43,029 nt of DNA from a virus, in IMG/VR virus record IMGVR_UViG_3300035695_000007, positions 1 through 43,029 of that record; one strand, given 5' to 3'. How positions within the stretch are numbered: the first letter of the stretch is position 1; each line of letters begins with the position of its first letter. The notes under the pieces are model-generated. The model was not told the DNA's origin and made no database searches. It saw only the letters and a program-made list of their open reading frames with translations. Position numbers and translations under genes: made by a program. Shown piece by piece: positions 1 through 43,029 of this stretch.

Positions 1-119
1 GACTGTTCAAAATAGAGAATCGATCTCATTATCATAATTGAACACGGAGATTCCTCTTTTTTAGAATGTCAATTTTATTTTGGTGTGCGGTATTACTTGC
101 TGTAGGTCTGCTAGCTGTG
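1..119. other. AT-rich gene-free left end
   Basis: There is no convincing gene before the methyltransferase stop at 120. The first 110 bases or so are clearly richer in A and T than the rest of the window and include T runs at 56-62 and 70-76. Being downstream of the leftmost minus-strand operon, it could hold that operon's transcription end. It could also be a genome end or junction. I see no clean terminator with a T tract on the minus strand. Confidence 0.5.
5..43. repeat. Nested inverted repeat near left end
   Basis: GTTCAA at 5-10 is the reverse complement of TTGAAC at 38-43. Inside it, GAGA (15-18) pairs with TCTC (24-27). Together they could fold into a 39-nt AT-rich hairpin. It lies downstream of the minus-strand operon, so it may stabilise or end that mRNA, or belong to a genome terminus. 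The role is a guess. Confidence 0.4.
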
Positions 120-800
120 CTACGCCATTTCGAGTGGTAGGACTTCTTGAGCCAATCGGTTCGCCGCGACCTCGCAGTACTTTTCCTCGCGCTCGATACC
201 GACGCACTGACGACCGAGACGCTTCGCGGCTACAAGCGTGGTCCCGCTCCCCATAAACGGATCAACTAGCGTCTTGCAGTCCTCTGGAGCTTGCAGCATG
301 GCCCATCGCATCACCGGCTCCGGCTTCTGCGTCGGATGCTCTCGGTATTCCTTGGGACATCCTGGCTCCGTGAACATGCCCATCCACTGAAACGATAACC
401 TCCGAACGGCCTTGTCGAAATTCGTCCACGCTAACTCGCAATCAGCGTAACAGTTATCGCCATTCTGTTTATCCCACACTAGCCAACAGCGCGACGGAGG
501 CAAAGCGAAGTAATTTCCGCCGAAGATAATTTGATGTTTTGCAATCGCGCGCACCCTCGCAATCGTCTCAGCATCAGCGGGTTGATCGTCCCATGTCAGC
601 GTCCCATAATCTCGGCTCGCGGCCAGCGAAGCCCCATCTTGCCGCCCTCCGCGCTTTGGTGCAGAAGCGCCAATGCCATACGGCGGGTCTGTCAGCAGCA
701 GATCGAAACTTTGAACACGCAACCCTTCCCACTGTTCAATCACCTCTCGGCAGTCGCCGTGGTAGATCGTGATCCCGGCGTGCTCGTAGTAGGGCTTCAT
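120..800 (-). CDS. DNA methyltransferase, beta-class (N6-adenine or N4-cytosine)
   Basis: This protein of 226 residues should transfer a methyl group from S-adenosylmethionine to an adenine N6 or cytosine N4 in DNA. Catalytic motif IV is TDPPYGIG (DPPY at 38-41), followed by a HPTQKP segment (155-160) and the cofactor loop DPFMGSGTT (180-188). The order motif IV before motif I is typical of beta-class enzymes. ATG at 800 overlaps the stop of a 51-codon gene (ATGA), so the two are probably translationally coupled. No restriction nuclease is nearby, so this is an orphan enzyme, most likely protecting phage DNA. Its N-terminus (MKPYY, then TIYHGD) matches the second methyltransferase at 6839-7537, so they are relatives. 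Target sequence cannot be read. Confidence 0.93.
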   Translation of the reverse strand: MKPYYEHAGITIYHGDCREVIEQWEGLRVQSFDLLLTDPPYGIGASAPKRGGRQDGASLAASRDYGTLTWDDQPADAETIARVRAIAKHQIIFGGNYFALPPSRCWLVWDKQNGDNCYADCELAWTNFDKAVRRLSFQWMGMFTEPGCPKEYREHPTQKPEPVMRWAMLQAPEDCKTLVDPFMGSGTTLVAAKRLGRQCVGIEREEKYCEVAANRLAQEVLPLEMA

Positions 801-952
801 GCTTTGCGCGGCGTCAGTTTATTTCCGTGTGACCACACACGACCCTCGATGCTAACAGCAGTAATGCGTTTACACACTGGACATATCACACGGGGGTGTA
901 ATGTTGAAACTATAATCCCTGATCCGGTGCATCGTTCTAATTTAGATTTCAT
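797..952 (-). CDS. Small protein with a CPVC knuckle
   Basis: A 51-codon frame starts at ATG 952 and ends with TGA at 797-799, overlapping the methyltransferase ATG at 800-798 as ATGA. An in-frame TGA lies just upstream of the ATG, which fixes the start. The product has a CPVC pair (residues 24-27) and an isolated Cys at 8, so it may bind one metal ion as half of a zinc ribbon. The precise stop-start overlap and the matching strand support a real gene. Function is unknown. Confidence 0.6.
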   Translation of the reverse strand: MKSKLERCTGSGIIVSTLHPRVICPVCKRITAVSIEGRVWSHGNKLTPRKA

Positions 953-991
953 GGTGTTGGGTCATGGGGGTCCGATCTAGTCCGCAACTAG

Positions 992-1201
992 CTAAATTTT
1001 TCGCACGCACTGAGGACAATACGTCCGACCCATCGTGCGCCAACACTGCATTGACCCGTCGAGTATTTCCCGCTCACACGTCACACATCGCACGACGTAA
1101 AGCGGCTGCTTACGGCGCTTGCCGTTCTTGAAATACTCGCGTTGCCCCGGATAATCCTCCGCGACCTCACCGAATTTTACGTGCTCTGATTTTTGGGTCA
1201 T
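992..1201 (-). CDS. Small zinc-ribbon protein
   Basis: A 69-residue basic protein with a four-cysteine zinc ribbon: CVTC near residues 39-42 and CPQC near 62-65, separated by about 20 residues with a second-site Cys at 53. The open frame extends further upstream, but that would overlap the preceding gene (stop at 1224). I chose ATG 1201, which follows it by 22 bp. Such ribbons often bind nucleic acid or RNA polymerase, but no specific role can be assigned. Confidence 0.65.
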   Translation of the reverse strand: MTQKSEHVKFGEVAEDYPGQREYFKNGKRRKQPLYVVRCVTCEREILDGSMQCWRTMGRTYCPQCVRKI

Positions 1202-1207
1202 AAGTGG

Positions 1208-1221
1208 GGGCTCACGCGCCC
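1208..1221. repeat. Gene-junction repeat, left block, copy 1
   Basis: The 14-mer GGGCTCACGCGCCC is found here and at 1557-1570, each time between the stop of one minus-strand gene and the start of the next. Its ends (GGGC and GCCC) are mutually complementary. Copy 1 sits 7-20 bp upstream of the ATG at 1201. Confidence 0.6.
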
Positions 1222-1223
1222 GG

Positions 1224-1550
1224 TCAGATTTTGACTCGTCTCGTTTTATCAATCCACGCGAGATCGCACCGACCAACAAAGCGCGGCATCCCGTCTTGCG
1301 GGAACGCCAGAAACGCGATGAGACATCGAACCGTCATGGAACCTCGGCGCAGATACCAGCCGTCTTCTATACCTTGCGGTGGAATCGGCAACGTCACGAA
1401 TCCAGTCGCGCGGCGCTTGCGAGCTTCACGAACTATCGCGTTCACAGCTTTCGGCCAGAAGCGCGACTTGCGCGGATACTTCGGCTTACCGCCATCTTTG
1501 CGGCCGAATTCCACTGGCACGGTGAGTTGATGCGTCGGATATTTTTCCAT
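1224..1550 (-). CDS. Hypothetical basic protein
   Basis: A 108-residue Arg/Lys-rich protein not matched to a family I recognise. The first 60 residues are strongly positive (a KPKYPRKSRFWPKAV stretch), which would suit nucleic acid binding. ATG 1550 is the only clear start and is preceded by the second copy of the 14-bp junction repeat instead of an obvious Shine-Dalgarno. It sits between two zinc-ribbon genes in the leftmost minus operon. Confidence 0.6.
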   Translation of the reverse strand: MEKYPTHQLTVPVEFGRKDGGKPKYPRKSRFWPKAVNAIVREARKRRATGFVTLPIPPQGIEDGWYLRRGSMTVRCLIAFLAFPQDGMPRFVGRCDLAWIDKTRRVKI

Positions 1551-1556
1551 TATGTC

Positions 1557-1570
1557 GGGCTCACGCGCCC
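1557..1570. repeat. Gene-junction repeat, left block, copy 2
   Basis: This is the second exact copy of the 14-mer GGGCTCACGCGCCC. It lies between the stop at 1579 and the ATG at 1550, 7-20 bp upstream of that ATG, the same position relative to its downstream gene as copy 1. Confidence 0.6.
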
Positions 1571-1578
1571 TCGATAGC

Positions 1579-1713
1579 CTACGCGCTATTTTTCGCCGGC
1601 TCGTTCCACCGTGCGCGCTTGCATTTCGGACAAATCACGACATCATCCTGCCGCGGCAACCACTGATGGCCGCAGCGCAGACACTTTAACTTCGGGGACA
1701 CCTTCACTTTCAT
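1579..1713 (-). CDS. Small zinc-ribbon protein, first gene of the left operon
   Basis: A 44-residue protein with a compact zinc ribbon, CLRC then CPKC, and an RWNE signature near the end. The 55-residue protein at 10947-11114 has the same pattern (KC..CG..W.PR, then C.KC...RWNE), so the two look like paralogues at the two ends of the early region. The frame is open back to 1794, but that would run through the promoter at 1724-1752. ATG 1713 lies only 10 nt below the -10 hexamer, implying a very short leader. Confidence 0.7.
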   Translation of the reverse strand: MKVKVSPKLKCLRCGHQWLPRQDDVVICPKCKRARWNEPAKNSA

Positions 1714-1723
1714 AGCGTGAAAC

Positions 1724-1752
1724 ATCCTATAGGTAGACTCAAAGGTTGTCAA
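1724..1752 (-). promoter_or_regulatory. Sigma70-type promoter for the left minus operon
   Basis: On the minus strand TTGACA (1747-1752) is followed by a 17-nt spacer and TAGGAT (1724-1729). The -35 is a perfect consensus with ideal spacing, the best promoter in the window. The predicted start near 1717 leaves only a few bases before ATG 1713. Confidence 0.75.
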
Positions 1753-1762
1753 GTAGTGACGA
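1746..1762. promoter_or_regulatory. Candidate operator over the divergent promoter
   Basis: TTGTCA (1746-1751) and TGACGA (1757-1762) form an inverted repeat (5 of 6 matched) around AGTAG. It overlaps the -35 of the minus promoter and lies upstream of the plus gene at 1793. A dimeric repressor bound here could control both directions. This is inference from symmetry and position only. Confidence 0.35.
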
Positions 1763-1792
1763 AGTGTGCTACCGTGCCGCGTTCTCGTCATC

Positions 1793-1978
1793 ATGCCAAA
1801 TTATGAACACCCGCCACGCGATGCCGCCTCCTTGCTGGCCGCTGACGTGTTATCGCTCGAGCGCCAGCTGGACGAAATCACGCGCGAGCGCGATATTCTG
1901 CGCGACATGCTGAGCCAATCACTCGGCTACAGTCACGCCTTGCTTCGTGAGTTGTATATGCAGCGATCGAACGCATGA
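1793..1978 (+). CDS. Small coiled-coil protein upstream of the helicase
   Basis: A 61-residue protein dominated by one amphipathic helix (about residues 15-45, with LERQLDEITRERDILRDML). I chose ATG 1793 over an in-frame ATG at 1766 because the latter gives a non-helical extension into the promoter region. Its TGA overlaps the ATG of the helicase gene (ATGA), so the two are probably coupled. It may pair with the ATPase as a loader or partner, but that is inferred only from position. Confidence 0.7.
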   Translation: MPNYEHPPRDAASLLAADVLSLERQLDEITRERDILRDMLSQSLGYSHALLRELYMQRSNA

Positions 1979-3294
1979 ACCCGCTCGATAGCGAGCTGCC
2001 GCCAGGTCCAGCCCCGTGGATCAAACCCACCGACTTCCTTCGCAGCAAGCCGCGCAAAGGCGATAGCGTGAAAGGTATCGTTCGGCACTGGCAAATCGTG
2101 CCCGGCGTCGGTTACGAACTCGCGGTCAGTGACCTCGGCGTGAAATTCACCGTTACGCGGGTCAGAAATCGCTACGACGAAGTGTTCGGGCTCCTCACCG
2201 TCCGCGCTGAGTTCAAAGGCGCACGAACCATAGGCGACGGCATCCTGTCAAGCGCGGATTTCAACCTCTCCAGCCTTCGAGCGCGACAAGAACGCGCCAA
2301 GCACCTCCACGAACGCGCACACGCCGACGAAATCGACTGGCTCGGACTCCTCGAGGAGCTGTGCTTGCGGATTCTCGAGCAAGAGGACCGCGGCAACCCT
2401 GAACAGGCGCTGTCTGATATTCCCGTCCCTGATTTTGAACATGGGGCGGAAATTATCGCGGGCGGATTACCGCTCTTGCGCCGGCATCCGGTTATTTGGT
2501 TCGGAGACGGCGCGGCCGGCAAGAGCTTGCTGGCGCTCTACGTAGCGATCGACCTCGCGCAGTCTGGACATCGCGTGCTCTACTGCGATTGGGAGTTCTC
2601 CGGCGAAGAACATTCCGCTCGGTTGCGGCGCTTCGCCGGCCAATCACCAGGGCTGAAAGACGAATTGCTCTACCGGCGCTGTGATAAGTCGTTTGTGCGC
2701 GAGGCGATCCAGATCCGGGACATCATCGCCAAACGCAAGATCACCTACATGATCTGCGACTCGATCGGCTTCGCCGCAGAAGGGGCTCCAGAGAGTGCTG
2801 AAGCCGCTACAGGCTACTTTCGCGCGCTCCGTGAGTGCGGACCCCTAGGATCGCTTCACTTGGCCCATATGAACCGCTCAGAGCAGGGCGACCAAAAGCC
2901 ATTTGGGTCGGTTTTCTGGCACGCTGGCGCTCGAGCGACGTGGTATCTCAAACGCACAGAAGCGGACCAAGCCGACGACATGACGGTCGGCTTTTATCAC
3001 CGTAAGTCCAACATTGGTAAGCTCAATCCACCGTTCGCCCGCAAAGTCGAGTTCCTCCAACACGAAACACGGATCGCCCCGACAGAAATCACCGAAGCGG
3101 CTGAACTGTCGGACAAACTCAAACTCTGGCAGAAGATCAAAGGCTGTCTCCAGCACGGCCCGATGACCGCTGCCGCCATTGCCGAGGAGCTCGAAGCTAA
3201 AACCGACACAGTTTACAAAACGCTCGACCGAATGGATGGGCTATTTGGCAAGTTCGAGGGTGCCGATAACATCCTCAGATTCAGGCTAAAATAG
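1975..3294 (+). CDS. RepA-like AAA ATPase / replicative helicase-type protein
   Basis: A 439-residue RecA-fold ATPase. Residues 25-85 look like a small beta domain. Walker A is GDGAAGKS (177-184), Walker B is YMICDS (258-263), and a winged-helix-like end lies at about 390-430. This layout fits the AAA_25/RepA group of hexameric helicases used by plasmids and phages to open or unwind origins. The gene is followed at once by the iteron-like inverted-repeat region at 3294-3434, which fits a replication module. A recombination ATPase is the main alternative. No primase motifs are seen. Confidence 0.85.
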   Translation: MNPLDSELPPGPAPWIKPTDFLRSKPRKGDSVKGIVRHWQIVPGVGYELAVSDLGVKFTVTRVRNRYDEVFGLLTVRAEFKGARTIGDGILSSADFNLSSLRARQERAKHLHERAHADEIDWLGLLEELCLRILEQEDRGNPEQALSDIPVPDFEHGAEIIAGGLPLLRRHPVIWFGDGAAGKSLLALYVAIDLAQSGHRVLYCDWEFSGEEHSARLRRFAGQSPGLKDELLYRRCDKSFVREAIQIRDIIAKRKITYMICDSIGFAAEGAPESAEAATGYFRALRECGPLGSLHLAHMNRSEQGDQKPFGSVFWHAGARATWYLKRTEADQADDMTVGFYHRKSNIGKLNPPFARKVEFLQHETRIAPTEITEAAELSDKLKLWQKIKGCLQHGPMTAAAIAEELEAKTDTVYKTLDRMDGLFGKFEGADNILRFRLK

Positions 3295-3434
3295 TGTATA
3301 GATTTAATATGGACAACTTGTCCTGGACATGTGGACAGACTGTCAAATGGACAACCCTAGTAAATACTACGTATTTACTAAGGGGGGTTTGTCCATACGA
3401 TTTGTCCATTAAGAACCGTCGTAAAACTATACAC
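3294..3434. other. Candidate replication origin: iterons and nested inverted repeats
   Basis: The gene-free stretch after the helicase is organised symmetrically. The outer arms GTGTATAG (3294-3301) and CTATACAC (3427-3434) are perfect complements. Inside are TGGACA copies on the plus strand at 3310, 3324, 3332 and 3348 and inverted copies (TGTCCA) at 3390 and 3403, plus the palindrome GGACAACTTGTCC (3311-3323) and GACAGACTGTC (3334-3344). At the centre is a perfect 10-bp hairpin. The flanks are AT-rich. Iterons beside a RepA-like gene are the classic plasmid/phage origin layout. A multi-site operator is the main alternative. Confidence 0.55.
3358..3380. repeat. Central perfect hairpin of the candidate origin
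   Basis: TAGTAAATAC (3358-3367) and GTATTTACTA (3371-3380) are perfect 10-bp complements around TAC. The stem can extend outwards, with bulges, through CCC/GGGGGG to ATGGACAA (3347-3354) and TTGTCCAT (3389-3396), giving a cruciform-capable element of about 50 nt. There is no T tract after it, so it does not look like an intrinsic terminator. Confidence 0.7.
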
Positions 3435-3442
3435 AAGGTATT

Positions 3443-3646
3443 ATGACAATACCGATTGAAATCCGCGAAGCCGTCGCGCTCGAGCGCCGGCGCTGCATCG
3501 GCGTCGTCCTCGCAGAGTTTGGGATCTATCGGCTAGCAGGCGAGGAACGCATTGCAGCGGCCCTAGACGCGCTTGCAACGAAGTTGGAATACCCGGATGG
3601 CAGGCAGGTCGAGATAATCGCTCAGAATGGCTCTAATAGCCTCTAG
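3443..3646 (+). CDS. Small hypothetical helical protein
   Basis: A 67-residue, mostly helical protein with no family I recognise. ATG 3443 follows AAGG by six bases. A TATACA hexamer (3428-3433), part of the outer arm of the inverted repeat, could serve as its -10. Its TAG (3644-3646) overlaps the stop of the minus-strand gene that ends at 3643, so the two transcription units converge with no spacer. Confidence 0.6.
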   Translation: MTIPIEIREAVALERRRCIGVVLAEFGIYRLAGEERIAAALDALATKLEYPDGRQVEIIAQNGSNSL

Positions 3647-3759
3647 ACGAGCTTCTCGGGTTGGTCCTGGTGAGGCGTAGACACCGCCCGGCGGCCAGAT
3701 AGACGGCCAGCGATGAATCCAATCACGTAGACAAGAGCCACAAACAATCCCATCGGCAT
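3643..3759 (-). CDS. Single-pass small membrane peptide
   Basis: A 38-residue protein with one hydrophobic segment (about residues 3-17, GLFVALVYVIGFIAG) followed by RLSGRR and a polar tail. This fits an N-out or N-in single-pass inner membrane peptide. ATG 3759 directly abuts the TAG (3760-3762) of the upstream gene, and a strong AAGGAG lies nine bases before it within that gene's coding end. It is the last gene of the long minus operon. Confidence 0.65.
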   Translation of the reverse strand: MPMGLFVALVYVIGFIAGRLSGRRAVSTPHQDQPEKLV

Positions 3760-3984
3760 CTATGGGGTCTCCTTGTGGGACGCCAGCCTGCCGTGGGATC
3801 GCTCAATTACCGTGACGACCGGCGTCGGACTCACCGTCTGCCGAATGCGCGCTGCTTCCGCTTCCGCCTGTTCTTTCGCGGAGAATGTCTTGATGCCGCC
3901 GCGTCCGAATACACCGCCTGTCCGCACGAATACTGCGCGACCAGAATCTAGCGTCAATCGAATCGCCCATGTGATCTGCTTCAC
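3760..3984 (-). CDS. Hypothetical small protein
   Basis: A 74-residue protein of unknown family with a GTG start at 3984. The start overlaps the stop of a 12-codon mini-frame (GTGA), and an AAGAGGG lies upstream within it. A predicted beta hairpin (VFVRTGGVFGRGGIKTFSA) precedes a helix. Its last residues, HKETP, are partly dictated by the AAGGAG ribosome site for the next gene. The C-terminal KETP resembles the end of the 173-residue protein at 7916-8437. Confidence 0.6.
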   Translation of the reverse strand: MKQITWAIRLTLDSGRAVFVRTGGVFGRGGIKTFSAKEQAEAEAARIRQTVSPTPVVTVIERSHGRLASHKETP

Positions 3985-4019
3985 GGTGTGCCCTCTTGGA
4001 TCAGTTCCTTGACGGTCAT
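3981..4019 (-). CDS. 12-codon bridging mini-ORF
   Basis: ATG 4019 opens a 12-residue frame (MTVKELIQEGTP) ending in TGA that overlaps the next gene's GTG. CAGGAG lies eight bases upstream. The end QEGTP and the 19-bp DNA at 3981-3999 recur exactly at 4672-4690, where they form the end of a 75-residue protein. It is either a coupling leader or the stub of a deleted gene. Its product probably has no function of its own. Confidence 0.4.
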   Translation of the reverse strand: MTVKELIQEGTP

Positions 4020-4023
4020 CGTT

Positions 4024-4051
4024 TCGGCTCCTGGTGATCGGGGCGGGCCGC
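4024..4051. repeat. Junction repeat encoding AAHPDHQEPR, copy 1
   Basis: A 28-bp sequence repeated with one mismatch at 4483-4510. On the minus strand it contains CAGGAGCC, the ribosome site of the next frame. In copy 2 the same sequence encodes the end of the 65-residue protein. Here it lies after the stop at 4051 and is untranslated in that frame. Confidence 0.65.
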
Positions 4052-4476
4052 TAGGCTGATTGTTTTCGGCATTTCTTGTCCGTGGCTGATCCTGAAAACA
4101 CGGCCCGATGATTCACGACTTCAACGATTGCGATGCTCTCGCAATGCCGACACTGAGCGACCCATTCGCCGTTCCGGACATCGCTGTCATCGAGGACATG
4201 GCCGTTGACGCGGGCTAGTTCACGCGCGGTGTTCACAACAGATTCCAATGTGCTCGATTCATCGGGTTGCACCACGACCGGACGGGTGGCGATGGATGGT
4301 CGTTTCTTCGCCGTTCGTACCGCAGGCTGTCGCGGTGCGGCGATGGGCTCAACGGCACCGCCTTCTAACACCTCGCGCGCTTCATCAAACACGCGCTGAA
4401 TCCGTGCGGACTCATCCAAATGCCATTGCTGCTGGCGATAGAGTTCGCGCAATCCAGCAATTATCCGATCTTCCAC
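4051..4476 (-). CDS. Hypothetical protein with C-terminal half zinc site
   Basis: A 141-residue protein with an N-terminal helical region (1-38), a basic, proline-rich linker (45-70), a helix, and a C-terminal segment with CRHC (109-112) and Cys 136 spaced like a zinc-binding module. I chose GTG 4476 because AGGAG sits eight bases before it. An upstream ATG at 4518 would overlap the preceding gene by 41 bp and has no site. Function is unknown. Confidence 0.6.
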   Translation of the reverse strand: MEDRIIAGLRELYRQQQWHLDESARIQRVFDEAREVLEGGAVEPIAAPRQPAVRTAKKRPSIATRPVVVQPDESSTLESVVNTARELARVNGHVLDDSDVRNGEWVAQCRHCESIAIVEVVNHRAVFSGSATDKKCRKQSA

Positions 4477-4477
4477 G

Positions 4478-4675
4478 TTATCTCGGCTCCTGGTGATCGG
4501 GGTGGGCCGCCACTTCAAAAACTTTGTATTGCTTGGCGTAGAACGGATCGGTCGGCGTGGCTTGGACTTCCCGGAGATGCTCGTTTGCCGCCGAGCGCGA
4601 GCGATGTCCGATCATAGGAGCCAGCATCTCGGCCTCTTTCTGACTCACTGCGACGACGAACAGTTTTTGGCTCAC
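4478..4675 (-). CDS. Hypothetical small protein
   Basis: A 65-residue protein starting at GTG 4675, overlapping the upstream stop as GTGA. The first part (KLFVVAVSQKEAEMLAPMIG) suggests a beta-alpha unit. The end AAHPDHQEPR comes from the 28-bp junction repeat that also lies at 4024-4051, so the tail is probably shaped by that repeat and not by protein function. No family recognised. Confidence 0.55.
   Translation of the reverse strand: MSQKLFVVAVSQKEAEMLAPMIGHRSRSAANEHLREVQATPTDPFYAKQYKVFEVAAHPDHQEPR
4483..4510. repeat. Junction repeat encoding AAHPDHQEPR, copy 2
   Basis: This is the second copy of the 28-bp repeat at 4024-4051, differing at one position. On the minus strand it codes for the tail of the 4478-4675 protein and carries the CAGGAGCC that serves GTG 4476. 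Confidence 0.65.
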
Positions 4676-4899
4676 GGTGTGCCCTCTTGGGACGCCAGCG
4701 CTTGTTCGAGTTCGGTAATCAACTTTCGAAGTGTGCGGCGTGATTGCTGCAACGGACGCAGGCTATGAAGCTGGGAGTTAACCGCACGAAGCGCGTCTTC
4801 GGCCACCGCGAGGTGAAACATCGCGCACGATCGACGCACGAACGACTCGTCCCCATCGGCTTCAAATGTCGCGCCGTGAATCGTCTGACGCATTTTCAT
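4672..4899 (-). CDS. Hypothetical helical protein
   Basis: A 75-residue protein starting at ATG 4899 (ATGA overlap with the upstream stop). It is mostly helical, with a Leu/Arg heptad-like stretch from about residue 40 (LHSLRPLQQSRRTLRKLITELEQAL split over two helices). Its end ASQEGTP is encoded in the 19-bp repeat shared with the 12-codon mini-ORF at 3981-4019 and includes the ribosome site for the next gene. Confidence 0.55.
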   Translation of the reverse strand: MKMRQTIHGATFEADGDESFVRRSCAMFHLAVAEDALRAVNSQLHSLRPLQQSRRTLRKLITELEQALASQEGTP

Positions 4900-5189
4900 T
4901 CGATGACCTTCAGTGCCTGTTCGAGTTCATCGGCGTGAAGTTTGGTGTAGTAGAAAGCCTGTCCACCCTTCAACTCGGCAGATTGCGCTCGCCATTTCTC
5001 GATCAAGGCCCGGATCGCGGGCGGGGCGGGAGCCGCCGAATCTGAAACTGCCGTGAGCACGTTACGCATGCGCTGGAGCTCCGGGCCGGTGAGCATGAAG
5101 CGCAGTACGCCAGATTCAGGACGTACCCATCGCTCAGGCTTCTTCTGCTCATCGTTCAGCCACGCCAGCACGTCGGACTTCTCGCTCAC
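4896..5189 (-). CDS. Hypothetical helical protein
   Basis: A 97-residue protein with GTG 5189, overlapping the upstream stop as GTGA. AGGAGCA from the 31-bp junction repeat lies just upstream. The C-terminal helix ends with ELEQAL, a string also present in the neighbour at 4672-4899, which could reflect common origin of the ends. Function is unknown. Confidence 0.55.
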   Translation of the reverse strand: MSEKSDVLAWLNDEQKKPERWVRPESGVLRFMLTGPELQRMRNVLTAVSDSAAPAPPAIRALIEKWRAQSAELKGGQAFYYTKLHADELEQALKVIE

Positions 5190-5440
5190 GGTTTGTGCTC
5201 CTGTGGGGGCGGGGCGACCGCCTCAGGTCGTTGGCCGATCATGCCGGTGCCGTGTTGGTTCGGGCCATACGCCACACGGCAGAAGTAGACATCGGACCAC
5301 TGCGCCTGCACCGCGTCCCAGTGCATCGCGGCTTCGTCGGAGCGGTCGAAGATCCAGACTTCTGGCGGATCTGTCTCGCGTTTACGAACTACCATCCACT
5401 GCTGGGGTGGGGGCGGGGCGACCGCCTCGGGATCAGCCAT
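5186..5440 (-). CDS. Small protein flanked by two EAVAPPP repeat tails
   Basis: An 84-residue protein whose residues 5-12 (EAVAPPPP) and 72-79 (REAVAPPP-type, with QEH after it) both come from copies of the same DNA repeat. The middle (about 15-68) has a beta-rich, Trp-containing core (WMVVRKRETDPPEVWIF, then CRVAYGP). ATG 5440 overlaps the stop at 5433. The Pro-rich ends are probably junction sequence, not domain. Function is unknown. Confidence 0.6.
   Translation of the reverse strand: MADPEAVAPPPPQQWMVVRKRETDPPEVWIFDRSDEAAMHWDAVQAQWSDVYFCRVAYGPNQHGTGMIGQRPEAVAPPPQEHKP
5194..5224. repeat. EAVAPPPQEH junction cassette, copy A (31 bp)
   Basis: A 31-bp sequence identical to 6164-6194. On the minus strand it codes EAVAPPPQEH at the end of one protein and supplies AGGAGCAC, the ribosome site for the following GTG start (5189). 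Confidence 0.85.
5407..5428. repeat. EAVAPPPP junction cassette, copy B
   Basis: This copy of the cassette core encodes EAVAPPPP near the N-terminus of the 5186-5440 protein. The 26 bp at 5403-5428 are identical to 6574-6599. Confidence 0.8.
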
Positions 5441-5756
5441 TGTGTTTCACCACCGTAATCGGTGAGTCGTCCAGCGCCTTGACTGCGGCATCGTGATCCG
5501 CCTGTCGTTGCGCAACGATGGCCGCGCAGACGCGGTGCAGATCGTGATCGAGCGCGGTTGGGTTCTGCCGAGGACCACCATCCACCCGCTGCGTGCAGAA
5601 GTTCAGACGGTCGAGCCGTCCGTCCTCCCGGTATTCGGGGACGATGGCGATGAGCACTTCGCGCGGCTCGCGCGGCTGATTGAACATGGCGATCTGCTGC
5701 TGCGCCATCACCAACCCATCGTCTTCGTAGCAGTTGTCGATGCTCGTAACTTTCAT
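5433..5756 (-). CDS. Hypothetical protein
   Basis: A 107-residue protein starting at ATG 5756 with a good AAGGAG about eight bases upstream. The start is separated from the previous gene by a partial copy of the EAVAPPP cassette. The middle (VLIAIVPEYREDGRLDRLNF) is strand-like, and the C-terminal half (about 65-100) is helical. No known family recognised. Confidence 0.6.
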   Translation of the reverse strand: MKVTSIDNCYEDDGLVMAQQQIAMFNQPREPREVLIAIVPEYREDGRLDRLNFCTQRVDGGPRQNPTALDHDLHRVCAAIVAQRQADHDAAVKALDDSPITVVKHNG

Positions 5757-5767
5757 TTGCTCTCCTT

Positions 5768-5785
5768 GTGCTCCCGTGGGGGCGC
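5768..5785. repeat. Partial junction cassette, copy C
   Basis: A degenerate copy: GTGCTCCCGTGGGGGCG matches the outer half of the 31-bp cassette. It lies in the 33-bp gap between the stop at 5790 and ATG 5756, so here it is not translated but still provides AGGAG-type sequence. Confidence 0.55.
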
Positions 5786-5789
5786 GAAA

Positions 5790-5984
5790 TTAGTCTGGAA
5801 CATAGTGACCTACGTCGAACTGCCGCGTTTTCAGCGCCTCAACTTCGTTGCACATCGCCGTCCAATCCGCGATCTTTATGATCACGACGCCTTCGGTCGT
5901 CGCACCGAACGTGCCGACGACAGGAAACCCGTTCTTCTTGAACGGCATGTGCAAAACCCAAATCCGCGTAGGTTTATCGCTCAC
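5790..5984 (-). CDS. Hypothetical small protein
   Basis: A 64-residue protein with a GTG start at 5984 and AGGGAG eight bases upstream, overlapping the preceding gene by 11 bp. It has a run of predicted strands (RIWVLHMPF, GFPVVGTFG, GVVIIKIADW) and a short helix, giving a compact alpha/beta fold. No family recognised. Confidence 0.55.
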   Translation of the reverse strand: MSDKPTRIWVLHMPFKKNGFPVVGTFGATTEGVVIIKIADWTAMCNEVEALKTRQFDVGHYVPD

Positions 5985-6159
5985 GGCTTCTCCCTAAAGC
6001 GCGCAGCACCAATGATCGTTCAGCGCGCACGATGTCGAGCAACTCGCGCTCCAGCCGCTCGTAATCGTTGTCGTTGATCATGTCCTTGACGTAGACGCAG
6101 AGCACGTCGCGCATAAACCTGCGACCTTCCCGACTCGGATTCGTCAGATCGCGTTTCAC
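5974..6159 (-). CDS. Hypothetical small helical protein
   Basis: A 61-residue charged protein starting at GTG 6159 as GTGA over the upstream stop, with AGGAGCAC from cassette copy D before it. The second half is a long helix rich in Glu/Arg (YERLERELLDIVRAER). Function is unknown. Confidence 0.55.
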   Translation of the reverse strand: MKRDLTNPSREGRRFMRDVLCVYVKDMINDNDYERLERELLDIVRAERSLVLRALGRSRER

Positions 6160-6842
6160 TTGCTGTGCTCCTGTGGGGGCGGGGCGACCGCCTCCCGTAG
6201 CCGCTCGATATACGCCAGCATGTTGCCGACGCGTGAGCCTTCCACCAACGGCGGACGACAGCCGCCGAGCGCCTGTTCGATCTGGATAATCTGCGCTTCG
6301 TGCTCGTTGTTCGCGCTTGCCAGCGTGCGGATCACCTTCGCGGGCGTGCAGTCATCATCGAAGTGACCAAAGCCTGCCTCGGCTGCTGCATTTTCGGCAT
6401 CGGCCCAGAGTGGGGGCGGAACCATCGGGCTCGGAGTGGCAATGATCGACTTAAGTTCCTGAATCCGCGCCTCAACGGTTGGTCTCTGCGGCACCGACTC
6501 GAACACCGCCAGATCCCGACGCGCCAGCACGACAACGGACGGTTCTGTGACGTTCATCTCAGATTCTCCTTCTTGGGGTGGGGGCGGGGCGACCGCCTCA
6601 CGATAGGCTGTAGTCTGTTGCGAATCCGGTAAGCCATAGGCTAGAACCTGTCGCGCGAACGTCCGCAGGTTGAACTCCACGGTGTCCTGCGTCGTCCAGA
6701 GCCGATCGTCAGCGGCCCAAGTCTTCACGGCATCCTCCTGCTTAGCATTGAGCGCAATTGGACCCAGTGGGGGCGGGGCGACAGACGCCTCCCTATCCAC
6801 AACTTTTTCCGTAGACGACGACGATTTGGCGCGCGTGGTCAT
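6156..6842 (-). CDS. Composite protein built across EAVAPPP repeats
   Basis: A 228-residue frame that looks like two or three small genes joined in frame. EASVAPPP (18-25), REAVAPPPPQEGESE (81-95) and REAVAPPPQEH (at the end) come from cassette copies. A shorter PPPLWA (about 140-146) matches another. Met 96 (6557) has AAGGAG seven to eight bases upstream, exactly as if it began a separate gene of 133 residues. Both full-length and internal products are possible. ATG 6842 overlaps the methyltransferase stop (ATGA). No recognised domain. Confidence 0.6.
   Translation of the reverse strand: MTTRAKSSSSTEKVVDREASVAPPPLGPIALNAKQEDAVKTWAADDRLWTTQDTVEFNLRTFARQVLAYGLPDSQQTTAYREAVAPPPPQEGESEMNVTEPSVVVLARRDLAVFESVPQRPTVEARIQELKSIIATPSPMVPPPLWADAENAAAEAGFGHFDDDCTPAKVIRTLASANNEHEAQIIQIEQALGGCRPPLVEGSRVGNMLAYIERLREAVAPPPQEHSK
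6164..6194. repeat. EAVAPPPQEH junction cassette, copy D (31 bp)
   Basis: This copy is identical over 31 bp to 5194-5224. It encodes the last residues of the composite protein and the ribosome site used by GTG 6159. Confidence 0.85.
6410..6420. repeat. Short cassette remnant, copy E
   Basis: GTGGGGGCGGA, the shortest match to the cassette core, lies inside the composite frame and encodes PPPL. It may be a decayed copy or chance in GC-rich DNA. Confidence 0.3.
6557..6557 (-). promoter_or_regulatory. Internal start with strong ribosome site
   Basis: ATG at 6557-6555 (minus) is preceded by AAGAAGGAG with about eight bases between. It would start a 133-residue C-terminal product (MNVTEPSVVV...) from within the composite frame. 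Confidence 0.5.
6578..6599. repeat. EAVAPPPP junction cassette, copy F
   Basis: The cassette core is joined on its outer side to TTCTCCTTCTTGG, a ribosome-site segment also seen in the 28-bp repeat at 8442-8469. On the minus strand it gives EAVAPPPPQEG and the AAGGAG in front of the internal ATG 6557. Confidence 0.8.
6767..6790. repeat. EASVAPPP junction cassette, copy G
   Basis: This is a diverged copy with a 3-bp insertion in its inner part. It encodes EASVAPPP near the N-terminus of the composite protein. Confidence 0.65.
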
Positions 6843-7537
6843 TGGTTGCTTTCTCCTAAGCCTGGATCTACCGCGTCACCGGACGCGGGTTCTACGAACA
6901 TCGCTGAGAGTGCGCCTTGCGACAATCGAAGCGCAGCAATCTCACAGTAACGCTCGTTTATTTCCACGCCGATCGCGCGTCGTCCGGCCTGCTTCGCGGC
7001 AACGAGCGTGGTGCCGCTTCCGGCGAACGGGTCGAGCACACAGCCGCCAGGTAATGACCACCAGCGCACGAGGAACGCGACGTGTGACATCTTGCGCGGG
7101 CACGGATGATCAGCCTGCTTGCCGCCTCCGTCGCTGTCCATGATGCGGCCGGGAATGACGTGCGCGCCTTTCACGCTCGGCGGCGGCGTGCCGAACAGAT
7201 ACGCCGTGTCGCCGGTCATTAGTAGCCGTCCCTTATAGCCCATCCGTGCGATCTCGAGATGGCACACGCGAAAGAACGGCCAACGCGCCGAGACCGCCAT
7301 CAGCATTCGCGGGTCGCTATCGCAGCCGAAGTGAATCGCCACGCGCTCGGCTTCAAGAGCACGATAGAGAACATCACCGAGCAGCTTGAACGCATCGATG
7401 CCCGCGAACTCGGAGACCGAGTTATTCGGCCAGATCGGATCTGTGATGATGCTGTCGAAGTCCGTCAACTGCGGAACGACCACGCGGGCATCGCCGTGGT
7501 AGATCGTCACGCCGTCCGCTTGGTAGTATGGCTTCAC
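6839..7537 (-). CDS. DNA methyltransferase with DPIW motif
   Basis: A 232-residue methyltransferase with motif IV as TDPIWPN (DPIW at 33-36) in place of the usual DPPY/W, a HPCPRK segment (144-149) and the cofactor loop DPFAGSGTT (169-177). It should methylate adenine or cytosine amino groups in DNA. The change of the second Pro-position residue to Ile is unusual but I recall related phage enzymes with DPVWPN, so it is probably active. GTG 7537 has GGAG four bases upstream and overlaps the stop of a 20-codon mini-frame. It shares the MKPYY...TIYHGD start with the first methyltransferase. Confidence 0.88.
   Translation of the reverse strand: MKPYYQADGVTIYHGDARVVVPQLTDFDSIITDPIWPNNSVSEFAGIDAFKLLGDVLYRALEAERVAIHFGCDSDPRMLMAVSARWPFFRVCHLEIARMGYKGRLLMTGDTAYLFGTPPPSVKGAHVIPGRIMDSDGGGKQADHPCPRKMSHVAFLVRWWSLPGGCVLDPFAGSGTTLVAAKQAGRRAIGVEINERYCEIAALRLSQGALSAMFVEPASGDAVDPGLGESNQ
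6862..6877. repeat. Dispersed 16-bp repeat CTGGATCTACCGCGTC, copy 1
   Basis: Exact copies are at 6862-6877 and 9490-9505 in this orientation, an inverted copy is at 7554-7569, and a 13-bp partial inverted copy is at 9789-9801. Read on the minus strand this copy encodes DAVDP near the end of the second methyltransferase. Confidence 0.7.
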
Positions 7538-7596
7538 TTATCTCCGATCCTTCGACGCGGTAGATCCAGTCCTTCGGATAGTGTTCCCTTGTCCAC
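7534..7596 (-). CDS. 20-codon bridging mini-ORF
   Basis: GTG 7596 opens a 20-residue basic frame whose TGA overlaps the methyltransferase GTG (GTGA). The ribosome site for the methyltransferase lies within it. Part of it (LDLPRR) comes from the inverted copy of the 16-bp dispersed repeat. It may serve only for coupling, and its own ribosome site is weak. Confidence 0.3.
   Translation of the reverse strand: MDKGTLSEGLDLPRRRIGDK
7554..7569. repeat. Dispersed 16-bp repeat, copy 2 (inverted)
   Basis: GACGCGGTAGATCCAG is the reverse complement of copies 1 and 3. Extended to 19 bp (7553-7571) it exactly matches the inverse of 9488-9506. On the minus strand it encodes DLPR within the mini-ORF. Confidence 0.7.
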
Positions 7597-7617
7597 GCGC
7601 GACAAAGCGTCTTCTTT

Positions 7618-7728
7618 CTATTCTGGCGGGGCGAGGGCGATCGCGCGGGCTGACGCCCCGACCGACAATTCGGCAGCGGCTTCAGTTTGCATGTCGCTAT
7701 CTTCTGGTCCGATACGTTCAATGCTCAT
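7618..7728 (-). CDS. Small hypothetical peptide
   Basis: A 36-residue acidic then Ala-rich peptide starting at ATG 7728, overlapping the upstream TGA as ATGA, and ending in LAPPE. The exact overlap supports translation. No family or domain is recognisable. Confidence 0.5.
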   Translation of the reverse strand: MSIERIGPEDSDMQTEAAAELSVGASARAIALAPPE

Positions 7729-7919
7729 TTCGCGTCCTGCTGGGGGCGACTCGACTCGATCGAAGACGACGGCTGTTCGTCAATCGGCTTCGCATAGCAG
7801 CCCGTGCCCGGACACACGAGGAAGTTGCCGCTCACCCAGATTGCATGCTTCAACAACAAGCGCGTCCGCTTTCGATGCCCGACGATCGAGCGACAGAAAA
7901 TACAAACGCCCTTGCTCAT
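7725..7919 (-). CDS. Small zinc-finger-like protein
   Basis: A 64-residue protein with CIFC (6-9) and a second Cys pair in LVCPGTGC (about 35-41), spaced like a zinc finger, and a basic stretch between (GHRKRTRLLLKH). It may bind nucleic acid. ATG 7919 is well supported by AAGGAG eight bases upstream and an ATGA overlap with the preceding gene. Confidence 0.65.
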   Translation of the reverse strand: MSKGVCIFCRSIVGHRKRTRLLLKHAIWVSGNFLVCPGTGCYAKPIDEQPSSSIESSRPQQDAK

Positions 7920-8437
7920 CTCGGTGTCTCCTTCTTGGCTGCGCCCGAGGACGGCACCATCGGCTCAGATTTATTCGCCGCGTTGATTAGCACCTGTGCG
8001 AGATGCCGCATTTCGCGTCCCACGTTCTGCTTGCTGTCCATGACGGCGCGGGCTAATTCGATTCCCATGTTACGAATTTGCAGCGGGTCGCTCTCGGCAG
8101 CGAGCGCACGATCACGCCAACGCTTCGCGCTTTCGTGTCCACACCTAGCGATGAAATCGGTATCGAGTCTGACTTCATAGCGATCGGTCGGCGCATAGGC
8201 AAAATTGCCGCACTCGTCAACGAGCAGCAGCCCACCGTCATCCTCTAGCGCCCACCCTTCCATGTCGCAGTAGACGAGATGATCGTCCTTGAACTCGTTC
8301 AGCGCATAGTCTTCGAGATCGCGCGTGTTCGGACTCTGATACTTCGAGCCTGCCCAACAGCCGCGCTCCTTGTCCCATACGCGGAACAAGATGCCATCTG
8401 GCGCGTCGGCCTCGGTGATGCGGTGTCCCTCGCTCAC
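7916..8437 (-). CDS. Possible YopX-like phage protein
   Basis: A 173-residue protein with GTG 8437, overlapping the end of a 16-codon mini-frame as GTGA, and AAGGAG upstream. The N-terminal part (ILFRVWDKERGCW, then a segment with DYALNEF and a mid section ending in YEVRLDTDF) resembles YopX-type phage proteins, whose function is unknown. The C-terminal half is helical. Its last residues PSSGAAKKETPR come from a 28-bp junction repeat also found at 8442-8469. YopX assignment is tentative. Confidence 0.6.
   Translation of the reverse strand: MSEGHRITEADAPDGILFRVWDKERGCWAGSKYQSPNTRDLEDYALNEFKDDHLVYCDMEGWALEDDGGLLLVDECGNFAYAPTDRYEVRLDTDFIARCGHESAKRWRDRALAAESDPLQIRNMGIELARAVMDSKQNVGREMRHLAQVLINAANKSEPMVPSSGAAKKETPR
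7927..7954. repeat. PSSGAAKKE junction repeat, copy 1 (28 bp)
   Basis: These 28 bp are identical to 8442-8469. On the minus strand the repeat encodes PSSGAAKKE at the end of the possible YopX-like protein and supplies AAGAAGGAG for ATG 7919. Confidence 0.85.
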
Positions 8438-8484
8438 GCGTTCTCCTTCTTGGCTGCGCCCGAGGACGGAGGAGCCGGTAACAT
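8434..8484 (-). CDS. 16-codon bridging mini-ORF
   Basis: ATG 8484 overlaps the upstream TGA (TGATG) and opens MLPAPPSSGAAKKENA, ending with TGA over the next GTG. The 28-bp repeat makes up most of it. It looks like the stub of a gene whose body has been lost, leaving only its start and its tail, or a simple coupling frame. Confidence 0.4.
   Translation of the reverse strand: MLPAPPSSGAAKKENA
8442..8469. repeat. PSSGAAKKE junction repeat, copy 2 (28 bp)
   Basis: This is the second exact copy. It lies between the gene ending at 8484 and the GTG at 8437, and carries AAGAAGGAG for that GTG. Confidence 0.85.
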
Positions 8485-8843
8485 CAAATCCGCCCTTCGT
8501 CGTGTTCTTTTTCGTGCAGCGGCCAGCAGATCGCGCAGAACTCAGGACCGCCGCATTCGTGGCATTCGATCAGCCCGTCAAAGTCCGGCTCGCCGCAGCC
8601 GTCGCAGTGCGAAATCAGGTTGGTACCAATGCCCCACGATGTCCGCGTGACGTGCATCACAAGCTGTCCGTCATCGCTGTGGTGCGAAAAGCAGCCCTTG
8701 TTCGGCTCATAGCTCGGCTTCCCGTAATTCAGACACGCCGTGCGCCACGCTTCGATTTCCTTCGGTGAGCAGCACTCCGCATCGGGATCGAAGTCGTGCG
8801 GATCTTCCACGCACGGAAAGCCGTAGATCGGCCGCTTACTCAC
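8484..8843 (-). CDS. Cysteine-rich zinc-binding protein
   Basis: A 119-residue protein with at least two zinc sites: CDGCG, then CHECGG and CAIC (about 80-106), plus a CC pair and His residues nearer the N-terminus. The spacing recalls small ZZ or B-box type fingers. GTG 8843 has AGGGAG eight bases before it. It may bind nucleic acid or a host protein. Specific role unknown. Confidence 0.65.
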   Translation of the reverse strand: MSKRPIYGFPCVEDPHDFDPDAECCSPKEIEAWRTACLNYGKPSYEPNKGCFSHHSDDGQLVMHVTRTSWGIGTNLISHCDGCGEPDFDGLIECHECGGPEFCAICWPLHEKEHDEGRI

Positions 8844-9439
8844 GATTTGTCTCCCTGCGGCTCCGGGGGGCGGGTCACGCCAGCAGATTTTTCGCCTCGG
8901 GAGGACGCGAGCGCATCAACCCGTAGCTGTTCCAGTGTACGATGCTCCGTTTCTAGTTCGTTCACTGCCAGCGCGAGCGCGGCGATCCAGTGCTTGCCGT
9001 TCACGAGTCCCGCAAACTGCTGGCTGTAAGCACTCGCCTCGGGACGCCACGCGGGGATCGCCCAATCCAGTCCGCCGCCGCAGATCGGACACAACAGACC
9101 CTCCGTCGCTGCGTGGAACTTCTGGCAACGTCGGCAAAACCATAAGTGCTCCTGCTCGTTTTGGGGTCGGGAGGACGCGAGCACCGCCGCCCGAAGCTGT
9201 TCAAGCTCGGTGATCGCATCCGACAGCACGCAATCGAAGTCGCGCTCAGGATCGGCAGGAATCGACCACATGTGCTCACCGGGTCGCGTCTGCCGAAACC
9301 AGATGAAGTGACACAGCATCGACACCACGCCGCGAAGCTGCTCAATCGAACGCGGTCGGAACTCGCGCGGACGATCCGGCTGCAGCTCGGGTCTGGCGGA
9401 GGGGAGAGGACCGGACGCCGCGGGAGTGTCATCAGCCAT
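8840..9439 (-). CDS. Zinc-ribbon protein with internal repeat
   Basis: A 199-residue protein. Residues 77-91 (TELEQLRAAVLASSR) recur as 167-181 (RTLEQLRVDALASSR), each followed by a polar stretch, and the DNA under the shared end is a 16-bp exact repeat. Between them is a zinc ribbon, CRRC (102-105) with CPIC (117-120). The first 30 residues are Pro/Arg-rich. It may be a fusion of two small genes joined at a junction repeat. ATG 9439 has AGAGG at a longish 11-base spacing. Confidence 0.6.
   Translation of the reverse strand: MADDTPAASGPLPSARPELQPDRPREFRPRSIEQLRGVVSMLCHFIWFRQTRPGEHMWSIPADPERDFDCVLSDAITELEQLRAAVLASSRPQNEQEHLWFCRRCQKFHAATEGLLCPICGGGLDWAIPAWRPEASAYSQQFAGLVNGKHWIAALALAVNELETEHRTLEQLRVDALASSRGEKSAGVTRPPEPQGDKS
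8897..8912. repeat. ALASSR junction repeat, copy 1 (16 bp)
   Basis: TCGGGAGGACGCGAGC also occurs exactly at 9167-9182. On the minus strand both encode the string A-x-ASSR at the end of a helix. Confidence 0.6.
9167..9182. repeat. ALASSR junction repeat, copy 2 (16 bp)
   Basis: This is the second exact copy, inside the same 199-residue frame. Here it encodes VLASSR before a polar stretch that leads into the zinc ribbon. Confidence 0.6.
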
Positions 9440-9466
9440 AAATTCAAATACCTCTGTCGCGCATGG

Positions 9467-9769
9467 TCAGCCTTCGACTCCCCCATCGACTGGATCTACC
9501 GCGTCGGAAGACTTTGCTGCATCGAGGGTTTCAATGTAGTCGGACGTGACTGAGTAGGTGGTGCCCTTAAGCTGCGGATAAACCTTATTGACCACGGTAA
9601 ATAAGTTGGCTCTCGCATCCGCAATCGCCTCGATATAGCGCAGGCGGTCAACAAGCGGAATCTGCTGCTGCCACCACGCGCGCGGGCCGAGCACTTGGTC
9701 CGCGTAGTCGCGCAACGTTGTCAGTCGCTCATTCATCAGCGCGATCGTGGCGTTAACTTCGTATCGCAC
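9467..9769 (-). CDS. Hypothetical helical protein
   Basis: A 100-residue protein starting at GTG 9769, preceded by GGGGGT five bases upstream. It has long helices (about 8-25 and 35-62), one with WWQQQIP, and an acidic tail DAVDPVDGGVEG that partly comes from the 16-bp dispersed repeat. It overlaps the end of the 41-codon gene upstream by 17 bp. No family recognised. Confidence 0.6.
   Translation of the reverse strand: MRYEVNATIALMNERLTTLRDYADQVLGPRAWWQQQIPLVDRLRYIEAIADARANLFTVVNKVYPQLKGTTYSVTSDYIETLDAAKSSDAVDPVDGGVEG
9490..9505. repeat. Dispersed 16-bp repeat, copy 3
   Basis: CTGGATCTACCGCGTC is identical to 6862-6877 and inverted to 7554-7569. On the minus strand it encodes DAVDP, the same peptide and frame as in the methyltransferase tail. 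Confidence 0.7.
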
Positions 9770-9878
9770 GAAAAACCCCCGTTAGTAAACGCGGTAGATC
9801 CCAGCGCCCAACACCGGGAAATCTGTCACCGCGCGCGAAGTCGTCTTTGTTGTTTTTCAGCTGTTTCGGGTTACTCAT
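9753..9878 (-). CDS. Small basic hypothetical protein
   Basis: A 41-residue basic protein starting at ATG 9878, overlapping the TAA of the upstream gene. It begins NPKQLKNNKDDFARGDRFPG and later carries WDLPR, encoded by a partial inverted copy of the dispersed repeat. The overlap with both neighbours supports translation. Function is unknown. Confidence 0.5.
   Translation of the reverse strand: MSNPKQLKNNKDDFARGDRFPGVGRWDLPRLLTGVFRAIRS
9789..9801. repeat. Dispersed repeat, copy 4 (13-bp partial, inverted)
   Basis: ACGCGGTAGATCC matches the core of copy 2 in the same orientation. On the minus strand it encodes DLPR. Confidence 0.45.
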
Positions 9879-10230
9879 GATCAGCCTGTCCGATCCCCCC
9901 GTCAGCAGATTGTGGTTTCCCGTTCGCCCACTTCGCTACCATCGCCTCGTGTCCGGCGAGCGCGTCGGCCTCAGTCGAGTATCGGTCACTGTCTTCCTCG
10001 CCGTAGTCCGTGACCTTGCCATCGGCATCGCACGTAAATACCATTGTCTCGAAAATCAGCGGCGGTCCACTGCCGAACGAATGATCGAGTCCGAGCCAGA
10101 CTGTGCTCACCCAATAGCCTGACGGCAGCACGGTTGCGGCGACACGCTTCATATCGCGCCGCGTCTCGAAGGACGCCGCCCACTGCTGCAACGTCATCGG
10201 ATTACCTTGCCGGTCGTAGTAGCCACTCAT
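9871..10230 (-). CDS. Conserved phage protein of unknown function
   Basis: A 119-residue protein beginning MSGYYDRQGNPMTLQQWA, with a beta core containing VSTVWLGLDHSFGSGPPLIF and ETMVF. I recall this start and core as common in phages of several high-GC hosts, but it has no assigned role. The frame is open four codons further up. I chose ATG 10230 because GGAG sits six bases before it and it overlaps the upstream TGA as ATGA. Confidence 0.75.
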   Translation of the reverse strand: MSGYYDRQGNPMTLQQWAASFETRRDMKRVAATVLPSGYWVSTVWLGLDHSFGSGPPLIFETMVFTCDADGKVTDYGEEDSDRYSTEADALAGHEAMVAKWANGKPQSADGGIGQADHE

Positions 10231-10358
10231 AACCAACTCCATCCGGGCGATATTTTTCCGCAGGAGACACAGCGGAGTCGCAGCCCCACAGGGGAGTATT
10301 CGAGGATCATGTCATGCCCGCGACGGGCGCACCACCAGCGAGAGAGCCACGCGATCAT
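10227..10358 (-). CDS. Small CxC/GHD-type zinc protein
   Basis: A 43-residue protein with a WWCARRGHD start and a RCVSCGKISPGW end. Cys 10, His 15, Cys 30 and Cys 33 can form a single zinc site. Small phage proteins with GHD followed by LxCxxCGxxSPGW are common, function unknown. ATG 10358 overlaps the upstream TGA and its TGA overlaps ATG 10230, both as ATGA. Confidence 0.65.
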   Translation of the reverse strand: MIAWLSRWWCARRGHDMILEYSPVGLRLRCVSCGKISPGWSWL

Positions 10359-10771
10359 TGCAGCACCACGAATGGTAAGGGCCGCGCTGAGACTCGCGCC
10401 GTCCATCCATTAGCGAACGTGACGTGTAGCACACCGTTCGCGCCAGCCGCCTTGTCCTGCGGCTCGATGCGCCAGAGCCCGTCATCGTATGCGCGATGGG
10501 CTGGTGTGCAGAGCATCAACGTGCCAGCCGTAGTATGTCTGACCTCTGGCGTTTGCTTGCGTGTTCGCGCTCGCTTCTTGTCTCCGAGGTGCGCCCACTC
10601 GGATCGACCTGAGCAAATGTGATCTTCTATTTCGGATAAGCGGCAGAACCCGTCAGCCTTCGCAACTTCCGCACGAACAGATCGCTTCACGCGCGCTTCC
10701 TGTCGGTCCTTCCGCGCCTTCAGTTGGCGTTTGGTTTTGCCCTTCGGATGCGCGAGTCCTTTCGTGTTCAT
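10355..10771 (-). CDS. HNH-nuclease-like protein
   Basis: A 138-residue protein. The basic N-terminus (1-40) leads to a Cys/His core: Cys 43, Cys 53, EWAH (58-61) and MLCTPAHRAYDDG (Cys 88, His 92). The arrangement is that of HNH endonucleases, but the usual Asn before the LC and the last His are replaced (Thr and Tyr), so activity is uncertain. ATG 10771 overlaps the upstream stop as TGATG. Role may be DNA nicking or recombination. Confidence 0.6.
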   Translation of the reverse strand: MNTKGLAHPKGKTKRQLKARKDRQEARVKRSVRAEVAKADGFCRLSEIEDHICSGRSEWAHLGDKKRARTRKQTPEVRHTTAGTLMLCTPAHRAYDDGLWRIEPQDKAAGANGVLHVTFANGWTARVSARPLPFVVLQ

Positions 10772-10950
10772 CAGCGATACCACAATCCAATCGCCGCGAT
10801 AGCTCCGACTGCCAACGTGACCATCGAAGCGAGGACCGTAGGGCCGCCTGTGTGGTCGCTAGCGTGCAATCCTTTCGACATCTGGAACAAGCTAGCGGAC
10901 ATCATCGCGATTGCCGTGATCCACTGGCAAATGTGTTCAGCGAGAATCAT
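10771..10950 (-). CDS. Small two-segment membrane protein
   Basis: A 59-residue protein with two hydrophobic segments, about residues 1-22 (interrupted by HICQW) and 39-56 (VLASMVTLAVGAIAAIGLW), joined by a polar loop. ATG 10950 overlaps the upstream TGA (ATGA). It may be a small inner membrane protein or an early holin-like peptide. It lies far from the lysis cluster, which argues against holin. Confidence 0.6.
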   Translation of the reverse strand: MILAEHICQWITAIAMMSASLFQMSKGLHASDHTGGPTVLASMVTLAVGAIAAIGLWYR

Positions 10951-11114
10951 CGTTTATCTCCGCGAGCGAGGCGCTCGTCCTCCCGGCGTTCTTGAGCTTC
11001 GTTCCAGCGCACGGAAAAGCATTTCGCGCAGCGGTAGACGGGATTCTTCCGTGGCGTCCATTCATAGCCGCAGAGTCCGCATTTCACGCGCTCAGCCAAT
11101 CTGACAACCTTCAT
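10947..11114 (-). CDS. Small zinc-ribbon protein, paralogue of 1579-1713
   Basis: A 55-residue protein with CGLC and CAKC pairs, a GYEWTPRKNPVYR spacer and an RWNEAQER end. The pattern matches the 44-residue protein at 1579-1713. ATG 11114 is preceded by AGGTAAGG. It may be a DNA- or RNA-binding ribbon. The paired occurrence near both divergent control regions suggests gene duplication. Confidence 0.65.
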   Translation of the reverse strand: MKVVRLAERVKCGLCGYEWTPRKNPVYRCAKCFSVRWNEAQERREDERLARGDKR

Positions 11115-11122
11115 GGCCTTAC

Positions 11123-11488
11123 CTAGAACAGATGGCGCAACTGCTCAAACACCCAATAGTCAGGGTTCAGCAGAAGTGTCGGAAGTTCAAATACGGCGAC
11201 CGCGCTACTAATAGCCAGCACCACACATGCTCCGCCGCCAATAATGGCACCAAGAAATTCGACAACTGTGCCGTCGAAGATGTCGCCATTGGTTTTACGC
11301 AATAAGTATCTGAGCCATGCTGCATAGAGCATAGCAAGACACAATCCGCCGACAACCGCGAGGCAGTCCACCACGACTTCGACATGAGCCTGCTGGCGCA
11401 AGATCGCAATTATCTGGTCAGCCGTGGTCCCAAGTTTCGCCGCGAGCGCGTCGAGTCGCTTCAATAGTTCGGGGTCGATTTGTGTCAT
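11123..11488 (-). CDS. Membrane protein, first gene of the long minus operon
   Basis: A 121-residue protein with an N-terminal three-helix-like segment (7-34), two transmembrane segments (about 38-60 and 77-101) and a C-terminal LLLNPDYWVFEQL. The ending is familiar from small phage membrane proteins of unknown role. I chose ATG 11488. An upstream in-frame start would include promoter sequence. There is no ribosome site, and the ATG lies seven bases below the -10. Confidence 0.7.
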   Translation of the reverse strand: MTQIDPELLKRLDALAAKLGTTADQIIAILRQQAHVEVVVDCLAVVGGLCLAMLYAAWLRYLLRKTNGDIFDGTVVEFLGAIIGGGACVVLAISSAVAVFELPTLLLNPDYWVFEQLRHLF

Positions 11489-11495
11489 GTGCAGT

Positions 11496-11524
11496 ATCTT
11501 GCGCAATTACTTGCCAATTGTCAA
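11496..11524 (-). promoter_or_regulatory. Promoter for the long minus operon
   Basis: TTGACA (11519-11524, minus strand) is a perfect -35, followed 17 nt later by CAAGAT (11496-11501), a weak -10. With 18 nt it is AAGATA. The predicted start near 11489 would make ATG 11488 leaderless. CAATT (11504-11508) and AATTG (11516-11520) form an inverted repeat in the spacer that could be an operator. Confidence 0.55.
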
Positions 11525-11530
11525 GGGGTT

Positions 11531-11536
11531 TATACT
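11531..11536 (+). promoter_or_regulatory. Candidate -10 of the late promoter
   Basis: TATACT lies nine bases before the terminase ATG. The same hexamer precedes 12937 and 16831. A -35 is not convincing (TTGCCA with only 14 nt between). The first bases of the transcript would be at or next to the ATG. Confidence 0.4.
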
Positions 11537-11545
11537 CAGCCTCAC

Positions 11546-12916
11546 ATGCCCCTAGACTTCCGCGGCGTTCACTTGCAAGTCCTCGAAGATTCAACGGCAC
11601 AGCTCGACGTGGAAGGCGCACGCATGTCCGGCAAGACATGGCTGTGCTGCGCGAAAGTCGTGTTGTCGGCATTGGAGCATCCCGGCATCCTCTGGCTCAT
11701 TTGCCGCTATAGCAACGAAACCACACGCACAATGTTGAAGCCGATCTTCTCACGTATCGCGAGGATGTACGGCGTTGATCCGGTATGGAACGACGATGAA
11801 TCGGCGTTTCATTTTCCGGAGGTTGATGGGAAAGTCTCGAAGGTCTACGCCTACGGTTTGAAGTCTCAGACGATCACGGAAGCGCAATCGAAGGTGCGCG
11901 GCCTCGACGTGGCAGGAATTTTAAACGACCAGAGTGAGGAAACACCGCAGGCGATCGCGGAAGAACTACCGTTCGGGACGCGGCAACCTGGCTATCCGCA
12001 CCAAGTGATTTTTGCTCCCAATCCTCCGACTGAGGATCACTTTCTCACCGATATGTTTCCTGAGGAGAACCCTTTCAAGAACAGGAAATACTATCGGTTC
12101 TCGCTCTATGATAACGCACACAACTTACCCGAAGAAAAAATCAGGGAGCTTGAGGACCAGTATCCAATCACGCACGCTAAACACAAGTCGCTGATTCTCG
12201 GGATGCGAGGCCCCAATGTCGTCGGCGTGCCGGTCTATGAAGGCATCTTTTCTCGCGCCGCGCACGTCATCCCAGTCGCCTATGACGCGCAATCGAAGAT
12301 TCTGGAAAGCATCGATATCGGCAAACATCATCCGGTGTGGGTCGTGGCACAGCGCACGCCGATGGGTGGACTCAATCTGCTCGGCGGGGTGATGGGGAAA
12401 CGATTGTTCCTCGAAGACTTCATGCCGATCGTGAGCTACTACCGCAAGGAATGGTTTGATGAGCGACCAGCGAAAGACTTCCGGCTTTGCACTGATGCGC
12501 CGACGCACGCCAACATGCTCGAAAAAGTCGGACTCAAACCGTTATGGCAGGAGAACTCTAACGCGCCAGATGTCAGAGAATCCACGATTCAGGGCATCGC
12601 CACGCAGATGCGCCGACACAACGGACTCGCCATCAATGCCGACCTCTCGAAGTGGATCATGGCGTCATCTGTCGTGACAAAGCAGACAAAGCTCTTCGTG
12701 GACGGCTGCGAAGGCAGTTATGTGTGGGACGAGCACCTAGTATCGGTCGGCAACAAAAAAGTTCGCCAGCCGAAGCTCGATCAGTGGGTGGATGGCTGGC
12801 AGCGCTGTTTAGAGAATATCAGCTTGAATTTCTGCCAGCAGGCAGACCCGAAACCTCCTGCCGATAGTTGGACAAAAGCACCAGCTATGAACGCCCGAGA
12901 CTGGATGGGCGTTTAG
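11546..12916 (+). CDS. Terminase large subunit
   Basis: A 456-residue packaging motor. Walker A is EGARMSGKT (about 23-31), a Walker-B-like strand VAGILNDQSEE follows near 135, and the C-terminal RNase-H-type nuclease has ESIDIGKHH as the first acidic strand and CTDAP and DQWVDG later. It pumps DNA into the prohead through the portal and cuts it to length. ATG 11546 has no Shine-Dalgarno. The frame is open upstream to 11480 but that overlaps the promoter region. No small subunit is recognised upstream. Confidence 0.9.
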   Translation: MPLDFRGVHLQVLEDSTAQLDVEGARMSGKTWLCCAKVVLSALEHPGILWLICRYSNETTRTMLKPIFSRIARMYGVDPVWNDDESAFHFPEVDGKVSKVYAYGLKSQTITEAQSKVRGLDVAGILNDQSEETPQAIAEELPFGTRQPGYPHQVIFAPNPPTEDHFLTDMFPEENPFKNRKYYRFSLYDNAHNLPEEKIRELEDQYPITHAKHKSLILGMRGPNVVGVPVYEGIFSRAAHVIPVAYDAQSKILESIDIGKHHPVWVVAQRTPMGGLNLLGGVMGKRLFLEDFMPIVSYYRKEWFDERPAKDFRLCTDAPTHANMLEKVGLKPLWQENSNAPDVRESTIQGIATQMRRHNGLAINADLSKWIMASSVVTKQTKLFVDGCEGSYVWDEHLVSVGNKKVRQPKLDQWVDGWQRCLENISLNFCQQADPKPPADSWTKAPAMNARDWMGV

Positions 12917-12919
12917 GTG

Positions 12920-12925
12920 TATACT
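12920..12925 (+). promoter_or_regulatory. Candidate -10 before 12937
   Basis: TATACT is eleven bases before ATG 12937, right after the terminase stop. There is no good -35. It repeats the arrangement seen before the terminase. Confidence 0.3.
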
Positions 12926-12936
12926 CCCTATCCATA

Positions 12937-13167
12937 ATGCCCAAATTCCTTGTGGACCGCCTCAAGGCTGAATACCCCAACAATCCTTCGGCGGTGTATG
13001 GAACTTTGAACAACCTCGGTTATATGCACGGCAACAAAGAGACGCCAGCCGGTCAAGCCGTCCAAGCCGAGCATGAGCGCGATGTGAAGGCGGGTAAAGC
13101 CAAAAGCGGCCTCGGACATCCACACAAGAATCTCGGCAAATTTCTCCATCCAAAGAAGTCTCGATGA
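12937..13167 (+). CDS. Small conserved phage protein next to terminase
   Basis: A 76-residue basic protein (MPKFLVDRLKAEYPNNP...) with VYGTLNNLGYMHGNKET and a Lys/His-rich C-terminus. I recall this YGTLNxxGxMxGNKET pattern as a small virion-region protein of many phages, role unknown. ATG 12937 was chosen because the longer frame lies within the terminase gene. The start has no ribosome site. Confidence 0.7.
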   Translation: MPKFLVDRLKAEYPNNPSAVYGTLNNLGYMHGNKETPAGQAVQAEHERDVKAGKAKSGLGHPHKNLGKFLHPKKSR

Positions 13168-13319
13168 AGTCTGTTCCCGCCAAGCAGCGTTGGGCCGAAC
13201 TCACGGCGGCCGTGATTCAACTCGGGAAAAATCAGCGCATCTTAGAAGCACGCATTGCCGCGCTCGAGCGCGAGCGAGACGCTGACATTGAAATGTCGCG
13301 GCGAGTCAATGCCAACTGA
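13164..13319 (+). CDS. Small coiled-coil protein
   Basis: A 51-residue protein, almost wholly one helix (about 8-45, LGKNQRILEARIAALERERD). It starts at ATG 13164 (ATGA overlap) and ends 11 bp inside the next gene. It could assist packaging or be a chaperone, by position only. Confidence 0.6.
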   Translation: MKSVPAKQRWAELTAAVIQLGKNQRILEARIAALERERDADIEMSRRVNAN

Positions 13320-13719
13320 TCCGATTGCGGCATCGCGACTCGGCGATCTGCCTGACGCTGGTTACGCGACCATGCGCCAGCGGCAAACATCAGACGCGAT
13401 TATGATCTTTATGCGGCAGGCTGAACGCAATCGCGCCCTGTTACTGTCAATCGTGGTGGACGGGATCGAGAAGTGGCGCAAGACGGCTGGCACGGTCTGG
13501 CGTGGACTCCTGATTGACCGCGATCTACTGGATAGCATCTTTCGCTACTTCGTCCTGCAGGCGGGACCAAATCCCGCGCAGCAGCTTTTGATCCTTAACG
13601 GCATGGCGAAGCAGCAGATGACGACGCGCTGGGACAAGCGGACCCGCACGCAGAACTCGCTCACCCGCGAACTCAAAAGTGCATTAGACAATCTCCGACG
13701 TGAGCAGAAGAAGCACTGA
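13309..13719 (+). CDS. Hypothetical protein upstream of portal
   Basis: A 136-residue helical protein rich in Arg and Gln with no recognised family. I chose ATG 13309 (MPTDPIAASRLG) because the longer frame overlaps the preceding gene fully. Its stop overlaps the portal ATG (TGATG). A missing small terminase subunit could be hidden here or in the two preceding genes, but there is no helix-turn-helix I can point to. Confidence 0.6.
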   Translation: MPTDPIAASRLGDLPDAGYATMRQRQTSDAIMIFMRQAERNRALLLSIVVDGIEKWRKTAGTVWRGLLIDRDLLDSIFRYFVLQAGPNPAQQLLILNGMAKQQMTTRWDKRTRTQNSLTRELKSALDNLRREQKKH

Positions 13720-16052
13720 TGGCGAAGAAGCGCGAGCGCACCGCGCCAGATCCGATTATCGCGGAGGCACGCGAACGCTGGAACCGCTGTAACGACGCCG
13801 AAGACAAGCAGCGCAAGGCTATTCTTGAAGCGAAGAAGTTTCGCTCGGGCGACCAGTGGCCTGATTCAGTCCGTAAAGCTCGAGAAGGCGCGGCCACGAT
13901 TGCCGGCCAGGCCGCGCAGCCGCCGCGCCCGTGTCTCACCGTCGATCGCCTCTCACCTCCCATCCGCCGCATTGGGAACAACATCCGTAGCGCGCACTTC
14001 TCGATTGACGTGCTTCCAAACGCAGACGGAGCCGATCAGGAAGTCGCGGAGATTTTCAAAGGCTACATGCGGCACGTCGAGGTGTCGGCACGGGACGAAG
14101 AACCGATCGAATGGGCCGCAGATGGGGCGATTGAATCGGGCCTCGGCTGGTTTCGGATCCTGGCCGATTACGTCAAAGAGTCGCCGGATGACTCCAATCT
14201 AGACCAGAGCCTGTTCTACCAGGAACTCAAGCTGGGCCGCATCACCAACAGCCTCTCTGTCTACTGCGATCCGTCTGCGATGCGTCCCACGCGATCAGAC
14301 GCGCAGTTCATGTTCGTGACGGAGGATCTATTCAGAGACGAGTTCAAGCGCCTCTACAAAGACGCGGACCTGAACAGCCTCGATGATTTCGCCGCGACGG
14401 GCGACATGGACGGCTGGGTGTCAGACGACATGATCCGCATCGCGGAGTATTGGAAAATCGTCTACGAGGACACCGAGTACGCACTACTCACAAGCGGGCG
14501 TGTGGTGTCAGGTAAGGACATTCCGAAAGACGAAGACAAGATTCAATCCAAGCGCAAAGTCCGCAAACCAATCGTTAAGGGCTACAAGATCAGCGCCACG
14601 CAAATACTTGAGCGGTGGGAGTGGCTCGGCTCGCACATCCCGATCATTCCCATCTTCGGTGAAGAACTGAACGTGGATGGCAAGGTGATTCTCCGCGGCG
14701 TCATCCAAGAGGGCATGGACGCGCAGCGAATGATCAACTACACCTACTCGGGCGCAATGGAAATCTTCGCGCTCGCGCCGAAGGCTCCGTTCATCGCCGC
14801 AGCCGGACAGATCGAGAACTACAAAGGCATGTGGCAGACGTCGAACACGTTCAACTATGCCGCGCTGATTTACGATCCGATCAGCGTCTCAGGCACCGTG
14901 CTCGGACCGCCGCAACGCAACGCCACGGAAGCGCCCATCGAAGCGGCTGTGGCGCTCATGCGAACTTCAGAGGAAGCGGTCAAGGCGACGACGGACATCG
15001 GCGATCCGGCACTCGGCAACTACAACACGCAAGATCATTCCGGTAAGGCGATTGACTCACTCAAGGCGCAGTCAGACCTTGCGACTTCGATCTATCCGCT
15101 GAACGTGCAACGCGCTCGCGTCTACGCCGGTGAGCTGATGGTGGAAATCATTCCCAAACTCGTGCAGCCGGGCCAGATTCTTCACATCATGGGCGCAGAC
15201 GATGATCCGCAGCAGGTGATGGTCGGCAAGCCCTTCCAGCATGGGAAGGACGGCAAGCCTATCGCATCGCCGCCGAACGTCACGCCAGAAATGGCGAAGC
15301 TGCCGGACAGTCTGCACAAGTTCTATGACCTCTCGCAAGGGCGTTACAGTGTGACCGTGGTATCCGGGAAAGCCACCGCTACGCTCCGCGAAGAAGGCTC
15401 AGAAGCGCTCGGCCAACTCATTCCGCATCTGCCGCCGGAAATGCAGATGGTGGTCACGCCGGAATACGTGGATCAACTGCCGTTCCCCGGCTCGCACAAG
15501 ATCGCGGGGATTCTCCGCAAAGCGCTCCCACCGCAGCTTCAGCAGAGCGAAGACGGGCAGCCCAATCCGGCGATGCTCCAGCAGAAGCTCCAGCAGTCCG
15601 GCCAGATGATCGAACAACTCACGGCGCACGTCAACGACATGACGGAGCAGATCAAGACGAAGCAGGTCGAAAATCAGGCGATGATCCAGAAGGCGCAGCT
15701 TGATAACCAGACCAAGATCGAAATTGCGCGCATCAACCAAGAAGGCGCGTTTGCCGTGGCGGATCTTAAAGCAACGGTGGAAGCCTCACGCACGGCGATT
15801 GCGGAGATGGCCGAACTACGGCAAGCCCTTGAAGAAGCGCACGGTCGGATTCACGATGCGAAAGAACAAGCGCGCGAGCACGCGCACGATCACATTCTCA
15901 GCGCGCAAGAGCACGCGCAGGAACTGGAACAGGCCCAGGTCGAACACGCGCACGCACTCGAACAGGGACAGGCAGGACACCAACAGCAGCTTGAACAAAC
16001 ACAGCAAGCGGCAGATCTTGCGCCAGAACCGACACAGGGAGCGAGCGCATGA
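13719..16052 (+). CDS. Portal protein, P22 type
   Basis: A 777-residue protein of the P22-like portal family: the dodecameric ring at the capsid vertex through which DNA enters and leaves. Family features are the N-terminal FRSGDQWPDSVR, the RPCLTVDRLSPPIRRIGNN segment, and LSVYCDPSA. After about residue 600 there is a long Gln-rich coiled coil, then a His-rich stretch with HAHDH and repeated HA/QE pairs (about 715-775) before a Pro end. P22's portal also has a long helical barrel there. Start overlaps the upstream stop. Confidence 0.9.
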   Translation: MAKKRERTAPDPIIAEARERWNRCNDAEDKQRKAILEAKKFRSGDQWPDSVRKAREGAATIAGQAAQPPRPCLTVDRLSPPIRRIGNNIRSAHFSIDVLPNADGADQEVAEIFKGYMRHVEVSARDEEPIEWAADGAIESGLGWFRILADYVKESPDDSNLDQSLFYQELKLGRITNSLSVYCDPSAMRPTRSDAQFMFVTEDLFRDEFKRLYKDADLNSLDDFAATGDMDGWVSDDMIRIAEYWKIVYEDTEYALLTSGRVVSGKDIPKDEDKIQSKRKVRKPIVKGYKISATQILERWEWLGSHIPIIPIFGEELNVDGKVILRGVIQEGMDAQRMINYTYSGAMEIFALAPKAPFIAAAGQIENYKGMWQTSNTFNYAALIYDPISVSGTVLGPPQRNATEAPIEAAVALMRTSEEAVKATTDIGDPALGNYNTQDHSGKAIDSLKAQSDLATSIYPLNVQRARVYAGELMVEIIPKLVQPGQILHIMGADDDPQQVMVGKPFQHGKDGKPIASPPNVTPEMAKLPDSLHKFYDLSQGRYSVTVVSGKATATLREEGSEALGQLIPHLPPEMQMVVTPEYVDQLPFPGSHKIAGILRKALPPQLQQSEDGQPNPAMLQQKLQQSGQMIEQLTAHVNDMTEQIKTKQVENQAMIQKAQLDNQTKIEIARINQEGAFAVADLKATVEASRTAIAEMAELRQALEEAHGRIHDAKEQAREHAHDHILSAQEHAQELEQAQVEHAHALEQGQAGHQQQLEQTQQAADLAPEPTQGASA

Positions 16053-16297
16053 ACGCGGTGGAGTGGCCGACAGACGGTCGAGAGCTTTACTTACAGTTGC
16101 ATTTTCTGAAGATTCAACAGCATTTGGATAGTCGCATGAAGATCACGGAAATTATTGAGAAGCTATTCGACAACAAGCGCGGTGTGACGCCTGAACGGAT
16201 TAAGAAGGCGCAAGCGCTCACTTCACGGAGTAACCTGTCATGGGACGACGTACTCGCGGCGATGTCACCGGAGCAGCGCCAGCAAGTCGAGTCGTAA
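16049..16297 (+). CDS. Hypothetical helical protein
   Basis: An 82-residue protein starting at ATG 16049 (ATGA overlap with the portal stop). It is helical with a ITEIIEKLFDNKRGVTPERIKKAQAL segment split by a short turn, and an acidic C-terminus. Unknown role in head assembly. Confidence 0.6.
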   Translation: MNAVEWPTDGRELYLQLHFLKIQQHLDSRMKITEIIEKLFDNKRGVTPERIKKAQALTSRSNLSWDDVLAAMSPEQRQQVES

Positions 16298-16374
16298 AAC
16301 CGGAGAACGGATCGCGCAAGAAATCACCGTCACATCGTCAACTCGAACATCTCTTTCACGAACTGGAGACACTC

Positions 16375-16560
16375 ATGGCTCTCGCATCCGATCAGCAAGT
16401 CCAGATAAACGAACTCAAATCGAACGTCAAGGCGCTCCAGGATCAGGCGGCGAATCCGACGCCGCAGCTCATCACGCAGGATCAACTGGACGCCAATGTC
16501 GCGGATTTGACTGCGGCTAACGCGGCCCTGAAAGCGCTGGTGGTCCCGCCGAGCGCGTAA
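16375..16560 (+). CDS. Small coiled-coil protein
   Basis: A 61-residue helical protein (MALASDQQVQINELKSNVKAL..., then DQLDANVADLTAANAALKALV). I chose ATG 16375 because GGAGA lies six bases upstream. The frame also opens at 16240, but that overlaps the previous gene by 58 bp and has no ribosome site. If so, 16298-16374 is a 77-bp gap. Its TAA overlaps the next ATG. Confidence 0.6.
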   Translation: MALASDQQVQINELKSNVKALQDQAANPTPQLITQDQLDANVADLTAANAALKALVVPPSA

Positions 16561-16796
16561 TGGTGGTTTGCCTGAAGTGCGGCGACGTGCAGGAGGGTCC
16601 GATGCTCTCCGTGTGCAAGTGCGGATCGAATAGCTTTCAGGTCACGTGGAACATGACCGCGAACATGGTCGTCACAACTGGAGCCTCGGTTCAGCCCATG
16701 CCGCAAGCACCACGAGATGCCGATGAGCCGATCGTCACACCGGACCAAGCGATTGATTTGGAAGTCTGGTTTCAGCAGGGGTCTTTACAAACGTAG
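16560..16796 (+). CDS. Small zinc-ribbon protein
   Basis: A 78-residue protein with an N-terminal ribbon of CLKC (4-7) and CKC (about 19-21), followed by a beta strand and a linker with acidic tail. ATG 16560 overlaps the TAA of the previous gene (TAATG). Ribbons in head gene clusters are sometimes minor virion proteins. Role unknown. Confidence 0.6.
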   Translation: MVVCLKCGDVQEGPMLSVCKCGSNSFQVTWNMTANMVVTTGASVQPMPQAPRDADEPIVTPDQAIDLEVWFQQGSLQT

Positions 16797-16811
16797 AGAT
16801 AGGAGTATACT
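16784..16811 (+). promoter_or_regulatory. Promoter for scaffold and coat genes
   Basis: TTTACA (16784-16789), a 16-nt spacer and TATACT (16806-16811) lie before the scaffold gene. The transcript would start near 16818, with AGG four to seven bases before ATG 16831. An extra promoter here would suit high coat expression, and the terminator after the coat region agrees. Confidence 0.55.
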
Positions 16812-16830
16812 TTCTACACACACAGGCTAA

Positions 16831-17793
16831 ATGAGCGATTCTGAACTGGAAACAGTCTCCGTCGAGCAAGACGGTCGCGTGCTGACAGGGGTTGGCGCGG
16901 ATCCGGCTGAACTCGAAGAAGTGATGGAGCGGCACGCGCCGCCAGCGGACCCCAAAGCCGCACCAGTCACGCCAGATAAAGTCGCTACGCCAGTCGAACC
17001 GACGATCAAAAAGCCGCGGGGTCAAGCGCGATTTGACCAACTGACCGCCGAGCGTGAAACCGCGAAGCGCGAAGCCGACGCCGCGAAAGCCGAAGCCGCC
17101 GAACTCCGGCGACAGCTTGACGCCTCTCGCGCACCGGCACCAGAAGCACCGAAGACACCAGCCGCAGAACCCCAGCAGCCACAACCGACTCGCGCCAAGC
17201 CCACAGAAGCAGAAGTGGGTAGTAAGTATGCAGCCTACGGCGATTACGTAGAAGACCTCGCGGACTGGAAGGCTGAACAGCGTCTAGCCGCGCTCGATTT
17301 CGACGCCACGATCCGAAGGAGTATCGAAGCGGATCGGGCCTCTCGCACCCATGAGGAACGCTTAGCGCAAGCGCGCACCCGCGCCCTCGTGATTTATCCA
17401 GACTTCGATACCGTGATGCAGGCTCCGCACAGTAGCGCGCAGAACTGGCCGCTTGAAAAACTCGCCGCCATCTTCGCGCTCCCGGAACCTGAGCACGTTC
17501 AATATGCGCTTGGAAAAGATCCCGTCCTCGCGGAGCGACTTCGGACCGAACCGAATCTCGCCCTGTTTGGGATGGAGCTCGCCAAGCTCATACCTGCGGG
17601 GGGTGTCGCTTCTCCGGCATCGACATCCCAGGCAGGCACCGTAGTTCCTCCAGCCCCCTATCAGCCGGTAGGGGGAGGGAGCAAAACGACGGTGCCGCCG
17701 TCCTCGGAACTAGCTTCTAAAGGGTTTGACTTCGATAAGTCAGGCTATAGAGAGAAGCGCGCCGCGGAACGGGGGTTACGTCGCATGAAGTAG
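16831..17793 (+). CDS. Scaffold-like protein
   Basis: A 320-residue acidic, Ala/Pro-rich protein directly upstream of the coat gene. Residues 70-105 form a charged coiled coil (ERETAKREADAAKAEAAELRR), 110-135 are a Pro/Ala linker, the middle (140-250) is helical, and the C-terminus is short and basic (REKRAAERGLRRMK), as in scaffolds that contact coat with a basic helix. It should guide prohead assembly and then leave. Assignment rests on position and composition. Confidence 0.75.
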   Translation: MSDSELETVSVEQDGRVLTGVGADPAELEEVMERHAPPADPKAAPVTPDKVATPVEPTIKKPRGQARFDQLTAERETAKREADAAKAEAAELRRQLDASRAPAPEAPKTPAAEPQQPQPTRAKPTEAEVGSKYAAYGDYVEDLADWKAEQRLAALDFDATIRRSIEADRASRTHEERLAQARTRALVIYPDFDTVMQAPHSSAQNWPLEKLAAIFALPEPEHVQYALGKDPVLAERLRTEPNLALFGMELAKLIPAGGVASPASTSQAGTVVPPAPYQPVGGGSKTTVPPSSELASKGFDFDKSGYREKRAAERGLRRMK

Positions 17794-17800
17794 GTCCGCC

Positions 17801-19042
17801 GTGGCAAATAACGTCTTCCTCACGAATGACATCGTGACGTTTGAAGCGTTGGATGTGCTCGAAAACACATACAACGCCATGATCCACATCAACTCCGAGT
17901 ATTCCGACGAGTTCGAGTTCGGTGGCACGGTCCTCGGACAGACCCTCAACATAAGAAAGCCCCCGCGCTACATCGGCCGTCTCGGTCAGGCGGTGTCGAT
18001 CGAAGCGATCAGCGAAACGCAGGTGCCGCTGACCCTCTCATATCAGCGCGGCATTGACACGACGGTCAGTTCGCAGAACCTCACGCTCGATATCGACAAC
18101 TACCGCAAGCGCGTCCTCGAACCGCAGATCGTGCGCCTCTCCAGCCTCATCGATCAGGATGTCTGCAACCTCGCGCAGGGCTTAAACAACTTCGTCGGCG
18201 TTCCGGGCATCACGCCATCAGCGCTGAGCACCTACCTGAGCGCGAAGACGGTGTTGGACAACAACGGCACGCCGATGGACGGCGGACGTTGCATGTTCCT
18301 GAATCCCGCAGCGGAAGGATCGATCGTTGACAACCTCAAGGGCTTGTTCCAGGCATCGTCGGAAATCGCGGAGCAGTATCGGTCGGGCATGATGGGCCGT
18401 TCGATTGGATTCGAGTTCTACATGGATCAGCAGATTTACGTGCATACGGTCGGGACGCTCGGCGGGACGCCGACGACCAACGGTGTGCCGGCGTCTGGTG
18501 CCTCCACGATCGTCTCGCAGTCCTGGACCTCCAGCACGCTCAACGCGGGCGATGTCGTCAGCTTCATCAGCACCAGCACCCCGGTCAATTCGCTGGTCAA
18601 TCAGACCTACCAGAACTCGGGCTTGCCGATGCACTTCGTCGTGACCGCGACGACATCGGACTCCGCTGGCGCGATGACGTTCCCGATTGCCCCGGCCATC
18701 ATTGGTCCGGGTTCGCAGCTCCAGAACGTGACCAACCTCCCGGCCACCACGACGCCGATCTTCGTGTTTGACACGGCGGCGGCGAACTTCGCCAACATCA
18801 GCGGCAAATCGTCGCCGCAGAATCTCGCGGTCCACAAGGACTTCGGGACGCTGGCGATGGTCGATCTGCCGCTCCCCGGTGGGACGGACAAAGCGTATCG
18901 CGCAGCCTCACGCAAGTCCGGCAAATCGATCCGCGTCATCCGGGATTACGTGGCGACGACAGACCAGTGGATTCAGCGCATCGACGTGCTCTATGGCGTC
19001 GCCGTGCTGCGGCAGGAACTCGGTGTGCGGGTGGGAGGTTAG
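17801..19042 (+). CDS. Major coat protein, P22 gp5-like
   Basis: A 413-residue protein forming the icosahedral shell. It begins MANNVFLTNDIVTFEALDVL and has an early GGTVLGQTLNIRKPPR and LTLSYQRGIDTTVSS, as in P22-type coat proteins (HK97 fold, about 430 residues). GTG 17801 is used, with AGG six bases upstream. A mid-protein stretch (about 220-320, with many Thr/Ser strands) probably is the inserted domain of this family. Confidence 0.9.
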   Translation: MANNVFLTNDIVTFEALDVLENTYNAMIHINSEYSDEFEFGGTVLGQTLNIRKPPRYIGRLGQAVSIEAISETQVPLTLSYQRGIDTTVSSQNLTLDIDNYRKRVLEPQIVRLSSLIDQDVCNLAQGLNNFVGVPGITPSALSTYLSAKTVLDNNGTPMDGGRCMFLNPAAEGSIVDNLKGLFQASSEIAEQYRSGMMGRSIGFEFYMDQQIYVHTVGTLGGTPTTNGVPASGASTIVSQSWTSSTLNAGDVVSFISTSTPVNSLVNQTYQNSGLPMHFVVTATTSDSAGAMTFPIAPAIIGPGSQLQNVTNLPATTTPIFVFDTAAANFANISGKSSPQNLAVHKDFGTLAMVDLPLPGGTDKAYRAASRKSGKSIRVIRDYVATTDQWIQRIDVLYGVAVLRQELGVRVGG

Positions 19043-19044
19043 TC

Positions 19045-19641
19045 ATGGCGACTCCAGTTAAAACGACGGTTTCGAGCGCGGTCGGCGCGAACGATACCAA
19101 AGTCACGCTCACGTCCGCGACAGGACTGGCGGTGAAGGGACGCATCATCGTGGACGATGAATGGATGCGTGTGGCTGACGTATCGCTGACACCAACCATC
19201 GGCGTCGTGCGCGGCTATGACGGGACGCAGGCCGTCGCGCATGGCGTGCTCGCGCCGGTGAGCTACGGGAACGCTGGCGATTTCAACCCGCTCGCGGCTC
19301 CGCCGTTCAAAGCGATTCTGCCGGAAGCCTCCACGAGCTACGGGGCAGACGGCGCGATCGCCGTGCCGAACGTGGATAGCGTGATCTATCTCTGCAAGGC
19401 CACGGCGGGTGCGTATACCCTCGTAGGTCCGAACGTGGATAGCCAGGTCGAAGTCACCTTCATCTCGACCACGGCGGCGGCGCACACGATCACCTACACG
19501 GCGGGCTTCTATGGCAACACCACGTCCTCGGACGTGGCGACGTTCCCGGCGACGGTCGGTGGCACGTTCAAGATCCGCGCACAGGGCGGCGTGTGGGTGC
19601 CGCTCTCGACCGTGACCACGGCTGGCGTGACGCTCGGCTAA
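19045..19641 (+). CDS. Virion decoration-like protein
   Basis: A 198-residue beta-rich protein (Thr/Val/Ala, many short strands) starting at ATG 19045 with GGAGGT upstream. It lies just after the coat gene and is likely expressed with it. It may decorate the capsid or act as a head fibre. The longer frame from 18967 overlaps the coat gene. Confidence 0.6.
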   Translation: MATPVKTTVSSAVGANDTKVTLTSATGLAVKGRIIVDDEWMRVADVSLTPTIGVVRGYDGTQAVAHGVLAPVSYGNAGDFNPLAAPPFKAILPEASTSYGADGAIAVPNVDSVIYLCKATAGAYTLVGPNVDSQVEVTFISTTAAAHTITYTAGFYGNTTSSDVATFPATVGGTFKIRAQGGVWVPLSTVTTAGVTLG

Positions 19642-19649
19642 CCATGAGT

Positions 19650-19677
19650 GGGAGGGCTTCGGCCCTTCCCTCTTTTT
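19650..19677 (+). terminator. Intrinsic terminator after the coat region
   Basis: GGGAGGGC and GCCCTTCCC pair around a TTCG tetraloop with one bulged T, followed by TCTTTTT. It is a typical rho-independent terminator and would reduce transcription from the coat genes into the tail genes. Confidence 0.85.
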
Positions 19678-19690
19678 GTGAGGAACACTC

Positions 19691-20356
19691 ATGTCAAATT
19701 CTGGCGGCGGCGCGTTCCTGCCGAATGAAGCCACGACCATTTCGGGGCCGTGGACATTCTCAGGCGCGACGACATTCTCTGGACAGACCGTGCAGACCGG
19801 CGCGGCGACCACGGCAGTCAACGTCGGCACGGTCGGCGGCGCAACGATTACCGCCGTGGAAAGCGGGAACGGCTTTTTCCATCAGACCGTGCTCACGCTC
19901 ACCAACACGCCGATCACGCTTGTTGACGCCAACGTCGGCGGCGGTGTGCTCATCTACACATTCCCGAAGGGGCGCATCTCCATCTACGATGCCTCGGCAT
20001 CGGTCGCACCAACGACAACCAGCGCCATCGCCTCCACGCTCAATAGCGGCGTCACGCTGAGCGTCGGCGTCGGCTCGGTCATTACCACGACGCAGGGCAG
20101 CGGCACGCTTACCACGACGCAGCAGGACATCGTAAATGCGTTCGCAGGCACCTCAAGCACCACGATCAACGTCGCAGCCGCAGTGGTTGTCGGCAAGATC
20201 AGCGCCACAACGCTGATCCGTTATGACGGCACCTCCACAGCGACGGTGGCGAACTTGAACTGTCAGGTCGGCACGGCGACGGACATTGACGCCGATGCGA
20301 CGACCACCTGGAGCGGCACAGTCACGATGCTCTGGACCTTCAACGGCACGGTGTAA
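19691..20356 (+). CDS. Beta-rich virion protein
   Basis: A 221-residue Thr/Ser/Ala-rich protein with repeating beta strands (for example TISGPWTFSGATTFSG, TTSAIASTLNSGVTL) and no cysteines in the first half. ATG 19691 is preceded by GAGGAA. It resembles minor capsid decoration or fibre proteins. It is the first gene after the terminator. Specific role unknown. Confidence 0.55.
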   Translation: MSNSGGGAFLPNEATTISGPWTFSGATTFSGQTVQTGAATTAVNVGTVGGATITAVESGNGFFHQTVLTLTNTPITLVDANVGGGVLIYTFPKGRISIYDASASVAPTTTSAIASTLNSGVTLSVGVGSVITTTQGSGTLTTTQQDIVNAFAGTSSTTINVAAAVVVGKISATTLIRYDGTSTATVANLNCQVGTATDIDADATTTWSGTVTMLWTFNGTV

Positions 20357-20365
20357 AGGAGACCC

Positions 20366-20878
20366 ATGCTTGATTTAACACAGTTCACACCGGAACAGAT
20401 CGCCGCACTGAAGGCGCAGTTGTCTGGCGTCGATGGGACGGGACGTTCACCGTTCCGTCCGCGCCAGCTCAATGACCTTCGGATCTTGCCGAGCGCGACC
20501 GATCCGCGTCCGACCTTCTTCTGGTCGGCTACGACGCCGCCTGATTTTGTGCCGGGACCCTACAAGGAATACCCGAAGCTCCTGTGGCATCAGACAACCG
20601 GACAGGAAGTCACGGCCCATAACGCCGAAGACGAACAGCGCTACGGGTCGGAATATGCCTCCGTGCCGTTTGCTTCGGTGCCTGCCGATCCGATCACTGA
20701 CATGGCGACAGCGCTGGCCGGACTCACGCCAGAAGAACAGGCGATCATTCTGAAAGAACAGAAGAAGGATCGTCTGAGCCAGCTTCAGGCGAAGCTCTCG
20801 GGTCTGTCGGAAGCGGAGCTCGAACGCGTGCTTGGGAAAGTCGGCGCGGAGAAGCGGCAGCAGAAAAAGAGCGCGTAA
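20366..20878 (+). CDS. Hypothetical virion-region protein
   Basis: A 170-residue protein: N-terminal helix, Pro-rich middle (about 45-85, with SATTPPDFVPGPYKEYPKLLW), and a C-terminal charged helix (120-165). ATG 20366 has AAAGGAG six bases upstream. Not recognised. May be a head-tail connector or internal protein. Confidence 0.6.
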   Translation: MLDLTQFTPEQIAALKAQLSGVDGTGRSPFRPRQLNDLRILPSATDPRPTFFWSATTPPDFVPGPYKEYPKLLWHQTTGQEVTAHNAEDEQRYGSEYASVPFASVPADPITDMATALAGLTPEEQAIILKEQKKDRLSQLQAKLSGLSEAELERVLGKVGAEKRQQKKSA

Positions 20879-21616
20879 ATGGCGATCGTGCGGGCGCTCA
20901 TTAGTGATGCTCTGATGGAGATTGGTGCGCTGGCCGATGGGGAACCCCTGTCGGCCAGTGCCGCGCAACTTGGGCTGTTGCGCCTCCAGAATCAGATCGA
21001 CGCATGGACGGCGGATCGTCTCACGCTCTCCGTCCAATTACGGACGGTTTTCAGTGTGGCTCCGGGCGTGAGCACGATCACGCTCGGGCCGGTCGGGGCC
21101 GATGTCACGATGGGGCGTCCCGTCTGGATCAATACGCTGAACTACATCATTCCAGGCAGTTCACCAGCGATCGAAGTGCTGATGGCGCCAATGGATGAAG
21201 ACAGCTACGCGGCACAGACGATCAAGAGCCTGCAATCAAATTTGCCCGTACAGTATTTCTACCAGACGAACATCGACACCGTGCTTGGGTCGCTGTTCAT
21301 CTGGCCGCGCATTACACAGACCGTGCAGTTCGCACTCTATAGTCCGCAGGCGGTTGGAGTGCCAGCGACACTCGATGATGTGTTGATCGGACCTCCTGGA
21401 TACGCCGAAGCGTTCATGTATCAGTTAGCACTACGTCTGTGCAACCCATTCGGACGCCCCATCCCGCCGTCGTTGTCTGAGATGGCGCGGGAAGCGACGG
21501 CGACGATGAAGCGTCCGAACGTCGATCCGGGGCTCCTCGGCATGGACCCGGCGGTGAGTGCGGGCGTAGGTTCTGGCTACAACATTCTGTCCGACGGGTC
21601 AGGCAGACGGCAGTAA
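20879..21616 (+). CDS. gp4-like head-to-tail connector
   Basis: A 245-residue protein resembling P22 gp4 (packaged-DNA stabilisation or tail accessory factor), which binds under the portal. The N-terminal helices (IVRALISDALMEIGALADGE, then LGLLRLQNQIDAWTADRLTL) and the middle LGSLFIWPRITQTV are typical. ATG 20879 abuts the previous TAA. Its place between coat and gp10-like genes matches P22 order. Confidence 0.82.
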   Translation: MAIVRALISDALMEIGALADGEPLSASAAQLGLLRLQNQIDAWTADRLTLSVQLRTVFSVAPGVSTITLGPVGADVTMGRPVWINTLNYIIPGSSPAIEVLMAPMDEDSYAAQTIKSLQSNLPVQYFYQTNIDTVLGSLFIWPRITQTVQFALYSPQAVGVPATLDDVLIGPPGYAEAFMYQLALRLCNPFGRPIPPSLSEMAREATATMKRPNVDPGLLGMDPAVSAGVGSGYNILSDGSGRRQ

Positions 21617-21625
21617 GGAGTCACG

Positions 21626-21892
21626 ATGTCTCAACAGCCGATTTATAACCGATGGGTCGCCATCACGAAAAGCGACACGATCAACTTTGACGCGTCGGTA
21701 TCCACTACTGGCGCGAACGTGGTGCCATGCGATGCGGTCTACGTCGGCACGGCAGGCACGATTGCGCTCGTGACGCAGGATGGCACCGTTGCGGCCACGT
21801 CAGCCGCCGTGGGATTCATCGCTGGCAAGTTCATCCGCGTGAATAGCACGAACACGGCGGCGGCTGGAATGTTCGCCTGTTACAACGTGTAA
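21626..21892 (+). CDS. Small beta-rich protein
   Basis: An 88-residue protein rich in Thr, Ala and Val with predicted strands throughout (AVYVGTAGTIALVTQDGTVAAT). AAGGAG lies five bases before ATG 21626. It could be a decoration or tail protein. I recall similar short proteins between phage connector genes. Function unknown. Confidence 0.6.
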   Translation: MSQQPIYNRWVAITKSDTINFDASVSTTGANVVPCDAVYVGTAGTIALVTQDGTVAATSAAVGFIAGKFIRVNSTNTAAAGMFACYNV

Positions 21893-21895
21893 TAC

Positions 21896-23017
21896 ATGGC
21901 GGTTGTTCCCGGATTCATCGGTCCCACCAACCGCCTCCGTTCGCCTAATGCGGACGTAGAAGACACGATCAATTTCTATCTGGAACAGACCACGCCAGGA
22001 TTAGGTAAGAGTCCTGTCTACCTGATGGGAACGCCGGGGCTGAACGTGGCCTTTGTCTTACCGGATAGCCCCGTGCGCGCGTTGTTCTCGCAGGATGGGC
22101 GAGCCTTTGCGGTAGCCGGGACGAGCTTTTTTGAACTGAGTTTTGTCGGTCCTCTACTGACTTCTCAGTTCTACGGGACTGTCGCGTCAGATCCAAATCT
22201 GGCGACGATCGTGAGCAATGGCAGCGCAGGCCACCAGTTAATGATTACGTCTGGCGGATTGGTCTACATCTTCGATCTGCTGGCGAACACACTCACGCTC
22301 GTCACGACAGGACTTGAGCCGGTGACGATGGGCGAGTTCATGGACGGGTATTTTCTCTTGAACATGACCAACTCGCGCAGGTTCGGATGGTCGAATCTTG
22401 AGGATGGCACGACATGGGATCCGCTCGACATCGCGGAGCGGTCTATTGCCTCCGACAACATCGTGGCGATGATCCGTTCGCACAAGGAGATTTGGATTCT
22501 CGGATCAAAAACATCAGAAGTGTGGATTGATACGGGCGATGCGCTGAATCCTTTTGAGCCGATTCAAGGTGTACAGGTCGAGCAGGGATGCGATAGCGCC
22601 TACACCGCTCAGCGCATAGACAACTCAACGATGTGGAAGGGGCAGAACTCAGACGGATACGGCGTGTGGTGGAAAGCGAACGGCTACACGCCTGAGCGCG
22701 TATCCACGCACGCCGTTGAACAGGCCATGCAGACCTTTGGCGGCGCGAACGATCGCGCTTGGGTCTATCAGGAAGACGGGCACCTGTTCGTTGTGGTCGT
22801 GATGCCTAACTGTGATCGGAGCTACGTCTACGATGTAGCCGTTGGCCAATGGCATTGCCGCGCTCGATGGGACTCGACGCATTGTGTGTGGGTGCCGCAC
22901 GTCGCGCAGTGTCACTGTCTATTCAATCAGCAACACCTCGTCGGGGATCGGTTCTCAGGCGCGATCTATCAGCAGTCCCTTGAGTTCTTTGAGGAACAGA
23001 TTGTGACGGCGGCCTGA
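21896..23017 (+). CDS. gp10-like tail protein, N-terminal part
   Basis: A 373-residue protein with the N-terminal half of P22 gp10-type proteins: GFIGPTNRLRSPNADVEDTINFYLE, GTPGLN and repeated beta blades. In the family the chain continues to a conserved C-terminal motif (SWSDDGGHTWS). Here the frame ends at a GDRFSGAIYQQ segment and that motif is at the end of the next gene. The stop overlaps the ATG at 23017. So the tail protein seems split in two genes. Confidence 0.78.
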   Translation: MAVVPGFIGPTNRLRSPNADVEDTINFYLEQTTPGLGKSPVYLMGTPGLNVAFVLPDSPVRALFSQDGRAFAVAGTSFFELSFVGPLLTSQFYGTVASDPNLATIVSNGSAGHQLMITSGGLVYIFDLLANTLTLVTTGLEPVTMGEFMDGYFLLNMTNSRRFGWSNLEDGTTWDPLDIAERSIASDNIVAMIRSHKEIWILGSKTSEVWIDTGDALNPFEPIQGVQVEQGCDSAYTAQRIDNSTMWKGQNSDGYGVWWKANGYTPERVSTHAVEQAMQTFGGANDRAWVYQEDGHLFVVVVMPNCDRSYVYDVAVGQWHCRARWDSTHCVWVPHVAQCHCLFNQQHLVGDRFSGAIYQQSLEFFEEQIVTAA

Positions 23018-24675
23018 TGCCTGATCCGACCAACCTGTCCGCGTTGACGGCATCCGATGTAGGCACGCTGTCAGCCACGATCAGCGAGAACATCGCCATC
23101 GCCGGTGTGTCGCAGACGGTCTGGTTTTCCTATACGGCTGTGACGGACGATCAAGTCTTCGGCGTGCTCGCGTTCGCAGAATCAGGAACCGCCTATCGTC
23201 CGAAGACGACGATCTGGCTTGGTCCGGCATCGGCACCTACGCAATACCTATCTAGTGACCTTGTAGCCGGGCATGATGTGCCAATGGTGGTGCCGGTTAC
23301 GAGCGGCACGAAATACTTTATCAAAGTGGAACCAGACGCCTTCAGCACGAATCCGCCTGGAGCGAATCTCGCGTTGCGCGTCTTCAAGAATCCGACCTCA
23401 ACCGCAGCCGCGGGGTCGCTGTTCATCAACGATGATACGGAGTTTCTGAAAGCCGTGCTCCTCTCTCCGACGACTGGTGCGGTGCTCCAGTATGCCAATA
23501 CGACCGTTGGCGAAGAAGGCGATGTGCTTCCGAATGGTGTCATCGCCCTGAGCAACGATGACGCGCTCTCAGAGCCGGACCGCATTTACATCTATAGTCC
23601 CGCACTCGCACAAACGTCTGTGACGGCCCGTGGCAACAACAGGCCGATTTCGATCCGTGGCGATGCGACGAAGTTCTTTTTCGCTGAAGACGTGGCCGGT
23701 CCGACCTCGAACGTGCGAACGATTGACACGTCCGGTGCCATCGGCGGCACGACATGGAGTGTCACCGGATCGCTGTTCACGATCGCGCCGAACCGCGCAG
23801 GAACGATTCTCTACTGGAGCGATGGCGGTGTCGGCAATCCTATCCACGCTTACGATTTGGTCGGCCACGCGCCGCTGGCGGATCTGTGCGCTGGAGTCGC
23901 CAGCCACATAGTCGATAAAGACTTGTTCGTGATGGAGGACGGCAACATTCTGGCGACCTACAGCGACACCGGAGGGAATGATTACTTCTGCCGCACCATC
24001 TCTCCGGCTGGGGCGACGATCCGCAGCTTCGCGTTTACGCCAGCCGGAACACGCACGGATGGCCCGCGGGTCTGTCTCGGCGCTGACGATCCGGCATCGT
24101 TTTGGATGTGGACAACCGGCACGGTAGGCAGTGATCGCGTCTCGCGCATGAAGCACTTCAAGACGAGCGATGGCACGACGATCGCCACATTTGATGTGAA
24201 AGTCTTTGAATCGGGACTCGGACCATCAGGGAATGGCAATGACGATGCGCCGCCACTGCCGAAGTTCGGCAATTCCAAGTCCTGTCCGATTCTGGCGCTG
24301 CGAGCATCGATAGGTCCGCCGACACCGCCATTCGTGACGACGACGTATCCGGTGCGTCGTTTGCGGCAGTCCGCGCATCTCTCCAGTGAGCAGATGTGGC
24401 AGTTCTTCACGATGTTTCAGATCGATCTCGAAACTGGCATGGGTCTGACCGATGATGCCGATCCACAGATCATGTTGAGTTGGTCTGACGATGGCGGACA
24501 CACCTGGAGTCAGGAACATTGGATCGGCGCAGGGAAGACGGGCCAATACACGCGACGGGCGATCTGGCGGCGGCTCGGACGCTCGCGTGATCGCGTGTGG
24601 CGCGTGGTGGTGGATGCCCCTGTCCGCTGGCGCTTGCTGCAAGCCTTTGCGCAAGTGCAGTTGGGAACAAGCTAA
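23017..24675 (+). CDS. Tail protein with gp10-like C-terminus
   Basis: A 552-residue protein. The first 430 or so residues are a beta-rich region not recognised (blade-like strands around 40-120 and 170-330). The last 95 residues carry LMLSWSDDGGHTWSQEHW, GQYTRRAIWRRLGRSRDRVW and VVVDAPVRW, the conserved end of gp10-type proteins. It would complete the neighbour's missing C-terminus as a separate polypeptide. The N-terminal region may add a receptor or shaft function. Confidence 0.7.
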   Translation: MPDPTNLSALTASDVGTLSATISENIAIAGVSQTVWFSYTAVTDDQVFGVLAFAESGTAYRPKTTIWLGPASAPTQYLSSDLVAGHDVPMVVPVTSGTKYFIKVEPDAFSTNPPGANLALRVFKNPTSTAAAGSLFINDDTEFLKAVLLSPTTGAVLQYANTTVGEEGDVLPNGVIALSNDDALSEPDRIYIYSPALAQTSVTARGNNRPISIRGDATKFFFAEDVAGPTSNVRTIDTSGAIGGTTWSVTGSLFTIAPNRAGTILYWSDGGVGNPIHAYDLVGHAPLADLCAGVASHIVDKDLFVMEDGNILATYSDTGGNDYFCRTISPAGATIRSFAFTPAGTRTDGPRVCLGADDPASFWMWTTGTVGSDRVSRMKHFKTSDGTTIATFDVKVFESGLGPSGNGNDDAPPLPKFGNSKSCPILALRASIGPPTPPFVTTTYPVRRLRQSAHLSSEQMWQFFTMFQIDLETGMGLTDDADPQIMLSWSDDGGHTWSQEHWIGAGKTGQYTRRAIWRRLGRSRDRVWRVVVDAPVRWRLLQAFAQVQLGTS

Positions 24676-25097
24676 TGTCTTTTCAATTAGGCGTCCCGGA
24701 ACGTCAACCGATTGCCAACGCGAAAGACATCTTCCGTGTCACGCGGGAATGGCTCGCGTTCTTTCACAACATTGTGAAAGTGTTGATGGCTGGATTGACG
24801 GGAGATGTCACGACATTCCCCCCATCCACGACCGCGACGATCACGCCACACGCGGTCACGTTCAACAAGATTCAGACGGTCCATGCTGACAAACTCTTAG
24901 GGCGCGGGCATGGGGCTGGAACAGGAGACGTGCAGGAAATTACGCTTGGCAATCGGCTCTCGATGACCGCCACGACGTTGAATGTTGATGGCGAGAATGG
25001 CGGATTCGTGCCGGTGTCTACGGGCGCAGAGCCGTTAGTGATTGTGTCCAATGGCGCTGGCAGTGTGTTGCTGGTGCCGTATACCTATAGCCAATGA
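24675..25097 (+). CDS. Short tail protein
   Basis: A 140-residue protein starting at ATG 24675 (TAATG overlap). It has a helical N-terminal stretch (NAKDIFRVTREWLAFFHNIVKVLMAGL) and a beta C-terminus (LGNRLSMTATTLNVD, FVPVSTGAEPLVIV). It could be a tail needle or fibre-attachment protein. Not recognised by family. Confidence 0.6.
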   Translation: MSFQLGVPERQPIANAKDIFRVTREWLAFFHNIVKVLMAGLTGDVTTFPPSTTATITPHAVTFNKIQTVHADKLLGRGHGAGTGDVQEITLGNRLSMTATTLNVDGENGGFVPVSTGAEPLVIVSNGAGSVLLVPYTYSQ

Positions 25098-26221
25098 GCG
25101 ATACCCTCGTTAATCAGTTCGTCTCCAGAGGCACGCACGCGGCGCGGTTGGCCTACACGCCCAATCCGCCGACGCCGGCGAGTGGTCCGCCTAATGGCTA
25201 CTTCTGGTTTGAGACGGATACGCTGTCAACCTTCGCGTGGGATGGCGCGGCATGGCAACCGGTGAGCGGTGGCGGTGGCATCATTACGCAAAGTGGCGTC
25301 AGTGGCTTTGCCTTTGACGGAGAAGCGGGTCAAGACGCATGGCCGATGCCAGGCACGCCAGGTCCACAAGGCGCGACCGGCGCGACTGGAGCCACAGGTG
25401 CAACTGGTCCCTCCGGCGGCCCGATGGGACCGCCAGGATTCGGCGTGGATGGCGAAGATGGATGGCCAGGACCACCGGGATTGACTGGACCGCAAGGCGC
25501 GACAGGCGGTGGTGGCGGCGGATCAAGCACGGGCACGGAAGCTGGCATTCCGGCACCGAGTACGGCGGGGGCGCTCTACTTCCCGAATGATGGTGTGTGG
25601 GTGCAGCGCGACACGGGGGCCGCGTGGGTGCCGTGGGGACCACTTTTTCCGTTCAGCGATCCGGCACTGCAAACATTCGCGTGGATCAATCAGGGTAGCG
25701 CATCTCTCGTCACGACGTTCGGCGGCGTCTATCTACTCGGCACGGCGGACAACACGGAGAACGTGCATCTGCGTAAGAAGGCCGCACCGAGTACGCCGTA
25801 CACGATCAGCATTGCATTCATTCCCGCCACGCATCCTTCCAGCTTCTCGCAGGCGGGTGTCATGTTTCGAGAGAGCGCGACCGGCAAATTGGTGGGCTGG
25901 TGTTGTGCGGGCGATGGGTCCGCGAACTGTAAATATTATGTCTATCGGTGGACGAATCCGACGACGTTCAGTTCATCTCCCTTCAACTTTGGCGATCACT
26001 TCGCGGGACATCAGACGCAGTTTTTGCGTATCGGCGCTGACGGCACCAACATCACGTTCTCCGCCTCGGGTGACGGTCAGAACTGGTATCAGTATTTCAC
26101 TGAAGTGAAAGGCGCATTCTTTACGGCGGCTCCAGATGAAGTCGGATTTTTCGTGAATCAGAACTCTAGCACGGTCTTTCCGCCAGCTCGCATGACATTG
26201 CTGTCCTGGAAGGAAGCATGA
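25094..26221 (+). CDS. Collagen-like tail fibre protein 1
   Basis: A 375-residue trimeric-fibre candidate. Residues 1-60 ([25 protein letters not shown]) form an N-terminal domain shared with the next protein. A Gly-X-Y collagen segment with Pro-rich [13 protein letters not shown] runs about 80-140. A beta-sandwich tip, about 190-375, has Trp/Asn-rich strands and [24 protein letters not shown], which looks like a laminin-G/DUF1349-type sugar-binding fold. It probably recognises a cell-surface glycan. Confidence 0.75.
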
Positions 26222-27654
26222 GCGACGCAACGCTCAATCAGTTCGTCGCTCGGGGGAACACAGCCGCACGGTTGGCGTTCGTGCCGAATCCGGCGGTGGT
26301 CGCGGCCGGGCCTGACCTCGGCTACATCTGGTTCGATACGACGACGCATCTCGAGTACGCCTATGACTTCTCGGTCCCAGGGTGGATCGTCATTGGCGGC
26401 GGCTCGAGCAGCGGTGCAGGCGGTGGCGGCGGCACGGGGATGGACGGGGAGCAGGGCGAGGATGGCTGGCCCGGACCTCCAGGACCGGCCGGCGCAGCTG
26501 GAGCTGCTGGCGCGACAGGACCGACAGGGCCAGCCGGATTCGGCTTTGCTGGCATTGACGGCGAAGATGGGGAGCAGGGCATTCGCGGCGCAGCAGGCGC
26601 AACAGGCGCGATCGGTCCGACAGGTCCGATCGGGCTCGGCATCCCAGGCAATGACGGAGAAGACGGCTTAGACGGCATCGGTACACCGGGCACGCAAGGA
26701 ATACAGGGTATTCAGGGCGTCACCGGCTCACAAGGACCGATAGGACCGCCTATCTACCTTGAAGCGGAAGGCGCAGATGGGGAGCAGGGACCGCCAGGAC
26801 CGCAGGGCGCGATTGGGGCGACTGGCACCACCGGGGCTCAGGGGCCGATTGGTCCGGCTGTCTACCTTGAGGTAGAAGGCGCGGACGGGGACGCTGGACC
26901 GCCCGGACCAACCGGCCCACAAGGACCAACGGGCACCACCGGCACGACCGGCGCGCAGGGGCCGATTGGACCGGCCGTGTTCCTCGAAGCGGACGGACAG
27001 GATGGCGAACAAGGGGCACCTGGACCGACCGGCGCAACGGGAGCCACTGGCACCGCTGGCAGCACCGGATCACAGGGACCGATAGGTCCGGCTGTATTCC
27101 TTGAGGCTGATGGGCAGGACGGCGAGGCAGGGCCTCCTGGTCCGACAGGGCCAACAGGCGCAACAGGGTCCACAGGCGCAACAGGGCCGGCAGGGTTCGG
27201 CGCTCCTGGCATCCAGGGCGATGACGGCGCAGATGGCGACGTAGGGCCTCCGGGACTGCCTGGGACGCAATATCCGTGGCGCGGGACGTGGAGCTCAGCG
27301 ACCGCCTACAGCGTGAATGACACGGTGGACTTTAACGGCTCTGGCTACGTGGCGATCGCGAATGGCACGAACCACAACCCGTCCGATGGCGGATCGACGT
27401 TCTGGAATCTGCTGGTCAGTAAAGGCAACACCGGACCGATCGGATTCGGTCTCGATGGCGATGATGGCTGGGACAGTCTAGTTCCGGGACCGGCTGGTAT
27501 CAACGTGCAGCCGGACTTGCCGCAAATGTTGACAACCGCCAGCAACAACGAGCTGGTGGCGGCGGGCTATTCGACGGTGATCGTGCGGCAATACAAAATA
27601 AATTCAGGAGTGAAACTCACACTCGGCAGCGGTGCGCATATGAGGATTCTCTGA
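26218..27654 (+). CDS. Collagen-like tail fibre protein 2
   Basis: A 478-residue protein. The N-terminal 60 residues match fibre 1. Collagen Gly-X-Y runs from about 77 to 350, interrupted at regular intervals by [18 protein letters not shown]-type units that start at 172, 208, 247 and 286 (spacing 36, 39, 39). After it, [26 protein letters not shown] (354-385) resembles a small chitin/carbohydrate-binding module, and a short tip follows. It is a likely receptor-binding fibre. Confidence 0.78.
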
Positions 27655-28154
27655 TGGCCTTCATCAAAGACGTGCAATTTGGGCCTGAACACGTCTCGGA
27701 CGATGCGACAGAACAGACCGTCTACAGTTTCACGCTGCAAGCGAACACGGTCAGTGGCGTATCTCTGTATCGGTTGATGCTGGCTGGTTCCGTGTCCTCG
27801 CGAGCGGTTCTGCCTGGGACCATTACGCTGCGTTATAAATGCGCGGGATTATCGGCCTCGATTGTCGCGGAGACGCTCTTGCCTGGTGTCACGCTCTCGA
27901 ACTTCGTGGCAAATCTTGATTGTTGGGTCGTGCCTGGGAGTCCCAATGTCGTGGTGCTCGGGGGCATCTTCAGTCAGAATGCGGCCGACGTGTTTCCCAT
28001 CGCGGGTGCGCGTTCAGCCGGCACTGGAGGCGTGATTGATTTGTCAGTCGATCAAATCGTCTCCGCCACGATTCAATTCGATACTGCGGACCCTGGCACA
28101 GTCTTTACTCGTCAGGTGTGCGCGCTGATGATGATGGATGGGACGAATGGCTGA
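27654..28154 (+). CDS. Beta-rich fibre-region protein
   Basis: A 166-residue protein starting at ATG 27654 (TGATG-type overlap with the fibre stop). Mainly strands (TVYSFTLQANTVSGVSLYRL, VLPGTITLRYKCAG). It may be a fibre tip or head decoration. Its end overlaps the next gene by eight bases. Confidence 0.6.
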   Translation: MAFIKDVQFGPEHVSDDATEQTVYSFTLQANTVSGVSLYRLMLAGSVSSRAVLPGTITLRYKCAGLSASIVAETLLPGVTLSNFVANLDCWVVPGSPNVVVLGGIFSQNAADVFPIAGARSAGTGGVIDLSVDQIVSATIQFDTADPGTVFTRQVCALMMMDGTNG

Positions 28155-28785
28155 ACTCGATCTGACAAACATTGCGGCATCTTCGATTAGCACGCCGGCA
28201 TCAGGTGTCACGGCGGTATATGTCGATAGCGTCTCGAAACAGATCACCACGAAGGACGATACAGGTCGCATCCGTGGGAGTGAGATTTCTAACTTCTCTA
28301 CGACATCACAAGCGCCAGCGGCGACGACGCGCACGTACATCACGGGTTCTGCGATCGCGATTCCTAGCGGCAAGATGCAAATCGGGACGTGTTTCCGCTG
28401 GACTTTTAACATGACCAAGACCGGCGCGGGCACGGCCACGAGCACTATTGACATTGCAGTCGGCACGGCGGGCACGACAGCAGACACGGCGCGTGTCTCG
28501 TTCACGAAGCCGGCAGGCACGGCGGTCATTGACGAAGCCTATTGCGAAATTGTCGCTGTGTGCCGTGGTCCTCTCTCGGCTTCGGGCATTTTCTCTGGAG
28601 AGTTTTTCATGGTGCATAACCTCCAAATTACGGGACATGCAGTCATTCCCTGTGTTGTCGTCAACACCATTTCGAGCGCCTTCGATGTCACGGTCGCCAA
28701 TAGCATCGTGGGTATTTGCATAACGACCGGAGCATCAGACGCGATCACGATCCAGCAAGTCACCGCAGAAGCGTGGAACCTCTAA
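28147..28785 (+). CDS. Beta-rich fibre-region protein
   Basis: A 212-residue protein from ATG 28147 (MAELDLTNIAASS). An ATG nine bases upstream is in frame, but GGATGGGA favours 28147. It has Ser/Thr-rich strands and EISNFSTTSQAPAATTRTYITGSAI. May be a tail-fibre accessory or tip. No recognised domain. Confidence 0.6.
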   Translation: MAELDLTNIAASSISTPASGVTAVYVDSVSKQITTKDDTGRIRGSEISNFSTTSQAPAATTRTYITGSAIAIPSGKMQIGTCFRWTFNMTKTGAGTATSTIDIAVGTAGTTADTARVSFTKPAGTAVIDEAYCEIVAVCRGPLSASGIFSGEFFMVHNLQITGHAVIPCVVVNTISSAFDVTVANSIVGICITTGASDAITIQQVTAEAWNL

Positions 28786-28800
28786 CTAGGAGACAGACCG

Positions 28801-29175
28801 ATGGCAGCGAACAAAATCATTCGATTCGGACCCGTGGCGATGTCGGCCACGCTCACCACCAACATCATCAACGGCAACGTCACGTCGCTGGCGGGCCCGG
28901 TCGGGTTCACGATGACCCAGCCGTATCTCGTGCTGCGGCACATTCGGATCGTGAACAAGACGGCTGGTGCGGTGACGTTCTCGCTCTGGTTGGGCGCGAC
29001 GGGCGGCAACGCGGCCGGCACGGAAGTCATCGGCAATGCGCTGTCCGTGGCGGCGAACTCCGCGTTTGACTGGTATGGGATGCTCCGCTTGGACGCAGCC
29101 GATTTCCTCGTCGGCGGCGCGAGCGCGGGCACGTCGCTGACGTTCGAGGCAGAAGGCGAAATCGGCCTGATCTAA
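28801..29175 (+). CDS. Beta-rich virion protein
   Basis: A 124-residue beta protein (KIIRFGPVAMSATLTTNIINGNV, ending AEGEIGLI) with AGGAGA before ATG 28801. I recall similar short proteins encoded near fibres or decoration genes. Function not known. Confidence 0.6.
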   Translation: MAANKIIRFGPVAMSATLTTNIINGNVTSLAGPVGFTMTQPYLVLRHIRIVNKTAGAVTFSLWLGATGGNAAGTEVIGNALSVAANSAFDWYGMLRLDAADFLVGGASAGTSLTFEAEGEIGLI

Positions 29176-29187
29176 TAGGCGGCGATG

Positions 29188-29216
29188 GACCGGAGCGGGA
29201 ATAGGCCCGCTCGGTC
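29188..29216 (+). other. Strong hairpin in the 68-bp gap
   Basis: GACCGGAGCGGG (29188-29199) pairs with CCCGCTCGGTC (29206-29216) except for one bulged G, around AATAGG. There is no T run after it. It could protect mRNA or pause polymerase between two fibre-region genes. Confidence 0.5.
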
Positions 29217-29243
29217 CCGTGCTGAGAATATGAGATACGCCTG

Positions 29244-29966
29244 ATGGCGGCTCCTGTTATTGATAATGCGGCGGCTGGACCCGGATCAACGGGTTCCACG
29301 TCGTTCAGTTGGTCCCAGACGGTTGGTTCCGTCGCCAATCGCATTCTGCTGATTGGCGTCATGAACGTGGCGGCTCCCAGTGGCAGCCAAGTCAACACGG
29401 TCACGTCCGCGTTGAGCGGTGCGCTCACGCAGATTCCTGGCTGGCTGATTCAAGGCACCGTCTTCAATCAAATTTGGCTGCAGGTGTTTTATCTGCTGAA
29501 TCCGGTGAGTGGATCGGACACCCTCACGGTCGATTTCGGAACCAACACCCCCGGCGATGCGTGTGGCTGTTCAGCCAGCTATAGCGGCGTCGATCAAGTG
29601 AATCCGTTTGGCACGCTGGCGACCAACACGGGCGGCGTGGGGAGCTCAACATCCTCCGTGGTCGCATCTAGCGCCGTTGGCGAACTCGTCTTCAGTTGCG
29701 CTTTTATGTTTTCGAGCGGCGCGACAGACATGACACCGACGTCTGGTGTGAACGAACGCTGCGAGGGGCATTCGAACTTAGACAACAGCTATCGGTTGGC
29801 GTTGGGTGATGCGGACGGGGCCTCCACGGTCACGATGGGCTGGTCCATTGATGGCAGCAGTCTGCAATGGCAGATTGGCGCGATTGCGCTGAAACCTGTC
29901 AGCAGTCCATTTACGCCAGCATCTGTTGTCGGACCCTTTCCGACGTATCGCCCTGATTTACCGTAA
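29244..29966 (+). CDS. Beta-sandwich virion protein
   Basis: A 240-residue protein with a jelly-roll look: FSWSQTVGSVANRILLIGVMN near the start and VTMGWSIDGSSLQWQIGAIAL at the end, and a Cys pair CGCSASYSGV mid-way. Similar folds are used for sugar binding in fibres. ATG 29244 is chosen. No strong ribosome site. Confidence 0.6.
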   Translation: MAAPVIDNAAAGPGSTGSTSFSWSQTVGSVANRILLIGVMNVAAPSGSQVNTVTSALSGALTQIPGWLIQGTVFNQIWLQVFYLLNPVSGSDTLTVDFGTNTPGDACGCSASYSGVDQVNPFGTLATNTGGVGSSTSSVVASSAVGELVFSCAFMFSSGATDMTPTSGVNERCEGHSNLDNSYRLALGDADGASTVTMGWSIDGSSLQWQIGAIALKPVSSPFTPASVVGPFPTYRPDLP

Positions 29967-29982
29967 AGTTTAAAGGACTCCA

Positions 29983-30831
29983 ATGGCGCAATACTCCGGC
30001 GATGAAAATCAGCGACCGCAACCCGGATCTGATGCTGGCAACATCTTTGATCCAAACAACCTCGCTGGGAACAATCTATCGCTGACACAGCCCGTGCCGA
30101 CGTGGCAGATGCCGACGTATGACCTCGCGAATGGGTGGACATTTCCGCAGGTGCCGAGCGGTTCTGGAGGATTCGGCGGGGGCGGCGGGGCGGTGCCTAT
30201 CGGTGGCGGTGCGGCGGCAGGACCCGCGCCGTTACCGGCTACCGCGGTTCCGAGTGTGGCTGCGCCAGTATCATCGGTTGCACCGTCTGGAGCTTTGAAC
30301 ACCCTCGGTGCCTTGCCGTCAACGGCTGTGCCGAGTGTCGCTGCACCGATCGCGTCTGTCGGCACCAGCGGTGCGATGCCGGTTGCATCCTCGGCGTCAC
30401 TTCCGGGATGGCTCAAGGCGATTGGTGGAGTGCCCACACTCGGTAACCTCGCGGGGGCAGGGATTGCCGCCTACACCGCGAACAAAGCCTCCAATCAGCA
30501 GGCGGCAGCCGCACAAGCTGCGTTGGACTTTGCCAAGCAGCAGTGGCAGACGACACAGCAGAACCTCTCGCCCTATATGAGCCTCGGATCTGGAGCCACG
30601 AACAATCTCCGGTTCCTCGCAGGAATACCCAACGCACCGGCCTTAGCGCCCGCAGGCACGACGTTCCCGCAGGTTGGACATGTGGCACCGCCCGGAACAC
30701 CGACGCAGGGCATGGCTGTTCCCCGAGCCGGGAATGCGATGGTGACGATCCAAGCCCCAACGGGTGAGAGACGACAGGTGCCAGCGAATCAATCGAGTTA
30801 CTACGTCAGCAAGGGCGGAAGGGTGATTTGA
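29983..30831 (+). CDS. Ejection-region protein, Gly/Pro/Ala-rich
   Basis: A 282-residue protein beginning with low-complexity Gly/Pro sequence (70-85 GGFGGGGGAVPIGGG) and a tandem repeat PATAVPSVAAPVSSV/PSTAVPSVAAPIASV (about 87-125). Then SLPGWLKAIGGVPTLGNLAGAGIAAYTANKAS and a helix AAAQAALDFAKQQWQTT follow, as in many ejection proteins. Located before the p32-like gene. May form part of the channel. Confidence 0.65.
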   Translation: MAQYSGDENQRPQPGSDAGNIFDPNNLAGNNLSLTQPVPTWQMPTYDLANGWTFPQVPSGSGGFGGGGGAVPIGGGAAAGPAPLPATAVPSVAAPVSSVAPSGALNTLGALPSTAVPSVAAPIASVGTSGAMPVASSASLPGWLKAIGGVPTLGNLAGAGIAAYTANKASNQQAAAAQAALDFAKQQWQTTQQNLSPYMSLGSGATNNLRFLAGIPNAPALAPAGTTFPQVGHVAPPGTPTQGMAVPRAGNAMVTIQAPTGERRQVPANQSSYYVSKGGRVI

Positions 30832-30832
30832 C

Positions 30833-31702
30833 ATGGGATGGTTTGACGATAATCCCTACGGCATGGTCGGCGGTGGCATCTCTGGAGGTATGGACTTCAG
30901 TGGAGGGTTCGCGCAGGCGCAGCCCGGCGGCGCGCACACTATGGATGAAAGGAATATCGGTGGCGTTACCAGCAATGGTGTGCCTGTCAGCACCGCTGGC
31001 CCTGTGGCTTCCGCGAAGTTAGGTGACTCAGGCGGCGCGAACTTCGGCAACCTATCAGACCCGAACGCGTGGATGGGACTTGTCGGCAATGATGCCCAAC
31101 TCACACAGTGGGTGCAGCAACAGAATCCCGGACTATCACCGGACCTCGTGCAGTATTACGTCGGGAAGATCAAAGGCCAGCCCGGAGCGAATCCGACCGA
31201 ACAAGCGGGATCTGCGAACTACTGGGCAGACAAACTGAAAGCCGATCCGACGACTGGCGGCGGCGGACAGAACGGCGGACCTGTGACTGTGGGCGGCGTC
31301 CCAGGAATCGATCCCTCCTACGGCTTCCGCTTCAATCAGGGACTTGATGCGCTTCAGAAGTCTGCGGCCTCGCGCGGCACGCTGTTGACCGGAGGGACAC
31401 TCAAGGGCATTACGAACTACGGGCAGAACGCGGCGTCACAGGAATACGGCGCAGACTTCGGGCGTCAGTTCGGAATCGCGCAGCTTGGCGAAAATGCCGC
31501 GGCGAACACCGGCAGTCTCGGCGCGAACTACAGCGGTCAGATTGGCTCACAATACGCGAATATCGGTAACGCGCAATCGGCCGGCACGGTGGGTGTTGGG
31601 AATGCGATCGGATCGGGAGTCAATGGAGCGCTGAATGGCTACCAGATGAATCAGTCTAGCTACAATCCGTACAGCTTCAATAGTCTCAGTGGCGGACGCT
31701 AA
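30833..31702 (+). CDS. DNA transfer (p32-like) ejection protein
   Basis: A 289-residue Gly-rich protein with the segment FRFNQGLDALQKSAASRG, LTGGTLKGITNYGQNAASQEY typical of p32-type phage DNA transfer proteins. These leave the virion with the DNA and help it cross the envelope. ATG 30833 follows the previous TGA by one base. The N-terminal 110 residues are low complexity. Confidence 0.75.
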   Translation: MGWFDDNPYGMVGGGISGGMDFSGGFAQAQPGGAHTMDERNIGGVTSNGVPVSTAGPVASAKLGDSGGANFGNLSDPNAWMGLVGNDAQLTQWVQQQNPGLSPDLVQYYVGKIKGQPGANPTEQAGSANYWADKLKADPTTGGGGQNGGPVTVGGVPGIDPSYGFRFNQGLDALQKSAASRGTLLTGGTLKGITNYGQNAASQEYGADFGRQFGIAQLGENAAANTGSLGANYSGQIGSQYANIGNAQSAGTVGVGNAIGSGVNGALNGYQMNQSSYNPYSFNSLSGGR

Positions 31703-32997
31703 TGGCCCTTGATCCAAACATCATCCTGAAAGCGACGAACCAAGTCGCCACACCCTCGCAACAGGTGTCTGACGTCGCGGCTGCGCAGAACAATCAAGCG
31801 GTGGCGCAGCAGAATACGATCAAGACCCAGCAGATGCAGCAGGGCCAACAGGATGATGCGGCACTCAGACAGGCGATACAGGGTAGCGGGGGCGATCTGG
31901 AAAAGGCGTTGCCTCAGATCATGGCGACGAACCCGATCGCTGGATTGAAACTTCAGGACGCGATCAGGCAGCAGAAGGAAGCCCTGCTGGATTTTCACGG
32001 CAAGCAAGCGGCGGCTGTGGCTCAAGAGATGGGGCCACTGAAAGGCTTACCACCAGAACAGCGAGCGCAGGCGCTTCAGGGCGTCTCGCAGCGACTTCAG
32101 GCCAGCGGCGTGCCTCCGACTGGACTCCCCGATCCCAGCGATCCTGATTGGGACCGGAAGGTCAGCGACATTCAGACGCGATCGCTCACGTCTCAGCAGC
32201 AAGTTGAGAAGCTACGCAAAGAGCAGGAAGACGCGATCAAGGCGGACGACGAAAAACGGAAGCAGCAGGCAACAGACGAACAGGCTAGGAGAGACAAAGC
32301 CCAGCAGGATTTCAATAACAAGCGATTGCTGGCTACTGAAGCGCGTGATGCCGAACGTCTCGCAATCGAGCGAGCGCGCGAGGAGCGCCTTTCCAAGACC
32401 GGAGGAGGAGAAGATGTCGGCGTAGCTGCTGATGTCAGAACCACTGGATCAGGACGGCAGTATGTCGATCTGTCCAAATACAAGGGCAAGGATTATTCCG
32501 CTGCACAGCAGCAGGCGCACGCGATGGGCGTCTACGGCGCGAACGCCAGCGAGTCTGATGCGCTCCAGAACATCGATACAGCTCGGCAGAACATGGCTGA
32601 AATAGAGAAATCTGTTCCTAAGCTGCCGACGAGTTCGCTGTCTCGGCTTGCGGTTGGTCCGATGAACAAGATTGAAGCCATCACGCAGATTGATCCAGAC
32701 CTGGCGGCATGGGGCACCTATCGGACGGCCGCGATTCAGGCGATGCGGGCGATGGCCGGATCGAAGGGACTTCGTATCAACCGCTCTGAAATTGAAGCGG
32801 CGATGGCAAACGACATCCCGGAGATTACTGATACGCAAGCGACAGCGAAGCAGAAGATCGAGCGCGTCAATAAGATGCTGGACCATCAGGAAAACGGGCT
32901 GATGGGTAATGCCCCAATTCAGAAGCCGATTCCAGGTGTTCCCGGTGGCATCGCAGAATCGCGGGATGGTGGAAAGACGTGGAAGCGGGTCAAGTAA
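31702..32997 (+). CDS. Ejection protein, long coiled coil
   Basis: A 431-residue, Gln-rich, mostly helical protein. Residues 150-230 form a charged coiled coil (SQQQVEKLRKEQEDAIKADDEKRKQQ). Later YSAAQQQAHAMGVYGANAS and the end ESRDGGKTWKRVK. Its order before a transglycosylase-bearing protein and size suggest an internal virion protein. ATG 31702 overlaps the preceding stop (TAATG). Confidence 0.65.
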   Translation: MALDPNIILKATNQVATPSQQVSDVAAAQNNQAVAQQNTIKTQQMQQGQQDDAALRQAIQGSGGDLEKALPQIMATNPIAGLKLQDAIRQQKEALLDFHGKQAAAVAQEMGPLKGLPPEQRAQALQGVSQRLQASGVPPTGLPDPSDPDWDRKVSDIQTRSLTSQQQVEKLRKEQEDAIKADDEKRKQQATDEQARRDKAQQDFNNKRLLATEARDAERLAIERAREERLSKTGGGEDVGVAADVRTTGSGRQYVDLSKYKGKDYSAAQQQAHAMGVYGANASESDALQNIDTARQNMAEIEKSVPKLPTSSLSRLAVGPMNKIEAITQIDPDLAAWGTYRTAAIQAMRAMAGSKGLRINRSEIEAAMANDIPEITDTQATAKQKIERVNKMLDHQENGLMGNAPIQKPIPGVPGGIAESRDGGKTWKRVK

Positions 32998-32998
32998 C

Positions 32999-34129
32999 GT
33001 GCCAGATACGGTAGTCCCGAAGGTTGGCGACGACGTAACCGCGCTTATGGGCGGTGGCAAGCCAGATTACCGTGCGATGGCGATGTCAGCCGGCCAATCG
33101 GCGGGACTCGATCCTGACTTCGTGGGCCGTCTCGTAGATGCCGAATCAGGCGGTAAGCCCTATGCCATGTCTCCAAAAGGCGCAATGGGTCTAATGCAGG
33201 TGATGCCAGCGACCGCGAAGCAATACGGCGTCACGAACTTAATGGACCCGTCCGAGAACATCAAAGCGGGCATCGGCTATCTCAAGGATCTGACGGCGAA
33301 GTATCCAAACAGACCTGACTTGGTGGCTGCGGCCTACAATGCCGGTCCAGGGGCCGTAGATAAGGCTGGAGGCGTTCCGCCATTCAAAGAGACACAAGCC
33401 TATGTGAAGAAGGTTGCACCGTCTAGCGGCCCACAGGTAGGCGATGACGTGACTTCGCTGATGGGTGGTCCTGCTCAGAAGGACAAAGGCGAAACGATTT
33501 ACAGTAATAGCCCGCAAACGGGCGGATCATCCATTGCGACTGCGATCGCCAGCAAAGCCGTGCCAGCAGCGCAAGCCACGCTGGAGGAGTTTGGAACGAA
33601 TCCGAACGTAATGAAGCTCGGATCGAAGATCGGACGGGTCATCGGCGGCGTGGCACCAACAGCGGTCGCTGCGGCTGAAGGCAGTCCATATGGCGTGCTA
33701 ACTGGACTGGCGTTGGCTTCGCGCACGGCCTGGGCAGGCGGTAAAACTGGCTGGTTCACTGCGAAACTGGCACAGGATCTCGCGCGTCCATTGTCTCGAT
33801 TGGCTGCGGCGGCTGGCCCGATGGCAAGTGTAGCGTCAGCGGTTTCAGGCGTTCAAGGCGCTCTCGATTTATCGCAGATGGCACCAGGCGAAGACGGAAG
33901 ACAAGATGTCGGATTTTTAGGTGTTGGCTCAGGTCCGACCACTGCCGATGCCGCTCGTCAGGCACCAATTAAGCAGGCGCATCAGGCCGCTCAAGTGGCC
34001 GCGGAAGAAAAAGCCAAGCAGGATTCGTGGGATGCTTTTACGAAGAACCTGCATCCGGCTATTGCGACCGAGATGCTAGGCAAGATTGAAGCGGTCATAA
34101 AGTCAGCTATGGATAAGGCGAATAAATGA
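32999..34129 (+). CDS. Ejection protein with SLT lytic transglycosylase domain
   Basis: A 376-residue protein. Residues 25-140 form a soluble lytic transglycosylase (goose-lysozyme fold): catalytic Glu 49 in DAESGG, GLMQVMP (64-70), AAYNAGPGAV (111-120). It cleaves peptidoglycan during DNA entry. A repeated motif VGDDVTALMGG (9-19) and VGDDVTSLMGG (147-157) flanks the domain. The C-terminal half (about 175-340) is hydrophobic/Ala-rich and may insert in the membrane. GTG 32999 is chosen (two bases after the previous TAA). An upstream ATG overlaps that gene. Confidence 0.85.
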   Translation: MPDTVVPKVGDDVTALMGGGKPDYRAMAMSAGQSAGLDPDFVGRLVDAESGGKPYAMSPKGAMGLMQVMPATAKQYGVTNLMDPSENIKAGIGYLKDLTAKYPNRPDLVAAAYNAGPGAVDKAGGVPPFKETQAYVKKVAPSSGPQVGDDVTSLMGGPAQKDKGETIYSNSPQTGGSSIATAIASKAVPAAQATLEEFGTNPNVMKLGSKIGRVIGGVAPTAVAAAEGSPYGVLTGLALASRTAWAGGKTGWFTAKLAQDLARPLSRLAAAAGPMASVASAVSGVQGALDLSQMAPGEDGRQDVGFLGVGSGPTTADAARQAPIKQAHQAAQVAAEEKAKQDSWDAFTKNLHPAIATEMLGKIEAVIKSAMDKANK

Positions 34130-34431
34130 GCATAGCCACGATCTGTCCGCCCATCTTCCAACAGTTTTTGGATAATGATGGTCTGCCCCTAACAGGCGGA
34201 AAGTTGTATTCGTTCCAAGCTGGACTCAGTAGCTTGCAATCGACGTATACGACCTCAACGCTGACACCTGGAACGGAGTTTACCAACCCGATCATCTTGG
34301 ATGCGTCAGGGCGTCCGAGCGGGCCGATCTACTTACTGACGACGCCAGCGTATAAGTTCGTCATCACGGATGCCAATGATGTGACCCTCTTTACGTGGGA
34401 CAACATCATCGCCTCTGCGCCTGCGAGCTGA
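34126..34431 (+). CDS. Tail head-binding-type domain protein
   Basis: A 101-residue protein with LTGGKLYSFQAG and LDASGRPSGPIYLL, then YKFVITDANDVTLFTWDN, which resembles the N-terminal attachment domain of podovirus tailspikes. It is alone here, with no spike body, so it could be an adaptor or a minimal fibre base. ATG 34126 overlaps the previous stop (ATGA). Confidence 0.65.
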   Translation: MSIATICPPIFQQFLDNDGLPLTGGKLYSFQAGLSSLQSTYTTSTLTPGTEFTNPIILDASGRPSGPIYLLTTPAYKFVITDANDVTLFTWDNIIASAPAS

Positions 34432-34434
34432 TGG

Positions 34435-34872
34435 ATGACGCCCACGCCCGCGTATCTCCTGCAAATGGTGCGGGACTTTGACGACAAACACGAAGACGGC
34501 CACAAGCGCCTGCGTGATGATTACCGCCGTCTGGAGCGCCGTGTGGAAGATTTAGGGCAGCAATATGGGCTGATAGCGACACGCTTCGCGCAGCATGAAT
34601 CGACGCCAGCCGATGTCACGAATCTCTATTTTTCTCCGCGCGTGGTGTTCTCGATCGTCGTCGTCGTGCTTGGACTCGCCGCAGGTCAGTGGCAGTTGAA
34701 CGTGAACCTACGCGATCGGTTACTCAGCGCGATCGATGTAAACAATCGGATGCAGGATGAGCGAGCGATGTCGCTCAAAAGTTCTATCGACGCCATGCAG
34801 CGCCGACAGGAATTACAGCAGTACGAGATTCAGGGACTCAAGGAAACCATTCTCAAACAGCATAAGGGGTGA
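34435..34872 (+). CDS. Coiled-coil membrane protein
   Basis: A 145-residue protein with an N-terminal charged coiled coil (20-48), one transmembrane segment (about 68-83, VVFSIVVVVLGLAAG) and a second coiled coil (90-145). The shape suggests an inner membrane protein with a periplasmic coil, such as an i-spanin-like protein, but the topology could also place the coils in the cytoplasm. Located at the start of the lysis cluster. Confidence 0.55.
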   Translation: MTPTPAYLLQMVRDFDDKHEDGHKRLRDDYRRLERRVEDLGQQYGLIATRFAQHESTPADVTNLYFSPRVVFSIVVVVLGLAAGQWQLNVNLRDRLLSAIDVNNRMQDERAMSLKSSIDAMQRRQELQQYEIQGLKETILKQHKG

Positions 34873-34876
34873 TGTG

Positions 34877-35086
34877 ATGGGCGATGGAAATGGCGCGGCG
34901 TGTTGTATCCTCGGCGTGTGTTGTCCGCCAGCTTCCGCGACTCGGAAGGCCGCGATTGTCAAGGCGATGTCTACTGACCTGAACATGGCGGAAGCGGCGG
35001 TTTATCCCATCGCGGACTGGTTCATGGAGCATGTCACGCCTGACCTGATGGCGAAAGCCATTGCGAAACACGGGAAAGGCGCGTAG
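34877..35086 (+). CDS. Small Cys-rich protein
   Basis: A 69-residue protein from ATG 34877 with AGGGGTGA before it. The N-terminus has CCILGVCCPP, which could be metal-binding or be acylated only if processed, then a helix and an amphipathic tail. The longer frame from 34757 overlaps the coiled-coil gene. Function unknown. Confidence 0.55.
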   Translation: MGDGNGAACCILGVCCPPASATRKAAIVKAMSTDLNMAEAAVYPIADWFMEHVTPDLMAKAIAKHGKGA

Positions 35087-35100
35087 GTCAGGGATCACGC

Positions 35101-35445
35101 ATGGCGGCCGATGATGCAGAAATTGGAGTGAAAGAGTATTTCGACCGCAGACTTGACGATCTAGTCAAGTACATGGATCGTCGTTTCCAATCGAGCGATG
35201 AAGCCGTGCAGAAGGCCGAGCGCACGATGAACGAACGGCTGAACAGCATGAACGAGTTCAGGGACGCGCTCAGAGACCAAGCCTCGCGCATGGCAACTCG
35301 GGTAGAGATGGATAAGATTGACGATAACGTGCAAGAGCTTCGGCGGGCAAAGGCGAACCTCGATGGCCGACTGCTGGTGATGAGCGGAGGCGTCAGTATC
35401 GTCGTCAGTGTGGCACTCTGGTTTCTCTCACATCTAGCCAAATGA
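35101..35445 (+). CDS. Coiled-coil protein with C-terminal membrane anchor
   Basis: A 114-residue protein. Residues 10-85 are a charged coiled coil (EYFDRRLDDLVKYMDRRFQSSDEAVQKA) and the last 20 residues (VSIVVSVALWFLSHL) form one transmembrane segment. Such proteins occur in many phage lysis cassettes. Its end overlaps ATG 35442. Confidence 0.6.
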   Translation: MAADDAEIGVKEYFDRRLDDLVKYMDRRFQSSDEAVQKAERTMNERLNSMNEFRDALRDQASRMATRVEMDKIDDNVQELRRAKANLDGRLLVMSGGVSIVVSVALWFLSHLAK

Positions 35446-35804
35446 TTACCGTGAAAGCAACGCGAGAAGGACTGCTAGGAGGCAAGACGAGCACCGGCTA
35501 TATTGTGGATAAGTTCGTCCCGTTTGTTGCCTTGCCATGTGCTGACGCACTTGATGAAGTCGTGCGGATCATAAATCCGTTGACAGGTAAATGTGTCCTT
35601 GCGCTCGTGATGGATGTTGGACCATTCAACGTGAACGATCAGGCATACGTCTTTCATGGTGCGCGACCACAAGCTGAGAGCGGCATCAGCGTCAGCGGAC
35701 ACGGCACGAACGGGGCGGGGATCGATCTCGGCGAGTTCGTCTGGAACAAGCTCGGAATGAAGGACAACACGTCTGTGAGTTGGGAGTTTATTTCATGTTT
35801 GTGA
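35442..35804 (+). CDS. RlpA-like double-psi beta-barrel murein hydrolase candidate
   Basis: A 120-residue protein with the order of conserved segments of RlpA-type double-psi beta-barrels: GGKTSTGY near 13, VALP (about 29-32), VRIINPLTGKCVLALVMDVGPF (41-62) and GIDLGEFVWNKLGM (91-105). RlpA-type barrels act as lytic transglycosylases. It is next to anchored coiled-coil proteins, so it is the best candidate for the endolysin. No signal peptide is visible. Confidence 0.6.
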   Translation: MITVKATREGLLGGKTSTGYIVDKFVPFVALPCADALDEVVRIINPLTGKCVLALVMDVGPFNVNDQAYVFHGARPQAESGISVSGHGTNGAGIDLGEFVWNKLGMKDNTSVSWEFISCL

Positions 35805-36040
35805 CGAATCGTTGTTTGTTTCAAGGGAAAGACCCGGATGGCTGGATCGCCGTTGACGCTGTGCCGCTAGACGCGGGCCATGTCGCCTATAAAGCGGCTG
35901 GTGGCTACTGCTCCGCTCGCGCCGATGGGGACATTACACTTGTCTCCGCAGTTGGGCCAAACGAAACCTTCTCACAGGATGGACAGCTTGCATCTGTCGT
36001 CATCGGTGAGGGTCCGCGTGTGATTGGCGTCTGCAAGTGA
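35795..36040 (+). CDS. Small beta protein
   Basis: An 81-residue protein from ATG 35795 with GGGAG eight bases upstream. Predicted beta-rich (IAVDAVPLDAGHVAYKAAGG, SVVIGEGPRVIGV). It overlaps the murein hydrolase candidate by ten bases and the next gene by four. Function unknown. Confidence 0.55.
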   Translation: MFVTNRCLFQGKDPDGWIAVDAVPLDAGHVAYKAAGGYCSARADGDITLVSAVGPNETFSQDGQLASVVIGEGPRVIGVCK

Positions 36041-36972
36041 AAAGCGCCGCGACTTTCCTCTCGCTTGTCAGACGCAAGCCGACACCCGCACCGATTGCGC
36101 CACGCGAATACATCGGGAATATGTGTGGCGTGAGAGTCAAAGGCGCACCGGCTGTGCGTGGAGGCGCGGCCGATTCATCGCTGATTCTCTCGTGGTTCTA
36201 CTCACGCTATCCGGCTGACTGGCGCGAACAGATCCGAGCGATCTGGCATGATCGCGGGCTTGTTGACGTGCTGGTAAGCTGGCCCGATGATCAAATCTTC
36301 GGCCTGACGCCTGACCAGCATGTCGCGATGTGCCTCGAACTCGCGGCTGACGGTTTCAGGCCCAATGACTTCCTCTCGGCCAAACCTCAAAGTTCAGACC
36401 AAATCCGAGACGGTCAGGCCACGCTTGATAACATCATGCTCGTGCTCCCGAAACTGATTGAAGCGCGGGCTATTTCGCGGGCCTGTCTCGCATGGGAAGC
36501 GTGCTTATGGCTCTCGCCTGCTGACGTAGCCTTGCTACGCGATACGCTCTGTCCGCTCCTGGTCGCGGCCGGAGTAAAGGTCTATTTTCACGGCGGGCCT
36601 GGCAAATCCTCGTGGCAGTTCAACGGCCAGAACTTCGCAGATTTCTGGAACGCCAGCGTTGGCAAATACACTGGCCTCTATCACGAAAAGATTATCGACC
36701 AGACACCAGAGGAATACCGCGGCGAGTCAGGTGGCATCAACGATGTGCTGATTCGGTTCGCTGGTAACTTCGGCGTCTCAGTCGATTCTGGATTTGGGCA
36801 TCCATTCGATTTCATCGCGCTGGAAATCACGGCGCAAACGCAGTTTGACGGCTCAACGACCGAAACAGAAGGCGATGAATACGGCACATGGGCCATTACG
36901 ACGCCTCCACAGGGAGGGCCAGCGGGATTAGTCGGCGTGCTCGGCAGCGGAAACGGAAACACTGGAGAATAA
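36037..36972 (+). CDS. Possible TIM-barrel-type phage protein
   Basis: A 311-residue protein with SLILSWFYSRYPADWREQI, LVDVLVSWPDDQIFG and QHVAMCLELAADGF, then alternating strands and helices (VYFHGGPGKSSWQF). I recall phage proteins of about 300 residues with this pattern, possibly a glycosyl hydrolase-like barrel. Glu/Asp catalytic residues cannot be fixed. GTG 36037 overlaps the previous TGA. C-terminus is Gly/Asn-rich. Confidence 0.45.
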   Translation: MKSAATFLSLVRRKPTPAPIAPREYIGNMCGVRVKGAPAVRGGAADSSLILSWFYSRYPADWREQIRAIWHDRGLVDVLVSWPDDQIFGLTPDQHVAMCLELAADGFRPNDFLSAKPQSSDQIRDGQATLDNIMLVLPKLIEARAISRACLAWEACLWLSPADVALLRDTLCPLLVAAGVKVYFHGGPGKSSWQFNGQNFADFWNASVGKYTGLYHEKIIDQTPEEYRGESGGINDVLIRFAGNFGVSVDSGFGHPFDFIALEITAQTQFDGSTTETEGDEYGTWAITTPPQGGPAGLVGVLGSGNGNTGE

Positions 36973-36973
36973 C

Positions 36974-37174
36974 ATGTCACTGATTAGCTTGCTCATCGTG
37001 CTCTTGATCTTCTGCGTCGTCGTATGGGCTGCGCGAGCGCTGATGGCAGCCTTTGGCATTGGTGATCCGATCGCCACGGTGGTCTACGTGTTTCTCGTGC
37101 TCATTGCGTTGCTGTTCCTGTTGCAAGCGCTCGGAGGCGTCAACTTGGGCGGCCACGGCTTACGGATTAACTGA
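36974..37174 (+). CDS. Small two-segment membrane protein (THIVI_2564-like)
   Basis: A 66-residue protein with segments at about 2-22 and 34-53 and little else. It resembles the short THIVI_2564-type membrane proteins. In a lysis cluster it is a holin candidate. GGAGA lies five bases before ATG 36974. Confidence 0.6.
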   Translation: MSLISLLIVLLIFCVVVWAARALMAAFGIGDPIATVVYVFLVLIALLFLLQALGGVNLGGHGLRIN

Positions 37175-37599
37175 TGATCAACCCATCTGATGCGACCGAA
37201 GTTGTCCCCTATCTCACGAGCGCCGCCACCATTGTCGCTATTCAGAAGTGGCTCAAGACGCAGGATGTCTATGCCAAGTTCGTCAAAGCGTTCCCAGGTG
37301 CCGACAAGTGGGCACATTGGACCGTGGCTGGTGTCAGCTCGCTATTCGTGGCGATGGGGATTCACACGGTCTACAACTGGAACACGCAGACGGGCGGGCA
37401 AGTCGTCTTTGTGATTCCGGGCCTGATGGTGCTGATTCACGGTTTCGGGGACTTCTTTAAGGTGTTCATTCTCCAGCACACGATCTATGAATCGACGCAT
37501 CAACCGCCGTTCGTGCCGCCCGTCAAAGACCCACCTGTGGTGCCTGAACAAGCGCCGCTGAGAGCGGGCCAAGTCGATCCGTTAGCGGCCAAGCCGTGA
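37174..37599 (+). CDS. Membrane protein, possible holin
   Basis: A 141-residue protein with hydrophobic segments at about 48-65 (WTVAGVSSLFVAMGIH) and 76-98 (VVFVIPGLMVLIHGFGDFF) and a Pro-rich C-terminus (113-130). Its stop overlaps the GTG of a 55-codon gene. It could be the holin or an antiholin partner of the previous protein. Confidence 0.55.
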   Translation: MINPSDATEVVPYLTSAATIVAIQKWLKTQDVYAKFVKAFPGADKWAHWTVAGVSSLFVAMGIHTVYNWNTQTGGQVVFVIPGLMVLIHGFGDFFKVFILQHTIYESTHQPPFVPPVKDPPVVPEQAPLRAGQVDPLAAKP

Positions 37600-37763
37600 G
37601 AGTCTACGTGGTGCTCGCACATGTGGATACCCATACGCGCGTCTTAGGCGTCTACGATACGTCCACTAATGAAGCGTGGGACGCCGGCAAGCGCTGGCAA
37701 GTGATTCATCCTGACGGCTGGTGGTCACTTATTAGCATGACCGTGGAAGGAAAGAAAGCATGA
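37596..37763 (+). CDS. Small hypothetical protein
   Basis: A 55-residue protein from GTG 37596, overlapping the previous TGA (GTGA). It starts with strands (RVYVVLAHVDTHTRVLGVYDT) and has WDAGKRWQVIHPDGWW. It ends GKKA with TGA overlapping ATG 37760. Function unknown. Confidence 0.6.
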   Translation: MRVYVVLAHVDTHTRVLGVYDTSTNEAWDAGKRWQVIHPDGWWSLISMTVEGKKA

Positions 37764-38239
37764 AACGAATACTCCTGATTGCTCTGCTGCTCTCGACGCC
37801 AGCGCTTCACGGCTGCGCGGCGAACAAACCGCCCACGGCTGTGGCCGCAGTAGCGGACACCGGCGCGAAGATTGAAATGACCGTCCACGAAATCTTCACG
37901 GCCGCGCAAACCTACAACCACAACCAAGTGACCAATCCGATCACGCATAAACTGCTGGTGGATACGCCAACAGTAGACCAGATCGCGCTTGTGACGTTCA
38001 AGATCGGCCATGCGGGTATTGACCTCGATAACGCGCTCGGAGCCTACAACGCCGCGAAAGCCGCCGGAAAGGATCTGACCGCGCAGCGTGCCGCCGTGCA
38101 GCAGATTCTGGATACGGTATTTGCGGCAATGGGCGATGTCCAAAAGGCACTCCCACCCGGTGTGGTGGGACAAATCGATCAATTAGTGGTTTCGGTGCTC
38201 ACCATCGTGCAGCAGGCCAGAAACGGAGTAGGACTCTAA
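37760..38239 (+). CDS. Lipoprotein
   Basis: A 159-residue protein with a type II signal peptide: KR charged start, hydrophobic ILLIALLLSTPAL, lipobox LHGC with Cys 19. Processed, it would sit on the periplasmic side of a membrane. Helical domain after residue 30. In a lysis cluster it could be an outer membrane spanin-like or superinfection-exclusion protein. Confidence 0.7.
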   Translation: MKRILLIALLLSTPALHGCAANKPPTAVAAVADTGAKIEMTVHEIFTAAQTYNHNQVTNPITHKLLVDTPTVDQIALVTFKIGHAGIDLDNALGAYNAAKAAGKDLTAQRAAVQQILDTVFAAMGDVQKALPPGVVGQIDQLVVSVLTIVQQARNGVGL

Positions 38240-38466
38240 TGGCATCCATTGATGTGCCCGGCATTCTAAACGATGTTACGCTCGCGCTCGCCGCGTATGA
38301 AAAACTCAAGGGCATCTGGACAGCTCAGAATCCAGGCAAGACGGAAGATGACTTTCGCGCGGACCTGCGCAACAGCTCCAACGTCAACATCGTGGATGCC
38401 TCTGCGCAGCTTATAGCAGATGGCTGGGTGCTGTCGCCGGATGGCCGCACATGGACCAAGCCGTAA
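38239..38466 (+). CDS. Small hypothetical protein
   Basis: A 75-residue protein, N-terminal helix (NDVTLALAAYEKLKGIW), C-terminal strands with GWVLSPDGRTWTKP. ATG 38239 overlaps the lipoprotein stop (TAATG). Function unknown. Confidence 0.6.
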   Translation: MASIDVPGILNDVTLALAAYEKLKGIWTAQNPGKTEDDFRADLRNSSNVNIVDASAQLIADGWVLSPDGRTWTKP

Positions 38467-38474
38467 TGTGAAGC

Positions 38475-38717
38475 ATGACGGACGAAGCCAAGCGACTTGT
38501 CGCGTGGTTCACTGAGCGCTATCCCTTCGGGAATAACGGCACGCCCGCCTATGCTCTCGACGCTAATCGCGCACAAGAGCAGCTCGTGGATTTAGATTCA
38601 AAGCGGAGAGCAGAAGCAATCGTGGTGGAGCGGCGATTAGCGTGGCATCGCCTGCGGGACTATCCGAGGTTCAGGTTCTTCTCGAAGAAGTTCTATCGTG
38701 GGCCAAACGCTGCGTGA
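38475..38717 (+). CDS. Small basic hypothetical protein
   Basis: An 80-residue protein with FTERYPFGNNG and a basic C-terminus (RRLAWHRLRDYPRFRFFSKKFYRGP). It may bind nucleic acid or membranes. The start at 38475 follows TGAAGC. No family recognised. Confidence 0.55.
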   Translation: MTDEAKRLVAWFTERYPFGNNGTPAYALDANRAQEQLVDLDSKRRAEAIVVERRLAWHRLRDYPRFRFFSKKFYRGPNAA

Positions 38718-38728
38718 AGGAAGATGAC

Positions 38729-39127
38729 ATGAAAACGATGCGATGGATTGGTTTAGCTGTGTTCGGTGTGATCGTCGCCTGTGCGACCGTCGTTCCACCG
38801 ACGTCGATCCCGTGGCCGGCGGTTGTTGTCATTGAGGCGCAGAGCCTCCCGTATACACTCACGGCAACGTGGACGGCGAGCCCCGATACAGGCGTCACCA
38901 GTTACAATTGCTATCTCGACGGCACGCTGATGATCACGGTGGGGAACGTCACGAGTTGTCAGTTCGCGGTGCCAACGCTCGGGCCGCATACCGTCGGCGT
39001 GACGGCCGTCAACCCGACTGCGATTCCGACCGAATCAGCGCCAGGCGGATGCGCCGCGCCGTTGCCGACGACCTGTGGATTCACCTTGAAGCAGCCATCT
39101 CCGGCCTCTGGCGTCAAAGTCAAATAG
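38729..39127 (+). CDS. Lipoprotein with beta-sandwich domain
   Basis: A 132-residue protein from ATG 38729 with GGAAG before it. The signal ends IVAC (lipobox, Cys 18). The rest has an FnIII-like pattern (LTATWTASPDTGVTSYNCYLDG, VPTLGPHTVGVTAVNP). Four further cysteines may form two disulfides. It is the last gene of the late operon and may modify the host surface or be on the envelope side. Confidence 0.6.
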   Translation: MKTMRWIGLAVFGVIVACATVVPPTSIPWPAVVVIEAQSLPYTLTATWTASPDTGVTSYNCYLDGTLMITVGNVTSCQFAVPTLGPHTVGVTAVNPTAIPTESAPGGCAAPLPTTCGFTLKQPSPASGVKVK

Positions 39128-39130
39128 GGA

Positions 39131-39397
39131 CTACCGTTCAGCGCGGCTGATCCGCCGAGCCATCGCGGAGTTACAGATGCGAAGGCGCTCAGATCGCGCT
39201 TGTTCGCTGAATTGCGCGCGATCTTTATTGAGCCACCAACTGTCGTGAGGTTCGCCGTGATGCCACGGTTGTAGGAGATAGGTCTGATCGTTCGTGATGT
39301 CGTCAAATCTCGGTGATTGTGACTGAATAGAGGGCTTCGATGATCCGTTTTTTGAGCCGATACACTGGCGTGGCTGTGGCCTTGCTCTTGACATCTT
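39131..39397 (-). CDS. Hypothetical protein overlapping the nuclease
   Basis: An 88-residue frame ending at 39131. The C-terminal 60 residues (DDITNDQTYLLQPWHHGEPH, then a helix with FSEQARSERLRIC) look like real protein. The start is unclear: ATG 39397 with AGAGG ten bases upstream would overlap the DUF1064 gene by 95 bp, while a start near 39300 would need a rare codon. I give ATG 39397. Confidence 0.45.
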   Translation of the reverse strand, partial: KMSRARPQPRQCIGSKNGSSKPSIQSQSPRFDDITNDQTYLLQPWHHGEPHDSWWLNKDRAQFSEQARSERLRICNSAMARRISRAER

Positions 39398-39689
39398 CGA
39401 TGACCTCTTTTCCTGCCGCGTCCAGATAGACAAAATCCGCGAGATACGTGCCGACGTGGATGTCATTCACGAACATCTTGAAGGGAACCTGGAGGCGCAA
39501 GTAGCTGATTTGCTTCGCGGCTTGGAGCATGGCTAATTCGAGGTAACGTTTGGCCTCTTTCGCACTATCGAACCGCTTGCCGTGGATGTCTGTCTTCTGA
39601 GCGTTGTATTTGGAACGCTTCACGCTCGCGGCCATTTCATCTCGTGTGACCTTCTTCGTCCACGCCTCTCGATCCTCTTTAGCGCCCAT
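39303..39689 (-). CDS. DUF1064-type nuclease
   Basis: A 128-residue protein with KYNAQKTDIHGKRFDSAKEAKRY, a core ending YLADFVYLDA, and VIEDVKSKATATPVYRLKKRI, then YSVTITEI. These match DUF1064 phage proteins, related to Holliday-junction resolvases of the PD-(D/E)xK fold (E in KEAKRYLEL, D in ADFVY, E and K in EDVK). Possible role: resolving recombination or replication intermediates. Start overlaps the upstream TAA. Confidence 0.85.
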   Translation of the reverse strand: MGAKEDREAWTKKVTRDEMAASVKRSKYNAQKTDIHGKRFDSAKEAKRYLELAMLQAAKQISYLRLQVPFKMFVNDIHVGTYLADFVYLDAAGKEVIEDVKSKATATPVYRLKKRIIEALYSVTITEI

Positions 39690-39883
39690 TACCTTCTTGA
39701 CCTAAAACACTTAGCACAGAGTCTTATGTGGCGAAGCTGTTCCAGGCGAGTGATTTCAACGGCATCAAGTATCTTACGTTGTGAGCAGGCAGCGTGAAGG
39801 TAGCCATGCGTCTCATCGCCGCTCACGCGATGCAACACACCGTATGCAAGTTTGCTACGGCTATAAGCAAAGCGTTCAATCAT
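39689..39883 (-). CDS. Small basic protein with CxxC
   Basis: A 64-residue protein from ATG 39883 (ATGA overlap). It has CSQRK, and CAKC near the C-terminus, with His residues (HGYLHAAC, HIRLCAKC), possibly one zinc site. Unknown function. An upstream TTG start would add four residues. Confidence 0.55.
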   Translation of the reverse strand: MIERFAYSRSKLAYGVLHRVSGDETHGYLHAACSQRKILDAVEITRLEQLRHIRLCAKCFRSRR

Positions 39884-39999
39884 CGGCGCAACCAAATCCA
39901 GAGAAGTAGCGATAAAACTTGAAATAACCAGATCATCGCCAGCAACTCGCCGATTGCGTGAACGTCTTGAAGGAGCGTAATGACTTGCGCTTCAGTCAA
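39880..39999 (-). CDS. Small single-pass membrane peptide
   Basis: A 39-residue peptide from a TTG start at 39999 with AGGA six bases before it, overlapping the upstream TGA as TTGA. N-terminal helix then a hydrophobic segment (about 18-37, ELLAMIWLFQVLSLLLWIW). Its stop overlaps ATG 39883. Too short for most gene finders. Confidence 0.5.
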   Translation of the reverse strand: MTEAQVITLLQDVHAIGELLAMIWLFQVLSLLLWIWLRR

Positions 40000-40316
40000 C
40001 GTCGTTCCTGTCTATCTGAGAGGTTAAACAGCGTGACTTCACGGTATTCGTCGGCTGGCGGTCCAATCGGCTCATGCGGCAGGTATCGGTAGGAACTGAG
40101 GACGTAGAACGTCCCGCCGGGTTCGTCCACATGCTCTAGCTTGTTCTCAATGAACATGCCAAGCTGACGCCGACAGTCGGAGACGCGCGTCCGCCACGCT
40201 AGGATGCCGCCGACTGCGGCCAGCGCTGAGGCAGGCACCCATTCGCTCGCGTGCGCTTTGAAATACTCGGCAACATCATCGCGATTCGATTGTCGGCGCT
40301 GATGCTCGGCTTTCAT
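39996..40316 (-). CDS. Possible winged-helix-type protein
   Basis: A 106-residue protein. The segment DDVAEYFKAHASEWVPASALAAVGG and TRVSDCRRQLGMFIENKL resembles a winged-helix DNA-binding fold with a beta wing (GTFYVLSSYRYLP). Could be a regulator or replication accessory. Start overlaps upstream stop (ATGA). Confidence 0.5.
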   Translation of the reverse strand: MKAEHQRRQSNRDDVAEYFKAHASEWVPASALAAVGGILAWRTRVSDCRRQLGMFIENKLEHVDEPGGTFYVLSSYRYLPHEPIGPPADEYREVTLFNLSDRQERR

Positions 40317-40669
40317 GGCTGAATGTCTCCTTCTGTCACCTGCATTGCTGTGACATCGGGCGGTTTATTGCCGACGACATTGGGTGCGATATGCGCATCG
40401 GTAATGCCTCTGGCTTGGATACGCTTCATCATAACGACCGCGCTGTCAAAGGAGAAGCGTGATTCATAGCCGCCTCCCGCGCCCCACATCCACGATCCGT
40501 CAAAGGGACGCCGTTGGAGGTCTAAGCCAATCCCTCGTGTAATCGTGAAATGCGTGGCGTATTTGAAGGCACGCCAGCGAGGGCAGATGCGATCATATTC
40601 AGCCTCACGAAAGGCCACTTGTTCAGGTGAGGCTTCGTGTTCGGTCGCTTCGCGCCAGTTGCTTCTCAT
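40313..40669 (-). CDS. Hypothetical protein
   Basis: A 118-residue protein with a central Gly/Trp-rich segment (FDGSWMWGAGGGYESRF) and helix VVMMKRIQARG. Start ATG 40669 overlaps the upstream TGA. Not recognised. Confidence 0.55.
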   Translation of the reverse strand: MRSNWREATEHEASPEQVAFREAEYDRICPRWRAFKYATHFTITRGIGLDLQRRPFDGSWMWGAGGGYESRFSFDSAVVMMKRIQARGITDAHIAPNVVGNKPPDVTAMQVTEGDIQP

Positions 40670-40938
40670 ACGTCCCCCGCTTGTTCAATGCTCACCAGTG
40701 CCCAGCCATAGCCCATCTTGGAGCGTGTGATCGTGACTGGCACAAAGCGTTCTTGCAGCTCGTAGCAGGTTTCCGCCAGCGACCGCTTGACCGTGCTTCC
40801 CTGACGCCCATCGTCAAATGTGATCGTCCATTTCGGCACGCCATCGCGTGTCACGTCTGGATCGATCCGTGAGATGCGCGGGTGATCAAGACTGTAGCGG
40901 TTAGCTTCGTCGAGGAGTTCGCGGACAGAGCGCATCAC
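40666..40938 (-). CDS. Hypothetical protein
   Basis: A 90-residue protein with N-terminal helix (SVRELLDEANRYSL) and strands (WTITFDDGRQGSTVK, FVPVTITRSKMGYGWALV). Start is either GTG 40938 (GTGA overlap, GGAGG seven bases before) or ATG 40935. GTG is listed. Unknown function. Confidence 0.55.
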   Translation of the reverse strand: MMRSVRELLDEANRYSLDHPRISRIDPDVTRDGVPKWTITFDDGRQGSTVKRSLAETCYELQERFVPVTITRSKMGYGWALVSIEQAGDV

Positions 40939-41102
40939 TTGTCGTCCTCCGCTTCAACGAGTGAACTATCAGATACAGTAACTAACTCACGAGCTACGGC
41001 TAGAGCAGCCATTTGTTCCATCTGCGTGGCTCCGCTATCTCTGAGAATCAGGATAATTTGTTCCGCCAGTCTGAGGCTGAGTGTGTGAGAGTTCCTAGTC
41101 AA
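40935..41102 (-). CDS. Small helical protein with TTG start
   Basis: A 55-residue protein starting at TTG 41102 with AGGA six bases before it and a TTGA overlap with the upstream stop. Helical throughout (LRLAEQIILILRDSG, MAALAVARELVTV) with an acidic tail. It would be missed by many gene finders because of the TTG and length. Confidence 0.45.
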   Translation of the reverse strand: MTRNSHTLSLRLAEQIILILRDSGATQMEQMAALAVARELVTVSDSSLVEAEDDK

Positions 41103-41251
41103 CTCTTATCCTTATTGTCAGAGGATATGCACAATTCAAGGATGCAATTACATTGCTGTGGCAGCCGCTTTGTCTCAGGCCAAAACATCACTCCAATGAG
41201 CCAGATGATTCCCAAAATTTGGCTCCAATATGAAGCGATAAAGTCTCTCAT
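41099..41251 (-). CDS. Small single-pass membrane protein
   Basis: A 50-residue protein from ATG 41251 (TAATG overlap). The segment about 7-23 (YWSQILGIIWLIGVMFW) is hydrophobic. C-terminal tail has CNCILELC. Function unknown. Confidence 0.55.
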   Translation of the reverse strand: MRDFIASYWSQILGIIWLIGVMFWPETKRLPQQCNCILELCISSDNKDKS

Positions 41252-41601
41252 TAGCGCGTCCACTCGCTTTCGACTTCGGCCCAATGTTCGGTTTCAAAGA
41301 TGTAGAGATTGCGCTCCGTCATGGAATTGAAGGCGGCTTCAAAGGATTGCCCCGTGTGTTTGTCGCGGAGGCGCACCAGATAGGACGTAGACCGCTCCAC
41401 GATGGGCTCAGGAGCCATCAGAGGCGGCTTCGGAGCAGCTAAGAGCAGGTCTGAGATGTTGAGCATCAGCTTCTCCTTGTAGTCCTGTAGGCGCTTCTCG
41501 CGGGCGCAGGAGGGGCAATAGGGCGCATCATCCGCACAGAGGCAATAGCCATCGCAGGTTGGACAATCGCTAGGCAAGGTCAAACTGACACGCATAGCCA
41601 T
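41251..41601 (-). CDS. Cys-rich zinc-binding protein
   Basis: A 116-residue protein with CPTC, CLCADDAPYC and CPSC within residues 13-32, enough for two zinc sites. The C-terminal half has strands and FEAAFNSMTERNLYIFETEHW. Start overlaps upstream TAA (TAATG). Role unknown. Confidence 0.6.
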   Translation of the reverse strand: MAMRVSLTLPSDCPTCDGYCLCADDAPYCPSCAREKRLQDYKEKLMLNISDLLLAAPKPPLMAPEPIVERSTSYLVRLRDKHTGQSFEAAFNSMTERNLYIFETEHWAEVESEWTR

Positions 41602-41765
41602 TAGACTGCTCGCTTTCGCTGCTCCTGCATGTCCAATATCTCGGACTCAATCGCATCCTGAATGACCTGCGCAAGCCGCTCGACGTTCTTTTCGGTCTGT
41701 AGCTCAGGAGGCTCATCATCCAGGAAGTCCACCGCGAGCAGTTCGCACTTTACGTCGTATCCCAT
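41601..41765 (-). CDS. Small acidic helical protein
   Basis: A 54-residue protein from ATG 41765 with the GGGAGAGG repeat before it. Long helix 22-50 (LQTEKNVERLAQVIQDAIESE). Stop overlaps the next ATG (TAATG). Unknown. Confidence 0.55.
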   Translation of the reverse strand: MGYDVKCELLAVDFLDDEPPELQTEKNVERLAQVIQDAIESEILDMQEQRKRAV

Positions 41766-41781
41766 TAGACCTCTCCCGTCC
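41762..41781. repeat. Right-block junction repeat, copy 1 (20 bp)
   Basis: CCATTAGACCTCTCCCGTCC is identical to 42020-42039. On the minus strand it carries GGGAGAGG, then TAATGG with the start codon of the next gene. A shorter third match lies at about 41598-41608. Confidence 0.75.
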
Positions 41782-42023
41782 TACACGTCTTCGGTGACAA
41801 TTTCCGTCTCAATGACTTCGCAATCGCAGTCGCCGTCGAGCTTCTTGAGCGCCTGAAGCACTTCGCGCTCTAATTGGCGCTTCATCTCGGTCGAAAACTC
41901 AAGGTCTTCCATCACGTCAACTGGGAATGTTTCCTCGTCGCCAGCGTCATTGAAGTAGATCAATGGACGGTCTACGTAGAGCGTGAGTGTGTAGCGGGCC
42001 ACGTTCTGAGTTTTTATCGCCAT
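41781..42023 (-). CDS. Acidic hypothetical protein
   Basis: An 80-residue protein from ATG 42023, the copy-2 repeat providing its ribosome site. N-terminal strands (ARYTLTLYVDRPLIYF), then an acidic helix and acidic tail (DGDCDCEVIETEIVTEDV). The charge suggests a possible DNA mimic or metal binder, but this is speculative. Confidence 0.55.
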   Translation of the reverse strand: MAIKTQNVARYTLTLYVDRPLIYFNDAGDEETFPVDVMEDLEFSTEMKRQLEREVLQALKKLDGDCDCEVIETEIVTEDV

Positions 42024-42039
42024 TAGACCTCTCCCGTCC
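42020..42039. repeat. Right-block junction repeat, copy 2 (20 bp)
   Basis: This is the second exact copy. On the minus strand it encodes the tail TGEV of the 42023-42343 protein and the start of the next gene. Confidence 0.75.
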
Positions 42040-42343
42040 GCCCCGTGAGCATCCACAACTTGATGGCGGCAAATACCGCCTTTTTCAAGGTGAGCCCTTC
42101 TAAGGCAGCTCGGCTTTTAAACTGACGCCAGAAGTCATCTGGCACGTCCCGGATGATGAAGTTGATAGGCTTGTCCGTCTTTACGCCTTTGGCTCGCATA
42201 CGCTCGTGGAGCCACATATGGTAAGCCTGGCTGCAGATGACCAATTGGGTGCTTGAGTGATGGTGGACGTGCTCTAGCCGAGTCAGGGGGCGTCCTAAAG
42301 CCTGTTCAGCGCGAGCGCGGTAATCTGAGAGCTGGCGCTTCAC
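42023..42343 (-). CDS. HNH-like plus ribbon-helix-helix mixed protein
   Basis: A 106-residue protein. Residues 15-50 (GRPLTRLEHVHHHSSTQLVICSQAYHMWLHERMRA) follow the pattern of HNH nuclease ends, with clustered His. The second half (INFIIRDVPDDFWRQFKSRAALEGLTLKKAVFAAI) is like CopG/FitA-type ribbon-helix-helix. So it may bind DNA through the second part. Catalysis is uncertain because the HNH part is short. GTG 42343 overlaps the upstream stop (GTGA). Confidence 0.55.
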   Translation of the reverse strand: MKRQLSDYRARAEQALGRPLTRLEHVHHHSSTQLVICSQAYHMWLHERMRAKGVKTDKPINFIIRDVPDDFWRQFKSRAALEGLTLKKAVFAAIKLWMLTGRTGEV

Positions 42344-42531
42344 TTGCTCACCTCTAAACGGTCAGGAAGCCGCCTCTGTTCAGCCCTAGCAGCCTTGCCA
42401 ATTATTTGACGCAACACATCTGATAGGGTGCAGTCCTGACGCTTGGCTTTGGCATCGAGGATTTGAACATCCGTGCTCCTGACTCTCACGCTGACCATTT
42501 CAAGCTCGTTAGTGGGGTGCGGCCTCGGCAT
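42340..42531 (-). CDS. Ribbon-helix-helix regulator
   Basis: A 63-residue protein with a strand VSVRVRS (13-19) then DVQILDAKAKRQDC and SDVLRQIIGKAARAEQ helices, as in CopG/Arc regulators that bind DNA as dimers. ATG 42531 lies ten bases below a TATTAT hexamer, with no Shine-Dalgarno. A GTG three codons upstream is possible. May repress its own promoter. Confidence 0.65.
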   Translation of the reverse strand: MPRPHPTNELEMVSVRVRSTDVQILDAKAKRQDCTLSDVLRQIIGKAARAEQRRLPDRLEVSK

Positions 42532-42541
42532 GTCAGACACG

Positions 42542-42568
42542 ATAATACGACGTCATACCGTTTGTCAA
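42542..42568 (-). promoter_or_regulatory. Promoter of the right minus operon with possible operator
   Basis: TTGACA (42563-42568, minus) and TATTAT (42542-42547) with a 15-nt spacer, shorter than ideal. The spacer holds GTATGACGTCGTAT, an imperfect palindrome centred on GACGTC, a natural site for a ribbon-helix-helix dimer made by the next gene. Confidence 0.5.
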
Positions 42569-42572
42569 GCGG

Positions 42573-42887
42573 TTATTTCACAAGGCGTGCAAGGCGCTCG
42601 ATGCGGTCTGCGGTCTTATGCTTATCCCAGTCGTTGGCGGTGTGCTGGAGGTGCTTATAGCTGTCTAGAAGGTCGTCAGGGACCGTCCATGCTATCTGAC
42701 CGGCTGGCGTGTGGATGCAGACGACTTGACGCTTCGTGCGCGAGCTGCTGTAGTCGCTCAGATGCGATGGGTAGTGCAGCGACAACGCTCGTACTAATAG
42801 ATCGCGCTCGCGGTTGACCTCTTCGAGATGTTCCCAGGCCCACTCTGCTTTCTTACTGCGCGTGACCGTTGGCTTGCGCTTGTTCAT
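42573..42887 (-). CDS. Hypothetical phage protein
   Basis: A 104-residue protein with a basic N-terminus, a strand RQVVCIHTPAGQIAWTVPDDLL and a C-terminal helix with NDWDKHKTADRIERLARL. I recall phage proteins with HTPAGQ...W and WDGHxTxxKxxRL. Function unknown. ATG 42887 has GAGG upstream. Read from outside the window or a promoter not seen. Confidence 0.6.
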   Translation of the reverse strand: MNKRKPTVTRSKKAEWAWEHLEEVNRERDLLVRALSLHYPSHLSDYSSSRTKRQVVCIHTPAGQIAWTVPDDLLDSYKHLQHTANDWDKHKTADRIERLARLVK

Positions 42888-43029
42888 GCCTTACCTCGTA
42901 GTGGTTGCAGTCAGCGCCCGCTCTCAACTGCTCGGATGACCCAACATACCGAACGTGACCGCGCCACTGCTGCAACCAAGCTGAGTGTATGCACAGCGCA
43001 TGGTGTGCGCACAAGTGTGCGGATGTAGA
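42888..43029. other. Right end, no gene seen
   Basis: The last 142 bases hold no frame I trust. The stretch GTGTGCGCACAAGTGTGCGG near the end has short inverted elements (GTGTGCGCACA), which may be chance. It should hold the promoter for the 42573-42887 gene or continue outside the window. Confidence 0.4.

Follow-up and report, generated by a model that had tools for sequence, protein, structure and literature searches.

A mirror-symmetric iteron block with a central hairpin beside a RepA-like ATPase gene is a putative phage replication origin

We propose that a gene-free block of 141 bp (positions 3294–3434), which starts on the stop codon of a gene for a RepA-like ATPase in a virus record of 43,029 bases (the window), is very probably the DNA replication origin of the phage, recognized by the protein encoded immediately upstream. 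Origin activity is inferred here from sequence comparison, without binding or replication data: the layout of the block is shared by many phages and its repeated words change with the DNA-binding tail of the helicase, and the block is therefore very probably the place where replication starts. An earlier note on this DNA had suggested a candidate origin beside a RepA-like helicase, and the comparative evidence supports that suggestion, in that relatives keep the layout but vary the word, which in a sister family tracks the winged-helix tail. To our knowledge, the replication origins of most phages are unknown. The window contains genes for portal, scaffold, major head and head-closure proteins and apparently comes from a tailed phage; compared with named phages, it has neither near-identical DNA nor protein-level relatives.

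At the center of the block lies a hairpin (3358–3380; TAGTAAATAC-TAC-GTATTTACTA) with a perfect 10-bp stem and a TAC loop, the longest perfect short-loop hairpin in all 43,029 bases. Four copies of the iteron TGGACA are found on the plus strand to its left (3310–3315, 3324–3329, 3332–3337 and 3348–3353, the last adjoining the hairpin), and two inverted copies on the minus strand to its right (3390–3395 and 3403–3408), in the inward arrangement on opposite strands that had been described before. The two short palindromes that had been reported together with the perfect central hairpin were also located: GGACAACTTGTCC (3311–3323), overlapping the first iteron, and GACAGACTGTC (3334–3344), overlapping the third. 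Repeat search and folding further delineate an extended inverted repeat, ATGGACAACCC ... GGTTTGTCCAT (3347–3396), that encloses the hairpin. The outer arms GTGTATAG (3294–3301, plus strand) and CTATACAC (3427–3434, plus strand) are present as described and can be extended to 13 nt with a 92% match; they look specific to the window, because the relatives have no counterpart beyond iteron-derived repeats. The accompanying claim of about 140 bp without a gene holds except that the first arm begins within the stop codon, at its third base.

When the flanks were dinucleotide-shuffled 5,000 times, six symmetric TGGACA copies never arose (p = 0.0002), and no 141-bp stretch elsewhere in the window has a symmetry score above 4, which leaves the block as the sole such symmetric site. 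Treated as single-stranded DNA, the block folds with z = −5.9; its A+T content is approximately 60%, versus 42% for the whole record, and an Rfam search with it returned no match. The 67-residue open reading frame that follows the block (3443–3646, plus strand) matches no family, and text resembling its ERRRCxG... sequence was seen by eye at the same place in three related loci (L001, L006 and L259).

The upstream gene (1975–3294, plus strand) encodes a protein of 439 residues, which comprises an N-terminal part of unknown fold, a RecA-fold AAA_25 core and a C-terminal winged helix. AAA_25 (PF13481) is the only family matched (E = 5e-6, just below the gathering score), with a further weak match to the DnaB-like helicase phrog_19, and in a structure search the modeled core resembles KaiC, DnaB and RadA, proteins of the RecA fold. 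The profile and structural matches bear out the earlier assignment of a RepA-like ATPase; no primase domain was recognized in the protein. Although the overall confidence of the AF2 model is modest (pLDDT 66), the last 65 residues (375–439; 3097–3291, plus strand) form a fairly confident winged helix (pLDDT mostly 80–91), which is the inferred reader of the iterons.

We compared the window with relatives of its ATPase drawn from IMG/VR and Acidobacteria genomes. Inward-facing short repeats surround a hairpin just past the stop codon in L001–L007, L259, L263, L264 and L268–L271, with one extra open reading frame displacing the block from the gene in L263. The mirrored layout, which the earlier note had called unusual, is instead the rule for this class. 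The word itself changes: TGGACA recurs in L271, and the other loci carry CGGACA (L006, L259, L263 and L270), CGGAC (L269), GGGACA (L003), GTGACA (L004, L005, L007 and L268), TATAAC (L001), TGCAAC (L002) or CTTAAC (L264). The hairpin is frequently CCCCC-TTTA-GGGGG; the window, L004 and L005 instead have a longer stem, and the window hairpin, which lacks the TTTA loop, occupies the position of the CC-TTTA-GG hairpin of the relatives. The earlier note had held that relatives keeping the helicase without the repeats would refute an origin. Helicase and repeats are in fact retained together in all relatives at least 37% identical and in L264 at 30%, nearly all with the hairpin; only in the most distant relatives, L265, L267 and L272, are the repeats absent. 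Four other phages with AAA_25 proteins, GB2A, Vibrio 1.210.O, Mae-JY30 and ctyzp037, show no visible hairpin block at the 3′ end of the gene, and the element is therefore not universal.

For a view that did not start from the helicase, IMG/VR was scanned for CCCCCTTTAGGGGG alone, with CCCCCATTTGGGGG as a matched control hairpin; the counts for both hairpins cover only sites among the matches listed and are not full totals. Within these matches, inverted iterons (p ≤ 0.01) were found at 36 of 114 distinct CCCCCTTTAGGGGG sites and at 0 of 109 control sites. Large open reading frames were chosen by a 3′ end near significant hairpins, and L124 and the phage CGphi29 were added by hand. Among the matches listed, AAA_25 was present in all 22 large frames beside significant sites (the two hand-added ones included), in 12 of 17 beside the remaining TTTA sites, and in none of 14 beside control hairpins. 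The AAA_25 core is joined to various primase modules, namely Toprim_3 (8), Prim-Pol (5), PriCT_2 (2) and a DnaG zinc ribbon (2). It is therefore the helicase, and no single primase, that the element accompanies. A primase that reads the TTTA loop is weakened as a general explanation, as the hairpin occurs with several primase modules that are unrelated to one another and also where none was recognized. Similar loci with a TTTA hairpin and CTTACC/ACTTAC repeats lie beside a 176-residue gene that is not AAA_25 (L009, L040, L065, L104, L115 and L120); block and rep gene may be separated in this group. In Pseudomonas phage vB_PstS-pAN (L134), many TGTTGGGT repeats follow a PriCT-2 primase-helicase gene at 5574–5900, with no obvious TTTA hairpin.

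Base pairing of the hairpin is under selection in relatives. Across 23 distinct hairpins, 43 stem cells had changed on both sides compared with 13.8 after shuffling, and 84% of cells were paired compared with 60%, slid versions being worse; the innermost C-G pair and most of the TTTA are invariant. Since these hairpins were preselected (a loop of TTTA or TATA closed by five or more perfect pairs), the paired percentage and the loop are partly given by construction, the variety of compensated stems less so. Selection for pairing is thus documented in relatives, whereas the role of the hairpin and its extrusion are inferred. C-TTTA-G would also fit a compact DNA hairpin loop of the kind known from DNA hairpin studies. 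We rejected the idea that the loop strand gives a signal of constant orientation towards the gene: the coding strand reads TTTA at 14 loci and TAAA at 7. Iterons are more common on the gene side of the hairpin than on the opposite side (75 versus 43).

The relation between iteron and protein was analyzed in the Toprim_3+AAA_25 sister family, where the iterons of 80 relatives were identified in the DNA that follows the gene, giving 65 usable sequences. Iteron sharing correlates with winged-helix identity (partial r = 0.66, Mantel p = 5e-4), whereas the remainder of the protein shows no such relation (partial r = −0.18). The 14 columns most predictive of the iteron all fall within the C-terminal domain. 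At least 19 iteron changes are needed on a tree from which that domain was left out. Two loci illustrate such a change: L320 and L291 are 99% identical before the C-terminal domain and 49% inside it, and have the iterons AGGGGGC and GGTAAC, respectively. At a single position, Gln occurs in 10 of 10 sequences with GGTAAC, Val in 17 of 18 with GGAAC, Lys in 7 of 7 with CGGACC/CGTACC, and Asn in 14 of 14 with GGGTCA. The C-terminal domains of L304 (Val, GGAAC) and L301 (Gln, GGTAAC) differ by this residue and a few turn residues, and the Gln/Val exchange accompanies GGAAC/GGTAAC in five of five independent supported pairs (sign test p = 0.0625, too few for significance alone). Sequences inside one family are not independent, and 1 of the 65 rows, CGphi29 (L128), was automatically classed as AGGGGGC in the co-variation and tree analyses when its true iteron is GGGGACA.

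In a model of the sister-family domain (pLDDT 90), whose weak structural matches are mostly winged-helix regulators, the Gln/Val residue lies in a short helix, residues 58–64, which we take to be the recognition helix. The window's own family, with 15 sequences, shows only weak co-variation (partial r = 0.27, p = 0.02); residue 411 is Asp, Thr or Glu with xGGAC and Asn with GTGACA, and a predicted helix of the window protein, 410–419, holds residues that track the iteron. Reading of the iterons by the winged helix of the ATPase is thus inferred from co-evolution and not from binding data.

DnaA boxes (TTATCCACA) are concentrated at the blocks of the Toprim family, with 95 in 22 kb of blocks compared with 47 in 412 kb elsewhere, and at least two are present at 32 of 64 loci. 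None was found at the window's block or in the window's family, except for one single-mismatch site in L271. A different motif, GGGGCAAAA..GCG-like, is seen repeatedly in the stretch that leads from the left iterons to the hairpin, 0–200 bp past the rep stop, in L278, L284, L291 and their kin.

In the window, GC skew has its minimum at 20.7 kb and its maximum at 39.6 kb, with no turn at the block, a result that the earlier note had foreseen as refuting an origin here. We judge it uninformative and not decisive, because the skew also misses the block in most other carrier phages: it was not clearly aligned with the block in any except CGphi29, where it turns within approximately 2 kb and where the gene direction also changes. 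Cultured phages that carry the block are Rhizobium phages 16-3, RHph_X2_25 and RHph_N65, Roseobacter phages CRP-811 and CRP-823, and Salicola phage CGphi29, so the origin idea is testable. Iterons and a hairpin also follow the gene of a related protein in a circular, phage-like Caenibius plasmid of 38 kb with a terminase gene, and iterons follow such a gene in a likewise circular Klebsiella plasmid with a capsid gene.

Based on these observations, we suggest how the putative origin might operate. The C-terminal winged helix would bind the TGGACA iterons, and the inward-facing copies on both sides could assemble oppositely oriented ATPase rings about the center, an inference from the symmetry and from the two-hexamer precedent of SaPI. 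Binding and ATP hydrolysis would open the central segment, allowing the inverted repeat to fold into hairpins on both single strands, and two helicase rings might then travel outward. Where a primase domain is fused to the ATPase, it would provide the priming; for the window's protein, a host or separate primase would do so. Because a change of the iteron word goes with a change of the winged helix, a phage would initiate replication of its own DNA only. We further consider, with the balance even between yes and no, that these blocks represent a large, undescribed class of phage origins with (i) a C-TTTA-G hairpin working at the mirror center and (ii) a swappable winged-helix/iteron cassette by which closely related phages switch origin identity. 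The hairpin, for example as a cruciform or as paired single-strand hairpins, may position the two RecA-fold helicase rings head to head. Neither the hairpin sequence nor a description of the class was found in the open-access literature on iterons, phage origins and hairpins, subscription papers excluded.

Parts of this arrangement have counterparts in known systems. The helicase of P4 alpha belongs to SF3, a class different from AAA_25, and RSF1010 RepA is a RecA-fold hexamer. The closest functional parallel is SaPI Rep, whose C-terminal domain recognizes iterons directly downstream of its own gene, a mode shared by SCCmec replication proteins; both SaPI and SCCmec Cch2 helicases are self-loading, apparently as two hexamers (PMC7581432). 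As in SaPI Rep/ori and SCCmec Cch2/ori, the helicase gene lies immediately upstream, the block starting at its stop codon in the window as in relatives, and as in SaPI there are multiple short iterons. The counterpart of C-terminal iteron recognition is here a co-variation that is strong in the sister family and modest in the window's own. By this analogy, it is well supported that the block would work like a SaPI-type origin. It falls outside the SaPI-type family because the helicase class differs: the SaPI and SCCmec proteins are of the DUF927 or Primase_Cterm/D5 kinds, whereas the window protein matches AAA_25 only and has a RecA fold. Nor is a conserved central TTTA hairpin described for those origins in the portions consulted (PMC7581432).

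P4 alpha, a primase-helicase of a satellite phage, binds origin repeats by a C-terminal winged helix and shares similarity in the primase region with the Toprim_3 relatives; unlike the block here, its origin has no central hairpin reported in the summary available (PMC4234260). In pRN1 and phage BIP-1, a stem-loop closely follows the gene for a replication protein that carries a winged helix at its C terminus, and in pRN1 stem integrity is needed for replication, the structure being more conserved than the sequence (PMC4234260). These systems differ in having an SF3 helicase with an archaeo-eukaryotic primase and a stem-loop of ~100 nt in which the authors find no iteron structure; the window protein has AAA_25 only, although some relatives do have Prim-Pol. 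RSF1010 oriV combines RepA helicase, iterons and hairpins (ssiA/ssiB) at one origin (PMC4234260, PMC4434180). The window ATPase resembles RSF1010 RepA in its AAA_25 profile and RecA-fold structure matches, and a hexamer is inferred only from this likeness. In RSF1010, separate RepC reads the iterons and primase RepB′ the hairpins, whereas in the present case the inferred reader is a domain of the helicase; no separate RepC, or RepB′ with ssi hairpins, was recognized among the scanned window proteins, which do not cover every open reading frame.

Other functions for such a block have to be weighed. Many repressors contain winged helices, operators typically consist of inverted repeats, and a small plus-strand open reading frame begins 9 bp beyond the block, so the winged helix on the iterons could regulate its own or downstream transcription while replication starts elsewhere. 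We consider such an operator improbable: the block lies downstream of the ATPase gene and not at the promoter of that gene, the DNA-binding domain belongs to a protein with a helicase core, and many iterons plus a hairpin exceed what an operator needs. Moreover, DnaA boxes flank the blocks of many relatives, and in phage 16-3 the annotated repressor operators are approximately 20 kb away. Still less probable is that the hairpin serves mainly as a bidirectional transcription terminator between genes, with the repeats incidental. Its position after a stop codon and the GC-rich stems common in relatives would suit a terminator; there is, however, no T tract, a terminator scan did not list the hairpin, the matched control hairpin lacks iterons, and some relatives have AT-rich stems yet keep the loop-closing C-TTTA-G.

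Rolling-circle origins typically have their nick site in a hairpin, and replication could begin at the iterons, in rolling-circle mode, by a nick in the hairpin loop. Such a mode has been argued for pRN1 by one group, as discussed in PMC4234260. It requires a nicking endonuclease, however, and the proteins encoded next to the block yielded no match to a nickase domain; the protein is helicase-like, and both stem and loop vary, leaving this mode with only a very slight chance. A protelomerase site or attP was also rejected as a reading of the nested palindrome, as no such protein was among those scanned and the repeats of the sister family vary with the helicase tail.

If the block is the replication origin, as we favor, the signature of an AAA_25 gene, inward-facing iterons and a C-TTTA-G hairpin points to candidate origins in many uncultured phages. 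The residues of one helix set against a word of 5–7 bases would constitute a natural recognition code that is directly testable. The sister family also supplies recent examples of iteron switching, plausibly, by inference, a way to keep related phages or satellites from interfering with the phage or hijacking it.

Some further features were recorded in these genomes. The window has two genes for N6/N4 DNA methyltransferases, both phrog_67 (120–800 and 6839–7537, minus strand), and one for a DUF1064 protein (39303–39689, minus strand); the phage-like plasmid of Caenibius, too, has a DUF1064 gene, located upstream of its AAA ATPase gene. In the isolated Salicola phage CGphi29 (L128), an abiF RNA (Rfam RF03085) scores above the gathering threshold at 6468–6504.
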